From: Candidatus Eiseniibacteriota bacterium
Lineage (GTDB): Bacteria; Eisenbacteria; RBG-16-71-46
Assembly: GCA_016223045.1 (NCBI GenBank)
Contig: JACRPT010000042.1
Coordinates: 1 to 48,781, forward strand
Direction of reading: 5' to 3'
Length of the DNA: 48,781 nt
A program made the translations under genes and the position numbers. The notes beneath the pieces are model-generated. The model made no database searches, was not told the origin of the DNA, and worked only from the letters and a program-made list of their open reading frames with translations. Shown one piece after another: positions 1 through 48,781 of this stretch (positions are counted from its first letter, which is position 1; the number at the start of each line of letters is the position of its first letter).

Positions 1-1
1 C

Positions 2-112
2 AAGGTGGCCCTGGTCGCGTGTATGCGGAAGCTGCTGCTCGCGGTCTACAGCGTCGCCAAGCACCGCAAGCCCTTCGTGCCGATGCTCGCAGCCGCAGAG
101 GTGCCCGCATGA
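2..112 (+). CDS. IS110-family transposase, C-terminal end only
   Basis: Reading from base 2, the first 36 codons give KVALVACMRKLLLAVYSVAK and continue to a TGA at 110-112. The core KVALVACMRKLL is the signature of the extreme C-terminus of IS110/IS116/IS902 transposases (DEDD-type recombinases). The rest of the protein lies outside the window. IS110 elements usually end a few tens of bases after the stop and have no clear terminal inverted repeats. The stretch after the stop, to roughly base 150 (TTGACGGACGTGACGGTATG), has the look of the right end, but the exact edge cannot be fixed here. The family call rests on a short but characteristic motif. Confidence 0.75.
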   Translation, partial: KVALVACMRKLLLAVYSVAKHRKPFVPMLAAAEVPA

Positions 113-348
113 AAAAAGCCCTTGACGGACGTGACGGTATGTCGCAGGAGGCCCTCCGTGCCGAGCAGCATTCCCGTCAGTACCAGGGTCGAGGCGGCGA
201 GAGCCACCGTGGCGAGGAGGTCCAAGTCCGGGTCCGCATGGAACCCGAGCCGTTGCGCCGACGCGCGTGCCGAACGCCAGAGCACAGCAAGCAGCACACC
301 CGCCAGGGCGGCGCGCAGGACAAACGAGGCGACTAGCTGAAGAGTCAT
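46..348 (-). CDS. Small membrane protein, 3' end probably replaced by the IS110 element
   Basis: This is a 100-residue frame with two hydrophobic segments, one near residues 8-24 (FVLRAALAGVLLAVLW) and one near residues 46-64 (TVALAASTLVLTGMLLG). The fold looks like a small inner-membrane protein, and I recognise no family. The last 25 or so codons run antisense to the transposase tail and include its right end, so the natural C-terminus was probably lost when the element inserted. The start at 348 is the first ATG and its ribosome site is weak. The frame may also be fortuitous. The hydrophobic pattern favours a real but truncated gene. Confidence 0.35.
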   Translation of the reverse strand: MTLQLVASFVLRAALAGVLLAVLWRSARASAQRLGFHADPDLDLLATVALAASTLVLTGMLLGTEGLLRHTVTSVKGFFHAGTSAAASIGTKGLRCLATL

Positions 349-609
349 GCGGGCGGCAGAATAGACGTCAACTCAACATCTGCGCCAGCGGGAAGTGGGG
401 GGCGCTCTCCATTGTCGCGCCGAAGGTCTGTAGCCTGCTTCGACCCCACAAGCTTGCAGCGGATGTGCGCGACGGCGATGAACTGCGCGGTCCCGGTCCC
501 CGCTACGACTGCGCGTGCCGGGGCAGGGCCGAACCTCGCGGCTCTCGCCCCGCAGCGCGAAGGCCCGGGCAGGGCCCGGGCCTCGCGCGTGCGGCGGGTG
601 TCCCTCCGG
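349..609. other. Intergenic stretch with no gene seen
   Basis: About 260 bases between the IS-disrupted frame and the DinB gene. Apart from the hairpin at 555-589 I see no convincing coding frame. The long open frames that cross it run opposite to the DinB gene and are products of high GC. Confidence 0.5.
555..589 (-). terminator. Strong GC hairpin after the DinB gene
   Basis: Bases 561-570 (AGGCCCGGGC) and 574-583 (GCCCGGGCCT) form a perfect 10-bp stem with a 3-nt loop. It extends through GCGCGA/CGCGC with a one-base bulge. The hairpin lies just beyond the stop of the DinB gene (610, minus strand). There is no U-tract, so this is a terminator-like structure rather than a classical intrinsic terminator. 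Confidence 0.5.
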
Positions 610-1131
610 CTACGCCGGCTGCTGCGCCTGCGGCTGGAACCCGGGCGCGTTGTGCTCGAAGTCCCACATCATCGGCACGTCCTGTCCCAGCGCACGCAGG
701 TACGCGTAGAGCTGGCCGCGGTGGTGCAGGAACTCGTCGTTGGTGATGCCGAAGCACACGAAGAGGGGGAAGTCCATCCCCCAGGGCGTCTTGACCGTGG
801 CCATGAGCTGCGCGTCCGTGACGCCCCTGGCAACGCGGTCGGCGGCGTCCCAGCACTCGCGGCAGTACTTCACCAGCTCGTCGCGCGTGCGGATGCCGGC
901 CACGACCTTCTTCTCGTCGAGCGGCTTGATCTCGCCGGCCGCCGCGCCTTCCAGCACGCTGCGCAGCGCCATGCCGTACGTGTGCACCACCAGCTCCTTC
1001 GGCGTGCGCATGTTGGCGATGGGATGGCTGTCGAGCTTGTCGGCGGGGAGCGCCTCGACGCAGCGCAGGCCGATGCCGACGGTCTGCCGCATGTGTTCCC
1101 ACATCATGGTGAGCGACTTCTTGTCCGTCAT
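610..1131 (-). CDS. DinB-family protein
   Basis: This 173-residue protein has a DinB-like four-helix-bundle pattern. Helix 1 carries TMMWEHMRQTVGIGLRCVEAL. A central segment (PKELVVHTYGMAL) gives the first metal-ligand His, and the C-terminal FLHHRGQLYAYLRALG gives the paired His that is typical of the metal triad. DinB/YfiT proteins are metal-dependent, often thiol-transferase or hydrolase-like, and their substrates are usually unknown. I start at the ATG at 1131 (MTDKKSL) because AGAAGGA lies nine bases upstream. The longer frame to 1251 has no signal of its own. The gene may be the distal member of the HMG-CoA synthase operon, about 190 bases below the small RHH-like gene. Confidence 0.85.
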   Translation of the reverse strand: MTDKKSLTMMWEHMRQTVGIGLRCVEALPADKLDSHPIANMRTPKELVVHTYGMALRSVLEGAAAGEIKPLDEKKVVAGIRTRDELVKYCRECWDAADRVARGVTDAQLMATVKTPWGMDFPLFVCFGITNDEFLHHRGQLYAYLRALGQDVPMMWDFEHNAPGFQPQAQQPA

Positions 1132-1320
1132 GGCGATCATCCTTCTGCTGAGGGGTGGCCGGGACGATGGATGCTCCCGGCGTTCGCAGAGCGCGGGTGC
1201 GCCCGTGGGGATGCGGGGGAGAGGATTGAGCGCGGGCACCGCGGCGGTCAACGGGAATCGCAGGGTCGCCGCGCGCCCGCGGCCGAAATCACAGAGCGCT
1301 GACGGATGCCCCGGCGCCGC

Positions 1321-1500
1321 TCAGGACGCGATGATCGGGTGGTCGGTGCCCTCCTCTTCCTCCCGTTCCATGTCGCGCAGCAGCCCGTTCACCGTCTTCT
1401 CGAGCAGGCTCTGCACCGTGACGCCCTCGCGCCGGGCCTCGGCCTCGAACGCGCGCAGCGCCTCCTCGGTCACGTCCACGCAGATATGGACCTTCGACAT
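1321..1500 (-). CDS. Small ribbon-helix-helix-like protein
   Basis: A 59-residue protein starting MSKVHICVDVTEEALRAFEA. It has an N-terminal beta strand (KVHICVDV) followed by two helices (TEEALRAFEAEARREG and VTVQSLLEKTVNGLLRDME) and an acidic tail. This is the layout of CopG/Arc-type RHH DNA-binding proteins and of many antitoxins. The ATG at 1500 is preceded by AGAGAGGTGGTCGC. No toxin partner is seen beside it. It sits 81 bases below the OB-fold gene on the same strand, so it may be read from the same transcript. The fold is inferred from pattern only. Confidence 0.65.
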   Translation of the reverse strand: MSKVHICVDVTEEALRAFEAEARREGVTVQSLLEKTVNGLLRDMEREEEEGTDHPIIAS

Positions 1501-1581
1501 GCGACCACCTCTCTGGCGGGGTCGCCCCCCGCGGTGGCCCCGGCGCAACGCGACCCCCGCCCGGCCGCGCGGAGCGAGGCG

Positions 1582-1980
1582 CTATGCGGCCGGGACGGCC
1601 TTGAAGCCGTAGCAGAGGATCCCGCCGTGGCCTTCCCGGCGGATCAGGCGGAACACCAGCGCGACCTCCATCCCGGGCTGGACCGCGCCCGGATCGCAGT
1701 CCACCACCTGGGTCATCAGCCGCGCCCCCTCCGGGGTCTCCACGATGGCGACGGCGTAGGGCGCCTCCATCTGGAACTCGGTGGGCGCGACCTGCACCAC
1801 GGTCGAGGTGACGACCTTCCCCTTCCACGACAGCATCGTCTTCTCGAACTCCTGCCCGCGGCACGCCGGGCACGCGCGGCGCGCCGGGTACACCACCTTG
1901 CCGCAGCCGCGGCAGCGCGCGGCCTCGAGCCGGTAGCGGGCCGGGATCTCTCTCCAGTTTCTCGGGCTCGGCACGGTCAC
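1582..1980 (-). CDS. DUF35 zinc-ribbon/OB-fold protein of the HMG-CoA synthase complex
   Basis: This 132-residue protein has an N-terminal zinc ribbon ([20 protein letters not shown], CxxC...CxxC), then an OB-fold ([16 protein letters not shown] ... [19 protein letters not shown]). This is the DUF35 architecture. In methanogens the DUF35 protein bridges acetoacetyl-CoA thiolase and HMG-CoA synthase and helps channel the intermediate. The GTG start at 1980 overlaps the thiolase stop as GTGA, which implies translational coupling. A second GTG follows two codons later. Gene order HMG-CoA synthase, thiolase, DUF35 supports the complex. The role in this organism is inferred. Confidence 0.85.
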
Positions 1981-3125
1981 ACCCCCTCGAAGACGTGGAC
2001 CACGGAGCTGGCCCCGGACCCACCCATGTTCTGGGCGAGACCGATGCGCGCGCCCTTCACCTGGCGCGCGCCCGCCCCGCCGCGCAACTGCTCGAAGATC
2101 TCGATCGCCTGGGCGATGCCGGTGGCGCCCACCGGATGGCCCTTCGACTTGAGCCCGCCGCTGGTGTTGACCGGGATCTTCCCGCCCAGCGCGGTCAGCC
2201 CGGTGCGCGCGGCGTGACGGCCGGCGCCCTTCTCCACCAGCCCCAGCGCCTCGATGCAGCAGATCTCGGCGATGGCGAAGCAATCGTGCACCTCGGCGAC
2301 CTGGATGTCCGCGGGGCCGACGCCCGCCATCTTGTACGCGCGCTCGCCCGAGAGCTGCACCGCGTCGAGGAACGCGGGGTCCTTGCGGTCGGCGAGCGCC
2401 ATCGTGCTTGTGGCGAGGCCCGTGCCGCGGATCTTCACCGGGTGGTCGGTGTAGCGCTTCGCGTGCTCGAGCGGGCAGAGCAGCACCGCGGCCGCGCCGT
2501 CGCTCACCGGCGAGCAGCACAGGAGCCGCAGCGGGTCGGACACCATCGAGGACTTCATCACCTCCTCGAGCTTCACCTCGCGCGCGAACTGAGCCTTGGG
2601 GTTCAGGGCGCCGTGGCGGTGGTTCTTGACTGCCACCCACGCCAGGTCCTCCTCGGTGGTGCCGTTGGCCTGCATGTGGGCGCGCGCGATCATGGCGTAG
2701 AGGCCCGGGAACGTGATCCCGTGGAACGCCTCCAGCTCCTGGTCGGCCGCGGTCGCCAGCACCGCCGTGACGTCCGCGCCGTCGGTCATCTTCTCGACGC
2801 CGGCCGCCAGCACCAGGTCGCTCGCGCCCGAGGCCACCTCGAGGAACGCGGTGCGCAGCGCCACGCCGCCCGAGGCACACGCCGACTCGACGTGCGTGGC
2901 CGCCACGCCCGCCATCCCGATCTGGTCGGCCATGAGCGGCCCGATGTGCTCCTGCCCCACGAACTGCCCGCCCGACATGCAGCCCACCACGATCGAGTCC
3001 AGGCGGTCCACCTTCGCCGCCGCCAGCGCCTCGAGCGCCGCCTCGGCGAACAGGTCGCGCAGGCTCGACTCCCACAGCTCTCCGAAGCGGGTCATGCCCG
3101 CCGAAACGATCGCGACTTCCCTCAT
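1977..3125 (-). CDS. Archaeal-type acetoacetyl-CoA thiolase (thiolase/SCP-x family)
   Basis: 382 residues. The nucleophilic Cys is C83 in [10 protein letters not shown], the conserved His lies in [10 protein letters not shown], and the C-terminal motif is GHPVGATG. The short, SCP-x-like form without the usual second active-site Cys motif matches the archaeal thiolase that works with HMG-CoA synthase, condensing two acetyl-CoA to acetoacetyl-CoA. It lies between HMG-CoA synthase (stop 3141, 15 bases upstream) and the DUF35 gene, which it overlaps by four bases. Related proteins are also annotated as lipid-transfer thiolases, so the substrate is taken from context. The start at 3125 is an ATG with GGAGGGCC upstream. 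Confidence 0.88.
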
Positions 3126-3140
3126 GGCATGGCCCTCCTT

Positions 3141-4187
3141 TCAGTCGTTGAGGATGATCTTCTCGCGGAACTTCGCGTATTCGCCGTACGTCAGGTAGCG
3201 CCGCGGCCCGTCGAGCATCGAGCGCACCGTGGGCGCGAGCGCGCGGCGCTCCGGCAGCAGCTTCGTCGCCTTGAGCACGAAGGAGTCGCTGCCCGCGCCC
3301 GAGCCGAACGAGGTGATGAGGATGAGGTCCCCCGGCGCGGCCACATCCAGGATCGCCGCCAGCCCGGTGGGCGAGGAGCCCGAGTAGGTGTTGCCCATGG
3401 TGTTCACCACCCAGCCCGTCGCCATCTGTTCCTTCGAGAAGCCGAGCGTCCTGGCGGCCTGGAGCGGGAACTTCCCGTTCGGCATGTGGAAGACCACGTA
3501 CCTGAAGTCGGCGGGCTTGAAGCCCGACTTCTTCAGGATCGCGCGGGTCGCGCTCTCGACGTGCTTGAAGTAGGCGGGCTCGCCGGTGAAGCGGCCGCCG
3601 TGGCGCGGGTAGAACTGGCCCTCGCGGCGCCAGAAGTCAGGCGTGTCCGTGGTGAAGCTGTAGGTCTCGAGCACTTCGGCCAGCAGGTTCTCGCGGCCGA
3701 AGAGGTAGGCCGCGCCGCCCGCGGAGGCCGAGAACTCGAGCGCGTCGTTGGGCGCGCCCTGCGAGGTGTCGGCGCCGATCCCCATCGCGTACTCGACGCG
3801 CCCCGACTCGACCAGGCCGAGCGAGACGAACATCGCCTCGGTGCCCGCCTTGCACGCGAACTCGAAGTCCGCGACGTGCACCTCTGGCGCGATGCCGAGC
3901 GCCTCGATCAGGGCGGTGCCGCTCGGCTTGACCGCGTACGGGTGCGATTCCGAGCCGATGTAGACCGCGCCGATCTTCGCGGGAGCGATGCCGGCGCGCG
4001 CGATCGCCGAGCGGCCCGCCGCCACCGAGATGGTGATGGTGTCTTCGTCGAGGCCGGGGACCGACTTCTCCTCGAGCAGGAGACCCCTGCGGATCGTCTC
4101 GGGGTCCTTGCCCCACTGCCGCGCGATCTCCTCCGCCTTGATCCGGTTGCGCGGGATGTACGCCCCGTAACCGACGATGCCTGCCAT
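3141..4187 (-). CDS. Archaeal-type hydroxymethylglutaryl-CoA synthase
   Basis: A 348-residue protein, the length of archaeal HMG-CoA synthases and shorter than eukaryotic or Firmicutes MvaS. The catalytic triad is visible: E80 (IGSES), C112 ([10 protein letters not shown]) and H234 ([11 protein letters not shown]). It condenses acetyl-CoA with acetoacetyl-CoA to give HMG-CoA. The ATG at 4187 ([12 protein letters not shown]) has GAGGAGA eight bases upstream, and the longer frame above it lacks such a site. It is the first gene of a three-gene operon with thiolase and DUF35. An ispH of the MEP pathway is present elsewhere in the window, so the product may feed leucine/terpenoid or ketone-body metabolism rather than mevalonate. 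Confidence 0.9.
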
Positions 4188-4415
4188 GAGCGTCTCCTCG
4201 GAGGCGCGACCTCGCGGGCCGCGATTGCGGAGCCGGCGGTGCGACGGCGCGCGGATGGTGAACCCGTGATGGACTGCAAACACACGGACCGGGTGCGGGG
4301 CAACCGCCGGAGCGTCTTCGGCGGCCCGCGCCGCTCCCGGTCCGGGGGACAGGCTAGCAGACCGGACGCGCCGCGGCAGGTAGCCGGTGGTGGGGGTGGC
4401 AGGCGCGGATGACGC

Positions 4416-4444
4416 TGGTCCCGGGGCTCGGCGGGGCCTAGAAT
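4416..4444 (+). promoter_or_regulatory. Possible sigma-70-like promoter for the secreted propeller gene
   Basis: TAGAAT at 4439-4444 is a good -10 match. The -35 at 17 bases is poor (TGGTCC, 4416-4421). The RBS GCGGAGGA and the ATG at 4474 follow at fitting distances. Confidence 0.3.
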
Positions 4445-4473
4445 CCAGGCGCATCCTGCGGAGGACGCCATCC

Positions 4474-5454
4474 ATGAAGCCCTGCCTCGCGCTTCTCGCC
4501 ATCGTCCTCGGCGCGGCGCTCCTCGCCGCCGCCCCGGCGCCCGCAGTCACCCTGCGGCCGGGTGACCTCGTGATCCTCGACAACTGCGCCGGCCACAACC
4601 GGGTCTACCACGTGGATCACGCCACCGGCGCCATGAGCTGGGTGGCCGCGGCGCGACTGCTCGCCGACCCCAGCGATGTCGCGGTGCATCCGGACGGCAG
4701 GATCCTGGTCGCCGACCGCACGAACGGCGTCGTCGCGATCGACCCGGCGACCGGGGCGCAGTCGGTGCTGTCTTCCGGCGGGCTGTTCAGCGGCGGATGG
4801 CCGGGAGGTATCGCCGTCGCGCCGGACGGCGACATCCTGGTGAGCGTGGACTTCGCCGCGGGCGCCGGGACGCCGGCGATCGTGCGGGTGGACTCGACCG
4901 GGGCATCGCAGAGCATCGTCACCTCGGGCGGATTCCTGCGCTGGCCGCGCGGGATGGCGATCGCCACCGACGGCACGCTGTTCGTGTGCGATCCGGACGG
5001 CCAGCCCGCCACGCCCTACACCGGCGCGTACGCGCGCGGGACCATCGTCCGCATCGCACTCGTGGGCGGCACGCAGCTCGGGCAGATCGAGTCCGAGCAG
5101 CTCTCCGGGCCGTTCGATGCCGACTGGTCGGTGACGACCGGCCGGCTGGCGGAGGTCCATGCCGGGATCATGGGGCCCTGCTACGGCGGTGGCGCGCTGT
5201 GGGTGGACCCGGTGAGCGGACCGCTCTTCGCGATCGGCGGGTCGGGCAATTGCTTCAACGGGATCGCGGTCGGGTCCGACGGGGAGCTCGCCTTTTCGGG
5301 TATGACCGTCCTCAACCACGACCCCGGGGACTGCTACGTGTCCGCCGGCGGGAGGACCTTCAGCGGCGTGGGCGGCCCACTGGCCGTCGTACCGACGAAT
5401 CTCACACCGACGGTCGGGGTCTCGTGGGGGCGGATCAAGGCGCTGTACCGGTGA
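4474..5454 (+). CDS. Secreted NHL/SMP-30-like beta-propeller protein
   Basis: 326 residues with a clear Sec signal peptide ([20 protein letters not shown], then PAPAVT). Repeated blades read [49 protein letters not shown] and [15 protein letters not shown]. That G-x-A-x-x-x-D-G-x-[IL]-[FL]-V-x-D rhythm is typical of NHL/SMP-30 six-bladed propellers. There are no catalytic residues I can name and no sorting domain at the C-terminus. The ATG at 4474 follows TGCGGAGGACGCCATCC. The product is probably periplasmic or secreted, possibly binding a ligand. It is divergent from the HMG-CoA synthase operon and has no obvious partner. Confidence 0.8.
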
Positions 5455-5542
5455 CGCCTCGACCGGGAGCCGGTCACTCCGTCCAGCCGTCGCCGGGCCG
5501 CTCCGCGCGCGAGCCGCGGGTCATTCGACTCGCGGGCCCCGT

Positions 5543-5564
5543 GCGCTGAGGCGTCCCTCAGCGC
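5543..5564 (+). terminator. Intrinsic terminator for the propeller gene
   Basis: GCGCTGAGG (5543-5551) and CCTCAGCGC (5556-5564) form a perfect 9-bp stem with a 4-nt loop, followed by TTATTCTT on the plus strand. The stem includes the stop codon of the convergent AtuA-type gene. Confidence 0.7.
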
Positions 5565-7390
5565 TTATTCTTCGGTCGCGTTGGCGGGGCCGTCACGCCG
5601 TCCGCCGCGTCCCCGCGCCGCGCCCCCTCGAGCAACGCGCGCGGGGCCTTCACCTCCATCGCCAGCAGGGCGTGCGCCAGGGTCTTGCCCTGTGCGTCGA
5701 GCCGCAGCGACTGCGTGCCGCCGCCGCCCAGCGACTGGTGGAGCAGGAAGTTGAGCGCCTGGAGATTGGGCACCTCGTGGCGCACCACCTTGCCCAGGCA
5801 GATGCCCTTGAAGCGCCGCTTCACCACCGCCGCGGTCAGCGTGCGCCTGAGCCACGGGTAGATCCCGGGTGCGCGGGCGATGACGCCGATGTTGCAGGTG
5901 TCGCCCTTGTCGCCGCTGCGCGCGTGCGCGAGTCGCGACAGCGCGACCGCAACCTGTTTCTGGCTCCCTTTCGCACGCGGCCACTTCTCCTTCTCGAGCC
6001 GCGCCGGGCGGCGCGGCGGCACGACCGGCGTCGGCCACTCCAGCTCGCGCTGGCGCGAGCGCGTCACGATCGTGGCCTTGACGCGGTCGCGCGGCACCAG
6101 CGCCGGCCAGTACGCGACCACCTCCTGCCGCTGCGGGCGGCCGCCCGTGACCGCCACGCCGGGCGGGCCCGAGAGGATCACCGCCGGCACCATCTTCGAG
6201 AACTGCTCGATCTTCAGCTTGTCCGCGTCGCGCACCGAGAGCCGCAGCAGCACCTCGGCCGGCTGCGAGGGCGGCGCGAGCGGCCCCCAGCACGCCGAGT
6301 GGCCGACCAGCTCCGCGTGCTTCTCGGCGAACTCGAGCCCCAGGCGCTTCCAGAACAGCTCGGTGAAGGCGCGCGCCTTCTCGACCGCGTCGGGCGCCGA
6401 GATGATGAGCGTGCCGCTCGCCTTCCAGCCGTCGAAGTAGGAGGCGCTCACCTTGAGCGAGCCCGGTGCCGGCCGGCCCTTCACGCCCCACACGCGCACC
6501 CGGTCGCGTCCCGCCTGCTCGAGGCGGATCGAGCCGAAGTCGGCGACCACGTCGGGCGTGATGTAGCCGCGCGGATCGCCCATCTCGTAGACCAGCTGCT
6601 CCTTCACCGTGCGCACCGTCACCGCGCCGCCGGTGCCGGCGTGCTTGGTCACGACGAACGAGCCGTCCGGGAAGGCCTCGACCACCGGGTAGCCGATGCG
6701 GTCGAAGTTCCGCACGCGGCGCCAGTCGGTGAAGTTGCCGCCCGTGCTCTGCGCGCCGCACTCGACGATGTGCCCGGCGACGATCCCGGCGGCCAGCCGG
6801 TCCCAGTCGTCGGCCTTCCAGCCGAAGGCGTGGATCATCGGCGCCAGCGTGATGCCGGTGTCGGTGCAGCGTCCGGTGACCACGATCTGCGCACCGCCCG
6901 AGAGCGCCTCGACCACCGGCCAGGCGCCGTAGTACGCGTTCGCCGAGGAGACGCGCTCGCGGATCGCGGCGAACCGCGCGCCGTCGTCCATGTTGTCGAG
7001 CGTCACGCCCGCCCCATTCAGTTCGCCCAGCCGCTCGAGCAGGTCGTCTCCGACCACGCACGCCACGTCGAGCGGGTGGCCGTTGCGCTGCGCCATCTCG
7101 AGCAGCGCGCCGCGGCAGGCGAGCGGATTCACGCCACCCGCGTTGCTGATGACACTGGCGCCGCGCTCCGCGAGCAGCGGCAGCGCCTGCTCGACCTGGG
7201 CCACGAAGTCGCGCGCGTAGCCCGCGCGCGGGTCGCGCGCGCGCTGCTTCTGCATGATGGACATGGTGATCTCGGCCAGGAAGTCGAGCGTCACGTAGTC
7301 CACCGGACCCAGCTCGAGCTGGCGCCGGAACTGCGACAGGTCATCGCCCCAGTAGCCGCCGGCGTTGGCGATGCGGATCGAGTCGCGCAT
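5558..7390 (-). CDS. AtuA-type protein (DUF1446 plus C-terminal ferredoxin-fold domain)
   Basis: 610 residues. The DUF1446 domain covers about residues 5-455, with IRIANAGGYWGDD at the start, GASVISNAGGVNP, VTGRCTDTGITLAP, and HIVECGAQSTGGNFTDW. A second domain at about 480-590 contains LAHARSGDKGDTCNIGV and the following VVRHEVPNLQALNFLL, which is the AtuA-like C-terminal unit. AtuA is required for acyclic terpene (citronellol/geraniol) catabolism in Pseudomonas, though its chemistry is not settled. Other atu genes (carboxylase, dehydrogenases) are not adjacent. The ATG at 7390 begins MRDSIRIANAGG, which matches the family N-terminus. Family assignment is strong and substrate is unknown. Confidence 0.88.
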   Translation of the reverse strand: MRDSIRIANAGGYWGDDLSQFRRQLELGPVDYVTLDFLAEITMSIMQKQRARDPRAGYARDFVAQVEQALPLLAERGASVISNAGGVNPLACRGALLEMAQRNGHPLDVACVVGDDLLERLGELNGAGVTLDNMDDGARFAAIRERVSSANAYYGAWPVVEALSGGAQIVVTGRCTDTGITLAPMIHAFGWKADDWDRLAAGIVAGHIVECGAQSTGGNFTDWRRVRNFDRIGYPVVEAFPDGSFVVTKHAGTGGAVTVRTVKEQLVYEMGDPRGYITPDVVADFGSIRLEQAGRDRVRVWGVKGRPAPGSLKVSASYFDGWKASGTLIISAPDAVEKARAFTELFWKRLGLEFAEKHAELVGHSACWGPLAPPSQPAEVLLRLSVRDADKLKIEQFSKMVPAVILSGPPGVAVTGGRPQRQEVVAYWPALVPRDRVKATIVTRSRQRELEWPTPVVPPRRPARLEKEKWPRAKGSQKQVAVALSRLAHARSGDKGDTCNIGVIARAPGIYPWLRRTLTAAVVKRRFKGICLGKVVRHEVPNLQALNFLLHQSLGGGGTQSLRLDAQGKTLAHALLAMEVKAPRALLEGARRGDAADGVTAPPTRPKNKR

Positions 7391-7480
7391 GGGTCTCGGG
7401 TGCGAGGGAGCGGTTCGGTGCTGCGTTTCGGACGCGGCATGCTAGCACAGGGGCGCCGGGGCCTCGCGGCCGGGGGAGTG

Positions 7481-7520
7481 GCCGGGGGAGGCGCGCTGAT
7501 CGAGCCGCGGGCAGGGCGCG
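7481..7520 (+). repeat. Repeat copy A, degenerate, upstream of the YhcG-type nuclease
   Basis: The stretch around GGGGAGGCGCGCTGATCGAG matches the core of copies B and C at 7525-7564 and 8736-8775. In the frame ending at TGA it reads ...GEAR-stop, close to the nuclease C-terminus GETR-stop. Confidence 0.5.
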
Positions 7521-7524
7521 ATTG

Positions 7525-7564
7525 CGGCGAGGGAGACGCGCTGATCGAGGCGGCGGCCGGACGG
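7525..7564 (+). repeat. 40-bp direct repeat copy B, upstream of the YhcG-type nuclease
   Basis: This 40-bp block matches 8736-8775 at 36 of 40 positions by eye, without gaps. In frame it spells AARETR-stop, the same end as the nuclease gene (AAGETR-stop), and the match continues 21 bases past the stop. The nuclease gene lies between the copies. Confidence 0.8.
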
Positions 7565-7596
7565 CGCCGGCGGCGGACAGGCCAGGTCCTCGCTCG

Positions 7597-7625
7597 CTGA
7601 CGTCGTGTTCACCTTCCAGTACAAT
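7597..7625 (+). promoter_or_regulatory. Promoter for the YhcG-type nuclease
   Basis: CTGACG (7597-7602), 17 bases, TACAAT (7620-7625). The ATG at 7677 lies about 45 bases below the predicted start of transcription. This independent promoter sits between repeat copy B and the gene. Confidence 0.55.
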
Positions 7626-7676
7626 GCCGGCAGCGCCCCCGCGCCCCCGCCGACCTGTCCCCGGCGCAGGTGAGCC

Positions 7677-8756
7677 ATGCATGAGAAGACCCGTCGCGCG
7701 ACCAGGCTCGCACGCCCGAAGTCCGCCGCGCCCGCCCGCAGCCGCCTCATCACCGACATCCGCAAGCTCATCGAGTCCGCTCGCTCGCGGACGGCGCAAA
7801 CCGTCAACTCCCAGCTGGTCCTGCTCTACTGGAACATCGGAGTGCGGATTCGGAGGGACATCCTCAGGGAGAAGCGCGCGGCGTACGGGGAGGAGATTGT
7901 CTCCGCACTGGGGAGACAATTGACGCGCGAATACGGGCCGGGCTTCAGCTCCCGGAATCTGTTCAACATGGTCCGCATCGCGGAGGTCTTCCCCAGTGCC
8001 AGGATTGTGCACACACTGTGTGCACAATTGAGCTGGTCCCACCTCCGGTCGATCATCTACCTCAAGGACTCCCTCCAGCGCGAGTTCTACGTCGAGATGT
8101 GCCGGATCGAGCGCTGGAGCGTCCGCACCCTCAGGGCCAAGATCGCCGGCATGCTCTTCGAGCGCACCGCCATCTCGAAGAAGCCCGCGCACCTCGCGCG
8201 CCGTGAGCTGAAGGCGCTGCGCGAGGAGGACCGGATGACTCCGGACCTGCTCTTCCGCGACCCGTACTTCCTCGACTTCCTGGGGCTCAAGGACGCCTAC
8301 GACGAGCAGGACCTCGAGGCGGCGATCCTGCGCGAGCTGGAGCGGTTCATCCTCGAGCTGGGCGCGGGCTTCACCTTCGTGGCGCGGCAGAAGCGCATCA
8401 CGGTGGACTACGACGACTACTACCTCGACCTGCTCTTCTTCCACCGTGGGCTGCGCCGGCTGGTCGCGGTCGAGCTCAAGCTCGGCAGGTTCCAGGCGTC
8501 GGACAAGGGACAGATGGAGCTCTATCTCCGCTGGCTCGAGCGGCACGAACGGAGGGAAGGCGAGAGGTCGCCGATCGGTCTGATCCTCTGCGCCGGGAAG
8601 TCCGCCGAGCATGTCGAGTTGCTGGAGCTCGAGCAGAGCGGCATCAGGGTCGCCGAGTACCTGACCGAGCTGCCGCCGCGCCGGCTGCTCGAGGGCAAGC
8701 TGCACGAGGCCGTCCGGCTGGCGCGGGAGCGGCTCGCGGCGGGGGAGACGCGTTGA
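7677..8756 (+). CDS. YhcG-type (DUF1016) PD-(D/E)XK nuclease
   Basis: 359 residues, the usual length for the family. The N-terminal winged-helix-like DUF1016_N domain covers about residues 25-175 (VNSQLVLLYWNIGVRIRRDI, GPGFSSRNLFNMVRIAEVF, LSWSHLRSIIYLKD). The C-terminal nuclease domain carries DYYLDLLFFHRGLRRLVAVE followed by LKLGRF, so the PD-(D/E)XK core is D...ExK, then GQMELYLRWLERHE. YhcG proteins are predicted nucleases found in mobile and defence-like settings, and their biological role is not established. The ATG at 7677 follows CGGCGCAGGTGAGCC. The gene stands alone and is bracketed by 40-bp direct repeats that include its own last codons, suggesting duplication or transposition. 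Confidence 0.9.
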   Translation: MHEKTRRATRLARPKSAAPARSRLITDIRKLIESARSRTAQTVNSQLVLLYWNIGVRIRRDILREKRAAYGEEIVSALGRQLTREYGPGFSSRNLFNMVRIAEVFPSARIVHTLCAQLSWSHLRSIIYLKDSLQREFYVEMCRIERWSVRTLRAKIAGMLFERTAISKKPAHLARRELKALREEDRMTPDLLFRDPYFLDFLGLKDAYDEQDLEAAILRELERFILELGAGFTFVARQKRITVDYDDYYLDLLFFHRGLRRLVAVELKLGRFQASDKGQMELYLRWLERHERREGERSPIGLILCAGKSAEHVELLELEQSGIRVAEYLTELPPRRLLEGKLHEAVRLARERLAAGETR

Positions 8757-8775
8757 TCGAGACGGCGGGCGGACG
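8736..8775 (+). repeat. 40-bp direct repeat copy C, at the 3' end of the YhcG-type nuclease
   Basis: The partner of 7525-7564. The first 21 bases encode the last codons AAGETR plus stop of the nuclease. The remaining bases are non-coding and are also shared with copy B, so the similarity is not explained by coding constraint. Confidence 0.8.
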
Positions 8776-9203
8776 TGATGGCGATGGGCCGGTGCTCCGT
8801 CGGCCGGGCCGCGCCTGCTCCTGCGCCTGCAACCGATGTGTCCTTCACCTGGCTTCCACGCTGCGCGCACGCATGCCAGGCACGCGCCGCTCCCGGGCGA
8901 AACACCGCTGGGCATCGCCTCCGGCCGGAGGTAGGCTCGGCCGCGTGCGCACGAGAGTGCCCGCCCGTCACCGCGCGCGATCGTGCCACGCCCTGGTGTT
9001 GTGGGCGATCCCGGTCGGCCGGAGCGTCGCGCATGCCCTCGGTCGCCAGGCTCTCCTGGCCGCAGCGAGTCGCCAGGCATCCGCCGGCGCTCCTCCGGCG
9101 CGACGCCCGCCGCCGGGCGGGCCGACCGCACCACGCGTGGCGCCGGCACTCTCCGGGCGCACGAGGCTGCTGGTCCTGCGAAAGGACGAAAGGAGACCCT
9201 GCC
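8757..9203. other. Intergenic stretch, no gene seen
   Basis: About 450 bases between the nuclease and the TolB-like lipoprotein. Apart from repeat copy C at its left edge and some short GC-rich inverted repeats near 9090-9125, I see nothing I can name. Open frames crossing it lack family patterns. Confidence 0.5.
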
Positions 9204-10310
9204 ATGCGCACGCGCTTCATCACACTGCTCTTCAAGGCGATGATCGCCGCTGCCGCCGCCGGCTGTGGGAGCCACACGGACACGCTCGGCCCCGGAGGAC
9301 CCGCGCCCGCGGACACCATCCCCACGGTCAAGAGCCTCTCCGTCCTCGAGACCGACGCAGGGAGGGTGGCCTGGTCCCAGGACGGCTCGCTCATCGCCTA
9401 CGACAAGATCGGAGCGGACGGCTATGCGGACGTATGGATCATGAACCCCGACGGCACGAACAAGGCCAATCTCACGGACGGGAAGCCGGGCCTCCCGGGC
9501 AAACACATGGGGAACCCCGCCTGGCACCCATCGGGCGACTGGATCGTGTTCCAGGCGGAGAGGGCGGTTCATGTCGGCAGTTCGGATCAAGCGGCGCCCG
9601 GGGTCGGGCTCTTCAACGACCTCTGGGCGATCAAGCGCGACGGCACCCGCTCGTACCAGCTCACCACCATCACCGCGGGCTGCGCCACGCTCCATCCGCT
9701 GTTCTCGCACGACGGGGCCAGCATGCTCTGGTGCGAGAGCGGGAGCGGACTGACCGACTGGGCAGTCAAGCTGGGGGACTTCCTGGTCCTGGCGGACAGC
9801 GTCTCGCTGAGCAATGTCCGGACGCTCCGTCCGGGCAACCCGTCGGGCGCGGTGTTCTACGAGACGGGCGGGGACTTCTTCCCGGACAATCAGACCTTCA
9901 GCTTCACCGGCAACCTGGAGCCCGGGCAGCACTGGACGGGGATGGACATCTACACCTTCCAGCCGGCCACGGCGTCCCTGAGCCGTAAGACCCAGACCAT
10001 GACCGAGTGGGACGAACATGGACACGTGTCACCCGACGGCAAGTGGATCGTCTGGGCCTCGACACGAGGCTACGCGTTCGATCCCGTGACGCTGGCTGGC
10101 TACAGGATGGACCTCTGGGTCATGAGAGCCGACGGGTCGGGGCAGCAGCGCCTGACGTACTACAACGAGCCGGGACACGCCGAATACACCGGCCAGCCGA
10201 TGGTCTGCGGCGACCTGGCATGGAGTCCCGATGCCTCGAAGATCGTCGGATACGTGTTCATCTTCGGACAACCCAACCATGGCAACGTCGTGAAGTTCGA
10301 GCTGGAGTAG
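9204..10310 (+). CDS. TolB-like (PD40) beta-propeller lipoprotein
   Basis: 368 residues. The N-terminus (MRTRFITLLFKAMIAAAAAG, then C) ends in an AAGC lipobox, so it should be lipidated at Cys21. PD40/TolB blades follow: VAWSQDGSLIAYDK, DVWIMNPDGTNKANLT, NPAWHPSGDWIVFQ, HVSPDGKWIVWAST and LAWSPDASKIVGYVF. The lack of an N-terminal TolB domain and of tol/pal neighbours argues against TolB itself. It is a surface or periplasmic propeller of unknown ligand. The start is the ATG after GAAAGGAGACCCTGCC. It is followed directly by the 13-bp repeat array. Confidence 0.8.
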   Translation: MRTRFITLLFKAMIAAAAAGCGSHTDTLGPGGPAPADTIPTVKSLSVLETDAGRVAWSQDGSLIAYDKIGADGYADVWIMNPDGTNKANLTDGKPGLPGKHMGNPAWHPSGDWIVFQAERAVHVGSSDQAAPGVGLFNDLWAIKRDGTRSYQLTTITAGCATLHPLFSHDGASMLWCESGSGLTDWAVKLGDFLVLADSVSLSNVRTLRPGNPSGAVFYETGGDFFPDNQTFSFTGNLEPGQHWTGMDIYTFQPATASLSRKTQTMTEWDEHGHVSPDGKWIVWASTRGYAFDPVTLAGYRMDLWVMRADGSGQQRLTYYNEPGHAEYTGQPMVCGDLAWSPDASKIVGYVFIFGQPNHGNVVKFELE

Positions 10311-10349
10311 CCCCGGAGGGAGGTCGGGCCCGGCCGCGGCCCCGGGCCC

Positions 10350-10508
10350 GCGATCTCGCACCCGCGATCTCGCACGCGCATCCCGCGCCCGCATCCCGCG
10401 CTCGCATCCCGCGCCCGCATCCCGCGCCCGCATCCCGCGCTCGCATCCCCCGCTCGCATCCCGCGCCCGCATCCCGCACCCGCATCCCGCACCCGCATCC
10501 CGCGCCCG
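10350..10508. repeat. 13-bp tandem repeat array (about 12 units)
   Basis: From about 10378 to 10508 the unit CCCGCATCCCGCG (variants CTCGCATCCCGCG and CCCGCATCCCGCA) recurs with an exact 13-base period. The adenine of GCATCCC falls at 10380, 10393, 10406, 10419, 10432, 10445, 10458, 10471, 10484 and 10497. Two diverged units with CGCGATCTCGCA precede it. The period is not a multiple of three and no frame around it looks coding, so it is a non-coding minisatellite. There are no spacers, so it is not CRISPR. It lies between the lipoprotein stop and the bioY promoter. Confidence 0.9.
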
Positions 10509-10537
10509 TTGCTGGCACCCGGCGGGCGTGCTAGCTT
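10509..10537 (+). promoter_or_regulatory. Promoter for bioY cluster
   Basis: TTGCTG (10509-10514), 17 bases, TAGCTT (10532-10537), starting at the last base of the 13-bp repeat array. The bioY ATG is at 10612. Confidence 0.5.
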
Positions 10538-10611
10538 GGCCCCGTTCCGCAACACACGAGCTCCGGTCCCGGCGTCGCCGCGCCGCCCCGTCCCATCCAT
10601 CCGAGGTGCCC

Positions 10612-11202
10612 ATGTCCTCGACCCGCTCGCTCACCCTCGCCGACGTCGCGCTGCCGCGCACCGGCGCGCTCACCGACACCCTGCTGGTCCTCGGCGCGAG
10701 TCTGGTCACCGCCCTCGCCGCGCAACTCGCGTTCCCGGTGCCGTGGTCGCCGGTGCCGATCACCGGGCAGACCTTCGCGGTGCTGCTCTCGGGGCTGGTG
10801 CTCGGCTCGCGCCGCGCGTTCCTGGCGCAGGTGCTCTACCTGGCCGAGGGCGCGGCGGGGCTGCCGGTGTTCGCGGCGGGCAGCGCGGGCGCGCTGGTCT
10901 TCGCCGGTCCGACCGCGGGCTACCTGCTCGCCTTCCCGCTCGCGGCCGCGCTCACCGGCGCGCTCGCCGAGCGCGGCTGGGACCGGCGCTTCCTCACCAT
11001 GGTGGCGGCGATGCTGCTCGGCAGCGCGGTGATCTTCGCGCTGGGCTGCGTGCTGCTCGCGCGCTTCGTGCCGCCCGGGCGGCTGCTCGCCGCGGGGCTG
11101 CTGCCGTTCCTCCCGGGGGACCTCGTCAAGGCGGCCCTCGCGGCGCTGGCGTTCCCGGCCGCGTGGCGCTTCGCGAACCGTCGCCACGGACCCGACGCGT
11201 GA
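10612..11202 (+). CDS. bioY: Biotin transporter substrate-capture protein BioY
   Basis: 196 residues and five to six hydrophobic segments. The BioY signature is clear: VPWSPVPITGQTFAVLLSGL, followed by GSRRAFLAQVLYLAEGAAGL and GPTAGYLLAFPLAAALTGAL. BioY is the S-component of ECF-type biotin importers and can transport alone in some bacteria. No ECF ATPase or BioN gene is visible here. The ATG at 10612 follows CCGAGGTGCCC. Its stop overlaps the GTG of the 3-hydroxyacyl-CoA dehydrogenase as GTGA, so the two are co-translated. Biotin supply would serve acyl-CoA carboxylases, which fits the acyl-CoA genes downstream. Confidence 0.93.
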   Translation: MSSTRSLTLADVALPRTGALTDTLLVLGASLVTALAAQLAFPVPWSPVPITGQTFAVLLSGLVLGSRRAFLAQVLYLAEGAAGLPVFAAGSAGALVFAGPTAGYLLAFPLAAALTGALAERGWDRRFLTMVAAMLLGSAVIFALGCVLLARFVPPGRLLAAGLLPFLPGDLVKAALAALAFPAAWRFANRRHGPDA

Positions 11203-12056
11203 CCGTACGGAGCATCGCCGTCCTCGGCGCGGGCATCATGGGCCGGGGGATCGCCTACGTCTCGGCGCTCGGCGGCTTCCAGACCGTCGTGCAGGACACG
11301 AGCGCCCCGGCGCTCGAGAAGATGAGCGACGATCTCTCGGCCATGCTCGAGCGCGGCGTGGCCACGGGCAAGGTGGACGACGCGGCCGCGATCGCGGCGC
11401 GAGGCCGGCTCTCGACCGCACGTTCGCTCGAGGACGCGGTGCGCGACGCCGACCTGGTGATCGAGGCGGTGCCGGAGGATATCGGGCTCAAGGTCGGGGT
11501 CTTCGCCGCACTCGACCGCGCGGCCAGGCCGTCGGCGATCCTCGCCTCGAACACGTCGTCCCTCTCGGTCACGGAGATGGCGGCGGCCACCTCGCGCCCG
11601 CGGCAGGTGGTGGGCATGCACTTCTTCAACCCGGTCCCGCGCATGAAGCTGCTGGAGGTGGTGCGCGCGCTCGAGACCGGCGACGAGACCATCGCCACGG
11701 CGTGCGCGGTGGGCGAACAGATGGGCAAGGAGTGCGTGGTGGTGCGCGAGTCGCCGGGATTCGTGACGACCCGCATCAACGCGCTCATCGGCAACGAGGC
11801 GTTCACCATGCTGCAGGAGGGCGTGGCGAGCGCGCGCGATATCGACCGCGCGCTCAAGCTGGGACTCAATCACCCGATGGGGCCGTTCGAGCTGATGGAC
11901 CTGGTGGGGCTCGACACGCGGCTCTCGATCCTCCGGTTCCTGCACCGGACGCTGGGCGAGAAGTTCCGCCCGTGCCCGCTGATGGAGCAATACGTCGCCG
12001 CCGGCCGGCTGGGCCGCAAGACGGGCCGCGGCGTCTACGACTACAGCGAGTCATGA
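11199..12056 (+). CDS. 3-hydroxyacyl-CoA (3-hydroxybutyryl-CoA) dehydrogenase
   Basis: 285 residues. An N-terminal Rossmann domain begins IAVLGAGIMGRGIAYVSALG, with VIEAVPEDIGLK. The catalytic His lies in VVGMHFFNPVPRMKLLEVV. The C-terminal domain shows NHPMGPFELMDLVGLD and the terminal GRKTGRGVYDY. It oxidises (S)-3-hydroxyacyl-CoA to 3-ketoacyl-CoA with NAD(P), in beta-oxidation or the butyrate/PHB routes. The GTG start at 11199 overlaps the bioY stop, and its own stop overlaps the next ATG as ATGA. The thiolase at 15643 could act on its product. Confidence 0.92.
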   Translation: MTVRSIAVLGAGIMGRGIAYVSALGGFQTVVQDTSAPALEKMSDDLSAMLERGVATGKVDDAAAIAARGRLSTARSLEDAVRDADLVIEAVPEDIGLKVGVFAALDRAARPSAILASNTSSLSVTEMAAATSRPRQVVGMHFFNPVPRMKLLEVVRALETGDETIATACAVGEQMGKECVVVRESPGFVTTRINALIGNEAFTMLQEGVASARDIDRALKLGLNHPMGPFELMDLVGLDTRLSILRFLHRTLGEKFRPCPLMEQYVAAGRLGRKTGRGVYDYSES

Positions 12057-12889
12057 GCCCTTCGAAGAAGCGTGCGGTGCGCCGGCCCGGCCGGAAACGC
12101 GCCGCGGCGGGACGTGCTGGGATGAAGCCGGCGAAGCGGACGGCGAAGAAGGTCGCGGCGCCCCGGCCGAAGCGCGAGCGCGCCGCCGCGAAGCAGGCCG
12201 CGAACAAGCCGGCGAAGCGCGCGACACGGCAGCCGCGCGTGCCCGCGGCGAAGAAGCTCGCGCGGGGGCGCGCCGTCCGCGGGGTCGCGGCGAAGAAGGT
12301 CGCGGCGAAACGTCTCGCCGCGCGCCGGCCGGCCCTCGGGCCGGTGCCGCGCCGCAAACCGGCCGGGAAGCCGGCGCGGACGCCCGCTCGGAAGCCCGCG
12401 TTCCCCCAGCGCGCCCGCGCCTCGGGCAAGCAGCTCGTGCTGTTCGAGCTGATGCGCGCGCGCGCCGCGCTCCACGGCGCGATCCAGGGACTCGCGGCCG
12501 CCGCTGCCGAGCAGCCGCTGGCCGCGGGCAAGTGGAACGCACGCGAGATCGTGCTGCACCTGGTGGCGCGCGACCAGGCGCGGCTGCGCGAGTTCGAGCG
12601 CACGCTGCGCGGCGAGCGCGCATCGTGGGCGGGCCGGGACGAGGCGGGGTGGGTCGCAGCCAACGCGCGCGACCTGGAACCGCTGCGCCGCCGCGGCTGG
12701 GACGAAGCGGTGCGCCTGCTCCACGCCACGCGCGGCGAGCTGATGGACGCGGTGGAAGCGGTGCCGGAGGAGCCGGCCGAGGTGTGGAACGCGGAGCATC
12801 CGTTCGGCTGGATGCTGCACGTGCTGCCGCCGCACGACCGGCACCACGCCGACGCCATCAAGCGCTGGCGCGCCGAGTCCGGCGCCTGA
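12053..12889 (+). CDS. DinB-family protein with a histone-H1-like N-terminal tail
   Basis: 278 residues in two parts. Residues 1 to about 122 are almost entirely Lys, Arg, Ala and Pro, with repeated PAKR/AAKK motifs (KPAKRTAKKVAAPRPKRERA, VAAKKVAAKRLAARRP), like histone H1 or AlgP tails, and should be disordered and DNA- or RNA-binding. From about 125 a DinB-like bundle follows: VLFELMRARAALHGAIQG, LAAGKWNAREIVLHLVARDQ, and the C-terminal HVLPPHDRHHADAIKRW. His residues in the second and last motifs fit the DinB metal site. The ATG overlaps the dehydrogenase stop by four bases. An alternative start is M22 (MKPAKRTAKK). The fusion is unusual. Confidence 0.8.
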   Translation: MSPSKKRAVRRPGRKRAAAGRAGMKPAKRTAKKVAAPRPKRERAAAKQAANKPAKRATRQPRVPAAKKLARGRAVRGVAAKKVAAKRLAARRPALGPVPRRKPAGKPARTPARKPAFPQRARASGKQLVLFELMRARAALHGAIQGLAAAAAEQPLAAGKWNAREIVLHLVARDQARLREFERTLRGERASWAGRDEAGWVAANARDLEPLRRRGWDEAVRLLHATRGELMDAVEAVPEEPAEVWNAEHPFGWMLHVLPPHDRHHADAIKRWRAESGA

Positions 12890-12906
12890 CCCCCACGGAG
12901 GCAGCG

Positions 12907-14370
12907 ATGACGGACACGACCACCCCGGTGCGGCCGGGCAGGCTCATCATCAACGGCGAGGCGGTGGACGCCGCGTCGGGCCGCACGTTCACCACGTCGA
13001 ATCCGGCCACCGAGGCGCCGATCTGCGAAGTCGCGGAGGCGGGCGCCGAGGACGTCGAGCGCGCCGCGCGCGCCGCGCGCGCCGCGTTCGCGAGCGGGCC
13101 GTGGCCGCGCATGAGGCCCGCCGAACGCCAGCGCATCCTGTTCCGGCTCGGCGACCTGATCCTCGAGCACGGCGACGAGCTGGGCCGGCTCGAGACGCTC
13201 GACAACGGCAAGCCGATCTTCGAGTCGCGGCAGATCGACGTGCCGATGGCGGCGAACTGCTTCCACTACTTCGCCGGCTGGGCCACCAGGCTCGCGGGGG
13301 AGACGCTGCCGGTGAGCCCCGCGTTCTTCACGTATACGCTGCGCGAGCCGCTGGGCGTGGTGGCGGCGATCATCCCGTGGAACTTCCCGATGATCATGGT
13401 GGGCTGGAAGTGCGCGCCCGCGCTGGCCGCCGGCAATACCGTGATCCTCAAGCCCGCCGAGCTGACGCCGCTCACCGCCATCCGCATCGGCGAGCTGGCG
13501 CTCGAGGCCGGGCTGCCGCCCGGCGTGCTCAACGTGCTGCCGGGGCCGGGCGGTGTGGCGGGCGAGGCGCTGGTGCGGCACCCGGGCGTGGACAAGGTCA
13601 CGTTCACCGGCTCGACCGCGGTGGGGCAGCGCATCATGCGGCTCGCAGCCGACACGGTGAAGCCGGTCACGCTCGAGCTGGGCGGCAAGTCGCCGAACAT
13701 CGTGTTCGCCGACGCCGACCTGGACGCCGCGGTGCGCGGCGCCGCGACCGGCATCTTCTACGGCAAGGGCGAGGTGTGCGCGGCCGGCTCGCGCCTGCTG
13801 GTCGAGGCTTCGATCCACACCGAGTTCGTGGCGAAGCTCGTCGAGCGCGCGAAGAAGCTCCAGCCGGCGGACCCGCTCGACCCGAAGACGCGGCTGGGCG
13901 CGCTGGTGAGCGAGGCGCAGATGAAGAAGGTGCTGGGCTGCGTGGAGAATGGGGTGGCCGAGGGCGCGCGGCTGGTGGCGGGCGGGCGGCGCCAGCCGGT
14001 GGACGGCAAAGGCTGGTTCGTGCAGGCCACGGTCCTGGACGCCGTGGAGAACCGCATGCGCGTCGCGCAGGAGGAGATCTTCGGCCCGGTGCTCGCGGTG
14101 ATCCCGTTCGACGGCGTGGACGACGCGGTGGCGAAGGGCAACGACGTTCTCTACGGGCTGGCGGCGGGGGTGTGGACGAAAGACGTCAAGAAGGCGCACG
14201 CCGTCGCGCGGCGGCTCCAGGCCGGCACGGTGTGGGTGAACGCCTACAACTTCTACGACGCCGGCATGCCGTTCGGCGGCTTCAAGCAGTCGGGCTTCGG
14301 CCGCGACCTCGGTCCCGAGTGCCTGCACGAGGTCACGCAGGTCAAGAGCGTGTGGGTGAACCTGGAGTAG
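12907..14370 (+). CDS. NAD(P)-dependent aldehyde dehydrogenase
   Basis: 487 residues with the complete ALDH superfamily set: IIPWNFPMIMVGWK, KPAELTPLTAIRIGELA, FTGSTAVGQRIM, general base E257 (TLELGGKSP) and nucleophile C291 (GKGEVCAAGSRL), spaced 34 residues as usual, then EEIFGPVLAV and the C-terminal PFGGFKQSGFGRDLG. It oxidises an aldehyde to the acid. The sequence resembles the broad betaine/retinal/phenylacetaldehyde group, and the substrate cannot be set from sequence. The ATG at 12907 follows CACGGAGGCAGCG. It lies 17 bases below the tailed DinB gene, probably in the same operon. Confidence 0.95.
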   Translation: MTDTTTPVRPGRLIINGEAVDAASGRTFTTSNPATEAPICEVAEAGAEDVERAARAARAAFASGPWPRMRPAERQRILFRLGDLILEHGDELGRLETLDNGKPIFESRQIDVPMAANCFHYFAGWATRLAGETLPVSPAFFTYTLREPLGVVAAIIPWNFPMIMVGWKCAPALAAGNTVILKPAELTPLTAIRIGELALEAGLPPGVLNVLPGPGGVAGEALVRHPGVDKVTFTGSTAVGQRIMRLAADTVKPVTLELGGKSPNIVFADADLDAAVRGAATGIFYGKGEVCAAGSRLLVEASIHTEFVAKLVERAKKLQPADPLDPKTRLGALVSEAQMKKVLGCVENGVAEGARLVAGGRRQPVDGKGWFVQATVLDAVENRMRVAQEEIFGPVLAVIPFDGVDDAVAKGNDVLYGLAAGVWTKDVKKAHAVARRLQAGTVWVNAYNFYDAGMPFGGFKQSGFGRDLGPECLHEVTQVKSVWVNLE

Positions 14371-14444
14371 GGGGGCGCCGTGGAGCGGCCGAGCCGCGTC
14401 ATGGTGTTCGTCACGATCGGAACTGAAGAGGAAGCGAGGCATCC

Positions 14445-15572
14445 ATGAGACGGCTGGTCCAGATCATCGTCTTCACCCCGGACGTCGAGCGCATGCGTGC
14501 GTTCTACGAGCTGGGGATCGGGTTGCACCCGGTGTACGCCGGGCCGAACTGGACCTCCTACCGGACGGCGGGCGCGACACTCGCGCTCCATCCTCTCGCG
14601 GGGCGGCACCAACGCGAGCTCGAGCTGACCTTCGAGAGCCACAACATCCTCGCGGACGTCGAGGCCATGCGCGCGCGCGGCGTGGACACCTTCGGCGAGA
14701 TCCAGGGGCAGTCGTTCGGGACGACGATCCAGTTCCGTGACCCCGAGGGCAACCTGCTCGCGCTGCGCCAGGGCGGCGACCTGCCCGCGGAGGCGGGCCC
14801 GCGCATCGCGACGGCGATCGTGAACGTGCGCGACCTGGGCGCCGCGCTGGAGTTCTACCGCGACCGGCTCGGCCTCTCGCCCGCGTTCGAGTCCGCGCAC
14901 CGGGTCGAGTTCGACGCGGGCGCCACGCGCCTCGCGCTCCGCGCGCGCCGTGCCGGGCTCGGCGACGCGCTCCACGCGGGGCAGCGCGTCGCCTTCTGCT
15001 TCGAGGCCGACGATCTCGACGCCTGGGTGGACGACATCCGCGCGCACGGCGTGGCGTTCGCGACCGCGCCCTCCGGCGAGGACTTCGGATTGCAGGCCGA
15101 GGTCGAGGACGCGGATGGCAACGTCGTGGTGTTCCGCGAGGAGCCGGCGGTGACGACGCCGGACGAGGAGCTGGCCGAGCCGTTCGAGGAGGACGTGTCC
15201 ACGCATCCGGTGGCGTTCCGCAAGCCGGTCAAGAAGGGCTCGAAGGCGATGAGCCGCCTGGTCCTGAAGCCGGAGTACCACGAGCGGAAGGCGCAGCGGA
15301 AGCCGCTTTCGGCCACCACCCGCGCGGTGGTGTCGGTGCGCGGCGCGGGACCCGAGAAGACTCGGCTGCGCCCCAAGCGCACCGCCGACGAGCGGAAGGC
15401 CAAGGTCAAGCCCGCGGTGGGTCACCAGCAGAAGGCCACGCTCGAGGCGGAGCGCCGGCTGCGAAGCGCGACCGCCAGCGCCAGCAAGGCGCGTCCGGTG
15501 AAACGCGCGGCGGCCACGCGGCCCCGCAAGTCCCGCGCCGCGGCCCGGCCCGCGGGCAGACGGGGGCGGTGA
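14445..15572 (+). CDS. Double VOC (glyoxalase-like) protein with a long basic C-terminal tail
   Basis: 375 residues. The first VOC module is about residues 1-115 (LVQIIVFTPDVERMRAFYEL ... IQFRDPEGNLLALRQGG), the second about 120-232 (ATAIVNVRDLGAALEFYRDR ... AEVEDADGNVVVFREE). From about 250 the chain is basic and low-complexity (PVKKGSKAMSRLVLKPEYHE ... KARPVKRAAATRPRKSRAAA), ending RPAGRRGR, like a histone H1 tail. VOC proteins bind a metal and act as isomerases, dioxygenases or resistance proteins. The second metal Glu positions are DPEGNLLAL and DADGNVVVF. The tail is not part of the family and suggests nucleic-acid or polyanion binding. The ATG follows GAAGCGAGGCATCC. Confidence 0.85.
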   Translation: MRRLVQIIVFTPDVERMRAFYELGIGLHPVYAGPNWTSYRTAGATLALHPLAGRHQRELELTFESHNILADVEAMRARGVDTFGEIQGQSFGTTIQFRDPEGNLLALRQGGDLPAEAGPRIATAIVNVRDLGAALEFYRDRLGLSPAFESAHRVEFDAGATRLALRARRAGLGDALHAGQRVAFCFEADDLDAWVDDIRAHGVAFATAPSGEDFGLQAEVEDADGNVVVFREEPAVTTPDEELAEPFEEDVSTHPVAFRKPVKKGSKAMSRLVLKPEYHERKAQRKPLSATTRAVVSVRGAGPEKTRLRPKRTADERKAKVKPAVGHQQKATLEAERRLRSATASASKARPVKRAAATRPRKSRAAARPAGRRGR

Positions 15573-15642
15573 GCGGACCGGTGCGCCGCGCGCGGCCGGC
15601 GCCGGCGGCGAGTCCACGGCCGCGCCGCGCGCGGGTGGGCGC

Positions 15643-16824
15643 GTGAACGCCCGCGTGCTGCTGGCGGGTGCGATGCGCACGCCGATCGGCGACTTCGGCG
15701 GCGCGCTCGCCGGTTCCTCGGCCGCGGAGCTGGGCGGACTGGCGGCGTGCGCCGCGCTCGCGCGCGCCGGGCTCGCGCCCGAGGCGGTCGAGGAAGTGAT
15801 CGTCGGACACGCGCGCCAGGCCGGCAACGGTCCCAACCTCGCGCGCCGGGTCGGGCGTCGCGCGGGTCTCCCCGATACGGTCGCCGCGTCCACCATCAAC
15901 AAGGCGTGCGCCTCGGGGCTCCAGGCCATCGTCAGCGCCGCGCAGCTGGTGCGCCTCGGCGAGCGCGAGGTGGTGCTCGCGGGCGGCGTCGAGCACATGT
16001 CGAGCATCCCGTTCCTCGCGACTGACCTGCGCTGGGGCAGGAAGCTCGGCGACGTGCCGCTGGTGGACGCGATGTACCGCGACGGCTACCGGTGCCCGCT
16101 GTGCGGCCAGCTCATGGGCGAGACCGCCGAGACGCTGGCCGACGAGTACCGCATCCCGCGCGCCGAGCAGGACGCCTACGCGCTCGAGAGCCACCGGCGC
16201 GCCGCGCGCGCGTGGGACGAGGGCCGCTTCGCGCGCGAGGTGGCGCCGGTCACGGTGGGCGAGGGGAAGCGCGCGGTGACGGTGGCGCGCGACGAGCACA
16301 TCCGCGGCGACGCCTCGCTCGAGGAGATGGCGAAGCTCCGGTCGGCGTTCCGCCAGGACGGCACCATCACCGCGGGCAACGCCTCCGCCATCACCGACGG
16401 CGCGGCCGCGCTGCTGGTGCTCTCCGAGCGCGCCGCGGAGCGCCACGGCGTCCCGCCGCAGGCCGTGCTGCTCGGCTGGACCTCGGTGGGCGTGGACCCG
16501 GCGCGCATGGGCCTGGGCCCGGTGCCCGCGGTGCGCCTGCTGCTGGAGCGGCACCGGCTGCGGCTCGACCAGGTGGACGTGGTCGAGCTGAACGAGGCGT
16601 TCGCCGCGCAGGTGCTGGCGTGCGACCGCGAGCTTCACTTCGACCGCGAGCGGCTGAACCCGAACGGCGGCGCGATCGCGCTCGGGCATCCGACCGGCTG
16701 CAGCGGCGCCCGCATCGTGGTGACGCTCCTCGCCGAGCTGGCGCGCGTGAAGGGCCGCTACGGCATCGCCACGCTGTGCGTCTCGGGCGGGCAGGGGATG
16801 GCGCTGCTGGTGGAGCGGGTGTAG
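15643..16824 (+). CDS. Thiolase (acetyl-CoA C-acyltransferase)
   Basis: 393 residues, normal length for degradative or biosynthetic thiolases. The nucleophile is C89 (STINKACASGLQAI). NEAFAAQVLA, GGAIALGHPTGCSG (catalytic His) and CVSGGQGMAL (second Cys) complete the site. It cleaves or forms 3-ketoacyl-CoA. An odd CPLC pair sits in the loop domain (YRCPLCGQLMGETAE), where most thiolases have D-P-x-x-G. The start is the GTG at 15643, in a GC-rich leader with no strong Shine-Dalgarno. It ends the acyl-CoA cluster that starts at bioY. It is a different thiolase type from the SCP-x-like one at 1977. Confidence 0.93.
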   Translation: MNARVLLAGAMRTPIGDFGGALAGSSAAELGGLAACAALARAGLAPEAVEEVIVGHARQAGNGPNLARRVGRRAGLPDTVAASTINKACASGLQAIVSAAQLVRLGEREVVLAGGVEHMSSIPFLATDLRWGRKLGDVPLVDAMYRDGYRCPLCGQLMGETAETLADEYRIPRAEQDAYALESHRRAARAWDEGRFAREVAPVTVGEGKRAVTVARDEHIRGDASLEEMAKLRSAFRQDGTITAGNASAITDGAAALLVLSERAAERHGVPPQAVLLGWTSVGVDPARMGLGPVPAVRLLLERHRLRLDQVDVVELNEAFAAQVLACDRELHFDRERLNPNGGAIALGHPTGCSGARIVVTLLAELARVKGRYGIATLCVSGGQGMALLVERV

Positions 16825-16874
16825 CCGGGAAGACCGTGCGGTCGCCGGCCGGGCGGTGAATCCCCAGGGTTGCG

Positions 16875-17576
16875 TTGCCTTTTTCCCGCTTGCGGCTCAA
16901 GGGGCCCAGACCCGCCGCTCTGCCAAGGGGTTACCCGCGCGAGGTCCGGACGCTGGGCGACCACCTCCGGCGCCGACGGCTCGACCTCGGGCTGACGCAA
17001 CGAATCCTCGCCGACCGGTGGGGCGTCCGCTCCGAGGCGATCGCCGCCTGGGAACTTGGGCGGACCAAACCCGGCATCCGGCTGGTGGCCAAGATCGTCG
17101 CCCTCCTTGAAGGGGATCCGGTGGATCACCCGGCTACCCTGGCCGGCCGACTCGTGGCCATTCGTAGACGACTGGGTCTGACCCAGGCGGAGCTGGCCGC
17201 CCGGCTCGTGCAGGATGAGAAGCAGATCTGCCGGTGGGAACGCGGCAAGCGAACGCCCCATCCCGCGATCGCCTGCCGAATTGACCTGGCCCTTCGAGAG
17301 CTCGAGGGGCGACCAGCAGGGGGCGAAGCGGGGAGGCTGCGCTACTTCGATCTAACCCTGCGGCGGCGGAGGCCGGTGGGTGTGGTGGCTCAGCCGAAGA
17401 CTCTCGGAGATTGGTTGCGTGCGCGGCGGCTCGAGCTCGGGCTGAGCGCCGCGTTCGTGGCCCGGCAAGCTGGGATGAGTCGCAGGACGCTCTACCGGAT
17501 CGAACGCGGTCGCCAGACGGCTTCGCGGAACGTCGAGCGCAGACTTCAGAGGCTCCTCAACGTGAGGAACGAATGA
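16875..17576 (+). CDS. Regulator with three tandem HTH (XRE-type) domains
   Basis: About 233 residues from a TTG at 16875; the true start may lie nearer the first domain. Three helix-turn-helix units follow each other: residues about 26-80 (TLGDHLRRRRLDLGLTQR ... WELGRTKPG), about 88-145 (LVAIRRRLGLTQAELAARL ... ICRWERGKRTPHP) and about 176-230 (TLGDWLRARRLELGLSAAFV ... LYRIERGRQTAS). Units one and three are most alike, so internal duplication is likely. There is no sensor domain. The codon use is less GC-rich than in the acyl-CoA cluster upstream. It ends five bases from the convergent repeat-protein gene. It may regulate the accessory region; no target is visible. Confidence 0.8.
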   Translation: MPFSRLRLKGPRPAALPRGYPREVRTLGDHLRRRRLDLGLTQRILADRWGVRSEAIAAWELGRTKPGIRLVAKIVALLEGDPVDHPATLAGRLVAIRRRLGLTQAELAARLVQDEKQICRWERGKRTPHPAIACRIDLALRELEGRPAGGEAGRLRYFDLTLRRRRPVGVVAQPKTLGDWLRARRLELGLSAAFVARQAGMSRRTLYRIERGRQTASRNVERRLQRLLNVRNE

Positions 17577-17581
17577 TCGCT

Positions 17582-20137
17582 CTACTCAACGACGATCATC
17601 TTCCGGGTGGCGCTCCGCCCCGCGGCCTCAAGGCGATAGAAGTAGGCGCCGGAACCCCATTGATCGGCGCGGACAAGAACGTCGTGGCCGCCGGCGGTAT
17701 GCACTTGGCGATCGAGCAAGGTCGCCACTCGCCGGCCCTGGACGTCGAAGACCTCGAGCGTGACAGGTCCGGCGGCGGGAAGCGCGAAGTGGATGATTGC
17801 TGTGGTGCGTGCAGGATTGGGCGCGCTCTGTGCCAGAGCGAGGGCCGCGGGTGCTGGTGGTGTCGGTGGCGGCGGGAAGGTGATCTCCGCCAACCTGGCG
17901 GTCGGCAGTTCGCCGATCGTCCGGAACTTGCCCCCGACATACAGCGTCGAGCCGTTTGTGAGAAGAGACCAGACGATCCCATCCGCATGCGGATTCCAGT
18001 CCGTTGCCCGGCCGATGCTGTCGTCCACCGCCGCCAAGCCAACCCGTGGGGCACCGCCAACGCGAGAGAACTCACCTCCGACGAAGATCTGGTGGTCGAG
18101 AGCTGCAATCGCGTACATTCTGGGTGGACCGTAAGAAGCATCCGGAGCGCGCACCGGGGTAGGATTCCACGCCGCGACCGCCCCGGTGATGGGGTCAAGG
18201 GCCGCCAGCGAGGTGCGGGGCTCCCCGGCAATGGTGTCGAACATGCCCGCGACGTACAGCTTTCCGCCGCTTATCACCATTGAGTTGATCCAGCCCGTGG
18301 TGAGATCGGCTTTCCAAGGGGTCAGCGCCCCGGTGGTAGCGTCCACCGCCGCCAAGGCACCCCGCCGCTCGGGACCCATCGTCGCGAACGATCCACCCAG
18401 GTAGATCGTGTTCCCCTGCAGGATCATGGCGTCCACCGTGGAGCCGTAGCCGGCATGCGGGTCCCAGGAGGTGGCGAGCCCCGTGGCTGCATCCAGCGCT
18501 GCGACGTAGGACCTCGGTTGCCCGCCGATGCGCGTGAAACCGCCGCCGACGTACACCGTGTCACCGCGCAGTACCATCGAACCAACGGCCCCATTGGCTG
18601 AGGGGTTCCAGCCGGTGGCTGCTCCGCTCACAGCGTCCAGCGCGGCGATGCCGCTGCGCGCCTGGGCGCCGACGTAGGTGAAGTCACCACCGGCGTAGAC
18701 AATCCCGTCCTTCACCTCCAGGCTGTAAACGATCAGCCCATCGGGGTCGGGGTTCCAGTCGGTGGGCAGGCCGGTTGTGAGATCGAGCGCCGCGAGGTTG
18801 TAGCGAACCTGCCAGGGGCCGAGCGTGCAGTAGTTGCCTGCGGCGTAGATGAAGTCGTCGTCCACTACGAGGGCGTTGACCTCGTCGTTGGGCCTCGGGT
18901 CCCATGCTGTTGGGATCGCGGTGGTGGCATCCACTCCGGCCAGGCAGATCCGCGGCGCCGCCTGCATGGTGGAGAAGTACCCGCCCACGTAAATCGTGTC
19001 GCCGCGCGCGGCCAAAGCACGCACGTAGGAGTAGGGGAACCCCCCAGCGGGACGCGGGTCCCATGTCTTCAGCGCGCCGGTGGCAGCGTCCACCGCGCCA
19101 AGGCCGGATCGGAACTGTCCACCGAGGCTGTCCCAGAACCCGGCGATGAACACCGTGCCCTCCCGAACCATCAAGGCCATGACTTCCGGCACGGGCTCGT
19201 AGTACTGACGCCGGCGATCGGTGATGTGCGGGTCCCAGTTGGTTGCGGCCCCGGTGGTCAGATCCACGGCGCCTGCCAGGTAGCGGCGCTGGCCGCCGAC
19301 GTACCAAAAGGGCCCCCCCACGTAAGCCACGCTCCCGTGGAGCGTGATCACATTGACGGGTTGATCGGGGTTCGGGTTCCACGCCAGAGCCTGCCCGGTG
19401 AGGGCGTGCAGCGCGGCTAAGTAGTGGCGTGAGAGGCCGCCGATCGAAAGGAAATTGCCACCTATGTAGATTGTGTCGCCCCGCAGCGCCAAGGCTGACA
19501 CCGCCGGATAGCCATAGAGGTTGCCCGTGGCGCCTGGATTCCACGACGTGGCCTGCCCCGTGGGAATGTCCACGGCGGCAATCAAGCCCCGCGGTTGCCC
19601 AGCGATCGTGTCGAACTGACCGCCTACGTAGAGCGTCTCCCCCGACAACCCCAGGGCGTGGACCTGCTTGTTAGGGTCGGGCGCCCACTCCGCCACCTCG
19701 CCGTTGGCGAAGATGTGGGCGAGGTGCAGCCGCGACTGCCCTCCCACGGCAGTGAAGTTGCCGCCGATGAACCAGCCGCCCTCTCCATCGGTGATCGCGG
19801 CGAGGATCTCGCCGTTGACCTGGGCGTACTTGGAGGCCGCGTGGCCCACGCCGTACTGGAGCGGGATCCCGCTGCCCGTGTTGGGACCCACTTGGCTGAA
19901 CGCCCCTCCCACGTACAGCGTGTTGCCCGAGCGAACGGTCGCGACGACGTTTGCGTAACTGAGTCCCCACAGGTTGGGATTTGCCACTTGCGGGCTGGCC
20001 CCTGCCGGCCACAAGCAAGACACGAGGATGCAGGCAAAGCAGCCACACGCCGGCGGGCGTCTCCTCCGTGACCTGCGGCAAGCCGCACGGTACTGGGTCC
20101 GGCTGGCTGCCCCCTGAGCGGCGCGCTCGTCCCTCAC
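17582..20137 (-). CDS. Secreted delta-60-like repeat protein with type-IX-like sorting domain
   Basis: 851 residues. A signal segment at about 31-50 (CGCFACILVSCLWPAGASP) precedes at least a dozen repeats of 50-60 residues with the rhythm GDTIYVGGxFxxIGGxPRxxLAAxDAxTGxATxWNP, as in delta-60/WD-like propellers. The last 85 residues after a Pro-rich linker (PPPPTPPAPAAL) are an Ig-like sorting module (ITLE-type VTLEVFDVQGRRVATLLD ... GSGAYFYRLEAAG ... RKMIVVE), as in T9SS type A or FlgD-like C-terminal domains. It should be exported and surface-anchored. The GTG start overlaps the upstream gene's stop as GTGA. Function is unknown. Confidence 0.85.
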   Translation of the reverse strand: MRDERAAQGAASRTQYRAACRRSRRRRPPACGCFACILVSCLWPAGASPQVANPNLWGLSYANVVATVRSGNTLYVGGAFSQVGPNTGSGIPLQYGVGHAASKYAQVNGEILAAITDGEGGWFIGGNFTAVGGQSRLHLAHIFANGEVAEWAPDPNKQVHALGLSGETLYVGGQFDTIAGQPRGLIAAVDIPTGQATSWNPGATGNLYGYPAVSALALRGDTIYIGGNFLSIGGLSRHYLAALHALTGQALAWNPNPDQPVNVITLHGSVAYVGGPFWYVGGQRRYLAGAVDLTTGAATNWDPHITDRRRQYYEPVPEVMALMVREGTVFIAGFWDSLGGQFRSGLGAVDAATGALKTWDPRPAGGFPYSYVRALAARGDTIYVGGYFSTMQAAPRICLAGVDATTAIPTAWDPRPNDEVNALVVDDDFIYAAGNYCTLGPWQVRYNLAALDLTTGLPTDWNPDPDGLIVYSLEVKDGIVYAGGDFTYVGAQARSGIAALDAVSGAATGWNPSANGAVGSMVLRGDTVYVGGGFTRIGGQPRSYVAALDAATGLATSWDPHAGYGSTVDAMILQGNTIYLGGSFATMGPERRGALAAVDATTGALTPWKADLTTGWINSMVISGGKLYVAGMFDTIAGEPRTSLAALDPITGAVAAWNPTPVRAPDASYGPPRMYAIAALDHQIFVGGEFSRVGGAPRVGLAAVDDSIGRATDWNPHADGIVWSLLTNGSTLYVGGKFRTIGELPTARLAEITFPPPPTPPAPAALALAQSAPNPARTTAIIHFALPAAGPVTLEVFDVQGRRVATLLDRQVHTAGGHDVLVRADQWGSGAYFYRLEAAGRSATRKMIVVE

Positions 20138-22206
20138 TGAAGCAACACGAGCGTGGCGACTCGCTGGCCGCCCGCCGCCAATAGCCGGGCGAAGTAAACA
20201 CCGACGCCCGGCACCTCACCGTGTCCGCCGAGGCCGTCCCAGCGCACCTCGCTATCAGCCGCGGGAAGGTCGCCGTTCAGAAGAGTCCGCACCCGTCGCC
20301 CCGCGACATCGAAGATCGCGAGTTCGACCGGCGTCCTCGCCGGCACGTGGATGCGGAACGACATCGGCGCCTTGCCGGGGTGTGCTCCGAGGACCTCCAG
20401 TCTGATTCCGGTCACTTGTGGGGACTCAGGCACGTCGAGCGCGGTCCTCGGCGGGCAGGAGTCCGTGAGTACGAAGGTGTGAGGGCTACGCCACGAGACC
20501 TGGGAGATGCTCACCGAATGCTCGCTGTCGTTGAACGCCAGTAGGTACTCGTAGCCCGGTGCCCAGCGGTAGTACTCCGATGCGTGCCAGAACTGCAGCT
20601 TCTGATCGCCGCCGAGGAACTTGTAGAGCGTGTCGGGTGCGGTCCAGCGCGTGGTGTCGAGATCGGCGGGGCTCACGTCGTCGGTCTGGAAACTGACGAA
20701 GGCGCTGTCCTGGCCCGCCCCGGAGTTGTAGCCAGTGTAGAAGAGCCACCAGCGGTCGCCGGGATCCTGGAACGCATGCGGTGATTCGATGAACTCCGCC
20801 CCGCTGTGGACGAGATCCGTGTTCCATAGCGGCTTCGGGTCCTTCCAGTCGCGGAGATTGGCCGGATCGAGAGGGTTCGTCCTGGCCACGCCCACCACAT
20901 AGCGCCCGCGATCCTGGGTCTTCGTCACGAAGTACAGCAGGTAGCGGTCCGCGGAATCCGGGTCGGCCATCACGAAGGGATCACGGAACTCCGGCGTGCC
21001 CGAAAGTGCCCAGTCCACGTTGCTCGACTGGTAGGTGGCCGTCGGGTCCTGGTTCCACACGTTGAGGTCGGTCGAGGTCGCGACGCCGATCCGCTGGACG
21101 CCGCTGGCGTCGACGCCCGTGTACAGCATGTAGTAGGTGATGTCGCCCGGCTTCTTGATGATGGTCGGCGCCCACACGTGGCTCGCATCCCAAGAGCCGC
21201 CGTCTCCGGCCTGGACCGAGTACATCGTGTGCTCGTCCGGATCCCAGTTGTACAGGTCGCGCGAGCGCTTGTGGCCGATGATCTTCGAGGTCTGCGCGAA
21301 CGGAAGGTTGTAGTCCTGGCGGGTGTAGAAGATGTGGAAGGAATCGCGCGAGGCGACAATTGCGAAGTCCTTGGGCTGGATGTCCTCGTGGCTGATGAGG
21401 TTGATCTCCTTCATCTCGTTCGTGCAAGCCGGCTGAACGGAGAGGAGCGACGCGGTGTCCGCTGGGAGCGATGCCACGCCCAGCTCGCCCGAGGACCGGC
21501 CCACGTTCAGCACGAACGGCGGCAAGTCTGCGGCGACGCGCGCGACGGCGGTGAGCCTCGTGTCGCTCCTCTGCTCGACTTGGAGCGCCAGGCGCCACGA
21601 GGTGTCGGGCGCCGCGATCTCGACCCGCGGCGCGTCCGCGAGCCCGATCCCGATCGCCTCGACCCGCAGGTCGGCCGTGGGATGGAAGCGGCCGGCGCGC
21701 AGAACGACCGGTGGATAGGTTCCACTCACGCCGCCGTTGTACGTGACCTCGTTCGAGGCGATGACGCGGCTGGAGTCGGGGTCGTTCGGATCGAGGGCGA
21801 CGACCTTGAGCCTGCCCTTGCTGCCCCTGGGCTGGTCGAGGATGAAGCGGGCCTCGGTTGCCCGGCCCTGGCCGGCAGAGCAGAAACGCGCCGTGACCTG
21901 GTTGGCGGCGCTGTCGGCGGTCGTGGACGGCGGCTCGATCGTCGAGACCTGGGCGGTGGTGACCTGGCAGGCGGCCGAAGAGTCCACCGCGACCACGTTG
22001 ATGCCGGAGGAGTCGGCAAGCCACAGCAGACGCCACTCGCCGGGGAGCGTCGCCTCGGCCGAGTTGGCCTGCACGACGAGCGTGCAGCGCGTCGCAGCGG
22101 TGAAGCTGAGGTCGGTTGCCCCGGTGCTCCAGCGAAGCTGAAGCGCGGAGGACGTACCGGGAAAGAGCAGCATGAGGGCCAAAGAATACCAGTGGGCTCG
22201 GCGCAT
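20134..22206 (-). CDS. Secreted GH43/GH32-like five-bladed propeller with FlgD-like C-terminus
   Basis: 690 residues. Signal peptide MRRAHWYSLALMLLFPGTSS; an N-terminal beta-rich region (about 25-260); then a glycosidase-like propeller with EDIQPKDFAIVASRDSFHIF, SHVWAPTIIKKPGDITYYML, GTPEFRDPFVMADPDSADRY and FIESPHAFQDPGDRWWLFYT. The RDP motif and D...D...E spacing recall clans GH-F/GH-J (arabinanase, fructosidase); the catalytic acid cannot be confirmed. The last 65 residues (VELAIFDVAGRRVRTLLNGD ... GVGVYFARLLAAGGQRV) are a FlgD-Ig sorting domain. AGGAGGTCGCCCCG precedes the ATG. It is co-translated with the repeat protein downstream, so both may act on the same surface polymer. Confidence 0.82.
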   Translation of the reverse strand: MRRAHWYSLALMLLFPGTSSALQLRWSTGATDLSFTAATRCTLVVQANSAEATLPGEWRLLWLADSSGINVVAVDSSAACQVTTAQVSTIEPPSTTADSAANQVTARFCSAGQGRATEARFILDQPRGSKGRLKVVALDPNDPDSSRVIASNEVTYNGGVSGTYPPVVLRAGRFHPTADLRVEAIGIGLADAPRVEIAAPDTSWRLALQVEQRSDTRLTAVARVAADLPPFVLNVGRSSGELGVASLPADTASLLSVQPACTNEMKEINLISHEDIQPKDFAIVASRDSFHIFYTRQDYNLPFAQTSKIIGHKRSRDLYNWDPDEHTMYSVQAGDGGSWDASHVWAPTIIKKPGDITYYMLYTGVDASGVQRIGVATSTDLNVWNQDPTATYQSSNVDWALSGTPEFRDPFVMADPDSADRYLLYFVTKTQDRGRYVVGVARTNPLDPANLRDWKDPKPLWNTDLVHSGAEFIESPHAFQDPGDRWWLFYTGYNSGAGQDSAFVSFQTDDVSPADLDTTRWTAPDTLYKFLGGDQKLQFWHASEYYRWAPGYEYLLAFNDSEHSVSISQVSWRSPHTFVLTDSCPPRTALDVPESPQVTGIRLEVLGAHPGKAPMSFRIHVPARTPVELAIFDVAGRRVRTLLNGDLPAADSEVRWDGLGGHGEVPGVGVYFARLLAAGGQRVATLVLLQ

Positions 22207-22357
22207 CGGGGCGACCTCCTGTCGAAAGGCTCGGGGCGATCAGGTGGGCGACGAGAACGACCATCACGTGGCATCGGTCGTGCCACCGGCGTGCGCCTGG
22301 CGGGCAATCACAGGAAGCCGAGTCGCGCCTTCAAGTTGGCGCGGGGATTACGGCCGT

Positions 22358-22368
22358 GGGGGGGGGGG
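22358..22368. repeat. Run of 11 guanines
   Basis: An unbroken G11 tract between the GH43-like gene and the comM remnant, about 150 bases upstream of the GH43-like start. Such tracts slip during replication and are also error-prone in sequencing. Confidence 0.85.
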
Positions 22369-22434
22369 CGCCTCTTCGGGCCGAAAGGACTGCCAGCGTG
22401 ACAGCCGAGCGCGTGGTCTGTCAGGTGCTGCCGA

Positions 22435-23060
22435 TCACGAGAAGGCCGCGAACCGCTGCGCCTCGTAGGCCCGGTACTGGAGCGCCTCGGCGAGCGCGAG
22501 CTCGCCAACGCCCGCTGCGCCCGCGAGATCCGCGATGGTGCGAGCGACGCGCAGCGCGCGATGGATGGCGCGCGCCGACATGCCGCCTCGATCCACGGCG
22601 TCGCTGATGAGGCCGCGAGCCGCACTCTCGAGCGCGCAGCAGGCGCGCAGTGAGTGGTTCGGCAAGGCGGCATTGAGCCACCCGCGCGCGTTGGCGCTCG
22701 CGCGCGCCTAGGACTCGGTCACGCACGACAGCACTCGGCTCGCCGGCGCGGGCCTCCATCAGCTCGGTCGAGGTCAGTGCGGGAACTTCGATCTGCAGAT
22801 CGAGCCGGTCGAGGATCGGCCCGCTGATCCTCGCCGCGTAGCGCGCATGATCCGTCGGCGTGCACCGGCAGCCGCGCTTCGGATGACCCAGCCAGCCACA
22901 GAAACAGGGATTCATCGCCGCGACCACCAGCGCGCTCGGGGATGCAGATGGACCCGGACGCGCTCGCGATCCACGACGCGCCGGCTTCGGGCGGCTCATG
23001 CAGCCCATCCGCCTGCGTTCCTCCGGCGCTCGCGCCTTCCGCCACCCTCGGCTGGTCGCT
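22435..23060 (-). pseudogene. comM: comM (YifB, Mg-chelatase-like AAA+) remnant, truncated and frameshifted
   Basis: Pieces of the C-terminal third of ComM appear in order but in different frames. Around 23060-22990 is APEERRRMG (like LPEFRRDALE) and RRVVDRERVRVHLHPRA. Around 22945-22720 is the best part: LVVAAMNPCFCGWLGHPKRG, then CRCTPTDHARYAARISGPIL, DRLDLQIEVP and RVLGARERQ. After a frameshift near 22710, NAALPNHSLRACCALESAAR and GGMSARAIHRALRVARTIAD run to a stop at 22435. The ATPase core (Walker A/B) is missing. At least two frameshifts separate these parts. ComM is a helicase for branch migration in natural transformation. This copy is dead; its 5' side is replaced by the nucleotidyltransferase gene. 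Confidence 0.85.
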
Positions 23061-23087
23061 CCGTGGTGGATGGGGTACCGTGCCGGC

Positions 23088-23564
23088 GTGGATCGCGACG
23101 AGCTGCTGGGACTCCTGCGGGCCTTCGAAGCGGAGGGCCTCGAGTACGTTCTCATCGGCGCGACGGCCATGGGCTTTCACGGAGTCATCCGGGCGACCGA
23201 GGATGTGGACCTGTTCGTCCGGGCGACCCCCGAGAACCTGGCCCGGCTGCGGCGGGCCCTCCGTGCCGTCTATGCGGATGACCCGAGCATTGACGAGAGC
23301 CGTGACGCCGATCTCCTCGGGGAGTACCCGTCGGTACGATACTATCCGCCGAGCGGCGATCTGTTCCTCGACGTGATGACCCGGCTCGGCGACGCCGCAG
23401 GCTTCGACACGGTCGAGGCCGAGATCAAGGACGTGGAGGGTATCCGCGTGCGCGTCGCCACTCCTTCGGCCCTCTACCGGATGAAGAAAGCCACGGTCCG
23501 GCCGCTGGATCGCCGGGACGCCGCCGCGCTCGCCGAGCGGTTCGATCTCAAGGATGGCGACTGA
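23088..23564 (+). CDS. Nucleotidyltransferase-fold protein (AbiEii/MNT-like), possible toxin
   Basis: 158 residues. The N-terminal pol-beta-type nucleotidyltransferase core reads YVLIGATAMGFHGVIRATED followed by VDLFV, giving the G-x-x-A...D-x-D signature, with DLFLDVMTRLG as the third acidic strand. The C-terminus (ATPSALYRMKKATVRPLDRRD, then AAAL) is the usual substrate-side helix of DUF6036/AbiEii-like proteins. Such proteins act as toxins in type IV-like toxin-antitoxin and phage-abortive systems, transferring nucleotides to tRNA or proteins. I start at the GTG at 23088 (MDRDELLGLL). It overlaps or abuts a 72-residue gene, which suggests a two-gene module. It sits directly against the truncated end of the comM remnant. 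Confidence 0.8.
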   Translation: MDRDELLGLLRAFEAEGLEYVLIGATAMGFHGVIRATEDVDLFVRATPENLARLRRALRAVYADDPSIDESRDADLLGEYPSVRYYPPSGDLFLDVMTRLGDAAGFDTVEAEIKDVEGIRVRVATPSALYRMKKATVRPLDRRDAAALAERFDLKDGD

Positions 23565-23565
23565 C

Positions 23566-23784
23566 ATGCCGGTCGAGAGGTTCCGGTCGGGAGAAGAGAT
23601 GAACGCGGCGCCGGTCCGCGTCGCGGCGGCGAACTCGTTCGAGCGGTTCGTCCGTCATTGCAGCCGCTACTGGAGGATCTTCCCGCGGCGATATCCCCGC
23701 GGGGTCTTCAAGTTCCGGACGATCGAAGAGGCGCAGGCCGCTCGAGACCGCGTGGTGCGGGCGGGGAGTGGTCCCGCGCGGTGA
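23566..23784 (+). CDS. Small basic protein paired with the nucleotidyltransferase
   Basis: 72 residues from the ATG at 23566 (MPVERFRSGEEMNAAP); an ATG at 23554, overlapping the upstream stop, is also possible. The body is basic and aromatic (FERFVRHCSRYWRIFPRRYP, then RGVFKFRTIEEAQAARDRV). The last 20 residues look like a short helix. I do not recognise a named family. The position, immediately after a nucleotidyltransferase toxin-like gene, suggests the antitoxin partner, although many such pairs have the small gene first. No stop-to-start gap exists, so the two should be co-translated. Confidence 0.65.
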   Translation: MPVERFRSGEEMNAAPVRVAAANSFERFVRHCSRYWRIFPRRYPRGVFKFRTIEEAQAARDRVVRAGSGPAR

Positions 23785-24257
23785 CCATGCCGTCACCCGG
23801 CACCGTGGCCGCGTCCGGCCCGCTCTTGCTACACGCCAGGCGAGATCGCGGCCCGCGGCGAGGCGTTCCCTTTCCTCCCGTCCGGAGCGCGCGCCGCGGC
23901 GCGTCGTGCGCTCGCGCCGCCCGGCCGGCAGGACGCTGCGCGCCCGAACGACCGAAGGCCGGCGGATGCTGCACCGCCGGCCTTCGTCACGTGTGGCCGC
24001 TCATGCCTGCCTGGCCCTGCGGCCTCCAGAGGAGTGTGCATGGCCCGCGACCATGCTCCGCATCCGTGCGAACGATTCCCCCGCGGGAGCTTCCACCATC
24101 CGTCCCCCGAGCGTGATGGCTTTGGCGGCCCCGCGGGGTACGAGGAATTCCCCTGCTCTCGACTTCTGAGTACAGCCGGGCACGACCCCCAGAGTGTGCC
24201 CTCAGTCTGCATCACATCGCGTGTGCAGCCATGCCTCATCTTGGAGACGGCGGGCAA
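23785..24257. other. Intergenic stretch with hairpin, no convincing gene
   Basis: About 470 bases. The main structure is the hairpin at 23953-23986. A 60-codon minus frame at 24001-24183 (begins MPGCTQKSRAGEFLVPRG) has a protein-like look but no ribosome site or family I recognise, so I do not call it. The base composition is lower in GC than in the flanking kinase gene. Confidence 0.5.
23953..23986 (+). terminator. Perfect 13-bp hairpin after the nucleotidyltransferase module
   Basis: CGAAGGCCGGCGG (23953-23965) pairs exactly with CCGCCGGCCTTCG (23974-23986) around the 8-nt loop ATGCTGCA. No U-tract follows (TCACGTGT). It could act as a bidirectional terminator or an RNA processing signal about 170 bases below the gene pair. 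Confidence 0.6.
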
Positions 24258-24286
24258 TTGCGTGCCCGATTCTGTCATTGTAGAAT
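24258..24286 (+). promoter_or_regulatory. Promoter directly abutting the kinase start codon (leaderless)
   Basis: TTGCGT (24258-24263), 17 bases, TAGAAT (24281-24286). The GTG start of the kinase is at 24293, seven bases below the -10, which is where transcription would start. There is no room for a Shine-Dalgarno, so the message is probably leaderless. Confidence 0.6.
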
Positions 24287-24292
24287 TCCTCC

Positions 24293-26617
24293 GTGCTCTC
24301 ACGTCCCCAGCAGTCCAGGGGGCGCCCCCCGAGCCCTCGAGCACTCGCTGTACTGCTGGTCGCGGCCGCCGTGACCGGGCTCGGACTGGTTGTGCTCGCC
24401 GGGCAACTCCCGCGGCTCACCCTCCACCCGCACATCCTCTCCTCCAACGCGACCGGGCTGGCCGTGGTGGACGTTCTGGGCGTGGCGCAGCACGACTTCG
24501 CCTTTACCGACGGGCGGCACGTGCTGCTCGACCGCTTCATGGACCACGACCTGAAGACGGTCTGGCAGACCAACTTCCCCCATGAAGTCAGGCTCACCGG
24601 CGCGCTGGACCTGACCGGCGACGGCAGCGACGAGGTCTGCCTGGCCGCGGCGGACTCGACCGGCGCCCGCGCGTTCGCGCTCGATGCCAATGGCCGCGAG
24701 GTCCTGGCCCTCGGCCCGGTGCGCGGTCGCTCGATGCGCCCCGGCTACCCGTGGGACGGCAGGCTCGAGATCGCTGCCACGCTGGTGCGCGACGGGCGGC
24801 TCATGGGCGTCTGCCGCCTGTGCACCGACTACGCGCGCCAGCCGCGCGGGATCGCGCTCTACGACCTCGCGACCCGTCGCCGGGTGTGGCTCTTCCCGAT
24901 GGGCGCCTACCCGCGCGACCTGTCGGTCACCGACCTGAATGCCGACGGGGCGCCCGAGATCCTGGTGAGCACCGGCGCCCCCGCGAACGGCGCCTCGCTC
25001 AACGGCACGGACGACGAGCATTGCTACGCGATCGTGCTCGACGCCTCGGGGCGGCGCCTGTGGCAGGTGACGGTGGGCGGCTACTTCGCCGCCACCGAGG
25101 TCCTCGCGCTGCCGCCTGCTGACGGCGTGGCGCCGCTCGTGGTCGTGACCTCGTCGAGCCTGCGCGCGAAGAACCCCGAGCCCGGCAGGCTGCTGCTGCT
25201 GGACGCCGCCACCGGCGGCGTGCTCGTGCGGCGCGAGTTCTCGGCCGGCTTCGGGCCGCCGCGCGCGCTCGGCGAGGGCGGCAGGTTCGTGGTGGGGAGC
25301 CGCGACGGCGCGCTCAGGCTCTACGGCCCGGACCTGCGGCTGCTCGCGCAGCGGCGCTTCCGCGGTCCGGTCCAGGCGTGGCAGTGCGCGGACGTGGATG
25401 ACGACGGCGACGCCGAGGTCGTGGCCTCGACCGAGAGCGAGGCGCTGATCCTCAGCGGCCTGCTGCACGTGCGCGCGCGGCTGCCTCACCTCGCGACGCC
25501 GGGCTCCGCGCCGGGCGTGAGCCTGGCGCACGCCGGCCTCGGGCACACGCGGCTGGCGGTGAGCGACGGCCGCGCGCTGGTCGCGGAGGTGGAGTCATGG
25601 CCGCCGCTCGCGGATCCGCGGCGCCTGGGACTGCTGGCGGGGCTGGCGTTCGCGGCGGGGATCGGCGCGGCGTTGTGGCGCACGCCGCGGCGCTGGAAGA
25701 CGCTGCCCGCGGGCGCGGTGGCGCGCGAGTTCCTGCTCGACTACCACCAGATCCGCCACGAGACCTTCGACCGCGAGCGGCCTTTCGCGCGCGTGCGGCT
25801 GTGGGCGCAGGCCGCGGCCGCGGGGCACCCGTTGCCCGCGGAGGTGCTGGAGAGCGCGTGCGACGAGTTCGCGCGCATCGGCCTGCCGACGCTGATGCGC
25901 TACGCCGACCGCGCCCGCGCGCTGCGGGTCGAGCGCTCGCGGGTGGCCGGCATCCGCACGCTCTCGCGCTCGGTCGCCTTCTCGCTGAGCTCCGTGCGCG
26001 GGCGCCCGGACGAGGAGCGGCGCGCGCTCGTCGCCAGCGTGCTCGTCACGGTCGGCGAGCTGTCCGAGACCTGCGCGGAAGCCTACTGGGAAGTGGCGGT
26101 GCGCAAGCCCTGCCGGCCTGACCTCGAGGCGCAGGAGGCCCTGCTCGGCAAGCGCGCGACGCTCGACCGCTACCGCGTCGCCTCGCGTTTCCACGCCGAG
26201 GTGAGCGGCATGCAGCCGGTGCTGTTCGACGGCGACGAGCTGCGCGCTCTTCTAGGCGAGCTGGTCGAGAACGGCGCTCGGGCGGTCTCCGGCGCTCCGG
26301 ACGCCGCGATCAGCGTCACGGTGACCGGGAGCCGGTCGGACCTGCGCTGGGTGCACGTGCTGATCGCCGACAACGGACCGGGCGTGCCGCCCCCGCAGCG
26401 CGACGCGCTGTTCGCGCCGGAGAACTCCTCGCGGCCCGACGGCGGCGGCTTCGGTCTCTACCACGCCCGCGAGGTGGCACGGCGCTGGCTCGGCGACCTC
26501 GCGCTCGAGGAGCCGCCGGACGGCTGCGGCGCGCTCCTGAGGCTCACGCTGCGGGCGCTGCGCATCGCCGACCTGCGCGCGCCGGTCGGCGTCGGGACGG
26601 AGGATCCACTCACGTGA
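24293..26617 (+). CDS. Membrane sensor kinase with periplasmic propeller-like sensor and no clear H-box
   Basis: 774 residues. TM1 at about 17-38 (LAVLLVAAAVTGLGLVVLAG); a periplasmic region of about 400 residues with FG-GAP/PQQ-like blades (GALDLTGDGSDEVCLAAADS, VTDLNADGAPEILVSTG, ADVDDDGDAEVVASTES); TM2 at about 443-463 (LGLLAGLAFAAGIGAALW); a helical linker; and a C-terminal HATPase domain with N-box LLGELVENGARAV (about 653-665), G1 IADNGPGVPPP (about 691) and G2 GGGFGLYHAREVARRW (about 717). I cannot find a phospho-acceptor H-box of the HisKA kind before the N-box. Calcium-like D-x-D-x-D loops in the propeller suggest metal binding. It overlaps the regulator gene by four bases (GTGA), so the two form one system. 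Confidence 0.82.
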   Translation: MLSRPQQSRGRPPSPRALAVLLVAAAVTGLGLVVLAGQLPRLTLHPHILSSNATGLAVVDVLGVAQHDFAFTDGRHVLLDRFMDHDLKTVWQTNFPHEVRLTGALDLTGDGSDEVCLAAADSTGARAFALDANGREVLALGPVRGRSMRPGYPWDGRLEIAATLVRDGRLMGVCRLCTDYARQPRGIALYDLATRRRVWLFPMGAYPRDLSVTDLNADGAPEILVSTGAPANGASLNGTDDEHCYAIVLDASGRRLWQVTVGGYFAATEVLALPPADGVAPLVVVTSSSLRAKNPEPGRLLLLDAATGGVLVRREFSAGFGPPRALGEGGRFVVGSRDGALRLYGPDLRLLAQRRFRGPVQAWQCADVDDDGDAEVVASTESEALILSGLLHVRARLPHLATPGSAPGVSLAHAGLGHTRLAVSDGRALVAEVESWPPLADPRRLGLLAGLAFAAGIGAALWRTPRRWKTLPAGAVAREFLLDYHQIRHETFDRERPFARVRLWAQAAAAGHPLPAEVLESACDEFARIGLPTLMRYADRARALRVERSRVAGIRTLSRSVAFSLSSVRGRPDEERRALVASVLVTVGELSETCAEAYWEVAVRKPCRPDLEAQEALLGKRATLDRYRVASRFHAEVSGMQPVLFDGDELRALLGELVENGARAVSGAPDAAISVTVTGSRSDLRWVHVLIADNGPGVPPPQRDALFAPENSSRPDGGGFGLYHAREVARRWLGDLALEEPPDGCGALLRLTLRALRIADLRAPVGVGTEDPLT

Positions 26618-27696
26618 AGCCACGGGTGCTGATCGTGGAGGACGACCACGAACGTGCGGGCGTCATCCGGCGTCTGTTCGCCGAACGCTTCGACTGCCAC
26701 GCGGTCGGCACGGTCGAGGAGGCGCTGGCGGCACTTGCCGACGGCCCGTGGGCGGCCGCCGTAGTGGACTACGACCTGGCGCGCGGAGGCAGCGGCCTCG
26801 AGGTGCTCCAGACCGTGCTCGAGACCGCGCCGGGCACCCAGCGCCTGCTCTACACCTCCTACTTCACGCCGAGCCTGATGCGCGACATCGTGCGGCTCGC
26901 ACAGCCGCAGCGCGTGGTGGACGCGCGCGACGTGAACTTCCTGACCGCGTTGCGCCGCTCGCTCGAGGAGCTGCTGGCCGAGCCGGTGGCCGACGACTCC
27001 GGCACCAGCGAGCCGCTGTCGCGCTCGCAGCGCTGGACCACCCTTGCCCCGGCGTCCGCGGAGTTCATCGCCCGGCTTCGCAGCGCGGCCGAGAGCCATG
27101 CGCCGGTGTTCCTCCACGGCGAGCCCGGCACCGGCAGGTCCCACGCCGCAGCCATGCTGCGGCACTGGCGACAGGAATGGAAGGCGCGCGGAGCGCCCGC
27201 CCGTCACGCGGAGGGCGAACTCGAGGTCGTGGTCCTGCGCGTCCCGCCGCTGCGCGAGCGGCTCCAGGACCTGCCGACGCTGGCGGCCCGCTGCCTCGCC
27301 GAGTACGCGCACGAGACCGGCACTCCGGTGAAGCGGCCCTCGAAGGAAGCGCTGGATGATCTGCTGTCACGCGACTGGCGCGGCAACATCGTCGAGCTGG
27401 CGAGCGTGCTGCTGCGTGCCTGCCGGCGCGCGGGCGCGCGGCGCGTCATCCAACCCGACGATCTCCCGCGCGACCTGCAGCCGGCGTGGCGGCCCTCGCA
27501 GTACGCGAAGGACGAGGGGCAGCGCGACTGCGTGCTGCGCCAGCTCAGGACCGCGCGTAACGTGAGCGGCGCGGCGCGGCTGGAGGGCTGCTCACGCGCG
27601 AACTACATCCGGCTGATGCGGCGCCTCGGCATCATCCGCGCCGACTTGCAGACGGACAGCGACAGCCAGGAGCACTCCGATCCCGGCACGACCTGA
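26614..27696 (+). CDS. NtrC-like response regulator with central AAA+ region missing
   Basis: 360 residues. The receiver domain is about 1-118 (LIVEDDHERAGVIRRLF, phospho-acceptor D52 in VVDYDLARGGSG). A Walker A-like FLHGEPGTGRSHAAAM follows at 167-181. Then, after about 25 residues, the chain jumps to VVVLRVPPLRERLQDLPTLA (205-224), which in NtrC proteins comes over 100 residues later. DWRGNIVELASVLLRAC (254-270) is the AAA+ lid, and NVSGAARLEGCSRANYIRLM (316-335) is the Fis-type HTH. GAFTGA, Walker B and sensor I are absent, so it should not be able to remodel sigma-54 holoenzyme. The GTG at 26614 overlaps the kinase stop. Confidence 0.82.
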   Translation: MKPRVLIVEDDHERAGVIRRLFAERFDCHAVGTVEEALAALADGPWAAAVVDYDLARGGSGLEVLQTVLETAPGTQRLLYTSYFTPSLMRDIVRLAQPQRVVDARDVNFLTALRRSLEELLAEPVADDSGTSEPLSRSQRWTTLAPASAEFIARLRSAAESHAPVFLHGEPGTGRSHAAAMLRHWRQEWKARGAPARHAEGELEVVVLRVPPLRERLQDLPTLAARCLAEYAHETGTPVKRPSKEALDDLLSRDWRGNIVELASVLLRACRRAGARRVIQPDDLPRDLQPAWRPSQYAKDEGQRDCVLRQLRTARNVSGAARLEGCSRANYIRLMRRLGIIRADLQTDSDSQEHSDPGTT

Positions 27697-27750
27697 CGCC
27701 CCGGGCGCGGCCGGACCGCGTTCGCAGCGGCTGGTCGTGAACGTCCCCGG

Positions 27751-28575
27751 TCAGGCCCGCCGCGCCACCAGCGGCCGCACCAGCCCGGCGAGCGCCAGCA
27801 GCGCGCCGAACACCACGACGACGCTGGCGCCGGGCGGCGCGGCCAGCGCGACCGACGCGAGCATGCCGAGCGCGCTCGCCAGCGCCGCCACGGTCCAGCC
27901 GATCGCGAGCCGCGTGCCGACGTGGCGCGCGAACAGCATCGAGGTCACGCTCGGCACCACGAGGTAGCTGAACACCACGAGCACGCCGCCCAGCTCCACC
28001 GACGCGGTGACGGTGATCCCGAAGGTCACGTAGAACAGGAAGTCCCAGGCCCTGACGTTGACGCCCTGCGCGCGCGCGGCCGCGGGGTCGTGCGAGATGA
28101 GCAGGAGCTTCCTCCGCCACCACGCGTGGAGCGCGCCGATCACCGCGTAGAGCACCGCGAGCCGGACCACGTCCTTCGCCTCGACCGCGAGCAGCTGGCC
28201 CACCAGCACGTCGCGGATGTGCTCCGCGCCGTGGGGCACGCTGTTGAGGATCAGGACCGAGGCCGCGGCCGCCACCGCGTAGACGATGCCGATGATCGCC
28301 TCCTGCGGCACGCGCGCCCGCTCCGAGCGCGTGAAGGCGAAGGTGGCGGCTCCCAGCACGGTGAAGCCGAGCGCCAGCGCGTAGGTCCACGGCTCGCCCG
28401 GCTCGTGGCCCCACAGCGAGGCCACCGAGGCGCCGAGCACCGCCATCTGCGCGAGCGAGAGGTCCACGAAGATGACCTCGCGCTCGACCACGTGGAGCCC
28501 CAGGTAGACGTGGATCGCGGCGATGCACAGCAGGCCGAGGAACGGCCACAGCAGGAAGGGGAGCTGCTCGATCAC
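27751..28575 (-). CDS. Zinc/manganese-type ABC transporter permease (ZnuB family)
   Basis: 274 residues with about eight hydrophobic segments. ABC-3 family landmarks include HVVEREVIFVDLSLAQMAVL, GASVASLWG, QEAIIGIVYAVAAAASVLIL and GVLVVFSYLVVPSVTSMLFA. It forms the membrane channel for Zn2+ or Mn2+ import. Its ATG at 28575 overlaps the stop of the substrate-binding protein gene by four bases. No ATPase gene (ZnuC) is found upstream or downstream: the gene below it is the convergent regulator. The ATPase must be encoded elsewhere or shared. Confidence 0.9.
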   Translation of the reverse strand: MIEQLPFLLWPFLGLLCIAAIHVYLGLHVVEREVIFVDLSLAQMAVLGASVASLWGHEPGEPWTYALALGFTVLGAATFAFTRSERARVPQEAIIGIVYAVAAAASVLILNSVPHGAEHIRDVLVGQLLAVEAKDVVRLAVLYAVIGALHAWWRRKLLLISHDPAAARAQGVNVRAWDFLFYVTFGITVTASVELGGVLVVFSYLVVPSVTSMLFARHVGTRLAIGWTVAALASALGMLASVALAAPPGASVVVVFGALLALAGLVRPLVARRA

Positions 28576-29648
28576 GGCCTGGCCTCCTTCAGCGCCTGCC
28601 CGATCAGGACGAGCTGGCGGTCGAACAGGTCGAAGATCGAGCGGATCGCGGGTTCCGCGCCCACCGACGTCGGTACGATCGCGAGCGGCACGCCGGTGTC
28701 GCGCGAGATCTTCGCCGCGAGCTTCTCATCGAAGTAGGGCTCCATCAGCAGCAGCCGCACGCCGTCCCGTTTCATCCCGTTGACCAGGTCCTGCACGTGG
28801 TTCGGTGAGGGCGGGATGCCGGGCTTGGGCTCGACGAAGTCCACCACGTGGAGCCCGAACGCGCGCGCGAAGTAGGACCACGAGCGGTGGTAGGTGACGA
28901 CCTTCATCCCGGCGAGACCCAGCGCCTGCGCCCGCTCCTGCCAGCGCGCGGTCGCCGCGGCGAGGCGCTTCTCGAAGTCCGCGCAACGTGCGGCGTAGAG
29001 CGCCGCATTCGCCCCGTCCACGCGGGCCAGGCCGTCGCGGATCCCGCGCGCGATGCCCGCGCCGTTCGCGGGATCGAGCCAGTAGTGCGGGTTCCCGAAC
29101 GGGTGGATGTCGCCCTGCGCGCGGCTCACGGCGCTCGGGATCTCGATGACCTGCACCTGCGACGAGCCGTCCACGAAGCCCGGCGCGCCCGGCAGGATCC
29201 GCGGGTTGCGCGCGCCGTTCAGGAGCCCGGGCGCCCAGCCCACTTCGAGGTCGCGCCCGACCTCGACGAACAGGTCGGCCCGCTTCAGCGTCACCATGTA
29301 CGACGGCTTCGCGTCCACGAAGTGCGGATCCTGGTAGCCGGCCGCGAGCGACACGACCGCCACGCCGTCGCCGCCCACCTCGCGCGCGATGGCGGCGAGG
29401 TCGGCGGTGGTGGTGACCACGCTGAGCGGCTTCGCCGCGGCCTGCGCCGGTCGCGTCAGCGCCGCGATCGCCGGGAACGCGAGCAGGGCGCCGAGCGCGA
29501 CGGCGATGCCGGGCGCCGCGCTCCCCGCAGCCCGTGCCCGGGTCATCCACCGAAGGTGAGCCGCATTCCCGCCACGCCGGGCACGGGTGGTCCGGGTCGG
29601 GCGGACGGGCATCCCCGGGGCCGCCGGGAGTTCCTGCTTCGATCTCAT
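28572..29648 (-). CDS. Zinc/manganese-type ABC transporter substrate-binding protein (ZnuA family)
   Basis: 358 residues. After a basic N-terminus there is a signal segment (SAAPGIAVALGALLAFPAIA), then PLSVVTTTADLAAIAREVGG, the family opening. Candidate metal ligands are the His residues in YQDPHFVDAKPS, GNPHYWLDPANG and VVTYHRSWSYFARAFGL, plus Glu/Asp in LLMEPYFDEK. The spacing fits cluster A-I SBPs. It delivers Zn2+ or Mn2+ to the permease. The ATG at 29648 has GAGGAGA just upstream; a later ATG (MTRARAAGSA) would remove about 34 residues and give a cleaner signal peptide. It lies 20 bases below the barrel gene, and the order suggests one operon. Confidence 0.9.
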   Translation of the reverse strand: MRSKQELPAAPGMPVRPTRTTRARRGGNAAHLRWMTRARAAGSAAPGIAVALGALLAFPAIAALTRPAQAAAKPLSVVTTTADLAAIAREVGGDGVAVVSLAAGYQDPHFVDAKPSYMVTLKRADLFVEVGRDLEVGWAPGLLNGARNPRILPGAPGFVDGSSQVQVIEIPSAVSRAQGDIHPFGNPHYWLDPANGAGIARGIRDGLARVDGANAALYAARCADFEKRLAAATARWQERAQALGLAGMKVVTYHRSWSYFARAFGLHVVDFVEPKPGIPPSPNHVQDLVNGMKRDGVRLLLMEPYFDEKLAAKISRDTGVPLAIVPTSVGAEPAIRSIFDLFDRQLVLIGQALKEARP

Positions 29649-29668
29649 GGTTTTTCTCCTCGAGGCGC

Positions 29669-30910
29669 TCAATACGAATGCGCGCCGTGGGGTCCGATGT
29701 TGAACGTCCACTTGAAGAACACGGCGTCGCGGTCGCGCCCGTCCGGGTACGCGCCGGTCGAAGGCACGGCGGGTGCGCGCACGCGCCGGCCCTGCACGCT
29801 CAGGGTCGAGAACTCGCTGGGCTGGTACTGGACCAGCACGAGCGCACCGCTCGTGCTGGCGCGGTCGCCGGGGCTCGCGGTCCGGTCCCAGCGCGCGCCC
29901 AGCTTCCACTGGCGCGCGAACTGCCAGATGGCGAACGCGAACCCCCCACCCGTGCGCGCCGCGCCCGAGCGGGAGCCCTGCTCGGCAGTCCACTCGACCT
30001 GCGCGAACAGCGAGCGGTAGATGCTCCGTCGCGGGTTCTTCCAGTGGAACGTGAGGTCGAGCGTCGCGAGCTGCGCGCGCGGGCCGCCGGCGCGGAGCGC
30101 CGAGTCGGCGCGCGCGTTCGCGTACGAGGCGCCGAGGTTGAGGTCCGCGCTCTGCCGCAGCGGCACGAACACGCTGGTGCGCCCGAGTGCCAGCAGGTCG
30201 GAGCGCGTGTCGGCGAGGAAGACCGGGCTCTCGCCCGCGCCCGGGATGGTGCCGACGTTCGCGACCACGTCCCAGTAGAGGTCGAGCGGGTTCGGCACCA
30301 GCGTGGAGAGCGCGACCCCGTCCGTGGTGAGGCCCTCCTCGCCGTAGAACGCGACCGTCGCGAGCGGCCGGTCGGCGAACGGCGTCTCGGGCGGGTGCGT
30401 GCGGTTGAACTTGCCGAGATCGGCGCGGAAGCGGCCGACCCTGGACTGCCCGCCCGCGGGGAGCGCGAGCCAGGTGATGAAACCCTCCTCGACCTCGAGT
30501 CCCGCGGGCCCGGCGGAGAGGAAGAAGTCGGCGCGGGTGAACGGGTCCACTGCGGCCTGGAAGCCCAGCTCCGCCTCGCGCAGCTCGAACGCGCTCGCCT
30601 GCGCCGTGCGGTCGCCGCCCGCCGCTCCCTGGAACCAGCCGATCACGCTGATGGCGGGGTTGGTGATCGAGGCGCCCGCGCCCGGGAGCGAGGAAGCGAA
30701 GGGCGCGGCGAGCGGCGCGGATGGCTCGGGCGCGGGAGTCTGGCCGGCCGGCGTCGCCGGCGCCGCGGCGGGTGGCGTCGCCGCGGCGATGGAGTCCGCG
30801 GCGACGGCCGCCGCCGCGGACGAGCCCGCGGCGCCCAGCGCCTGCGCGTGCGCAGGTGGCGCGAAGCCGGGCGCGAGCAGGCACAGCACGAACGACAGCG
30901 ATCTCATCAT
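29669..30910 (-). CDS. Outer-membrane beta-barrel (porin-like) protein of the metal-uptake operon
   Basis: 413 residues. Signal peptide MMRSLSFVLCLLAPGFAPPA, then an Ala/Pro-rich low-complexity stretch (about 25-75) and a region of alternating aromatic/hydrophobic strands ending in KWTFNIGPHGAHSY. Strand patterns such as ADLNLGASYANARAD, LATLDLTFHWKN and LFAQVEWTAEQGSR resemble porins. I do not recognise a named family with certainty. Lying directly upstream of the binding protein, it may pass zinc or a chelate across the outer membrane. The start is the first of two ATGs after AGGAAGATTCC. Confidence 0.7.
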   Translation of the reverse strand: MMRSLSFVLCLLAPGFAPPAHAQALGAAGSSAAAAVAADSIAAATPPAAAPATPAGQTPAPEPSAPLAAPFASSLPGAGASITNPAISVIGWFQGAAGGDRTAQASAFELREAELGFQAAVDPFTRADFFLSAGPAGLEVEEGFITWLALPAGGQSRVGRFRADLGKFNRTHPPETPFADRPLATVAFYGEEGLTTDGVALSTLVPNPLDLYWDVVANVGTIPGAGESPVFLADTRSDLLALGRTSVFVPLRQSADLNLGASYANARADSALRAGGPRAQLATLDLTFHWKNPRRSIYRSLFAQVEWTAEQGSRSGAARTGGGFAFAIWQFARQWKLGARWDRTASPGDRASTSGALVLVQYQPSEFSTLSVQGRRVRAPAVPSTGAYPDGRDRDAVFFKWTFNIGPHGAHSY

Positions 30911-31013
30911 GGAATCTTCCTGACGGTGGCTGTGCCGGGGCGGGCCGCGCGGTCGCGGCGCCTCCCGGCGCACGTGGGACGCGCCCCGGAGCGGGCGCGT
31001 CAGTGGCGTGGGG

Positions 31014-31304
31014 TCAGGAAAGCGGAGGAGCGCGGCTCGACGGCGCGGGCGCGGCGGCCGGCCGTGGCGCGAGCGCCGGCGTGACCGGCACGCGCTCGAA
31101 GCAGCGCGCGGGCGCGCTCTCCGCCGCGGCCGGGGCCGCGACCGTGGGCGCGTGGCTCGCGGTGCACACCGCGCAGGGGTGCGTCGGACCCGCGTCGGCG
31201 TGGTGATGGAACCCGCCCAGCACCAGCCCGAGCAGCAGCAGCAGCCCGGGCAGCGGGGCGAGGGCCCGCAGGAAGCGACGATCGAAGCCGGAGAGAGCGG
31301 TCAT
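31014..31304 (-). CDS. Small His/Cys-rich membrane-anchored protein of the metal-uptake operon
   Basis: 96 residues from the ATG at 31304. One hydrophobic segment (about 13-32, ALAPLPGLLLLLGLVLGGFH) is followed by a metal-binding-like cluster HHHADAGPTHPCAVCTASH, with three consecutive His, then H, two Cys (CAVC) and H. The C-terminus is Ala/Pro-rich. DUF2946-like proteins have this plan and occur beside heavy-metal transport genes. It is the first gene of the four-gene operon with the barrel, binding protein and permease. A zinc-binding or chaperone role is inferred from the cluster and context. Confidence 0.7.
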   Translation of the reverse strand: MTALSGFDRRFLRALAPLPGLLLLLGLVLGGFHHHADAGPTHPCAVCTASHAPTVAAPAAAESAPARCFERVPVTPALAPRPAAAPAPSSRAPPLS

Positions 31305-31335
31305 GGGGTGAGCGCGCGGGTTCGTGCGCCGGAAG

Positions 31336-31364
31336 AGGATGGGGGTCGGGAGCGGGACCGTCAA
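31336..31364 (-). promoter_or_regulatory. Possible promoter of the metal-uptake operon
   Basis: On the minus strand, TTGACG (31364-31359), 17 bases, then CATCCT (31341-31336). The -35 is excellent and the -10 is poor (3 of 6). It lies about 30 bases from the start at 31304. The dyad at 31405-31419 is about 40 bases upstream of the -35. Confidence 0.35.
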
Positions 31365-31404
31365 GGGCCGACGCACGCGACGGACACGATTCCTGTCAGG
31401 TCTC

Positions 31405-31419
31405 TGCAATCGGTTTGCA
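31405..31419. promoter_or_regulatory. 7-1-7 inverted repeat, possible Fur/Zur-family operator
   Basis: TGCAATC-G-GTTTGCA: the arms match at 6 of 7 positions around one central base, the geometry of Fur-family boxes. It lies in the divergent region between the zinc-type uptake operon (minus) and the PaaG-like gene (plus). The sequence does not equal a textbook Zur box. The link is inferred from geometry and neighbours. Confidence 0.35.
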
Positions 31420-31504
31420 ATCCGTGGCCTGCTCCCGGCATGGTGGCGCCCTGCCGCGGTCGGTCGGCCGCTCCGGGCGGGCGTTCTTCTCATGGAGACA
31501 CGAC

Positions 31505-32341
31505 ATGGCGGACCTGGTGGTGCTGGCGGAGGCGGAAGGCGTGGCGACCCTGGTGCTGAACCGCCCGGGGAAGCTGAACGCCTTCGGAGACGACATGCGC
31601 GAGCAGTTGGTGGCGGCGCTCGAGACGGTGGCCGGGCGGCCCGAGGTGCGCGCGCTGGTCGTCACCGGCGCGGGCCGCGCCTTCTCGGCGGGCGGCGACG
31701 TGCGGCACATGGCGGACCTGAAGACGCGCGGCGCCGGCTTCGACCAGGTGCGCCCGCTGCTCGAGCTCGGCCGCGCGGCCATCACCAGGCTCGTCGAGCT
31801 TCCCATCCCGACGATCGCGGCGGTGAACGGCGTGGCGGCGGGGGCGGGGCTCAACCTGGCGCTCGCCTGAGACCTGCGCATCGCCTCCGAGGGCGCCAGC
31901 TTCGGCGAGACGTTCGTGAGGATCGGCCTTCATCCCGACTGGGGCGGCACCTACTTCCTGCCGCGGCTGGTGGGATTGCCGCGCGCGCTCGAGCTGAGCT
32001 GGACCGGCGATGCGATCGACGCGGAGAAGGCGTGGCGCATCGGTCTCGTGCAGCGGGTCGTGCCCGACGGGCACGCGCTCGAGGAGGCCCGCGGGCTGGC
32101 GCTGTGCCTGGCCGCCGCGCCGCAGGCCAGCATCCGGCTGGCGAAGCGCACGCTCGGCGCATCGCTCCAGCGCACGCTCGCGCAGTGCCTGGACGCGGAG
32201 GCGGAGGCGCAGGAAGCGTGCTGGGCGACTCACGACGTGGCGGAGGGGCTGCGCGCGTTCGTCGAGAAGCGGGTGCCGGTCTTCGGCGGGGCGGCCCCGC
32301 TCGAAGAAGCACCGTCGCCTGCGGCGCGTGCCTTCGAGTAG
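31505..32341 (+). CDS. PaaG-like crotonase (enoyl-CoA hydratase/isomerase family) with in-frame UGA
   Basis: The 279-codon gene reads intact except for a TGA at 31868-31870 (codon 122). It falls where relatives have Cys in the motif ALACDLRIA (here LALA-stop-DLRIAS), so one base change, TGC to TGA, would explain it. Upstream are the oxyanion loop FSAGGDVRHMADL and AAVNGVAAGAGLNLALA; downstream are FVRIGLHPDWGGTYFLPRLV and the C-terminal helices. The two hydratase Glu residues are not present (the positions of rat E144 and E164 are Asn and a non-Glu residue), so isomerase-like PaaG chemistry is more likely than hydration. It may be a recent pseudogene, read-through, or selenocysteine. The ATG follows GGAGACACGAC. 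Confidence 0.8.
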
Positions 32342-32503
32342 CGGCCGGCCAGCCCCGCGCGGGGCCCACTCGTCTCGCTCGCTCGGCCACCGCACCTCCA
32401 CGGTTTCGCTCAACCTCCAACGCACGCCAGCCGATAACCGCGCGGGGTTCCTCCGTCCCATCCGGCTCCCACACGGAGGACGATCCCGCGTGCGAGGGGG
32501 CGG

Positions 32504-34993
32504 ATGCGCAGGACGCTGAACCAGTGGGTGGTGCTGCTCATGACGGTCGCGGTGGGCGCCGCGGCCTTCCAGGCCATCAGCCTGCTGCGGGGCAGCGCGA
32601 ACGCGAGTCACGAGGTCACCTGCGTCCTCGACGGCCTGGAATCGCAGGCTCACGCCCTGGACGCGATCGAGTGGCGGGCGATCGCACACGCCCGCGTGGA
32701 CGCGAGGGAACTCGGGGAGTTCCAGCGCCGGACCACCGCGATGCGCCGGACGCTCGAGGACTTCAGGCGGGGGAGCGCTCCGGCCGCCGGGCTGCGCACG
32801 GTACGGGACGCCAGCCGGCGCTACCTTGAAGCCATCGCAGCGGAGATCCGGCTGCTGGAAGCCGGAGAGATCGCCGGTGCCGTCGCGCTGGCCGAGACGC
32901 GCGTGGATCCGGCCTTCGCGGGCCTCGATCGTGCGATCCACGCCGCCACCGCCGAACAGGAGTCGCGGGCGACCCGCGGCCATCGCGTCGCCGAGCGCGG
33001 CACCGCGTTCACCCTGCTGCTGGCCCTGCTGATGATCGGACTTCTGCACTGGCGGGGCGAGAAGGTGCGGCGCCGCGCGGAGGCCGCCGCCGTCGAGCAG
33101 CGCACGCTCGAGACCGGCGAGGAGCGCTTCCGCTCGCTGGTCCAGAACGTATCCGACGCGATCGCCGTGCTCCTGCCGGACCGTACGATCAGCTACGTGA
33201 CGCCGTCGGCCCTGCCGGTCCTGGGCTACCGCCCGGAGGATCTGGTGGGCACGGACGCGTTCGATCTCGTGCACCCGGAGGACTACCGGCGCGCGTGGCA
33301 CTACCTCTTGCGCTGCCTCGCGCGCGCCGAGCAGCCGAACATGATCGAGGTGCGCCTCCGGCACCGCGACGGCGACTGGTGCGACGTCGAGGTGGCCGTC
33401 AACAACTGCCTGGAGACCCCCGGCATCGGCGGCGTGGTCGTCACGGTGCGGGACATCTCCGCGCGCCGCCACGCCGAAGAGGCGCTGCGCGAGTCCGAGG
33501 AGCGCTACCGGCTGCTCTTCGACCGCAATCCCCAGCCGATGTGGGTCTTCGACATCGAGACGCTGAGGTTCCTCTCGGTGAACGAGGCGACCGTCGCCCA
33601 CTACGGCTACTCACGCGAGGAGTTCCTCGCCATGACCGCGACCGAGATCCGGCCGGCGGAAGACGTCGGCGCATTCCGGGCGCGCGTCGCGGCGCTGGAG
33701 GACGGCCTGGTCCGGGCGGGCGTGTGGAAGCACGTGCGGAAGGACGGCTCGCTGATCGAGATGGACATCGTCGCGCATCGGCTCGAGCTGGGCGGGCGCC
33801 GCGTCGTGCTGACCCTCGCCACCGATGTCACGGAGAAGCGGCGCCTCGAGGCGGAATACCGCCAGGCGCTGAAGATGGAGGCGGTCGGCCGCCTCGCCGG
33901 GGGCATCGCGCACGACTTCAACAACCTGATGACCGCGGTGCTCGGCTACAGCCAGCTGCTGATGAACGACCTCCACGGGCAGCCCGCGCTGCGCGCCCGC
34001 GTCGAGGAGATCCACAAGGCGGGCGAGCGCGCGGCCACGCTCACGCGGCAGTTGCTCGCCTTCAGCCGCAAGCAGGTGCTCCAGCCCGCGGTGGTGGACC
34101 TGAAAGCGGTCGTGCAGGGGATGAGCGGGCTGCTCCAGCGCCTGATCGGCGAGGACGTGCAGCTCGTCACCGCGCTGGCCGCGCGGCTCGAGAAGGTGAA
34201 GGTGGACCCGGGGCAGATGGACCAGGTGCTCATGAACCTGGCGGTCAACGCGCGCGACGCCATGCCCGCCGGCGGCACGCTGACCATCGAGACCGCGAAC
34301 GTCGAGCTCGCGGGCGCCACGGAGCGCGACGGCGTCACGCTCGAGCCCGGGAGCTACGTGATGCTGGCGGTGAGCGACACCGGCTGCGGCATGACGCCCG
34401 AGGTGCGCGCGCGCATCTTCGAGCCGTTCTTCACCACGAAGGGCACGGGCAAGGGCACCGGGCTCGGGCTCGCGATGGTCTACGGCATCGTGCGCCAGAG
34501 CGGCGGCCACGTCTGGGTCTACAGCGAGTCCGGACAGGGCACCACGTTCAAGATCTACCTGCCGTGCCACGCGGCGGAAGTCTCCGGGGACGCTCCGGCG
34601 CCCGAGGAGAAGCCCGGCCGCGGCGCCGAGATCATCCTGCTGGTCGAGGACGAACCCCAGGTGCGCGGCCTGGCGCGCGAGGTGCTCGCGGGTCAAGGCT
34701 ACCGCGTGCTCGAGGCGGCCGACGGCCCCGAGGCCCTCATGCTCTCGGAGCGCTTCAGCGGCGCCATCCACCTGCTGGTGACGGACGTGGTGATGCCGAG
34801 GATGAACGGCCGCGAGCTGGCCGAGTCGCTGGCGAAGCAGCGCCCGGAGATGAAGCTGCTCTACACCTCGGGCTACACCGACCGTGGCGTGGTCGAGAGC
34901 GGCACGCTGGGCGGGGACGCCGCGTTCCTGCAGAAGCCGTTCACGCCCGATTCGCTCGCGCGCAAGGTGCGCGAACTGCTCGACGCGGCGTAG
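32504..34993 (+). CDS. Hybrid sensor histidine kinase (two PAS domains, HisKA, HATPase, receiver)
   Basis: 829 residues. TM1 at about 9-28 (VVLLMTVAVGAAAFQAISLL) and TM2 at about 165-184 (TAFTLLLALLMIGLLHW) flank a helical periplasmic domain. Two PAS modules follow, about 200-320 (FRSLVQNVSDAIAVLLPD) and 325-445 (YRLLFDRNPQPMWVFDIE). The H-box is GRLAGGIAHDFNNLMTAVLG; the ATP-binding domain has DTGCGMTPEV and FFTTKGTGKGTGLGLAMVYG. The C-terminal receiver is about 705-825, with the phospho-acceptor Asp in LLVTDVVMPRMNG. No separate response regulator gene is next to it. The start ATG is at 32504, and the leader is GC-rich. Confidence 0.92.
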   Translation: MRRTLNQWVVLLMTVAVGAAAFQAISLLRGSANASHEVTCVLDGLESQAHALDAIEWRAIAHARVDARELGEFQRRTTAMRRTLEDFRRGSAPAAGLRTVRDASRRYLEAIAAEIRLLEAGEIAGAVALAETRVDPAFAGLDRAIHAATAEQESRATRGHRVAERGTAFTLLLALLMIGLLHWRGEKVRRRAEAAAVEQRTLETGEERFRSLVQNVSDAIAVLLPDRTISYVTPSALPVLGYRPEDLVGTDAFDLVHPEDYRRAWHYLLRCLARAEQPNMIEVRLRHRDGDWCDVEVAVNNCLETPGIGGVVVTVRDISARRHAEEALRESEERYRLLFDRNPQPMWVFDIETLRFLSVNEATVAHYGYSREEFLAMTATEIRPAEDVGAFRARVAALEDGLVRAGVWKHVRKDGSLIEMDIVAHRLELGGRRVVLTLATDVTEKRRLEAEYRQALKMEAVGRLAGGIAHDFNNLMTAVLGYSQLLMNDLHGQPALRARVEEIHKAGERAATLTRQLLAFSRKQVLQPAVVDLKAVVQGMSGLLQRLIGEDVQLVTALAARLEKVKVDPGQMDQVLMNLAVNARDAMPAGGTLTIETANVELAGATERDGVTLEPGSYVMLAVSDTGCGMTPEVRARIFEPFFTTKGTGKGTGLGLAMVYGIVRQSGGHVWVYSESGQGTTFKIYLPCHAAEVSGDAPAPEEKPGRGAEIILLVEDEPQVRGLAREVLAGQGYRVLEAADGPEALMLSERFSGAIHLLVTDVVMPRMNGRELAESLAKQRPEMKLLYTSGYTDRGVVESGTLGGDAAFLQKPFTPDSLARKVRELLDAA

Positions 34994-35135
34994 CGCGGCC
35001 GCCGGCCGCCGCGCTGGCCTGGGCGTCCCGCGGCCTGCCGCGCCCAACCCGTCCCCGACGCCACCTCCCGGTTCCCCCGGCAGCCGGGCGGCGCGCATCC
35101 GGCGCGCGCCGCGCCGCAGTCCGGTCGGGCAGGGC

Positions 35136-35930
35136 TCAGCGACCCGCGGCGGCCTTCAGCGCCCGCACCTTGACCGAGGTCACCGCCGTGAACGCCTCGC
35201 GTTCCCGACTTCCCGCGGGCAGCGTGTCGGCCCCCACGGTGTAGGCCCGCTCGTCCACCACCTCGACCGCGGAGAAACCGGCCTCGCGCATCATTCGCAG
35301 GTAGTCCTGCTTGAGCGACGCACCCGCGACGCAGCCCACGTAGAGGTCCACGTTCTTCTGCAGGTCCGGGTCGAGCGGCCTGAGCAGCACGAGGTCGCTG
35401 ATGAGCATGCGGCCGCCGGGCTTCAGCACCCGCATCGCCTCGCGGAACACCTGCGGCTTGTCGGGGGAGAGGTTCACCACGCAGTTCGAGATGATGAGGT
35501 CCACGCTGGCGTCCGCGACCGGCAGATGCTCGATCTCGCCGAGACGGAACTCGATGTTCGCGGTGCCGCCCCTGGCCGCGTTGGCGCGCGCCTTCTCCAC
35601 CATCGCCGGCGTCATGTCCACACCGATGACGTGACCGGCCGGCCCGGTCTCGCGCGCGGCGAGGAAGCAGTCGATGCCCGCGCCCGAGCCCAGGTCGAGG
35701 ATGGTCTCGCCCTTCCGGACCGCCGCGTGGGCCAGCGGGTTGCCGCAGCCCAGCCCCAGGTTCGCGCCCTCGGGGATCGCCGCGGCCTGCTCGTCGGTGT
35801 AGCCGATCTCGTGCAGCACGTCTCCGCACTCGCCGGGCCCGCAGCAGCAGCCCGCAACGCCGCTCTTGCCCTCGGCGACCGCGCCGTACTTCTCCCGCAC
35901 CGTGGTGCGGATGTCGGTGGTCTCGCTCAT
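35136..35930 (-). CDS. arsM: Arsenite S-adenosylmethionine methyltransferase
   Basis: 264 residues. The class I SAM-binding motif is ILDLGSGAGIDCFLAA with GVDMTPAMVEKAR. Arsenic-binding thiols are in place: C150 in ISNCVVNLSPDK and C200 in VGCVAGASLKQDY, together with an N-terminal Cys cluster C28-C30/C35 (GVAGCCCGPGECGD). It methylates As(III) to less toxic or volatile species. The ATG at 35930 has AAGGAGGGC at a good distance; a GTG one codon earlier is also possible. It lies 16 bases below arsR in the same operon, so arsenite should induce it. Confidence 0.95.
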   Translation of the reverse strand: MSETTDIRTTVREKYGAVAEGKSGVAGCCCGPGECGDVLHEIGYTDEQAAAIPEGANLGLGCGNPLAHAAVRKGETILDLGSGAGIDCFLAARETGPAGHVIGVDMTPAMVEKARANAARGGTANIEFRLGEIEHLPVADASVDLIISNCVVNLSPDKPQVFREAMRVLKPGGRMLISDLVLLRPLDPDLQKNVDLYVGCVAGASLKQDYLRMMREAGFSAVEVVDERAYTVGADTLPAGSREREAFTAVTSVKVRALKAAAGR

Positions 35931-35946
35931 CACGCCCTCCTTCGGT

Positions 35947-36261
35947 TCATAGTCCCGCGACCAGCTCGCGGAGCCGCTTGAGTTTCTTCGGATCCACGCA
36001 GTAGCACACGCGCGGGCCGTCCACCTCTCCCTGGACCAGGCCCGCGTCCTTCAGGACCTTGAGGTGCTGCGACACGGTGGCCTGCGCGAGCGGCATCACG
36101 TCCACGATCTGCCCGCACACGCACTCGCCCCGCTCGCTCAGCAGTCGCACGATGGCCGCGCGCGCCGGATGCCCGAGCGCGCGCGCCAGCGTCGCCAGCT
36201 CCTCGTCGGCTGCCGTCACCGGACCGCCGCGCCGCGCGGCCGGGGGATCGAAACGGGTCAT
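35947..36261 (-). CDS. arsR: ArsR-family transcriptional repressor
   Basis: 104 residues. The winged HTH reads [20 protein letters not shown], then [20 protein letters not shown] and the wing GPRVCYCVD. The ECVCGQIV motif (C47, C49) at the start of the DNA-recognition region is the As(III)/Sb(III) sensing site of ArsR/SmtB proteins. It should repress its own operon with arsM and be released by arsenite. The perfect dyad at 36283-36298 lies 22 bases upstream of its start, with AAGGAGG in between. Confidence 0.93.
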
Positions 36262-36282
36262 GCCGCCTCCTTCGAATCGTTC

Positions 36283-36298
36283 ATCGTAGATGTACGAT
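36283..36298. promoter_or_regulatory. Perfect palindrome upstream of arsR, likely ArsR operator
   Basis: ATCGTA-GATG-TACGAT: six-base arms match exactly around a four-base spacer. It is centred about 30 bases upstream of the arsR ATG, over the expected promoter. It is AT-richer than its surroundings, which helps it stand out. Confidence 0.65.
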
Positions 36299-36453
36299 AA
36301 CTCACGGACGGGGCCGGCCGCAAGGGGGTTCTCGAGGTGTGGTTCCTGGTGCGGGTGGACGGGGTGGGTGGGAGCGCCGCGCCGGCGGCAGAGGCCCGGG
36401 CCGGCGCACAGGGGCGGAGGCCCGGGGGTGCGGGGCCCGCGCGCCCCGGAGCC

Positions 36454-37401
36454 TCACCGCATCCTCGCGGTGCACGCGATCAGCGAGTCCCGCAGATGGG
36501 TCCTCCAGTAGCCCCAGCCGTGGCTGCCCGGGAACTCGCGGAAGGTGTGGGGCACCCCCAGCCCGGCGAGCCTGCGGTCGAGCGCGCGGTTGTCGGCCAG
36601 CTCGCCGTCACCCGTGCCACAGTCGAAGTAGATCACCTGCCGCCCGAGCTGCGGGACCAGGCGCTCGACGTAGAGCGTGGGGCTGTTCTCCCGGCGGATC
36701 CGGGCGGCGCCGGGCTCGGGGCCCCACACCGGACCCATGCCCACGTCCCGCTGGAGCACGTACTGTCCGCTGTGCCCGCCGCAGGCGTTGAACACGCCGG
36801 GATGCCTGAAGCAGATGTTGAGCGCGGCGCTCGCGCCCTCCGAGAGCCCGATGATCGCGCGGTGGGTCGAGTCGGCGAGCGTGCGGAAGCTCCGGTCCGT
36901 CCACTCGACCAGGTCGTGCGCGATGAAGTCCTCCATGCGCGAGCGGCCGTCGTAGGAGTTGAGGTAGAGCGACCGCCCGAGCAGCCCGATGCCGTTCCCG
37001 TTCGGCATCACCGCGATGATCTCCGGGATGGCGCCGCGCGCGCTCAGCGAGTCGAGCGTCTGGCCGGCGCGGCCGGAGCCGGGCCAGTTGCCGTCGCCGC
37101 CCGGCCAGCCGTGCAGGAGATAGACCACCGGGTAGCGGCGCGTCTCGGACCCGGCGTGGTCGTAGGAAGGCGGCAGGTAGACGCGCGCGCTGCGCGAGTC
37201 GTCGTGCAGCGCAGGCGCGGGGATGGTGTAGCTCCGGATCGTGCCGCGCCGCGCGTCGCCGGTGTGCCCCGCATCGCCGGTGCGCCCCGCGTCGCCCGCG
37301 TCGGTCGCGCCGCTCGCTCGCGCCGCCCCCGCGCAGGGGACCGCCGCGAGCAGCAGGGCGAGCCCGGTGGCCAGCCGCGCGCAGCGGCGCGCACGCGTCA
37401 C
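36454..37401 (-). CDS. Secreted esterase (alpha/beta-hydrolase, Esterase D/CE1-like)
   Basis: 315 residues from the GTG at 37401. Signal peptide VTRARRCARLATGLALLLAA (Val would be read as Met), then a short Gly-Asp-Ala repeat region (AGDAGRTGDAGHTGDA). The hydrolase core has YPVVYLLHGWPGGDGNW and the nucleophile elbow GLSEGAS (GxSxG). The acid is in DCGTGDGEL and the catalytic His in PGSHGWGYWRTHL. Family members are ferulate/acetyl esterases or mycolyltransferase-like enzymes; the substrate is unknown. Longer frames reach 37758 but overlap the divergent lipoprotein gene and lack a signal. Confidence 0.85.
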   Translation of the reverse strand: MTRARRCARLATGLALLLAAVPCAGAARASGATDAGDAGRTGDAGHTGDARRGTIRSYTIPAPALHDDSRSARVYLPPSYDHAGSETRRYPVVYLLHGWPGGDGNWPGSGRAGQTLDSLSARGAIPEIIAVMPNGNGIGLLGRSLYLNSYDGRSRMEDFIAHDLVEWTDRSFRTLADSTHRAIIGLSEGASAALNICFRHPGVFNACGGHSGQYVLQRDVGMGPVWGPEPGAARIRRENSPTLYVERLVPQLGRQVIYFDCGTGDGELADNRALDRRLAGLGVPHTFREFPGSHGWGYWRTHLRDSLIACTARMR

Positions 37402-37464
37402 GTCCCGCGCCCGACGGGTGCTCCACCGCGCGCCCGCCGCGGAACGATCCGCCGCACGTTCGTC

Positions 37465-37493
37465 TTGACGGCACGGCCCGGCTTGCCGATGCT
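37465..37493 (+). promoter_or_regulatory. Promoter for the TIM-barrel lipoprotein
   Basis: TTGACG (37465-37470), 17 bases, GATGCT (37488-37493). The ATG is at 37541. Confidence 0.45.
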
Positions 37494-37540
37494 GAGCCGG
37501 TTCCCCGCAGCGTCGTCCTACCTCGAACCCTTCGAGACCC

Positions 37541-38623
37541 ATGACCCGACCCGCCTTCCGCTTCGCGCTGCGCCCGCGTCTCGCCCGGGCCGCCGCCGTG
37601 GGCCTGCTCGCCGCGCTCGCGCTGCTGTCCGGCTGCTCCAAGAAGACGCCCACCGAGCCCGGCGGGCCGGCGCACGCCTGGCTCGGCCTCGCGCCCAACC
37701 CGGCGCCCGGCGAGTCGTTGAACGCGGTGCTGCTCACGCTGCGCTCGACCGGCGTCAACCTCTTCTACCAGTACACGCCGTGGGACAGCTTCGAGACCGC
37801 TCCGGGAGTCTACAGGACTTCGCTGCTGAGCCAGCTGGTGTCCGGGGTCCGCTCGCTCGGGGGCGCCACTTACGTGAACCTGGTCATCGTGGATACCAAC
37901 CGCCGGCGGCTGCCGGCCGACATCGCGGGGCTCGCCTTCGACGACCCGGCGCTGGTGTCGCGCCTGGATCGCCTGGTGGACTCGGTCCTGGCGGTGGCGC
38001 GCAGGCAGCCGCTGCTGGCGCTCGCGCTCGGCAACGAGGTGGACGTCTACTTCAGCCAGCACGCGGCCGAGTTCCCGGCGTTCCTCTCGCTCTACCAGCG
38101 CGAGGTGGGGCGCATCCACTCCGCGCTGCACGGACTGCCGGTCGGGATCAGCACGACCTGGGACGGGGCGAGCGGCAGCCGGAGCGCCTGGGCCGATCCG
38201 CTCAACGCCGCGAGCGACCTCGCCATCTACACCTACTACCCGTTCCAGGACGGCACCGATTTTCTCCACCGCCCGCCCTCGACCTACGCGACCGACGTCG
38301 CGGCGATGCGCGCCCGCAACCCGGGCAAGCCGTACGCGCTGCAGGAGGTCGGATACTCGTCCTCGGCCGTGAACGCGGGCAGCGATTCGCTGCAGGCCGA
38401 CTTCGTGCGCCGCTTCCGCACCCACGTCGCGGGCTCGCTCGCCTCGGACCTGCTGTTCGCGGACTGGTTCCTCTACACCGACCTCCCCGCCGCGGCGGTG
38501 GACACGCTGATCGCCTACTACGGGTTCGACACGCCGGGCTTCCGCGCGTACCTGGGCAACCTCGGCCTGCGCCACGCCGACGGCACGCCGAAGCCCGGGT
38601 GGAGCGCCTGGGTGAACCCGTGA
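37541..38623 (+). CDS. TIM-barrel (glycoside-hydrolase-like) lipoprotein
   Basis: 360 residues. The lipobox LLSGC (Cys32) ends a classical lipoprotein signal. The mature part looks like a GH5/GH53-type barrel: GVNLFYQYTPWDSFE, YVNLVIVDTNRRRLP, LALALGNEVDVYFSQHAAEF, ISTTWDGASG, YTYYPF, and LQEVGYSSSAVNAGSDSLQA. The E of LGNEVD and the E of LQEVGYSS are at the distances of acid/base and nucleophile in clan GH-A. Family is uncertain. It stands alone, with its own promoter, opposite the esterase. Both may act on surface polysaccharides. Confidence 0.75.
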   Translation: MTRPAFRFALRPRLARAAAVGLLAALALLSGCSKKTPTEPGGPAHAWLGLAPNPAPGESLNAVLLTLRSTGVNLFYQYTPWDSFETAPGVYRTSLLSQLVSGVRSLGGATYVNLVIVDTNRRRLPADIAGLAFDDPALVSRLDRLVDSVLAVARRQPLLALALGNEVDVYFSQHAAEFPAFLSLYQREVGRIHSALHGLPVGISTTWDGASGSRSAWADPLNAASDLAIYTYYPFQDGTDFLHRPPSTYATDVAAMRARNPGKPYALQEVGYSSSAVNAGSDSLQADFVRRFRTHVAGSLASDLLFADWFLYTDLPAAAVDTLIAYYGFDTPGFRAYLGNLGLRHADGTPKPGWSAWVNP

Positions 38624-38694
38624 GCCGCGCGCGGCGCGCCGTCCCAGCGAAGCACCGGGGACCGCGGGATGGCGATCGGCGCCCGCACCCCGCG

Positions 38695-38724
38695 TTGACG
38701 CGGGCGAAATCCCCACCCTATCAT
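38695..38724 (+). promoter_or_regulatory. Promoter for the enoyl-CoA hydratase
   Basis: TTGACG (38695-38700), 18 bases, TATCAT (38719-38724). The ATG at 38813 is about 80 bases below. Confidence 0.6.
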
Positions 38725-38812
38725 CGCGCATCTGACCGACCGTACCCGCGGCTGGACCCGGACCGCCCCCAGGCCGCCGTCCCGTGACCCATCGCCATCG
38801 GAGACCGACCTC

Positions 38813-39619
38813 ATGGAAGCGACCAAGACCAGGCTCGTGGACTACCGCGTCCGCGGCGGCGTCGCGCTGCTCGAGCTGAACAACCCGGCCGCGAACTGCT
38901 ACAGCTACGAGATGATGCGCGACCTCGACGACGCCGTCCTGCAGGCCCGCTTCAACGACGACGTGCACGTCATCGTCATCCGCGGCTCGGGCGAGAAGTT
39001 CTTCTGCGCCGGCGCCGACATCAACATGCTCAACTCGGTCACCCCGGGCTTCAAGTACTACTTCTGCCTGCACGCGAACGAGACGCTGAACCGGCTGGAG
39101 CAGACGCCCAAGCTGGTGATCGCCGCGCTCAACGGGCACACCGTGGGCGGCGGGCTCGAGATCGCGATGGCCGCCGACCTCCGCATCGCCCGCAAGGGCG
39201 CGGGCAAGGTCGGGCTGCCCGAGGTGACGCTCGGCGTGCTCCCCGGCACCGGCGGCACGCAGCGGCTGTCTCGGCTGGTCAACAAGAGCCGGGCCATCGA
39301 GCTGATGGTGACGGGCGACCTGCTGAGCTTCGAGGACGCGCGCGAGCTCGGCATCGTGAACCAGGTGTGGGAGGCCGCGAGCACCGACGAGTTCATGGAG
39401 AAGGTGATGAAGTACGCCGAGGGCTTCTGCCCCCCGAACCGGGCCTCGAAGGCGGTGGGCCGGATCAAGCGCTCGGTGCAGACCGGCTCCGAGATCCCGT
39501 TCGAGACCGCGCTGGCGCTGGAGCGCGAGCTGCAGCAGCAGCTGTTCCAGAGCGAGGACGCGAAGGAGGGCATCGGCGCCTACGTCGGGAAGCGCAAGGC
39601 GAACTTCTCGGGCAGGTAG
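38813..39619 (+). CDS. Enoyl-CoA hydratase
   Basis: 268 residues. Oxyanion-hole loop KFFCAGADINMLNS and GHTVGGGLEIAMAADLRIAR, then GLPEVTLGVLPGTGGTQRLS. Both catalytic Glu residues (GGGLE and GLPE; rat E144 and E164) are present, unlike in the PaaG-like gene at 31505. It hydrates trans-2-enoyl-CoA to 3-hydroxyacyl-CoA in beta-oxidation. It stands alone behind a good promoter. The C-terminus (EGIGAYVGKRKANFSGR) is typical. Confidence 0.95.
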   Translation: MEATKTRLVDYRVRGGVALLELNNPAANCYSYEMMRDLDDAVLQARFNDDVHVIVIRGSGEKFFCAGADINMLNSVTPGFKYYFCLHANETLNRLEQTPKLVIAALNGHTVGGGLEIAMAADLRIARKGAGKVGLPEVTLGVLPGTGGTQRLSRLVNKSRAIELMVTGDLLSFEDARELGIVNQVWEAASTDEFMEKVMKYAEGFCPPNRASKAVGRIKRSVQTGSEIPFETALALERELQQQLFQSEDAKEGIGAYVGKRKANFSGR

Positions 39620-39637
39620 CGTGCGACGCAGGCCCGG

Positions 39638-39665
39638 GGCCCCGCGGACAGGTCGCCGCGGGGCC
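39638..39665. terminator. Bidirectional terminator hairpin
   Basis: GGCCCCGCGG (39638-39647) pairs exactly with CCGCGGGGCC (39656-39665) around an 8-nt loop. It lies between the convergent enoyl-CoA hydratase and MprF-like genes. There is no clear U-tract. Confidence 0.65.
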
Positions 39666-39700
39666 TTCGCGCATGACGCTGCGCGGCCGGCGCCGGCGTC

Positions 39701-41458
39701 TCACGCGTCCCGGCGGAAGTACGACAGCAGCCCGCCCGGGCTCTGCACCTTGAGCAGGGCGCGCGCGATGCGCGGGAGCGCGAGCGGATCGGGATAGACC
39801 AGGTAGCGGTCCTCGAACGCTGGCGCGAACTTCCGCTTCCAGCGGAACAGGCCCTTGAAGTCGTAGAAACGGGCGAGCTTCTCCATCAGGAACTCGCGCG
39901 CGCGGTCGTCCGTGATCGCCCCGGGCGGCAGCGCGGTCGCGGCCTCGGCGCCGTCGGGAGGGCCCGCGGTCGCGGCCTCGGGCTCGCCGCTCTGGTCCAC
40001 CCGGGCCAGCGCCGAGAGCGAGAGCGAGAGCATGGCGTCGCCGCGCGCGCGCGCCGCCTCGACCGACTTCGCCACCAGGAACTCCATGGTGCCGGTGGGC
40101 GCGTCGTCGCGCCGGCGCATCAGGTCGAGGGCCCAGCCGCGCCGCGCCCAGATCGGCGTCCAGGTGATGAACCCCTCGACGCGCCGCGTGGCGGGGGTCC
40201 ACGCCACCGCGAGCCACGCGTCCCCGAGATGCGCGGGCTCGAAGCGCCCCATGCAGAATCCGCGCTCGCCGCCCGGGTGGGCGTGCACCCACGCCGTCGA
40301 GATCGCCCTGAGCTGGTCGAGCAGCCCTTCCGCGTCGTGCGCGGCGTCGAACGGGTTCTCGCCCGGGACGAACATGCGCGCCTCGAGCCCGCTGCGCTCG
40401 AGCTTGCGCACGGCGCGCCGCACCGTGCCGACCCCGGGGCCCTCGAGCGTGAAGCGCTCGGTCCACAGCACCGGGTCCTCGCCGATGTGCACCGCCCGCC
40501 AGCCGAACCGGCGGTACCACGGCAGGTGCTCGGGGCGCGCCTGGTAGAACGCGAACTGCCAGTCGTGCTCGCGGCAGTGCGTGGCGAAGGTCCCGAGCAG
40601 CGGCGGGATCTCCTCCGGCGGCCCGATGGGGTCGCCGATCACGAGCAGCGTGTCGGACTCGAAGCGGTACGCGATGACCGCGCGGCCGTTGGCGCTGAAG
40701 AAGTAGTCGGCGTCGGGCGCGAGGGCGAACGCGGACACCGTGCTCTCGCCGTGCTCGCGCAGCAGTCGTGCCACGTGTCCGGACTCGCCGCGGTGGCGGG
40801 CGCGGTGGGCGGCGGGCTGGAGCGCGGCGAGCGCCACCCCGATGAGCGTCGTGATGGAGAGCAGTGGCAGCGAGTCCAGGAACCAGCGCACGATGCGCTG
40901 GTGGTGGGGCACGTCCAGCGCGGGATCGCCGATCCCGAACTTCTGGAACAGCACCATGTCGAACACGCGCTGGAGCGCTCCCGGGGTGTCGGCGCCGTAG
41001 CGTGCCTCGATCCACCAGCAGCCCAGCACCGCGTAGACGGCCAGCGCGAGGACGAGCCACAGCGCACGCGACCGGAGCGCGCGGAACGACAGCTCCCGGC
41101 TCCTGACCTGGAAGTGCTGGCCGCTCACGCCGAGCAGGAACAGGAGCGCCGCGGCGACGGTGGCCTCCTCGAGGTCGAACGCCTTGAGCAGGTTCACCGG
41201 CACCGACACGGCCGACAGCAGCAGCGCGCCGACGAACGCGCGGCGCTTGCCGCGGCGCAGCCCCGACGCGGTGACGAGCAGCAGCGCGCCCGCGAGCAGG
41301 GTGAAGGTGCGGCTGGTATCGAGCACGTCGGTGGGGACGAGACGCCGCATCGCGAGCAGGCGCTCGGGCGGACGGGACAGCAGGGCCGACCACAGGTTGA
41401 TGACGCCCATGGCCGCGACGGCCAGCGCCAGCAGGTGGCGGACGAGCGGACGCTTCAT
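39701..41458 (-). CDS. MprF-like phosphatidylglycerol lysyltransferase
   Basis: 585 residues. About six hydrophobic segments fill the first 210 residues (LLALAVAAMGVINLWSALL, TFTLLAGALLLVTASGL, ALLLSAVSVPVNLL, WLVLALAVYAVLGCWW). The soluble part (about 230-570) is the DUF2156/GNAT-like domain of MprF: ARLLREHGESTVSAFALAPD, VIAYRFESDTLLVIGDPIGP, YQARPEHLPWYRRFGWRAVH, GTMEFLVAKSVEAARARG and FYDFKGLFRWKRKFAPAFED. It transfers a Lys or other amino acid from tRNA to phosphatidylglycerol. The N-terminal flippase part is shorter than in MprF. I start at the ATG at 41458 (MKRPLVRH); no strong ribosome site is seen. Confidence 0.85.
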   Translation of the reverse strand: MKRPLVRHLLALAVAAMGVINLWSALLSRPPERLLAMRRLVPTDVLDTSRTFTLLAGALLLVTASGLRRGKRRAFVGALLLSAVSVPVNLLKAFDLEEATVAAALLFLLGVSGQHFQVRSRELSFRALRSRALWLVLALAVYAVLGCWWIEARYGADTPGALQRVFDMVLFQKFGIGDPALDVPHHQRIVRWFLDSLPLLSITTLIGVALAALQPAAHRARHRGESGHVARLLREHGESTVSAFALAPDADYFFSANGRAVIAYRFESDTLLVIGDPIGPPEEIPPLLGTFATHCREHDWQFAFYQARPEHLPWYRRFGWRAVHIGEDPVLWTERFTLEGPGVGTVRRAVRKLERSGLEARMFVPGENPFDAAHDAEGLLDQLRAISTAWVHAHPGGERGFCMGRFEPAHLGDAWLAVAWTPATRRVEGFITWTPIWARRGWALDLMRRRDDAPTGTMEFLVAKSVEAARARGDAMLSLSLSALARVDQSGEPEAATAGPPDGAEAATALPPGAITDDRAREFLMEKLARFYDFKGLFRWKRKFAPAFEDRYLVYPDPLALPRIARALLKVQSPGGLLSYFRRDA

Positions 41459-41491
41459 GACGACCGCAGACGGTAGCACAGCGGCGGCGGT

Positions 41492-41519
41492 TTGACCGCG
41501 ACGCGACCCTCTCTATACT
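41492..41519 (+). promoter_or_regulatory. Promoter for the TPR protein
   Basis: TTGACC (41492-41497), 16 bases, TATACT (41514-41519). This excludes starts near 41492 and favours the TTG at 41549, which has GGAG at 41537-41540. Confidence 0.65.
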
Positions 41520-41548
41520 CCGACGTCCTTCCACCCGGAGCGTCGTCC

Positions 41549-42835
41549 TTGAGCGTGTCCGTCGCGTCCCTGCTGTGTCTCGCCGCGTTCGTCGCCGCGT
41601 CCCCGGCGGTCGCCGGTTCGCCCGGTGCATCCGACAGCCTGGCCGGTCCCGTGCTGCTCGCCCCGCCGCAGCCCGGCGGTGCGCCGGCCGACACCGCGGC
41701 CGAGTCGGCGCCGGCGCCGCTGCTGGTGCCCGGGCGCGGCAATCCGTCGGACTCGCTCACCCAGGACCGTCGCACCAGGGCGCGCGAGCAGCTCGCGCTG
41801 GGCCGCGAGTTCGAGCGCGCCCACGCGCCCGCCGCCGCGATCGCCGCGTACCAGAACGCCATCAAGCTCGACCCCGCCATCCACGACGCGGCCTACCGCA
41901 TCGGCCTGCTGTTCCTGGGGGCGAACCGGGTGCAGGAGGCGGTCAAGGCGTTCGCCGCCGAGGTCGAGCACGACCCCGGCAACCTGGACGCCATCCGCCA
42001 GCTCGGCATGGGGCTGGCGACGCTCGGCGAGCACGCGCGCGCGCTCGCCCACCTCGAACGGCTCACCCGCCGGCATCCCGGGGACGGCGCGAGCTGGCGG
42101 GCGCTCGGCGTCGCCCACATGATGGCGCGGCGCCCGCGCGAGGCCGAGGCGGCGCTGCGCCGGGCCATCACGCTGCCGCCCGCCCTCGCCATCGAGCACC
42201 GCGACCTCGGCTACGTGCTGGCCGAGACCGGCCGCGAGACGGAAGCGCGCGCCGAGTACCGGCGCGCCGCTGCGATGGACCCGAAGGACGCGACGGTGTG
42301 GGTCAACCTCGCGAACCTGGATCGCAGGCGGGGGTGGAAGGAACAGGCGCTCGCCGGATACCGCGAGGCGGAGAAGCGCGACTCGAGCTTCGTGCTCGCG
42401 CTGCTCGGGGAGGCCCAGGTGCTGCGCGAAATGGCGCGCGACGAGGAGGCGATCGAGGCCTACCGGCGTGCGCTGGTCGCGAACCCGGGCGACACCGGGA
42501 CGCGGCTCGAGCTGGTGCGGCTGTGCGACGCGCACGGGCGCCGGGACGTGGCGCTCGAAGTCGCGCGCGGCGGCGTGCGCCACGACCGCAGGTCGGGCGA
42601 GGCGCGGCTCATCCTCGGCATGGCGCTCCAGGCGGCGGGCGACGCGCGCGCGGCGCTCGACGAGCTGCGCCGCGCCGAGGCGCTGTTCCCCGACGCCGCG
42701 GGGAAGGAGCGCGTGCGCAAGCTGATCGCCGCGCTGCGCGCGGAGGCGCCCGACTCGCTGCGCGCGCTGTTCGAGGCCGACAGCGTCGCGCATCCCGCGC
42801 CGCTGACGCCCCGGCGCCCGGCCGGAGCGCCGTAA
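41549..42835 (+). CDS. Exported tetratricopeptide-repeat protein
   Basis: 428 residues from a TTG at 41549. A GTG two codons later could also serve. Signal peptide about 1-22 (LSVSVASLLCLAAFVAASPA, Leu read as Met). After a Pro/Ala-rich linker come at least eight TPR units, such as HAPAAAIAAYQNAIKLDPAI, NRVQEAVKAFAAEVEHDPGN, GRETEARAEYRRAAAMDPKD and RDEEAIEAYRRALVANPGDT. It should sit in the periplasm and scaffold other proteins. No partner is identified. It ends 105 bases before ispH, which has its own promoter. Confidence 0.85.
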   Translation: MSVSVASLLCLAAFVAASPAVAGSPGASDSLAGPVLLAPPQPGGAPADTAAESAPAPLLVPGRGNPSDSLTQDRRTRAREQLALGREFERAHAPAAAIAAYQNAIKLDPAIHDAAYRIGLLFLGANRVQEAVKAFAAEVEHDPGNLDAIRQLGMGLATLGEHARALAHLERLTRRHPGDGASWRALGVAHMMARRPREAEAALRRAITLPPALAIEHRDLGYVLAETGRETEARAEYRRAAAMDPKDATVWVNLANLDRRRGWKEQALAGYREAEKRDSSFVLALLGEAQVLREMARDEEAIEAYRRALVANPGDTGTRLELVRLCDAHGRRDVALEVARGGVRHDRRSGEARLILGMALQAAGDARAALDELRRAEALFPDAAGKERVRKLIAALRAEAPDSLRALFEADSVAHPAPLTPRRPAGAP

Positions 42836-42862
42836 CAGAGCGCTGCCCCGGAGACGCCGCCT

Positions 42863-42892
42863 TTGGCCCTGCGCCCGCGCTTCGGGTACAGT
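42863..42892 (+). promoter_or_regulatory. Promoter for ispH
   Basis: TTGGCC (42863-42868), 18 bases, TACAGT (42887-42892). The ATG at 42941 is about 40 bases below the predicted transcription start. Confidence 0.5.
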
Positions 42893-42940
42893 CCTGCGGC
42901 CGCAGCGCATCCGGCTCCCCCGGCGAAAGGCACGAGACCC

Positions 42941-43966
42941 ATGCCCGATCCCCAGCCCGTCCTCTACCTCGCCGCCCCGCGCGGGTTCTGCGCGGGCGTG
43001 GACCGGGCCATCGACGTCGTCGAGATGGCGCTCCGGGTCTACGGGCCCCCGGTCTGGGTGCGTCACGAGATCGTGCACAACCGGCACGTGGTGGACGATC
43101 TCCGGCGCAAGGGCGCGGTGTTCACCGACGATCTGGCCGAGGTGCCGGCCGGCTCGGTGGTGATCTTCTCGGCGCACGGAGTGTCGCCGGCCGTGCGGAA
43201 GGAGGCCGAGGACCGCGGACTCAAGGCCCTCGACGCGACCTGCCCGCTGGTCACCAAGGTCCACCTCGAGGCGCTGCGGCACGCGAAGGAAGGCACCACC
43301 ATCGTGCTGGTCGGGCACCGCCACCACGTCGAGGTGCAGGGCACGCTGGGCGAGGCGCCGGATTCCATCGTCGTGGTCGAGACTCCCGCGGAGGCCGAAG
43401 CGCTCGTGGTCCCGGACCCCGCGAAGGTCGCCTGCATCACGCAGACCACGCTCTCGGTGGACGACTGCCGCGCCATCCTCCAAGTCCTGAAGCGCCGCTT
43501 CCCCGCCATCCGCGAGCCGGCCAAGGACGACATCTGCTACGCGACGCAAAACCGGCAGAACGCGGTCAAGGAGCTGAGCCGGCGCTGCGCGGCGATCCTG
43601 GTCGTGGGGGCGCCGGCGAGCAGCAACGCGAACCGGCTGGTGGAGGTGGCGAAGGGCGCCGGTGCACAGGCCTGGCTCATCGAGTCCGCACAGGACATCC
43701 GCCCGGAGTGGCTGGCCGGCGGCGGGAACGTCGGCGTCACCGCGGGCGCCTCGACACCCGAGGACATCGTGCAGGCGTGCGTCGAGCGCGTGCGCGAACT
43801 GGGCGGCCACCGCGTCGAGGAGTTCCGGCTGGTCGAGGAACGCGTCATGTTCCCGCTCCCGGGCGAACTCCTCTCCATGGCGAAGGAGAAGGGCGTGGAG
43901 GTCGGCGCGGGCAACGAGCGCGCCGCCGCCCGCGCGGCCGTGGAGTTCCCGGCCCGGCACCACTGA
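42941..43966 (+). CDS. ispH: 4-hydroxy-3-methylbut-2-enyl diphosphate reductase
   Basis: 341 residues. The three Fe-S cluster Cys residues are C17 (RGFCAGVDRA), C101 (DATCPLVTKVH) and C199 (DDICYATQNRQ). Substrate His residues are H46 (EIVHNRHVV) and H79 (FSAHGVSP). It makes IPP and DMAPP in the last MEP-pathway step. ASSNANRLVEVA and GVTAGASTPEDIVQ complete the family pattern. The start is the ATG at 42941. It shows that this organism very probably makes isoprenoids by the MEP route. The LigB-like gene begins 22 bases downstream, possibly on the same transcript. Confidence 0.97.
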   Translation: MPDPQPVLYLAAPRGFCAGVDRAIDVVEMALRVYGPPVWVRHEIVHNRHVVDDLRRKGAVFTDDLAEVPAGSVVIFSAHGVSPAVRKEAEDRGLKALDATCPLVTKVHLEALRHAKEGTTIVLVGHRHHVEVQGTLGEAPDSIVVVETPAEAEALVVPDPAKVACITQTTLSVDDCRAILQVLKRRFPAIREPAKDDICYATQNRQNAVKELSRRCAAILVVGAPASSNANRLVEVAKGAGAQAWLIESAQDIRPEWLAGGGNVGVTAGASTPEDIVQACVERVRELGGHRVEEFRLVEERVMFPLPGELLSMAKEKGVEVGAGNERAAARAAVEFPARHH

Positions 43967-43988
43967 GCGCGCCCGGGGGCCTGATCCG

Positions 43989-44807
43989 ATGCTGACGCCG
44001 CGCGTTCTCCTGGTGCCGCACCTGCCCACCCTGCTGGTGGACGAGCACCGCCACCATCACACCGGGATGCTCCGGGCGCTCGCGGCGGTCGCGGAATCGC
44101 TGCGCGCCGACGCGCCCGCCGCGGCGGTGGTGCTGAGCGCGCGCTGGGAGGCGGCGGGACCGTTCCTCGCTTCGGCGGCGCGGCGGCACGAGACCCTCAC
44201 CGATTACCACGGCTTCGGCGTCGAGGTGCGCTACGACTGCGCGGGCCACCCGGCGCTGGCGCGCCGGATGGTGGAGACCGCGCGGTTGGCCGGCGTGCGC
44301 GCGGCCACCGCATCGCGCGGGGTGGACAGCGGCGTCGCGGTGCCGATGCACTTCCTGGCGCCGCGCCGCGACCTGCGCGTGGTGCCGGTCTCGATCGCGA
44401 CCGCCCCGGTGGAGACGCATCGCGCCTGGGGCGCGGCGCTGCGGCACGCGCTCGACTCGTGGCCGGACCGCGTCGTGTTCGTGGTCGGCGGGCTCCTCTC
44501 GAGCAACTGGCACGCGTGGAACCTGACGCGCGACGTGCCCGAGAGCCGCGAGTTCGACGAGCGCGCCCTCGATGCGCTCCGGCGCGGGGCGTGGGGCGAG
44601 CTGGCGGGGGGCGAGCGCAGGACGGTGGAGAAGGCCCGGCCCGAGGCGGGGTTCAGGCATCTCGAGGTGCTGCGCGGTTTCCTCGGCGCCGATCTTCCCG
44701 GTACGGTCCACTGCTACGAGTCCGGGCCGGGCGTGGGTGCGGCACTGGTCGAGTTCGCGCTGGCCGCGGCGGCCGCGACGCGCGAAGATGACGCGCAGCC
44801 GCGCTGA
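43989..44807 (+). CDS. LigB-like (class III extradiol dioxygenase fold) protein
   Basis: 272 residues. The N-terminal PHLPTLLVDEHRHHHTGMLR gives the first His ligand(s); VVLSARWEAAGPFLAS and TASRGVDSGVAVPMHFLAPR match the family strands and the DxGxxVPL-like loop. FVVGGLLSSNWHAWNLTRD and HCYESGPGVGAALVEF complete the fold. The class includes LigB/DODA and MEMO1/AmmeMemoRadiSam B proteins. MEMO-type function is possible, and I cannot decide between them. The start is the ATG at 43989, just after ispH. Confidence 0.75.
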   Translation: MLTPRVLLVPHLPTLLVDEHRHHHTGMLRALAAVAESLRADAPAAAVVLSARWEAAGPFLASAARRHETLTDYHGFGVEVRYDCAGHPALARRMVETARLAGVRAATASRGVDSGVAVPMHFLAPRRDLRVVPVSIATAPVETHRAWGAALRHALDSWPDRVVFVVGGLLSSNWHAWNLTRDVPESREFDERALDALRRGAWGELAGGERRTVEKARPEAGFRHLEVLRGFLGADLPGTVHCYESGPGVGAALVEFALAAAAATREDDAQPR

Positions 44808-44861
44808 CGGGCCGGGGGCGGCGCGGCGGGAGACGCCCGCACCGGCAGGGCAGGAGCTTTC

Positions 44862-46076
44862 GTGCGCATCCTCCTGATCAACGCGTTCCACTGGCTGAAG
44901 GGCGGGGTGGAGCGCACCTACCTGGACGAGTCGCGCTGGCTCGCGGCCGCGGGGCACGAGGTCGCGCACCTCGCCGTCCGCGACCCGCGCAACCTGCCGA
45001 GCCCGACCGCCGCGCGTTTCGCGCCGGCCGCCGACTTCGGCGAGGGCGCGCCCGCGCTGCGCCAGCTGCTCCAGCTGCCGCGCGCCCTGTGGTCGCAGCC
45101 GGCGGCCGCGGCGGCGGCGGCGATCGTGCGCGAGTTCCGGCCCGACGTCGCGCACGTGCACGCGCCGAGCCGCTACCTCACGCCCGCGGTGCTGCGCCCG
45201 CTCGAACGTGCGGGCGTTCCCGTGGTGATGACCCTGCACGACTTCAAGCCGTGGTGCACGAACCGCATCCTGTTCGCGCGCGGGGCTCCGTGCGAGCGCT
45301 GCAAGGGCGGGCGTCACTGGCGCGCGTTCGCCACCGCATGCGTCCAGGGTTCGCGCGCGAAGAGCGCGGTCGGCGCGGTCGAGGCCTACGCGCACCAGGC
45401 GATCGGCGCCTACCGCGCGGTCAGGCGCTGGATCGCGCCCTCGCGCTTCGTCCACGACAAGGCGGTCGAGTTCGGCGTGGACCCGGCGTCGCTCCGCGTG
45501 CTCGCGCACGGCGTGGAGCGCGCGGCGATGGCGGCCGCGGGCGGCGTGCCCCGCGAGACCTGCGCGCTGTTCGCGGGCCGGCTCTCGGTCGAGAAGGGCG
45601 TGCGGCTGCTGCCGGCGATCGCGATGCGGCTGGCGCCCGTGCCGCTGCTGGTGGCGGGTGATGGACCGCTCGGGAGCTGGCTCGAGGAGCAGGCGCGCTC
45701 GCAGCCCAACCTGCGCCCGCTCGGGCGCGTGGACGATGCGGAGCTGGCCGCGCTGCGCGCGGGCGCGGGCGTCGTCGTGGTGCCGTCGCTGTTCTACGAG
45801 CACTTCTGCTACGCCGCGGCCGAGGCGCTGCTCGACGGCCGGCCGGTGGCGGCGGCGCGCATCGGCGCCATCCCCGAGCTGGTGGAGCACGAGGTGACCG
45901 GGCTGCTGGCCCCGCCGGGCGACGCGCACGCGCTGGCCGAGGCGGCGCAGCGCGCGCTGAGCGATCCGGACGCCACGCGCTGGGGAGCGGCGGGCCGCGC
46001 GCGGGTCGAGGAGGCCGGCGCGCCCGCGAAGCACGTCGCAGGCCTGCTCGCGATCTACCGCGAGGCGATGGCGTAG
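44862..46076 (+). CDS. Family 4 glycosyltransferase
   Basis: 404 residues from a GTG at 44862, with GCAGGAGCTTTC upstream. GT-B fold: the N-terminal RILLINAFHWLKGGVERTYL loop binds acceptor; MTLHDFKPWCTNRILFARGA has the usual GT4 motif; the C-terminal domain has CALFAGRLSVEKGVRLLPAI, VAGDGPLGSWLEEQAR and VVVVPSLFYEHFCYAAAEAL (ExxxxxxAE donor site), then TGLLAPPGDAHALAEA. A Cys cluster (APCERCKGGRHW) lies in the middle. It should transfer a sugar in cell-surface polysaccharide or glycolipid synthesis. No polymerase or flippase is adjacent. Confidence 0.92.
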   Translation: MRILLINAFHWLKGGVERTYLDESRWLAAAGHEVAHLAVRDPRNLPSPTAARFAPAADFGEGAPALRQLLQLPRALWSQPAAAAAAAIVREFRPDVAHVHAPSRYLTPAVLRPLERAGVPVVMTLHDFKPWCTNRILFARGAPCERCKGGRHWRAFATACVQGSRAKSAVGAVEAYAHQAIGAYRAVRRWIAPSRFVHDKAVEFGVDPASLRVLAHGVERAAMAAAGGVPRETCALFAGRLSVEKGVRLLPAIAMRLAPVPLLVAGDGPLGSWLEEQARSQPNLRPLGRVDDAELAALRAGAGVVVVPSLFYEHFCYAAAEALLDGRPVAAARIGAIPELVEHEVTGLLAPPGDAHALAEAAQRALSDPDATRWGAAGRARVEEAGAPAKHVAGLLAIYREAMA

Positions 46077-46169
46077 CCGGGGAGGCGGGCCGTCACCTCT
46101 GCGCGCCGGGTGGCCGCCCCGTGGTGCGCCATGCGGTGCCCGGGGCGTCCCGTGACCCGGCTCGTGGCG

Positions 46170-46742
46170 TCACTTCTGCGTGCCGAACTGCCACTCCTCG
46201 ACGCCCGGCTCCAGCTCGACGCCGAGCGGGTTCGCGATGCGCGCGACCATGTTGTAGAAGGCCGTGATCACGGTGATCTTGTGGATGGCCGGGTCGTCGA
46301 AGCCGTACTCGCGCAGCCGCTCGATGTCCTCCTGGGTGCGCTCCGCCGGTTCGCAGGTGAGCGCCACCGCGTAGTCGAGCATCACCCGCTCGCGCGCCGG
46401 CAGATTGGCGGCGCGGTAGTCCATCGCGACCGCGCGGGCGAGCGATTCGTCCATCAGCGACTCCACGAGCTTCGGTCCGCGGTGCGACACGCAGTAGCCG
46501 CAGCCGTTGGTGGCCGAGACCACCAGGGCGACCAGGTCGGCCTGCGCCGCCGTGAGCGGCGCGGGGTCGGCCCAGACCGCCATGTAGAGCTCGTAGAGCG
46601 TCTCGAGCCCGCGGGGATCGCTCCCGTAGATCTGCCAGAAGTTCGAGACGCGCCCGGTGGGGGAGAGCAGGCGCATGCGCTCGTAGAGCACGGCGATGGG
46701 CCCGGTCGCATGGGTCGGCAAGGTGTTCTGGATCCAGGGCAC
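46170..46742 (-). CDS. Peroxidase-related protein (carboxymuconolactone decarboxylase/AhpD-like)
   Basis: 190 residues from the GTG at 46742, with AAAGGAG upstream. The AhpD-like CxxC site is in ALVVSATNGCGYCVSHRGPK, and the core helices continue ALTCEPAERTQEDIERLREY and HKITVITAFYNMVARIANPL. Such proteins reduce peroxides with a thiol partner or decarboxylate lactones. The CxxC and the SOD and Bcp neighbours favour a role in peroxide metabolism. It runs divergently from the superoxide dismutase gene. Confidence 0.85.
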   Translation of the reverse strand: MPWIQNTLPTHATGPIAVLYERMRLLSPTGRVSNFWQIYGSDPRGLETLYELYMAVWADPAPLTAAQADLVALVVSATNGCGYCVSHRGPKLVESLMDESLARAVAMDYRAANLPARERVMLDYAVALTCEPAERTQEDIERLREYGFDDPAIHKITVITAFYNMVARIANPLGVELEPGVEEWQFGTQK

Positions 46743-46818
46743 ATGGGCTCCTTTCCGAGGGCTGGTCACGGGCAGGGTAGCATCGAAACCGCGCGCACGC
46801 CCGTCGCCGCGACGGCGG

Positions 46819-46848
46819 TTGACACCCCGGCGGAGCGGAGGCTAAGGT
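46819..46848 (+). promoter_or_regulatory. Promoter for superoxide dismutase
   Basis: TTGACA (46819-46824), 18 bases, TAAGGT (46843-46848). A leader of about 105 bases precedes the ATG at 46960. Confidence 0.55.
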
Positions 46849-46959
46849 CGCTCCACTTCCGCACGATATCCCCTCGGAGCGTGCGCGCCGGACCCGGGCC
46901 CAGCGGCCGCCCGGAGACCAGGCGGCGGCCCGCGCTCCCTTCATGCGCAGGAGGACGAC

Positions 46960-47574
46960 ATGGCCTGGAAGGACCTCGACGCGAAGAAGTTCCCCAGCAT
47001 CCGCGAGCTGAGCGGCATCTCGACGCGGACCATGGAAGAGCACTACGAGCTCTACAAGGGCTACGTGGGCAAGGTGAACGAGATCCAGAAGAAGCTCGAC
47101 ACGGTGGACCGCGCGAGCGCGAACCAGATCTTCAGCGACCTGCGCGCCCTGCGGGTGGACTACTCGTTCGCGGTGGGCGGGGTGAAGAACCACGAGATCT
47201 ACTTCGGCCATCTCGGCGGGAACGGTGGCAAGCCCTCCGGCCGGCTGCTCGAGCTGATCCAGCGGGACTTCCCCTCGTACGATGCGTGGCTCGCGGACTT
47301 CAAGGCCAGCGGGCTCGCGGCGCGCGGCTGGGTATGGCTCGCCTACGACCACGACTGGAACATGCTGACGACCGCGGTGGGCGACGCGCAGAACACGTTC
47401 CCGATCTGGAACGCGACGCCGATCCTGGCGCTCGACGTGTACGAGCACGCGTACTGGATCGACTACGGGCGCGCGCGCGGCAAGTACATCGAAGCGTTCT
47501 TCAACAATCTCGACTGGAACGTGGTGGCGCAGAACCTGGAGCGCGCGCTGGCCATGCAGACGGTCCACAGGTAG
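46960..47574 (+). CDS. Iron/manganese superoxide dismutase
   Basis: 204 residues. The four metal ligands are visible: H28 (EEHYELYKGYV), H78 (KNHEIYFGHLGG), D159 and H163 (LALDVYEHAYWIDYGRARGK). It converts superoxide to peroxide and oxygen. The metal preference cannot be fixed from sequence; there is no clear signal peptide, so it is cytoplasmic. AGGAGGACGAC precedes the ATG. Its own promoter and the hairpin at 47587-47605 make it a single-gene unit, with Bcp next. Confidence 0.93.
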   Translation: MAWKDLDAKKFPSIRELSGISTRTMEEHYELYKGYVGKVNEIQKKLDTVDRASANQIFSDLRALRVDYSFAVGGVKNHEIYFGHLGGNGGKPSGRLLELIQRDFPSYDAWLADFKASGLAARGWVWLAYDHDWNMLTTAVGDAQNTFPIWNATPILALDVYEHAYWIDYGRARGKYIEAFFNNLDWNVVAQNLERALAMQTVHR

Positions 47575-47586
47575 TCGCGTCCATCT

Positions 47587-47605
47587 GGGACGGGAGCCCC
47601 GTCCC
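47587..47605 (+). terminator. Hairpin after superoxide dismutase
   Basis: GGGACGGG (47587-47594) and CCCGTCCC (47598-47605) pair exactly around a 3-nt loop, 13 bases past the stop. No U-tract follows. Confidence 0.6.
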
Positions 47606-47669
47606 GGGCCGGGCTCGGGGTACCCGCCCCTCGCGGGTCCGGGGCCCGGTCCCGCTTTCTGGAGGAAGC

Positions 47670-48149
47670 ATGGCCAGCAGCATGCTGCCCGTCATCGGCA
47701 AACCCGCGCCGGACTTCAGCCTGCTCTCGACGACCGGCGAGGCCGTCTCCCTCAAGCAGTTCAAGGGGAAGAAGACGGTGGTGCTGTACTTCTACCCGAA
47801 GGACGAGACGCCGGGCTGCACGCGCGAGGCCTGCGACTTCCGTGACCATTTCGCCGAGCTCGAGGGGCACAACGTGGTCGTGCTCGGCGTGTCCACCGAT
47901 CCGATGGAGTCGCACCTGCGCTTCCGCGAGAAGCAGAATCTGCCGTTCCCGCTGCTCTCGGACGAGGATGCGACGGTTTCCAAGATGTACGGCGTGTACA
48001 AGCAGAAGAACCTGTACGGCAAGAAGTACATGGGCATCGAGCGCACCACGTTCCTGATCGACCGCACCGGCCGCGTCGCGCAGATCTGGCCGAAGGTCAA
48101 GGTTGAGGGCCACGTCAAGGACGTGGTGGAGTTCGTCAGCGACGATTGA
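47670..48149 (+). CDS. bcp: Thioredoxin-dependent peroxiredoxin (Bcp/PrxQ)
   Basis: 159 residues. The thioredoxin fold carries VVLYFYPKDETPGCTREACD, with peroxidatic C50 and resolving C55 in the Bcp-typical CxxxxC. VVLGVSTDPMESHLRFREKQ and ERTTFLIDRTGRVAQIWPKV complete it. It reduces peroxides with thioredoxin. The ATG at 47670 has GGAGGAAGC just upstream. It follows SOD, and together they would remove superoxide and the resulting peroxide. Confidence 0.95.
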   Translation: MASSMLPVIGKPAPDFSLLSTTGEAVSLKQFKGKKTVVLYFYPKDETPGCTREACDFRDHFAELEGHNVVVLGVSTDPMESHLRFREKQNLPFPLLSDEDATVSKMYGVYKQKNLYGKKYMGIERTTFLIDRTGRVAQIWPKVKVEGHVKDVVEFVSDD

Positions 48150-48224
48150 CCCGGGGGACGGCCGTGCGCGCCCGAGGCGCGGCGTCCCGTCCCGCAAGAG
48201 GTGATGGGCTTCCGGAGGCGTCCC

Positions 48225-48781
48225 GTGCTCCACGCGCCCAAGCGACCCGTCCCCGTCTTCCCGCTCCCCGGCGTGGTGCTGTTCCCGCACGCCGTGCTCC
48301 CGGTCCACGTCTTCGAGCTGCGCTACCGCACCATGGTGCGCGACGCGCTCTCGGGCGAGCGCCAGATCGTGATGACGCTGCTCCGGCCCGGCTGGGAGCG
48401 CGACGACCCCGGCAGCCCCGACTTCCATCCGATCGGCTGCCTGGCGCGCTTCGAGGACGTCGAGTGGCTCCCCGACGACTGCTACGACCTCAAGCTCCTC
48501 GGGCTGGCCCGCGTACAGGTCGGCCCGGTGGTGCGCGAGTATCCGTACTGCGCGGCGCGGGTCGAGCTCCTGCCGCAGGAGCCCTACTCCGAGGATGATC
48601 CGCTGGTCCAGAGCGAGCGCCACCTGATGCTCGAGCTGTTCCGCGGGCTGGGAGGGGAGAGCGCGGCGGGCGGGGCGCTCCCCTACGAGGCGCTGGTCAA
48701 CGCCGTGTGCATGGCGCTGCCGGCGGACCCGCTCGAGAAGCTCCAGCTCCTCGGCCTCGACAGCGTGCTCGAGCGCGGGCG
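48225..48781 (+). CDS. LON substrate-binding-domain protein, cut by the window end
   Basis: At least 185 residues. PVPVFPLPGVVLFPHAVLPV, then HVFELRYRTMVRDALSGER, is the N-terminal LON substrate-binding (LAN) motif, and VMTLLRPGW, GCLARFEDVEWLPDDCYDLK and LLGLARVQV follow. Stand-alone LAN proteins (no ATPase or protease) are common in many bacteria, about 210 residues long. Since it continues past the window, a full Lon cannot be excluded. I choose the GTG at 48225 because CCGGAGGCGTCCC precedes it; the in-frame ATG at 48204 lacks a good site. Confidence 0.8.
   Translation, partial: MLHAPKRPVPVFPLPGVVLFPHAVLPVHVFELRYRTMVRDALSGERQIVMTLLRPGWERDDPGSPDFHPIGCLARFEDVEWLPDDCYDLKLLGLARVQVGPVVREYPYCAARVELLPQEPYSEDDPLVQSERHLMLELFRGLGGESAAGGALPYEALVNAVCMALPADPLEKLQLLGLDSVLERG

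Follow-up and report, generated by a model that had tools for sequence, protein, structure and literature searches.

Within the window, the whole stretch of 48,781 nucleotides that we have analyzed, a gene of the DUF1016/YhcG family lies between a gene of the AtuA family on its left and an ORF with a match to PD40 on its right, with BioY beyond. The gene is bracketed by direct repeats, and its coding sequence contains two palindromes. The features and their coordinates are collected in the table.

Table. Features of the DUF1016 locus and its neighborhood; positions are numbered from the first nucleotide of the window.
Feature	Position	Strand	Remarks
AtuA-family gene, left neighbor	5558..7390	-	conserved in relatives
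Repeat copy 1	7479..7518	+	weaker; matches copy 2 at 30/40 and copy 3 at 29/40; lies 45 nt ahead of copy 2
Repeat copy 2 (left flanking copy)	7524..7563	+	ends 113 nt ahead of the start codon
Putative inserted unit, 1172 nt, one gene	7564..8735	+	between copies 2 and 3
Sigma-70-like promoter CTGACG-17-TACAAT in the insert	7597..7625	+	consensus match only
DUF1016/YhcG (PDC-S02) gene, 359 aa	7677..8756	+	
DUF1016_N domain (PF17761), residues 27-163	7755..8165	+	
Intragenic palindrome 1, ATTGTCTCCGCACTGGGGAGACAAT	7896..7920	.	11/12 pairs
Intragenic palindrome 2, ATTGTGCACACACTGTGTGCACAAT	8004..8028	.	12/12 pairs; unique in genome
YhcG_C PD-(D/E)XK nuclease domain (PF06250), residues 192-338	8250..8690	+	
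Repeat copy 3 (right flanking copy)	8736..8775	+	encodes AAGETR, the final six codons, plus the stop
ORF with PD40 match	8775..10310	+	likewise missing between AtuA and BioY in relatives
BioY	10612..11202	+	directly beside AtuA in relatives L085, L086, L095

Both domains of the family are found in the protein, DUF1016_N and YhcG_C, with E = 2.6e-45 and 2.3e-45 respectively, and the PADLOC profile PDC-S02 matches with E = 6.6e-127. The gene is present in a single copy in the genome. No solved relative of the protein was found by sequence; in an AlphaFold2 model (mean pLDDT 81.5, pTM 0.49) the fold of the nuclease domain is closest to that of NucS/EndoMS. The family has been predicted to be related to YraN-like nucleases of the Holliday-junction-resolvase type (Kosinski et al., PMC1189080), and the carriage of DUF1016 genes on mobile elements has been described (PMC4316617). 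The protein shares with the family both Pfam domains, the PDC-S02 match and the NucS/EndoMS-like fold, and there is no difference at the protein level. Judged from its sequence the gene is an ordinary DUF1016/YhcG nuclease, for which the PADLOC phage-defense label PDC-S02 is a candidate assignment only. The flanking duplications and the coding palindromes go unmentioned in the papers on the family that were found.

The gene unit is small and is flanked immediately by copies 2 and 3 of the repeat, which agree in their best register at 36 of 40 positions. This is the identity given in the initial annotation, with the first copy shifted by one base (7524-7563 in place of 7525-7564). Both copies spell the end of the gene as had been described there, reading AARETR-stop and AAGETR-stop, while the match extends 19 bases beyond the stop codon at 8754-8756 and not 21. 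The weaker third copy ending in GEAR-stop is likewise present, reading WPGEAR-stop, and lies at 7479-7518 instead of 7481-7520. The match to the PDC-S02 profile stops at residue 354, where the right-hand repeat starts, and thus the last codons and the stop of the gene look to be derived from the repeat.

Aside from a tandem array at 10362-10480, no pair other than copies 2 and 3 reaches 34/40 matches at a distance of up to 2 kb anywhere in the 48.8-kb window. The array has a 13-nt unit, with copies at multiples of 13 nt, and lies close to where the PD40 ORF ends, ahead of BioY. When the flanks are aligned with each other the DUF1016 gene scores 30, compared to a maximum of 20 in 285 placements of the same size elsewhere in the window. 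A 19-nt core of the repeat occurs without mismatch at three sites in the 3.88-Mb genome, all of them at the DUF1016 locus. Four further matches in the genome each have two mismatches, and a control with the reversed pattern gave none. The initial annotation had held that a repeat widespread without DUF1016 genes would count against its reading; what we find is an exact core that is confined to this locus. A viral contig matches the core of the 40-mer (one match of 19 nt, 24/40) in an unrelated context, and this was taken as chance.

There is no matching inverted pair bounding the insert of the kind that terminates insertion sequences, and neither a transposase nor an integrase lies between copies 2 and 3, where the DUF1016 gene stands alone. 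The insert has a G+C content of 67.2%, compared to 72.1% for the window, and contains one promoter-like site where shuffled sequences have a mean of 0.0.

The DUF1016 gene is missing from the 19 genomes of the same family that were searched, bar one distant homologue of 35% identity, and AtuA is found in 18 of the 19. In three of the relatives (L085, L086 and L095) AtuA has a BioY-like gene as its immediate neighbor, and the DUF1016 gene and the PD40 ORF therefore occupy an interval that is short in the relatives. The initial annotation had proposed looking in related genomes for the 40-bp sequence with and without the gene. Gene-free relatives are thus available, while a single-copy empty site was not found among those of the same family, where intergenic DNA is unalignable at this distance. 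The best matches of the core to this intergenic DNA are 14-20/27, which we take to be the level of chance. A search of phages gave no close pair of occupied and empty sites, with 14 distant matches only, and E. coli genomes searched with a DUF1016 query from an Aeromonas plasmid gave only two distant plasmid matches.

We have aligned the upstream flank with the downstream flank for a set of 134 DUF1016 genes (ORFs of at least 250 aa, the window gene being excluded), scoring a direct repeat where the alignment reaches at least 20. Flanking direct repeats are found at 34 of the 134 genes, a count that may be slightly inflated by dispersed repeats, probably at L055, L072 and L080. When the downstream flank is reverse-complemented the number drops to 3/134, and for shuffled sequence to 0/134. 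Neighboring unrelated ORFs in an earlier set of loci gave 9/144; seven of these are in loci whose DUF1016 gene has a repeat, which leaves about 2/144. About 75% of DUF1016 genes have no detectable flanking repeat.

At the other loci with repeats the intervening DNA is always 1.0-1.8 kb in length and holds one gene. The repeat itself has a different sequence at each locus, as target DNA would from one insertion to the next, and this holds across the DUF1016 family. The repeat is the 3' end of an acyl-CoA dehydrogenase gene in L059 (53 nt), that of a short-chain dehydrogenase in L181, and that of a RecN-like protein in L221 (115 nt), where two DUF1016 ORFs are arranged in tandem, each placed after a recN tail. 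In L017 it is the start of a T5orf172 gene (29 nt), and it supplies the DUF1016 gene with both start codon and stop. The last codons of the DUF1016 gene itself lie inside the repeat in L270, L017 and others, as they do in the window.

These comparisons separate the readings that were first offered for the locus. A mobile cassette having its own tail as target is not in accord with repeats that differ at each locus and are host DNA where they can be identified; the tail of the DUF1016 gene is therefore more likely to have been borrowed from the target. Absence of the repeat beside homologues had been regarded as evidence against a connection with the gene. This absence is real for the 40-mer, but not for the phenomenon, since those homologues that show it have repeats of their own, which is what an origin from target DNA would lead one to expect. 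An insertion scar, also suggested at the outset, gains support from the gene-free relatives in which AtuA adjoins BioY, together with the direct repeats flanking genes across the family.

We therefore favor, with reasonable though not strong confidence, an origin of the window locus as a one-gene insertion with a long target duplication, in which the stop codon has been borrowed from the target. On this view the DUF1016 gene, bringing along its leader and promoter-like site, would have inserted singly into the intergenic region between AtuA and BioY, so that some 40 bp of target DNA came to lie at either end of the insert. The right-hand copy would supply the last six codons and the stop, and on the left a further, diverged copy, 45 nt farther outward, would have been present beforehand or been gained later. 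The likeliest course is the repair of a DNA break in such a way that a long staggered or re-copied stretch of the target flanks the newcomer. We infer the target origin of the window repeat, insertion rather than loss, and the manner of cutting and duplication. The copies differ at 4/40 positions, and so the event may be old or the origin a different one, and the presence of the PD40 gene in the same interval means that more than one event may be needed.

The three copies in the window, where insertion with a target duplication should leave two, speak against this origin, as do the failure to find a single-copy empty site among the relatives and the roughly three quarters of DUF1016 genes in which no flanking repeat is detected. 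The upstream copies could instead be what is left of tandem DUF1016 genes that arose by one or two duplications and then decayed to their tails. They are in register and both resemble the last codons of the gene, and tandem DUF1016 genes are known from L221. However, past the 40 nt themselves no DUF1016 coding sequence is recognized ahead of either copy, and a DUF1016 tandem offers no explanation of the host-gene repeats at other loci; we consider such relics rather improbable. The gene might also have inserted into a pre-existing array of 45-nt units, in which case the repeats were there first and nothing was duplicated on entry. The 45-nt spacing of copies 1 and 2, which are just 75% alike, leaves room for some repetition that pre-dates the gene. 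Yet it is the copies astride the gene that are most alike, and the core does not rise above chance in the intergenic regions of relatives, which makes an older array the more doubtful of the two. We think it very unlikely that the DUF1016 protein binds or processes the repeat and that selection has kept it at both ends of the gene for this reason. Such a role would be consistent with confinement of the repeat to the window locus and with the family-specific palindromic site found near the ends of DUF1016 loci, but the 40-mer proved not to be palindromic, and elsewhere DUF1016 loci are flanked by another repeat or by none. Chance similarity, for which the 72% G+C might be held responsible, is barely credible against the margin of the flank score over 285 placements and a core that is unique genome-wide.

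An insertion with target duplication has border direct repeats in common with insertion sequences and site-specific integrative elements. The window insert differs from these in having neither transposase nor integrase, and in repeats that are variable in length and different at each site. The usual target duplications of insertion sequences are shorter than the repeats seen here. A closer likeness is provided by restriction-modification genes: comparisons of genomes have led to the proposal that these insert with "long and variable target duplications" (Nobusato et al. 2000 Gene 259:99, as cited in PMC3031569). Such insertions similarly involve a small gene unit, no transposase, and long variable target repeats whose sequence differs from site to site. 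In the DUF1016 case, unlike these, a solitary nuclease gene is inserted and the target copy gives it its last codons and stop, and the window locus is without a close pair of empty and occupied sites. The initial annotation knew of no described mechanism for DUF1016 genes. That holds for DUF1016 itself, where a literature search for direct repeats found nothing, a novelty that is provisional because most subscription papers fell outside the search; a similar mechanism is described for the restriction-modification genes (PMC3031569).

RhuM (PF13310) was picked as another orphan accessory family. Flanking direct repeats are found at 9/40 RhuM genes (inverted control 1), and at 5/29 genes each for ORF6N and Bro-N (inverted control 0 for both). 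The duplication is thus shared by a class of one-gene insertions and is not specific to DUF1016. The DUF1016 nuclease was considered as the maker of the flanking duplications; this is weakened by the three control families, and on present evidence the duplications are not ascribable to it. Genes of the DUF1016 family appear to be mobile on their own, with no transposase, and to leave duplicated target DNA behind. At one Bro-N locus (L342) both of the flanking direct repeats start with the palindromic motif TGTCCGAAAAAATCGGACA, of a type seen inside Bro-N genes.

The two palindromes within the window gene lie in helices that are confidently modeled by AlphaFold2, comprising residues 74-82 and 110-118. 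A 25-bp palindrome with at least 9/12 pairs, a single-base center and a fixed codon phase is found in the coding sequence of 119/136 DUF1016 genes, including palindrome 2 of the window gene, and sits upstream of the nuclease domain. There are 104 distinct arms among the 119, and the arms vary yet stay complementary. They form 1270/1428 Watson-Crick pairs, compared to a mean of 719 (maximum 760) when the right arms are shuffled among the genes; this and the other shuffles overstate the significance, because sites were chosen for a good palindrome before shuffling, a flaw of which the comparisons with other phases and with control ORFs are free. All four types of pair occur at pairs 4-9, and G-T pairs in just 0-3 of the 119. 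The near-absence of G-T pairs at these variable positions disfavors an RNA hairpin as the reason for the palindrome.

Using one common statistic, at least 11/12 pairs are found in 71/134 DUF1016 genes, in 30/40 RhuM genes and in 2/117 control ORFs. Covarying palindromes are present in RhuM (L229-L268; 390/420 pairs compared to 236 shuffled), in ORF6N (L300-L329; 257/276 compared to 186) and in part of the Bro-N genes only (L330-L359; 149/168 compared to 80), each family having its own consensus and codon phase. We have discarded the notion that the flanking repeats are palindromes generally. Five of the 34 contain one, compared to 88/1700 random segments, and among these a palindrome of the family type is present only in L185 and L207; there is none in the window repeat. 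Since the window 40-mer is not palindromic, the repeat and the coding palindrome are separate observations at this locus.

Palindromes are also observed outside the genes. Sequences of this class, taken as ATT...AAT with at least 10/12 pairs, have a density of 0.28 per kb up to 100 nt from DUF1016 genes, compared to 0.04 per kb at 100-600 nt, and none of this class is found in 163 kb of RhuM loci. The yhcG site of E. coli, between gltD and nanQ, was viewed in L290/L291, L222, L223, L292, L298 and L299. The joined gltD-nanQ flanks are mostly covered by one place in 947/5426 complete E. coli genomes. The two such sites that were read, both without yhcG (L290 and L291), have one DUF1016-type palindrome each, and that of L291, ATTCGCCAGACAGTGTCTGGCGAAT, recurs unchanged within the yhcG gene of E. 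coli B. In K-12 (L222) there are palindromes after gltD and after yhcG, at both borders of a multi-gene gltF-yhcG island, and strains with yhcG alone have the right-hand palindrome only. The yhcG gene of E. coli B (L223) is broken off at the edge of its own internal palindrome. The intergenic E. coli palindrome may also act as a terminator between convergent genes.

The duplications and palindromes might be brought together in a single reading, which we put forward tentatively and regard as possible rather than probable. DUF1016, RhuM, ORF6N and some Bro-N genes would be one-gene mobile units that are flanked by target duplications and carry the ~25-bp coding palindrome as their own site of recognition or cleavage, with border palindromes as the targets. 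As parts of the same tentative reading, the arms would diversify with base-pairing kept at the level of DNA, the palindrome would be cut as a cruciform or bound by the gene product, and target palindromes would be those at the borders of E. coli gltD-nanQ, L185, L207 and the Bro-N locus L342. If this were true, the same nucleotides would both encode the enzyme and carry its site. Should the covarying palindromes be the site of action, these genes would amount to minimal mobile genes of a new kind, and would provide a first handle on recognition by DUF1016 and RhuM proteins; the palindromes merit separate study. The apparent movement of single genes with duplication of the target turns an oddity of one gene into a testable statement on a widespread and uncharacterized nuclease family, represented by YhcG in E. 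coli K-12.

A genus-level search with recN found a sole congener of the L221 genome (L294). In this congener it is RhuM, and not DUF1016, that follows recN. The intergenic stretch between recN and RhuM contains a palindrome, CAGACA-C-TGTCTG, that resembles those in DUF1016 genes and is perhaps a DUF1016 relic.
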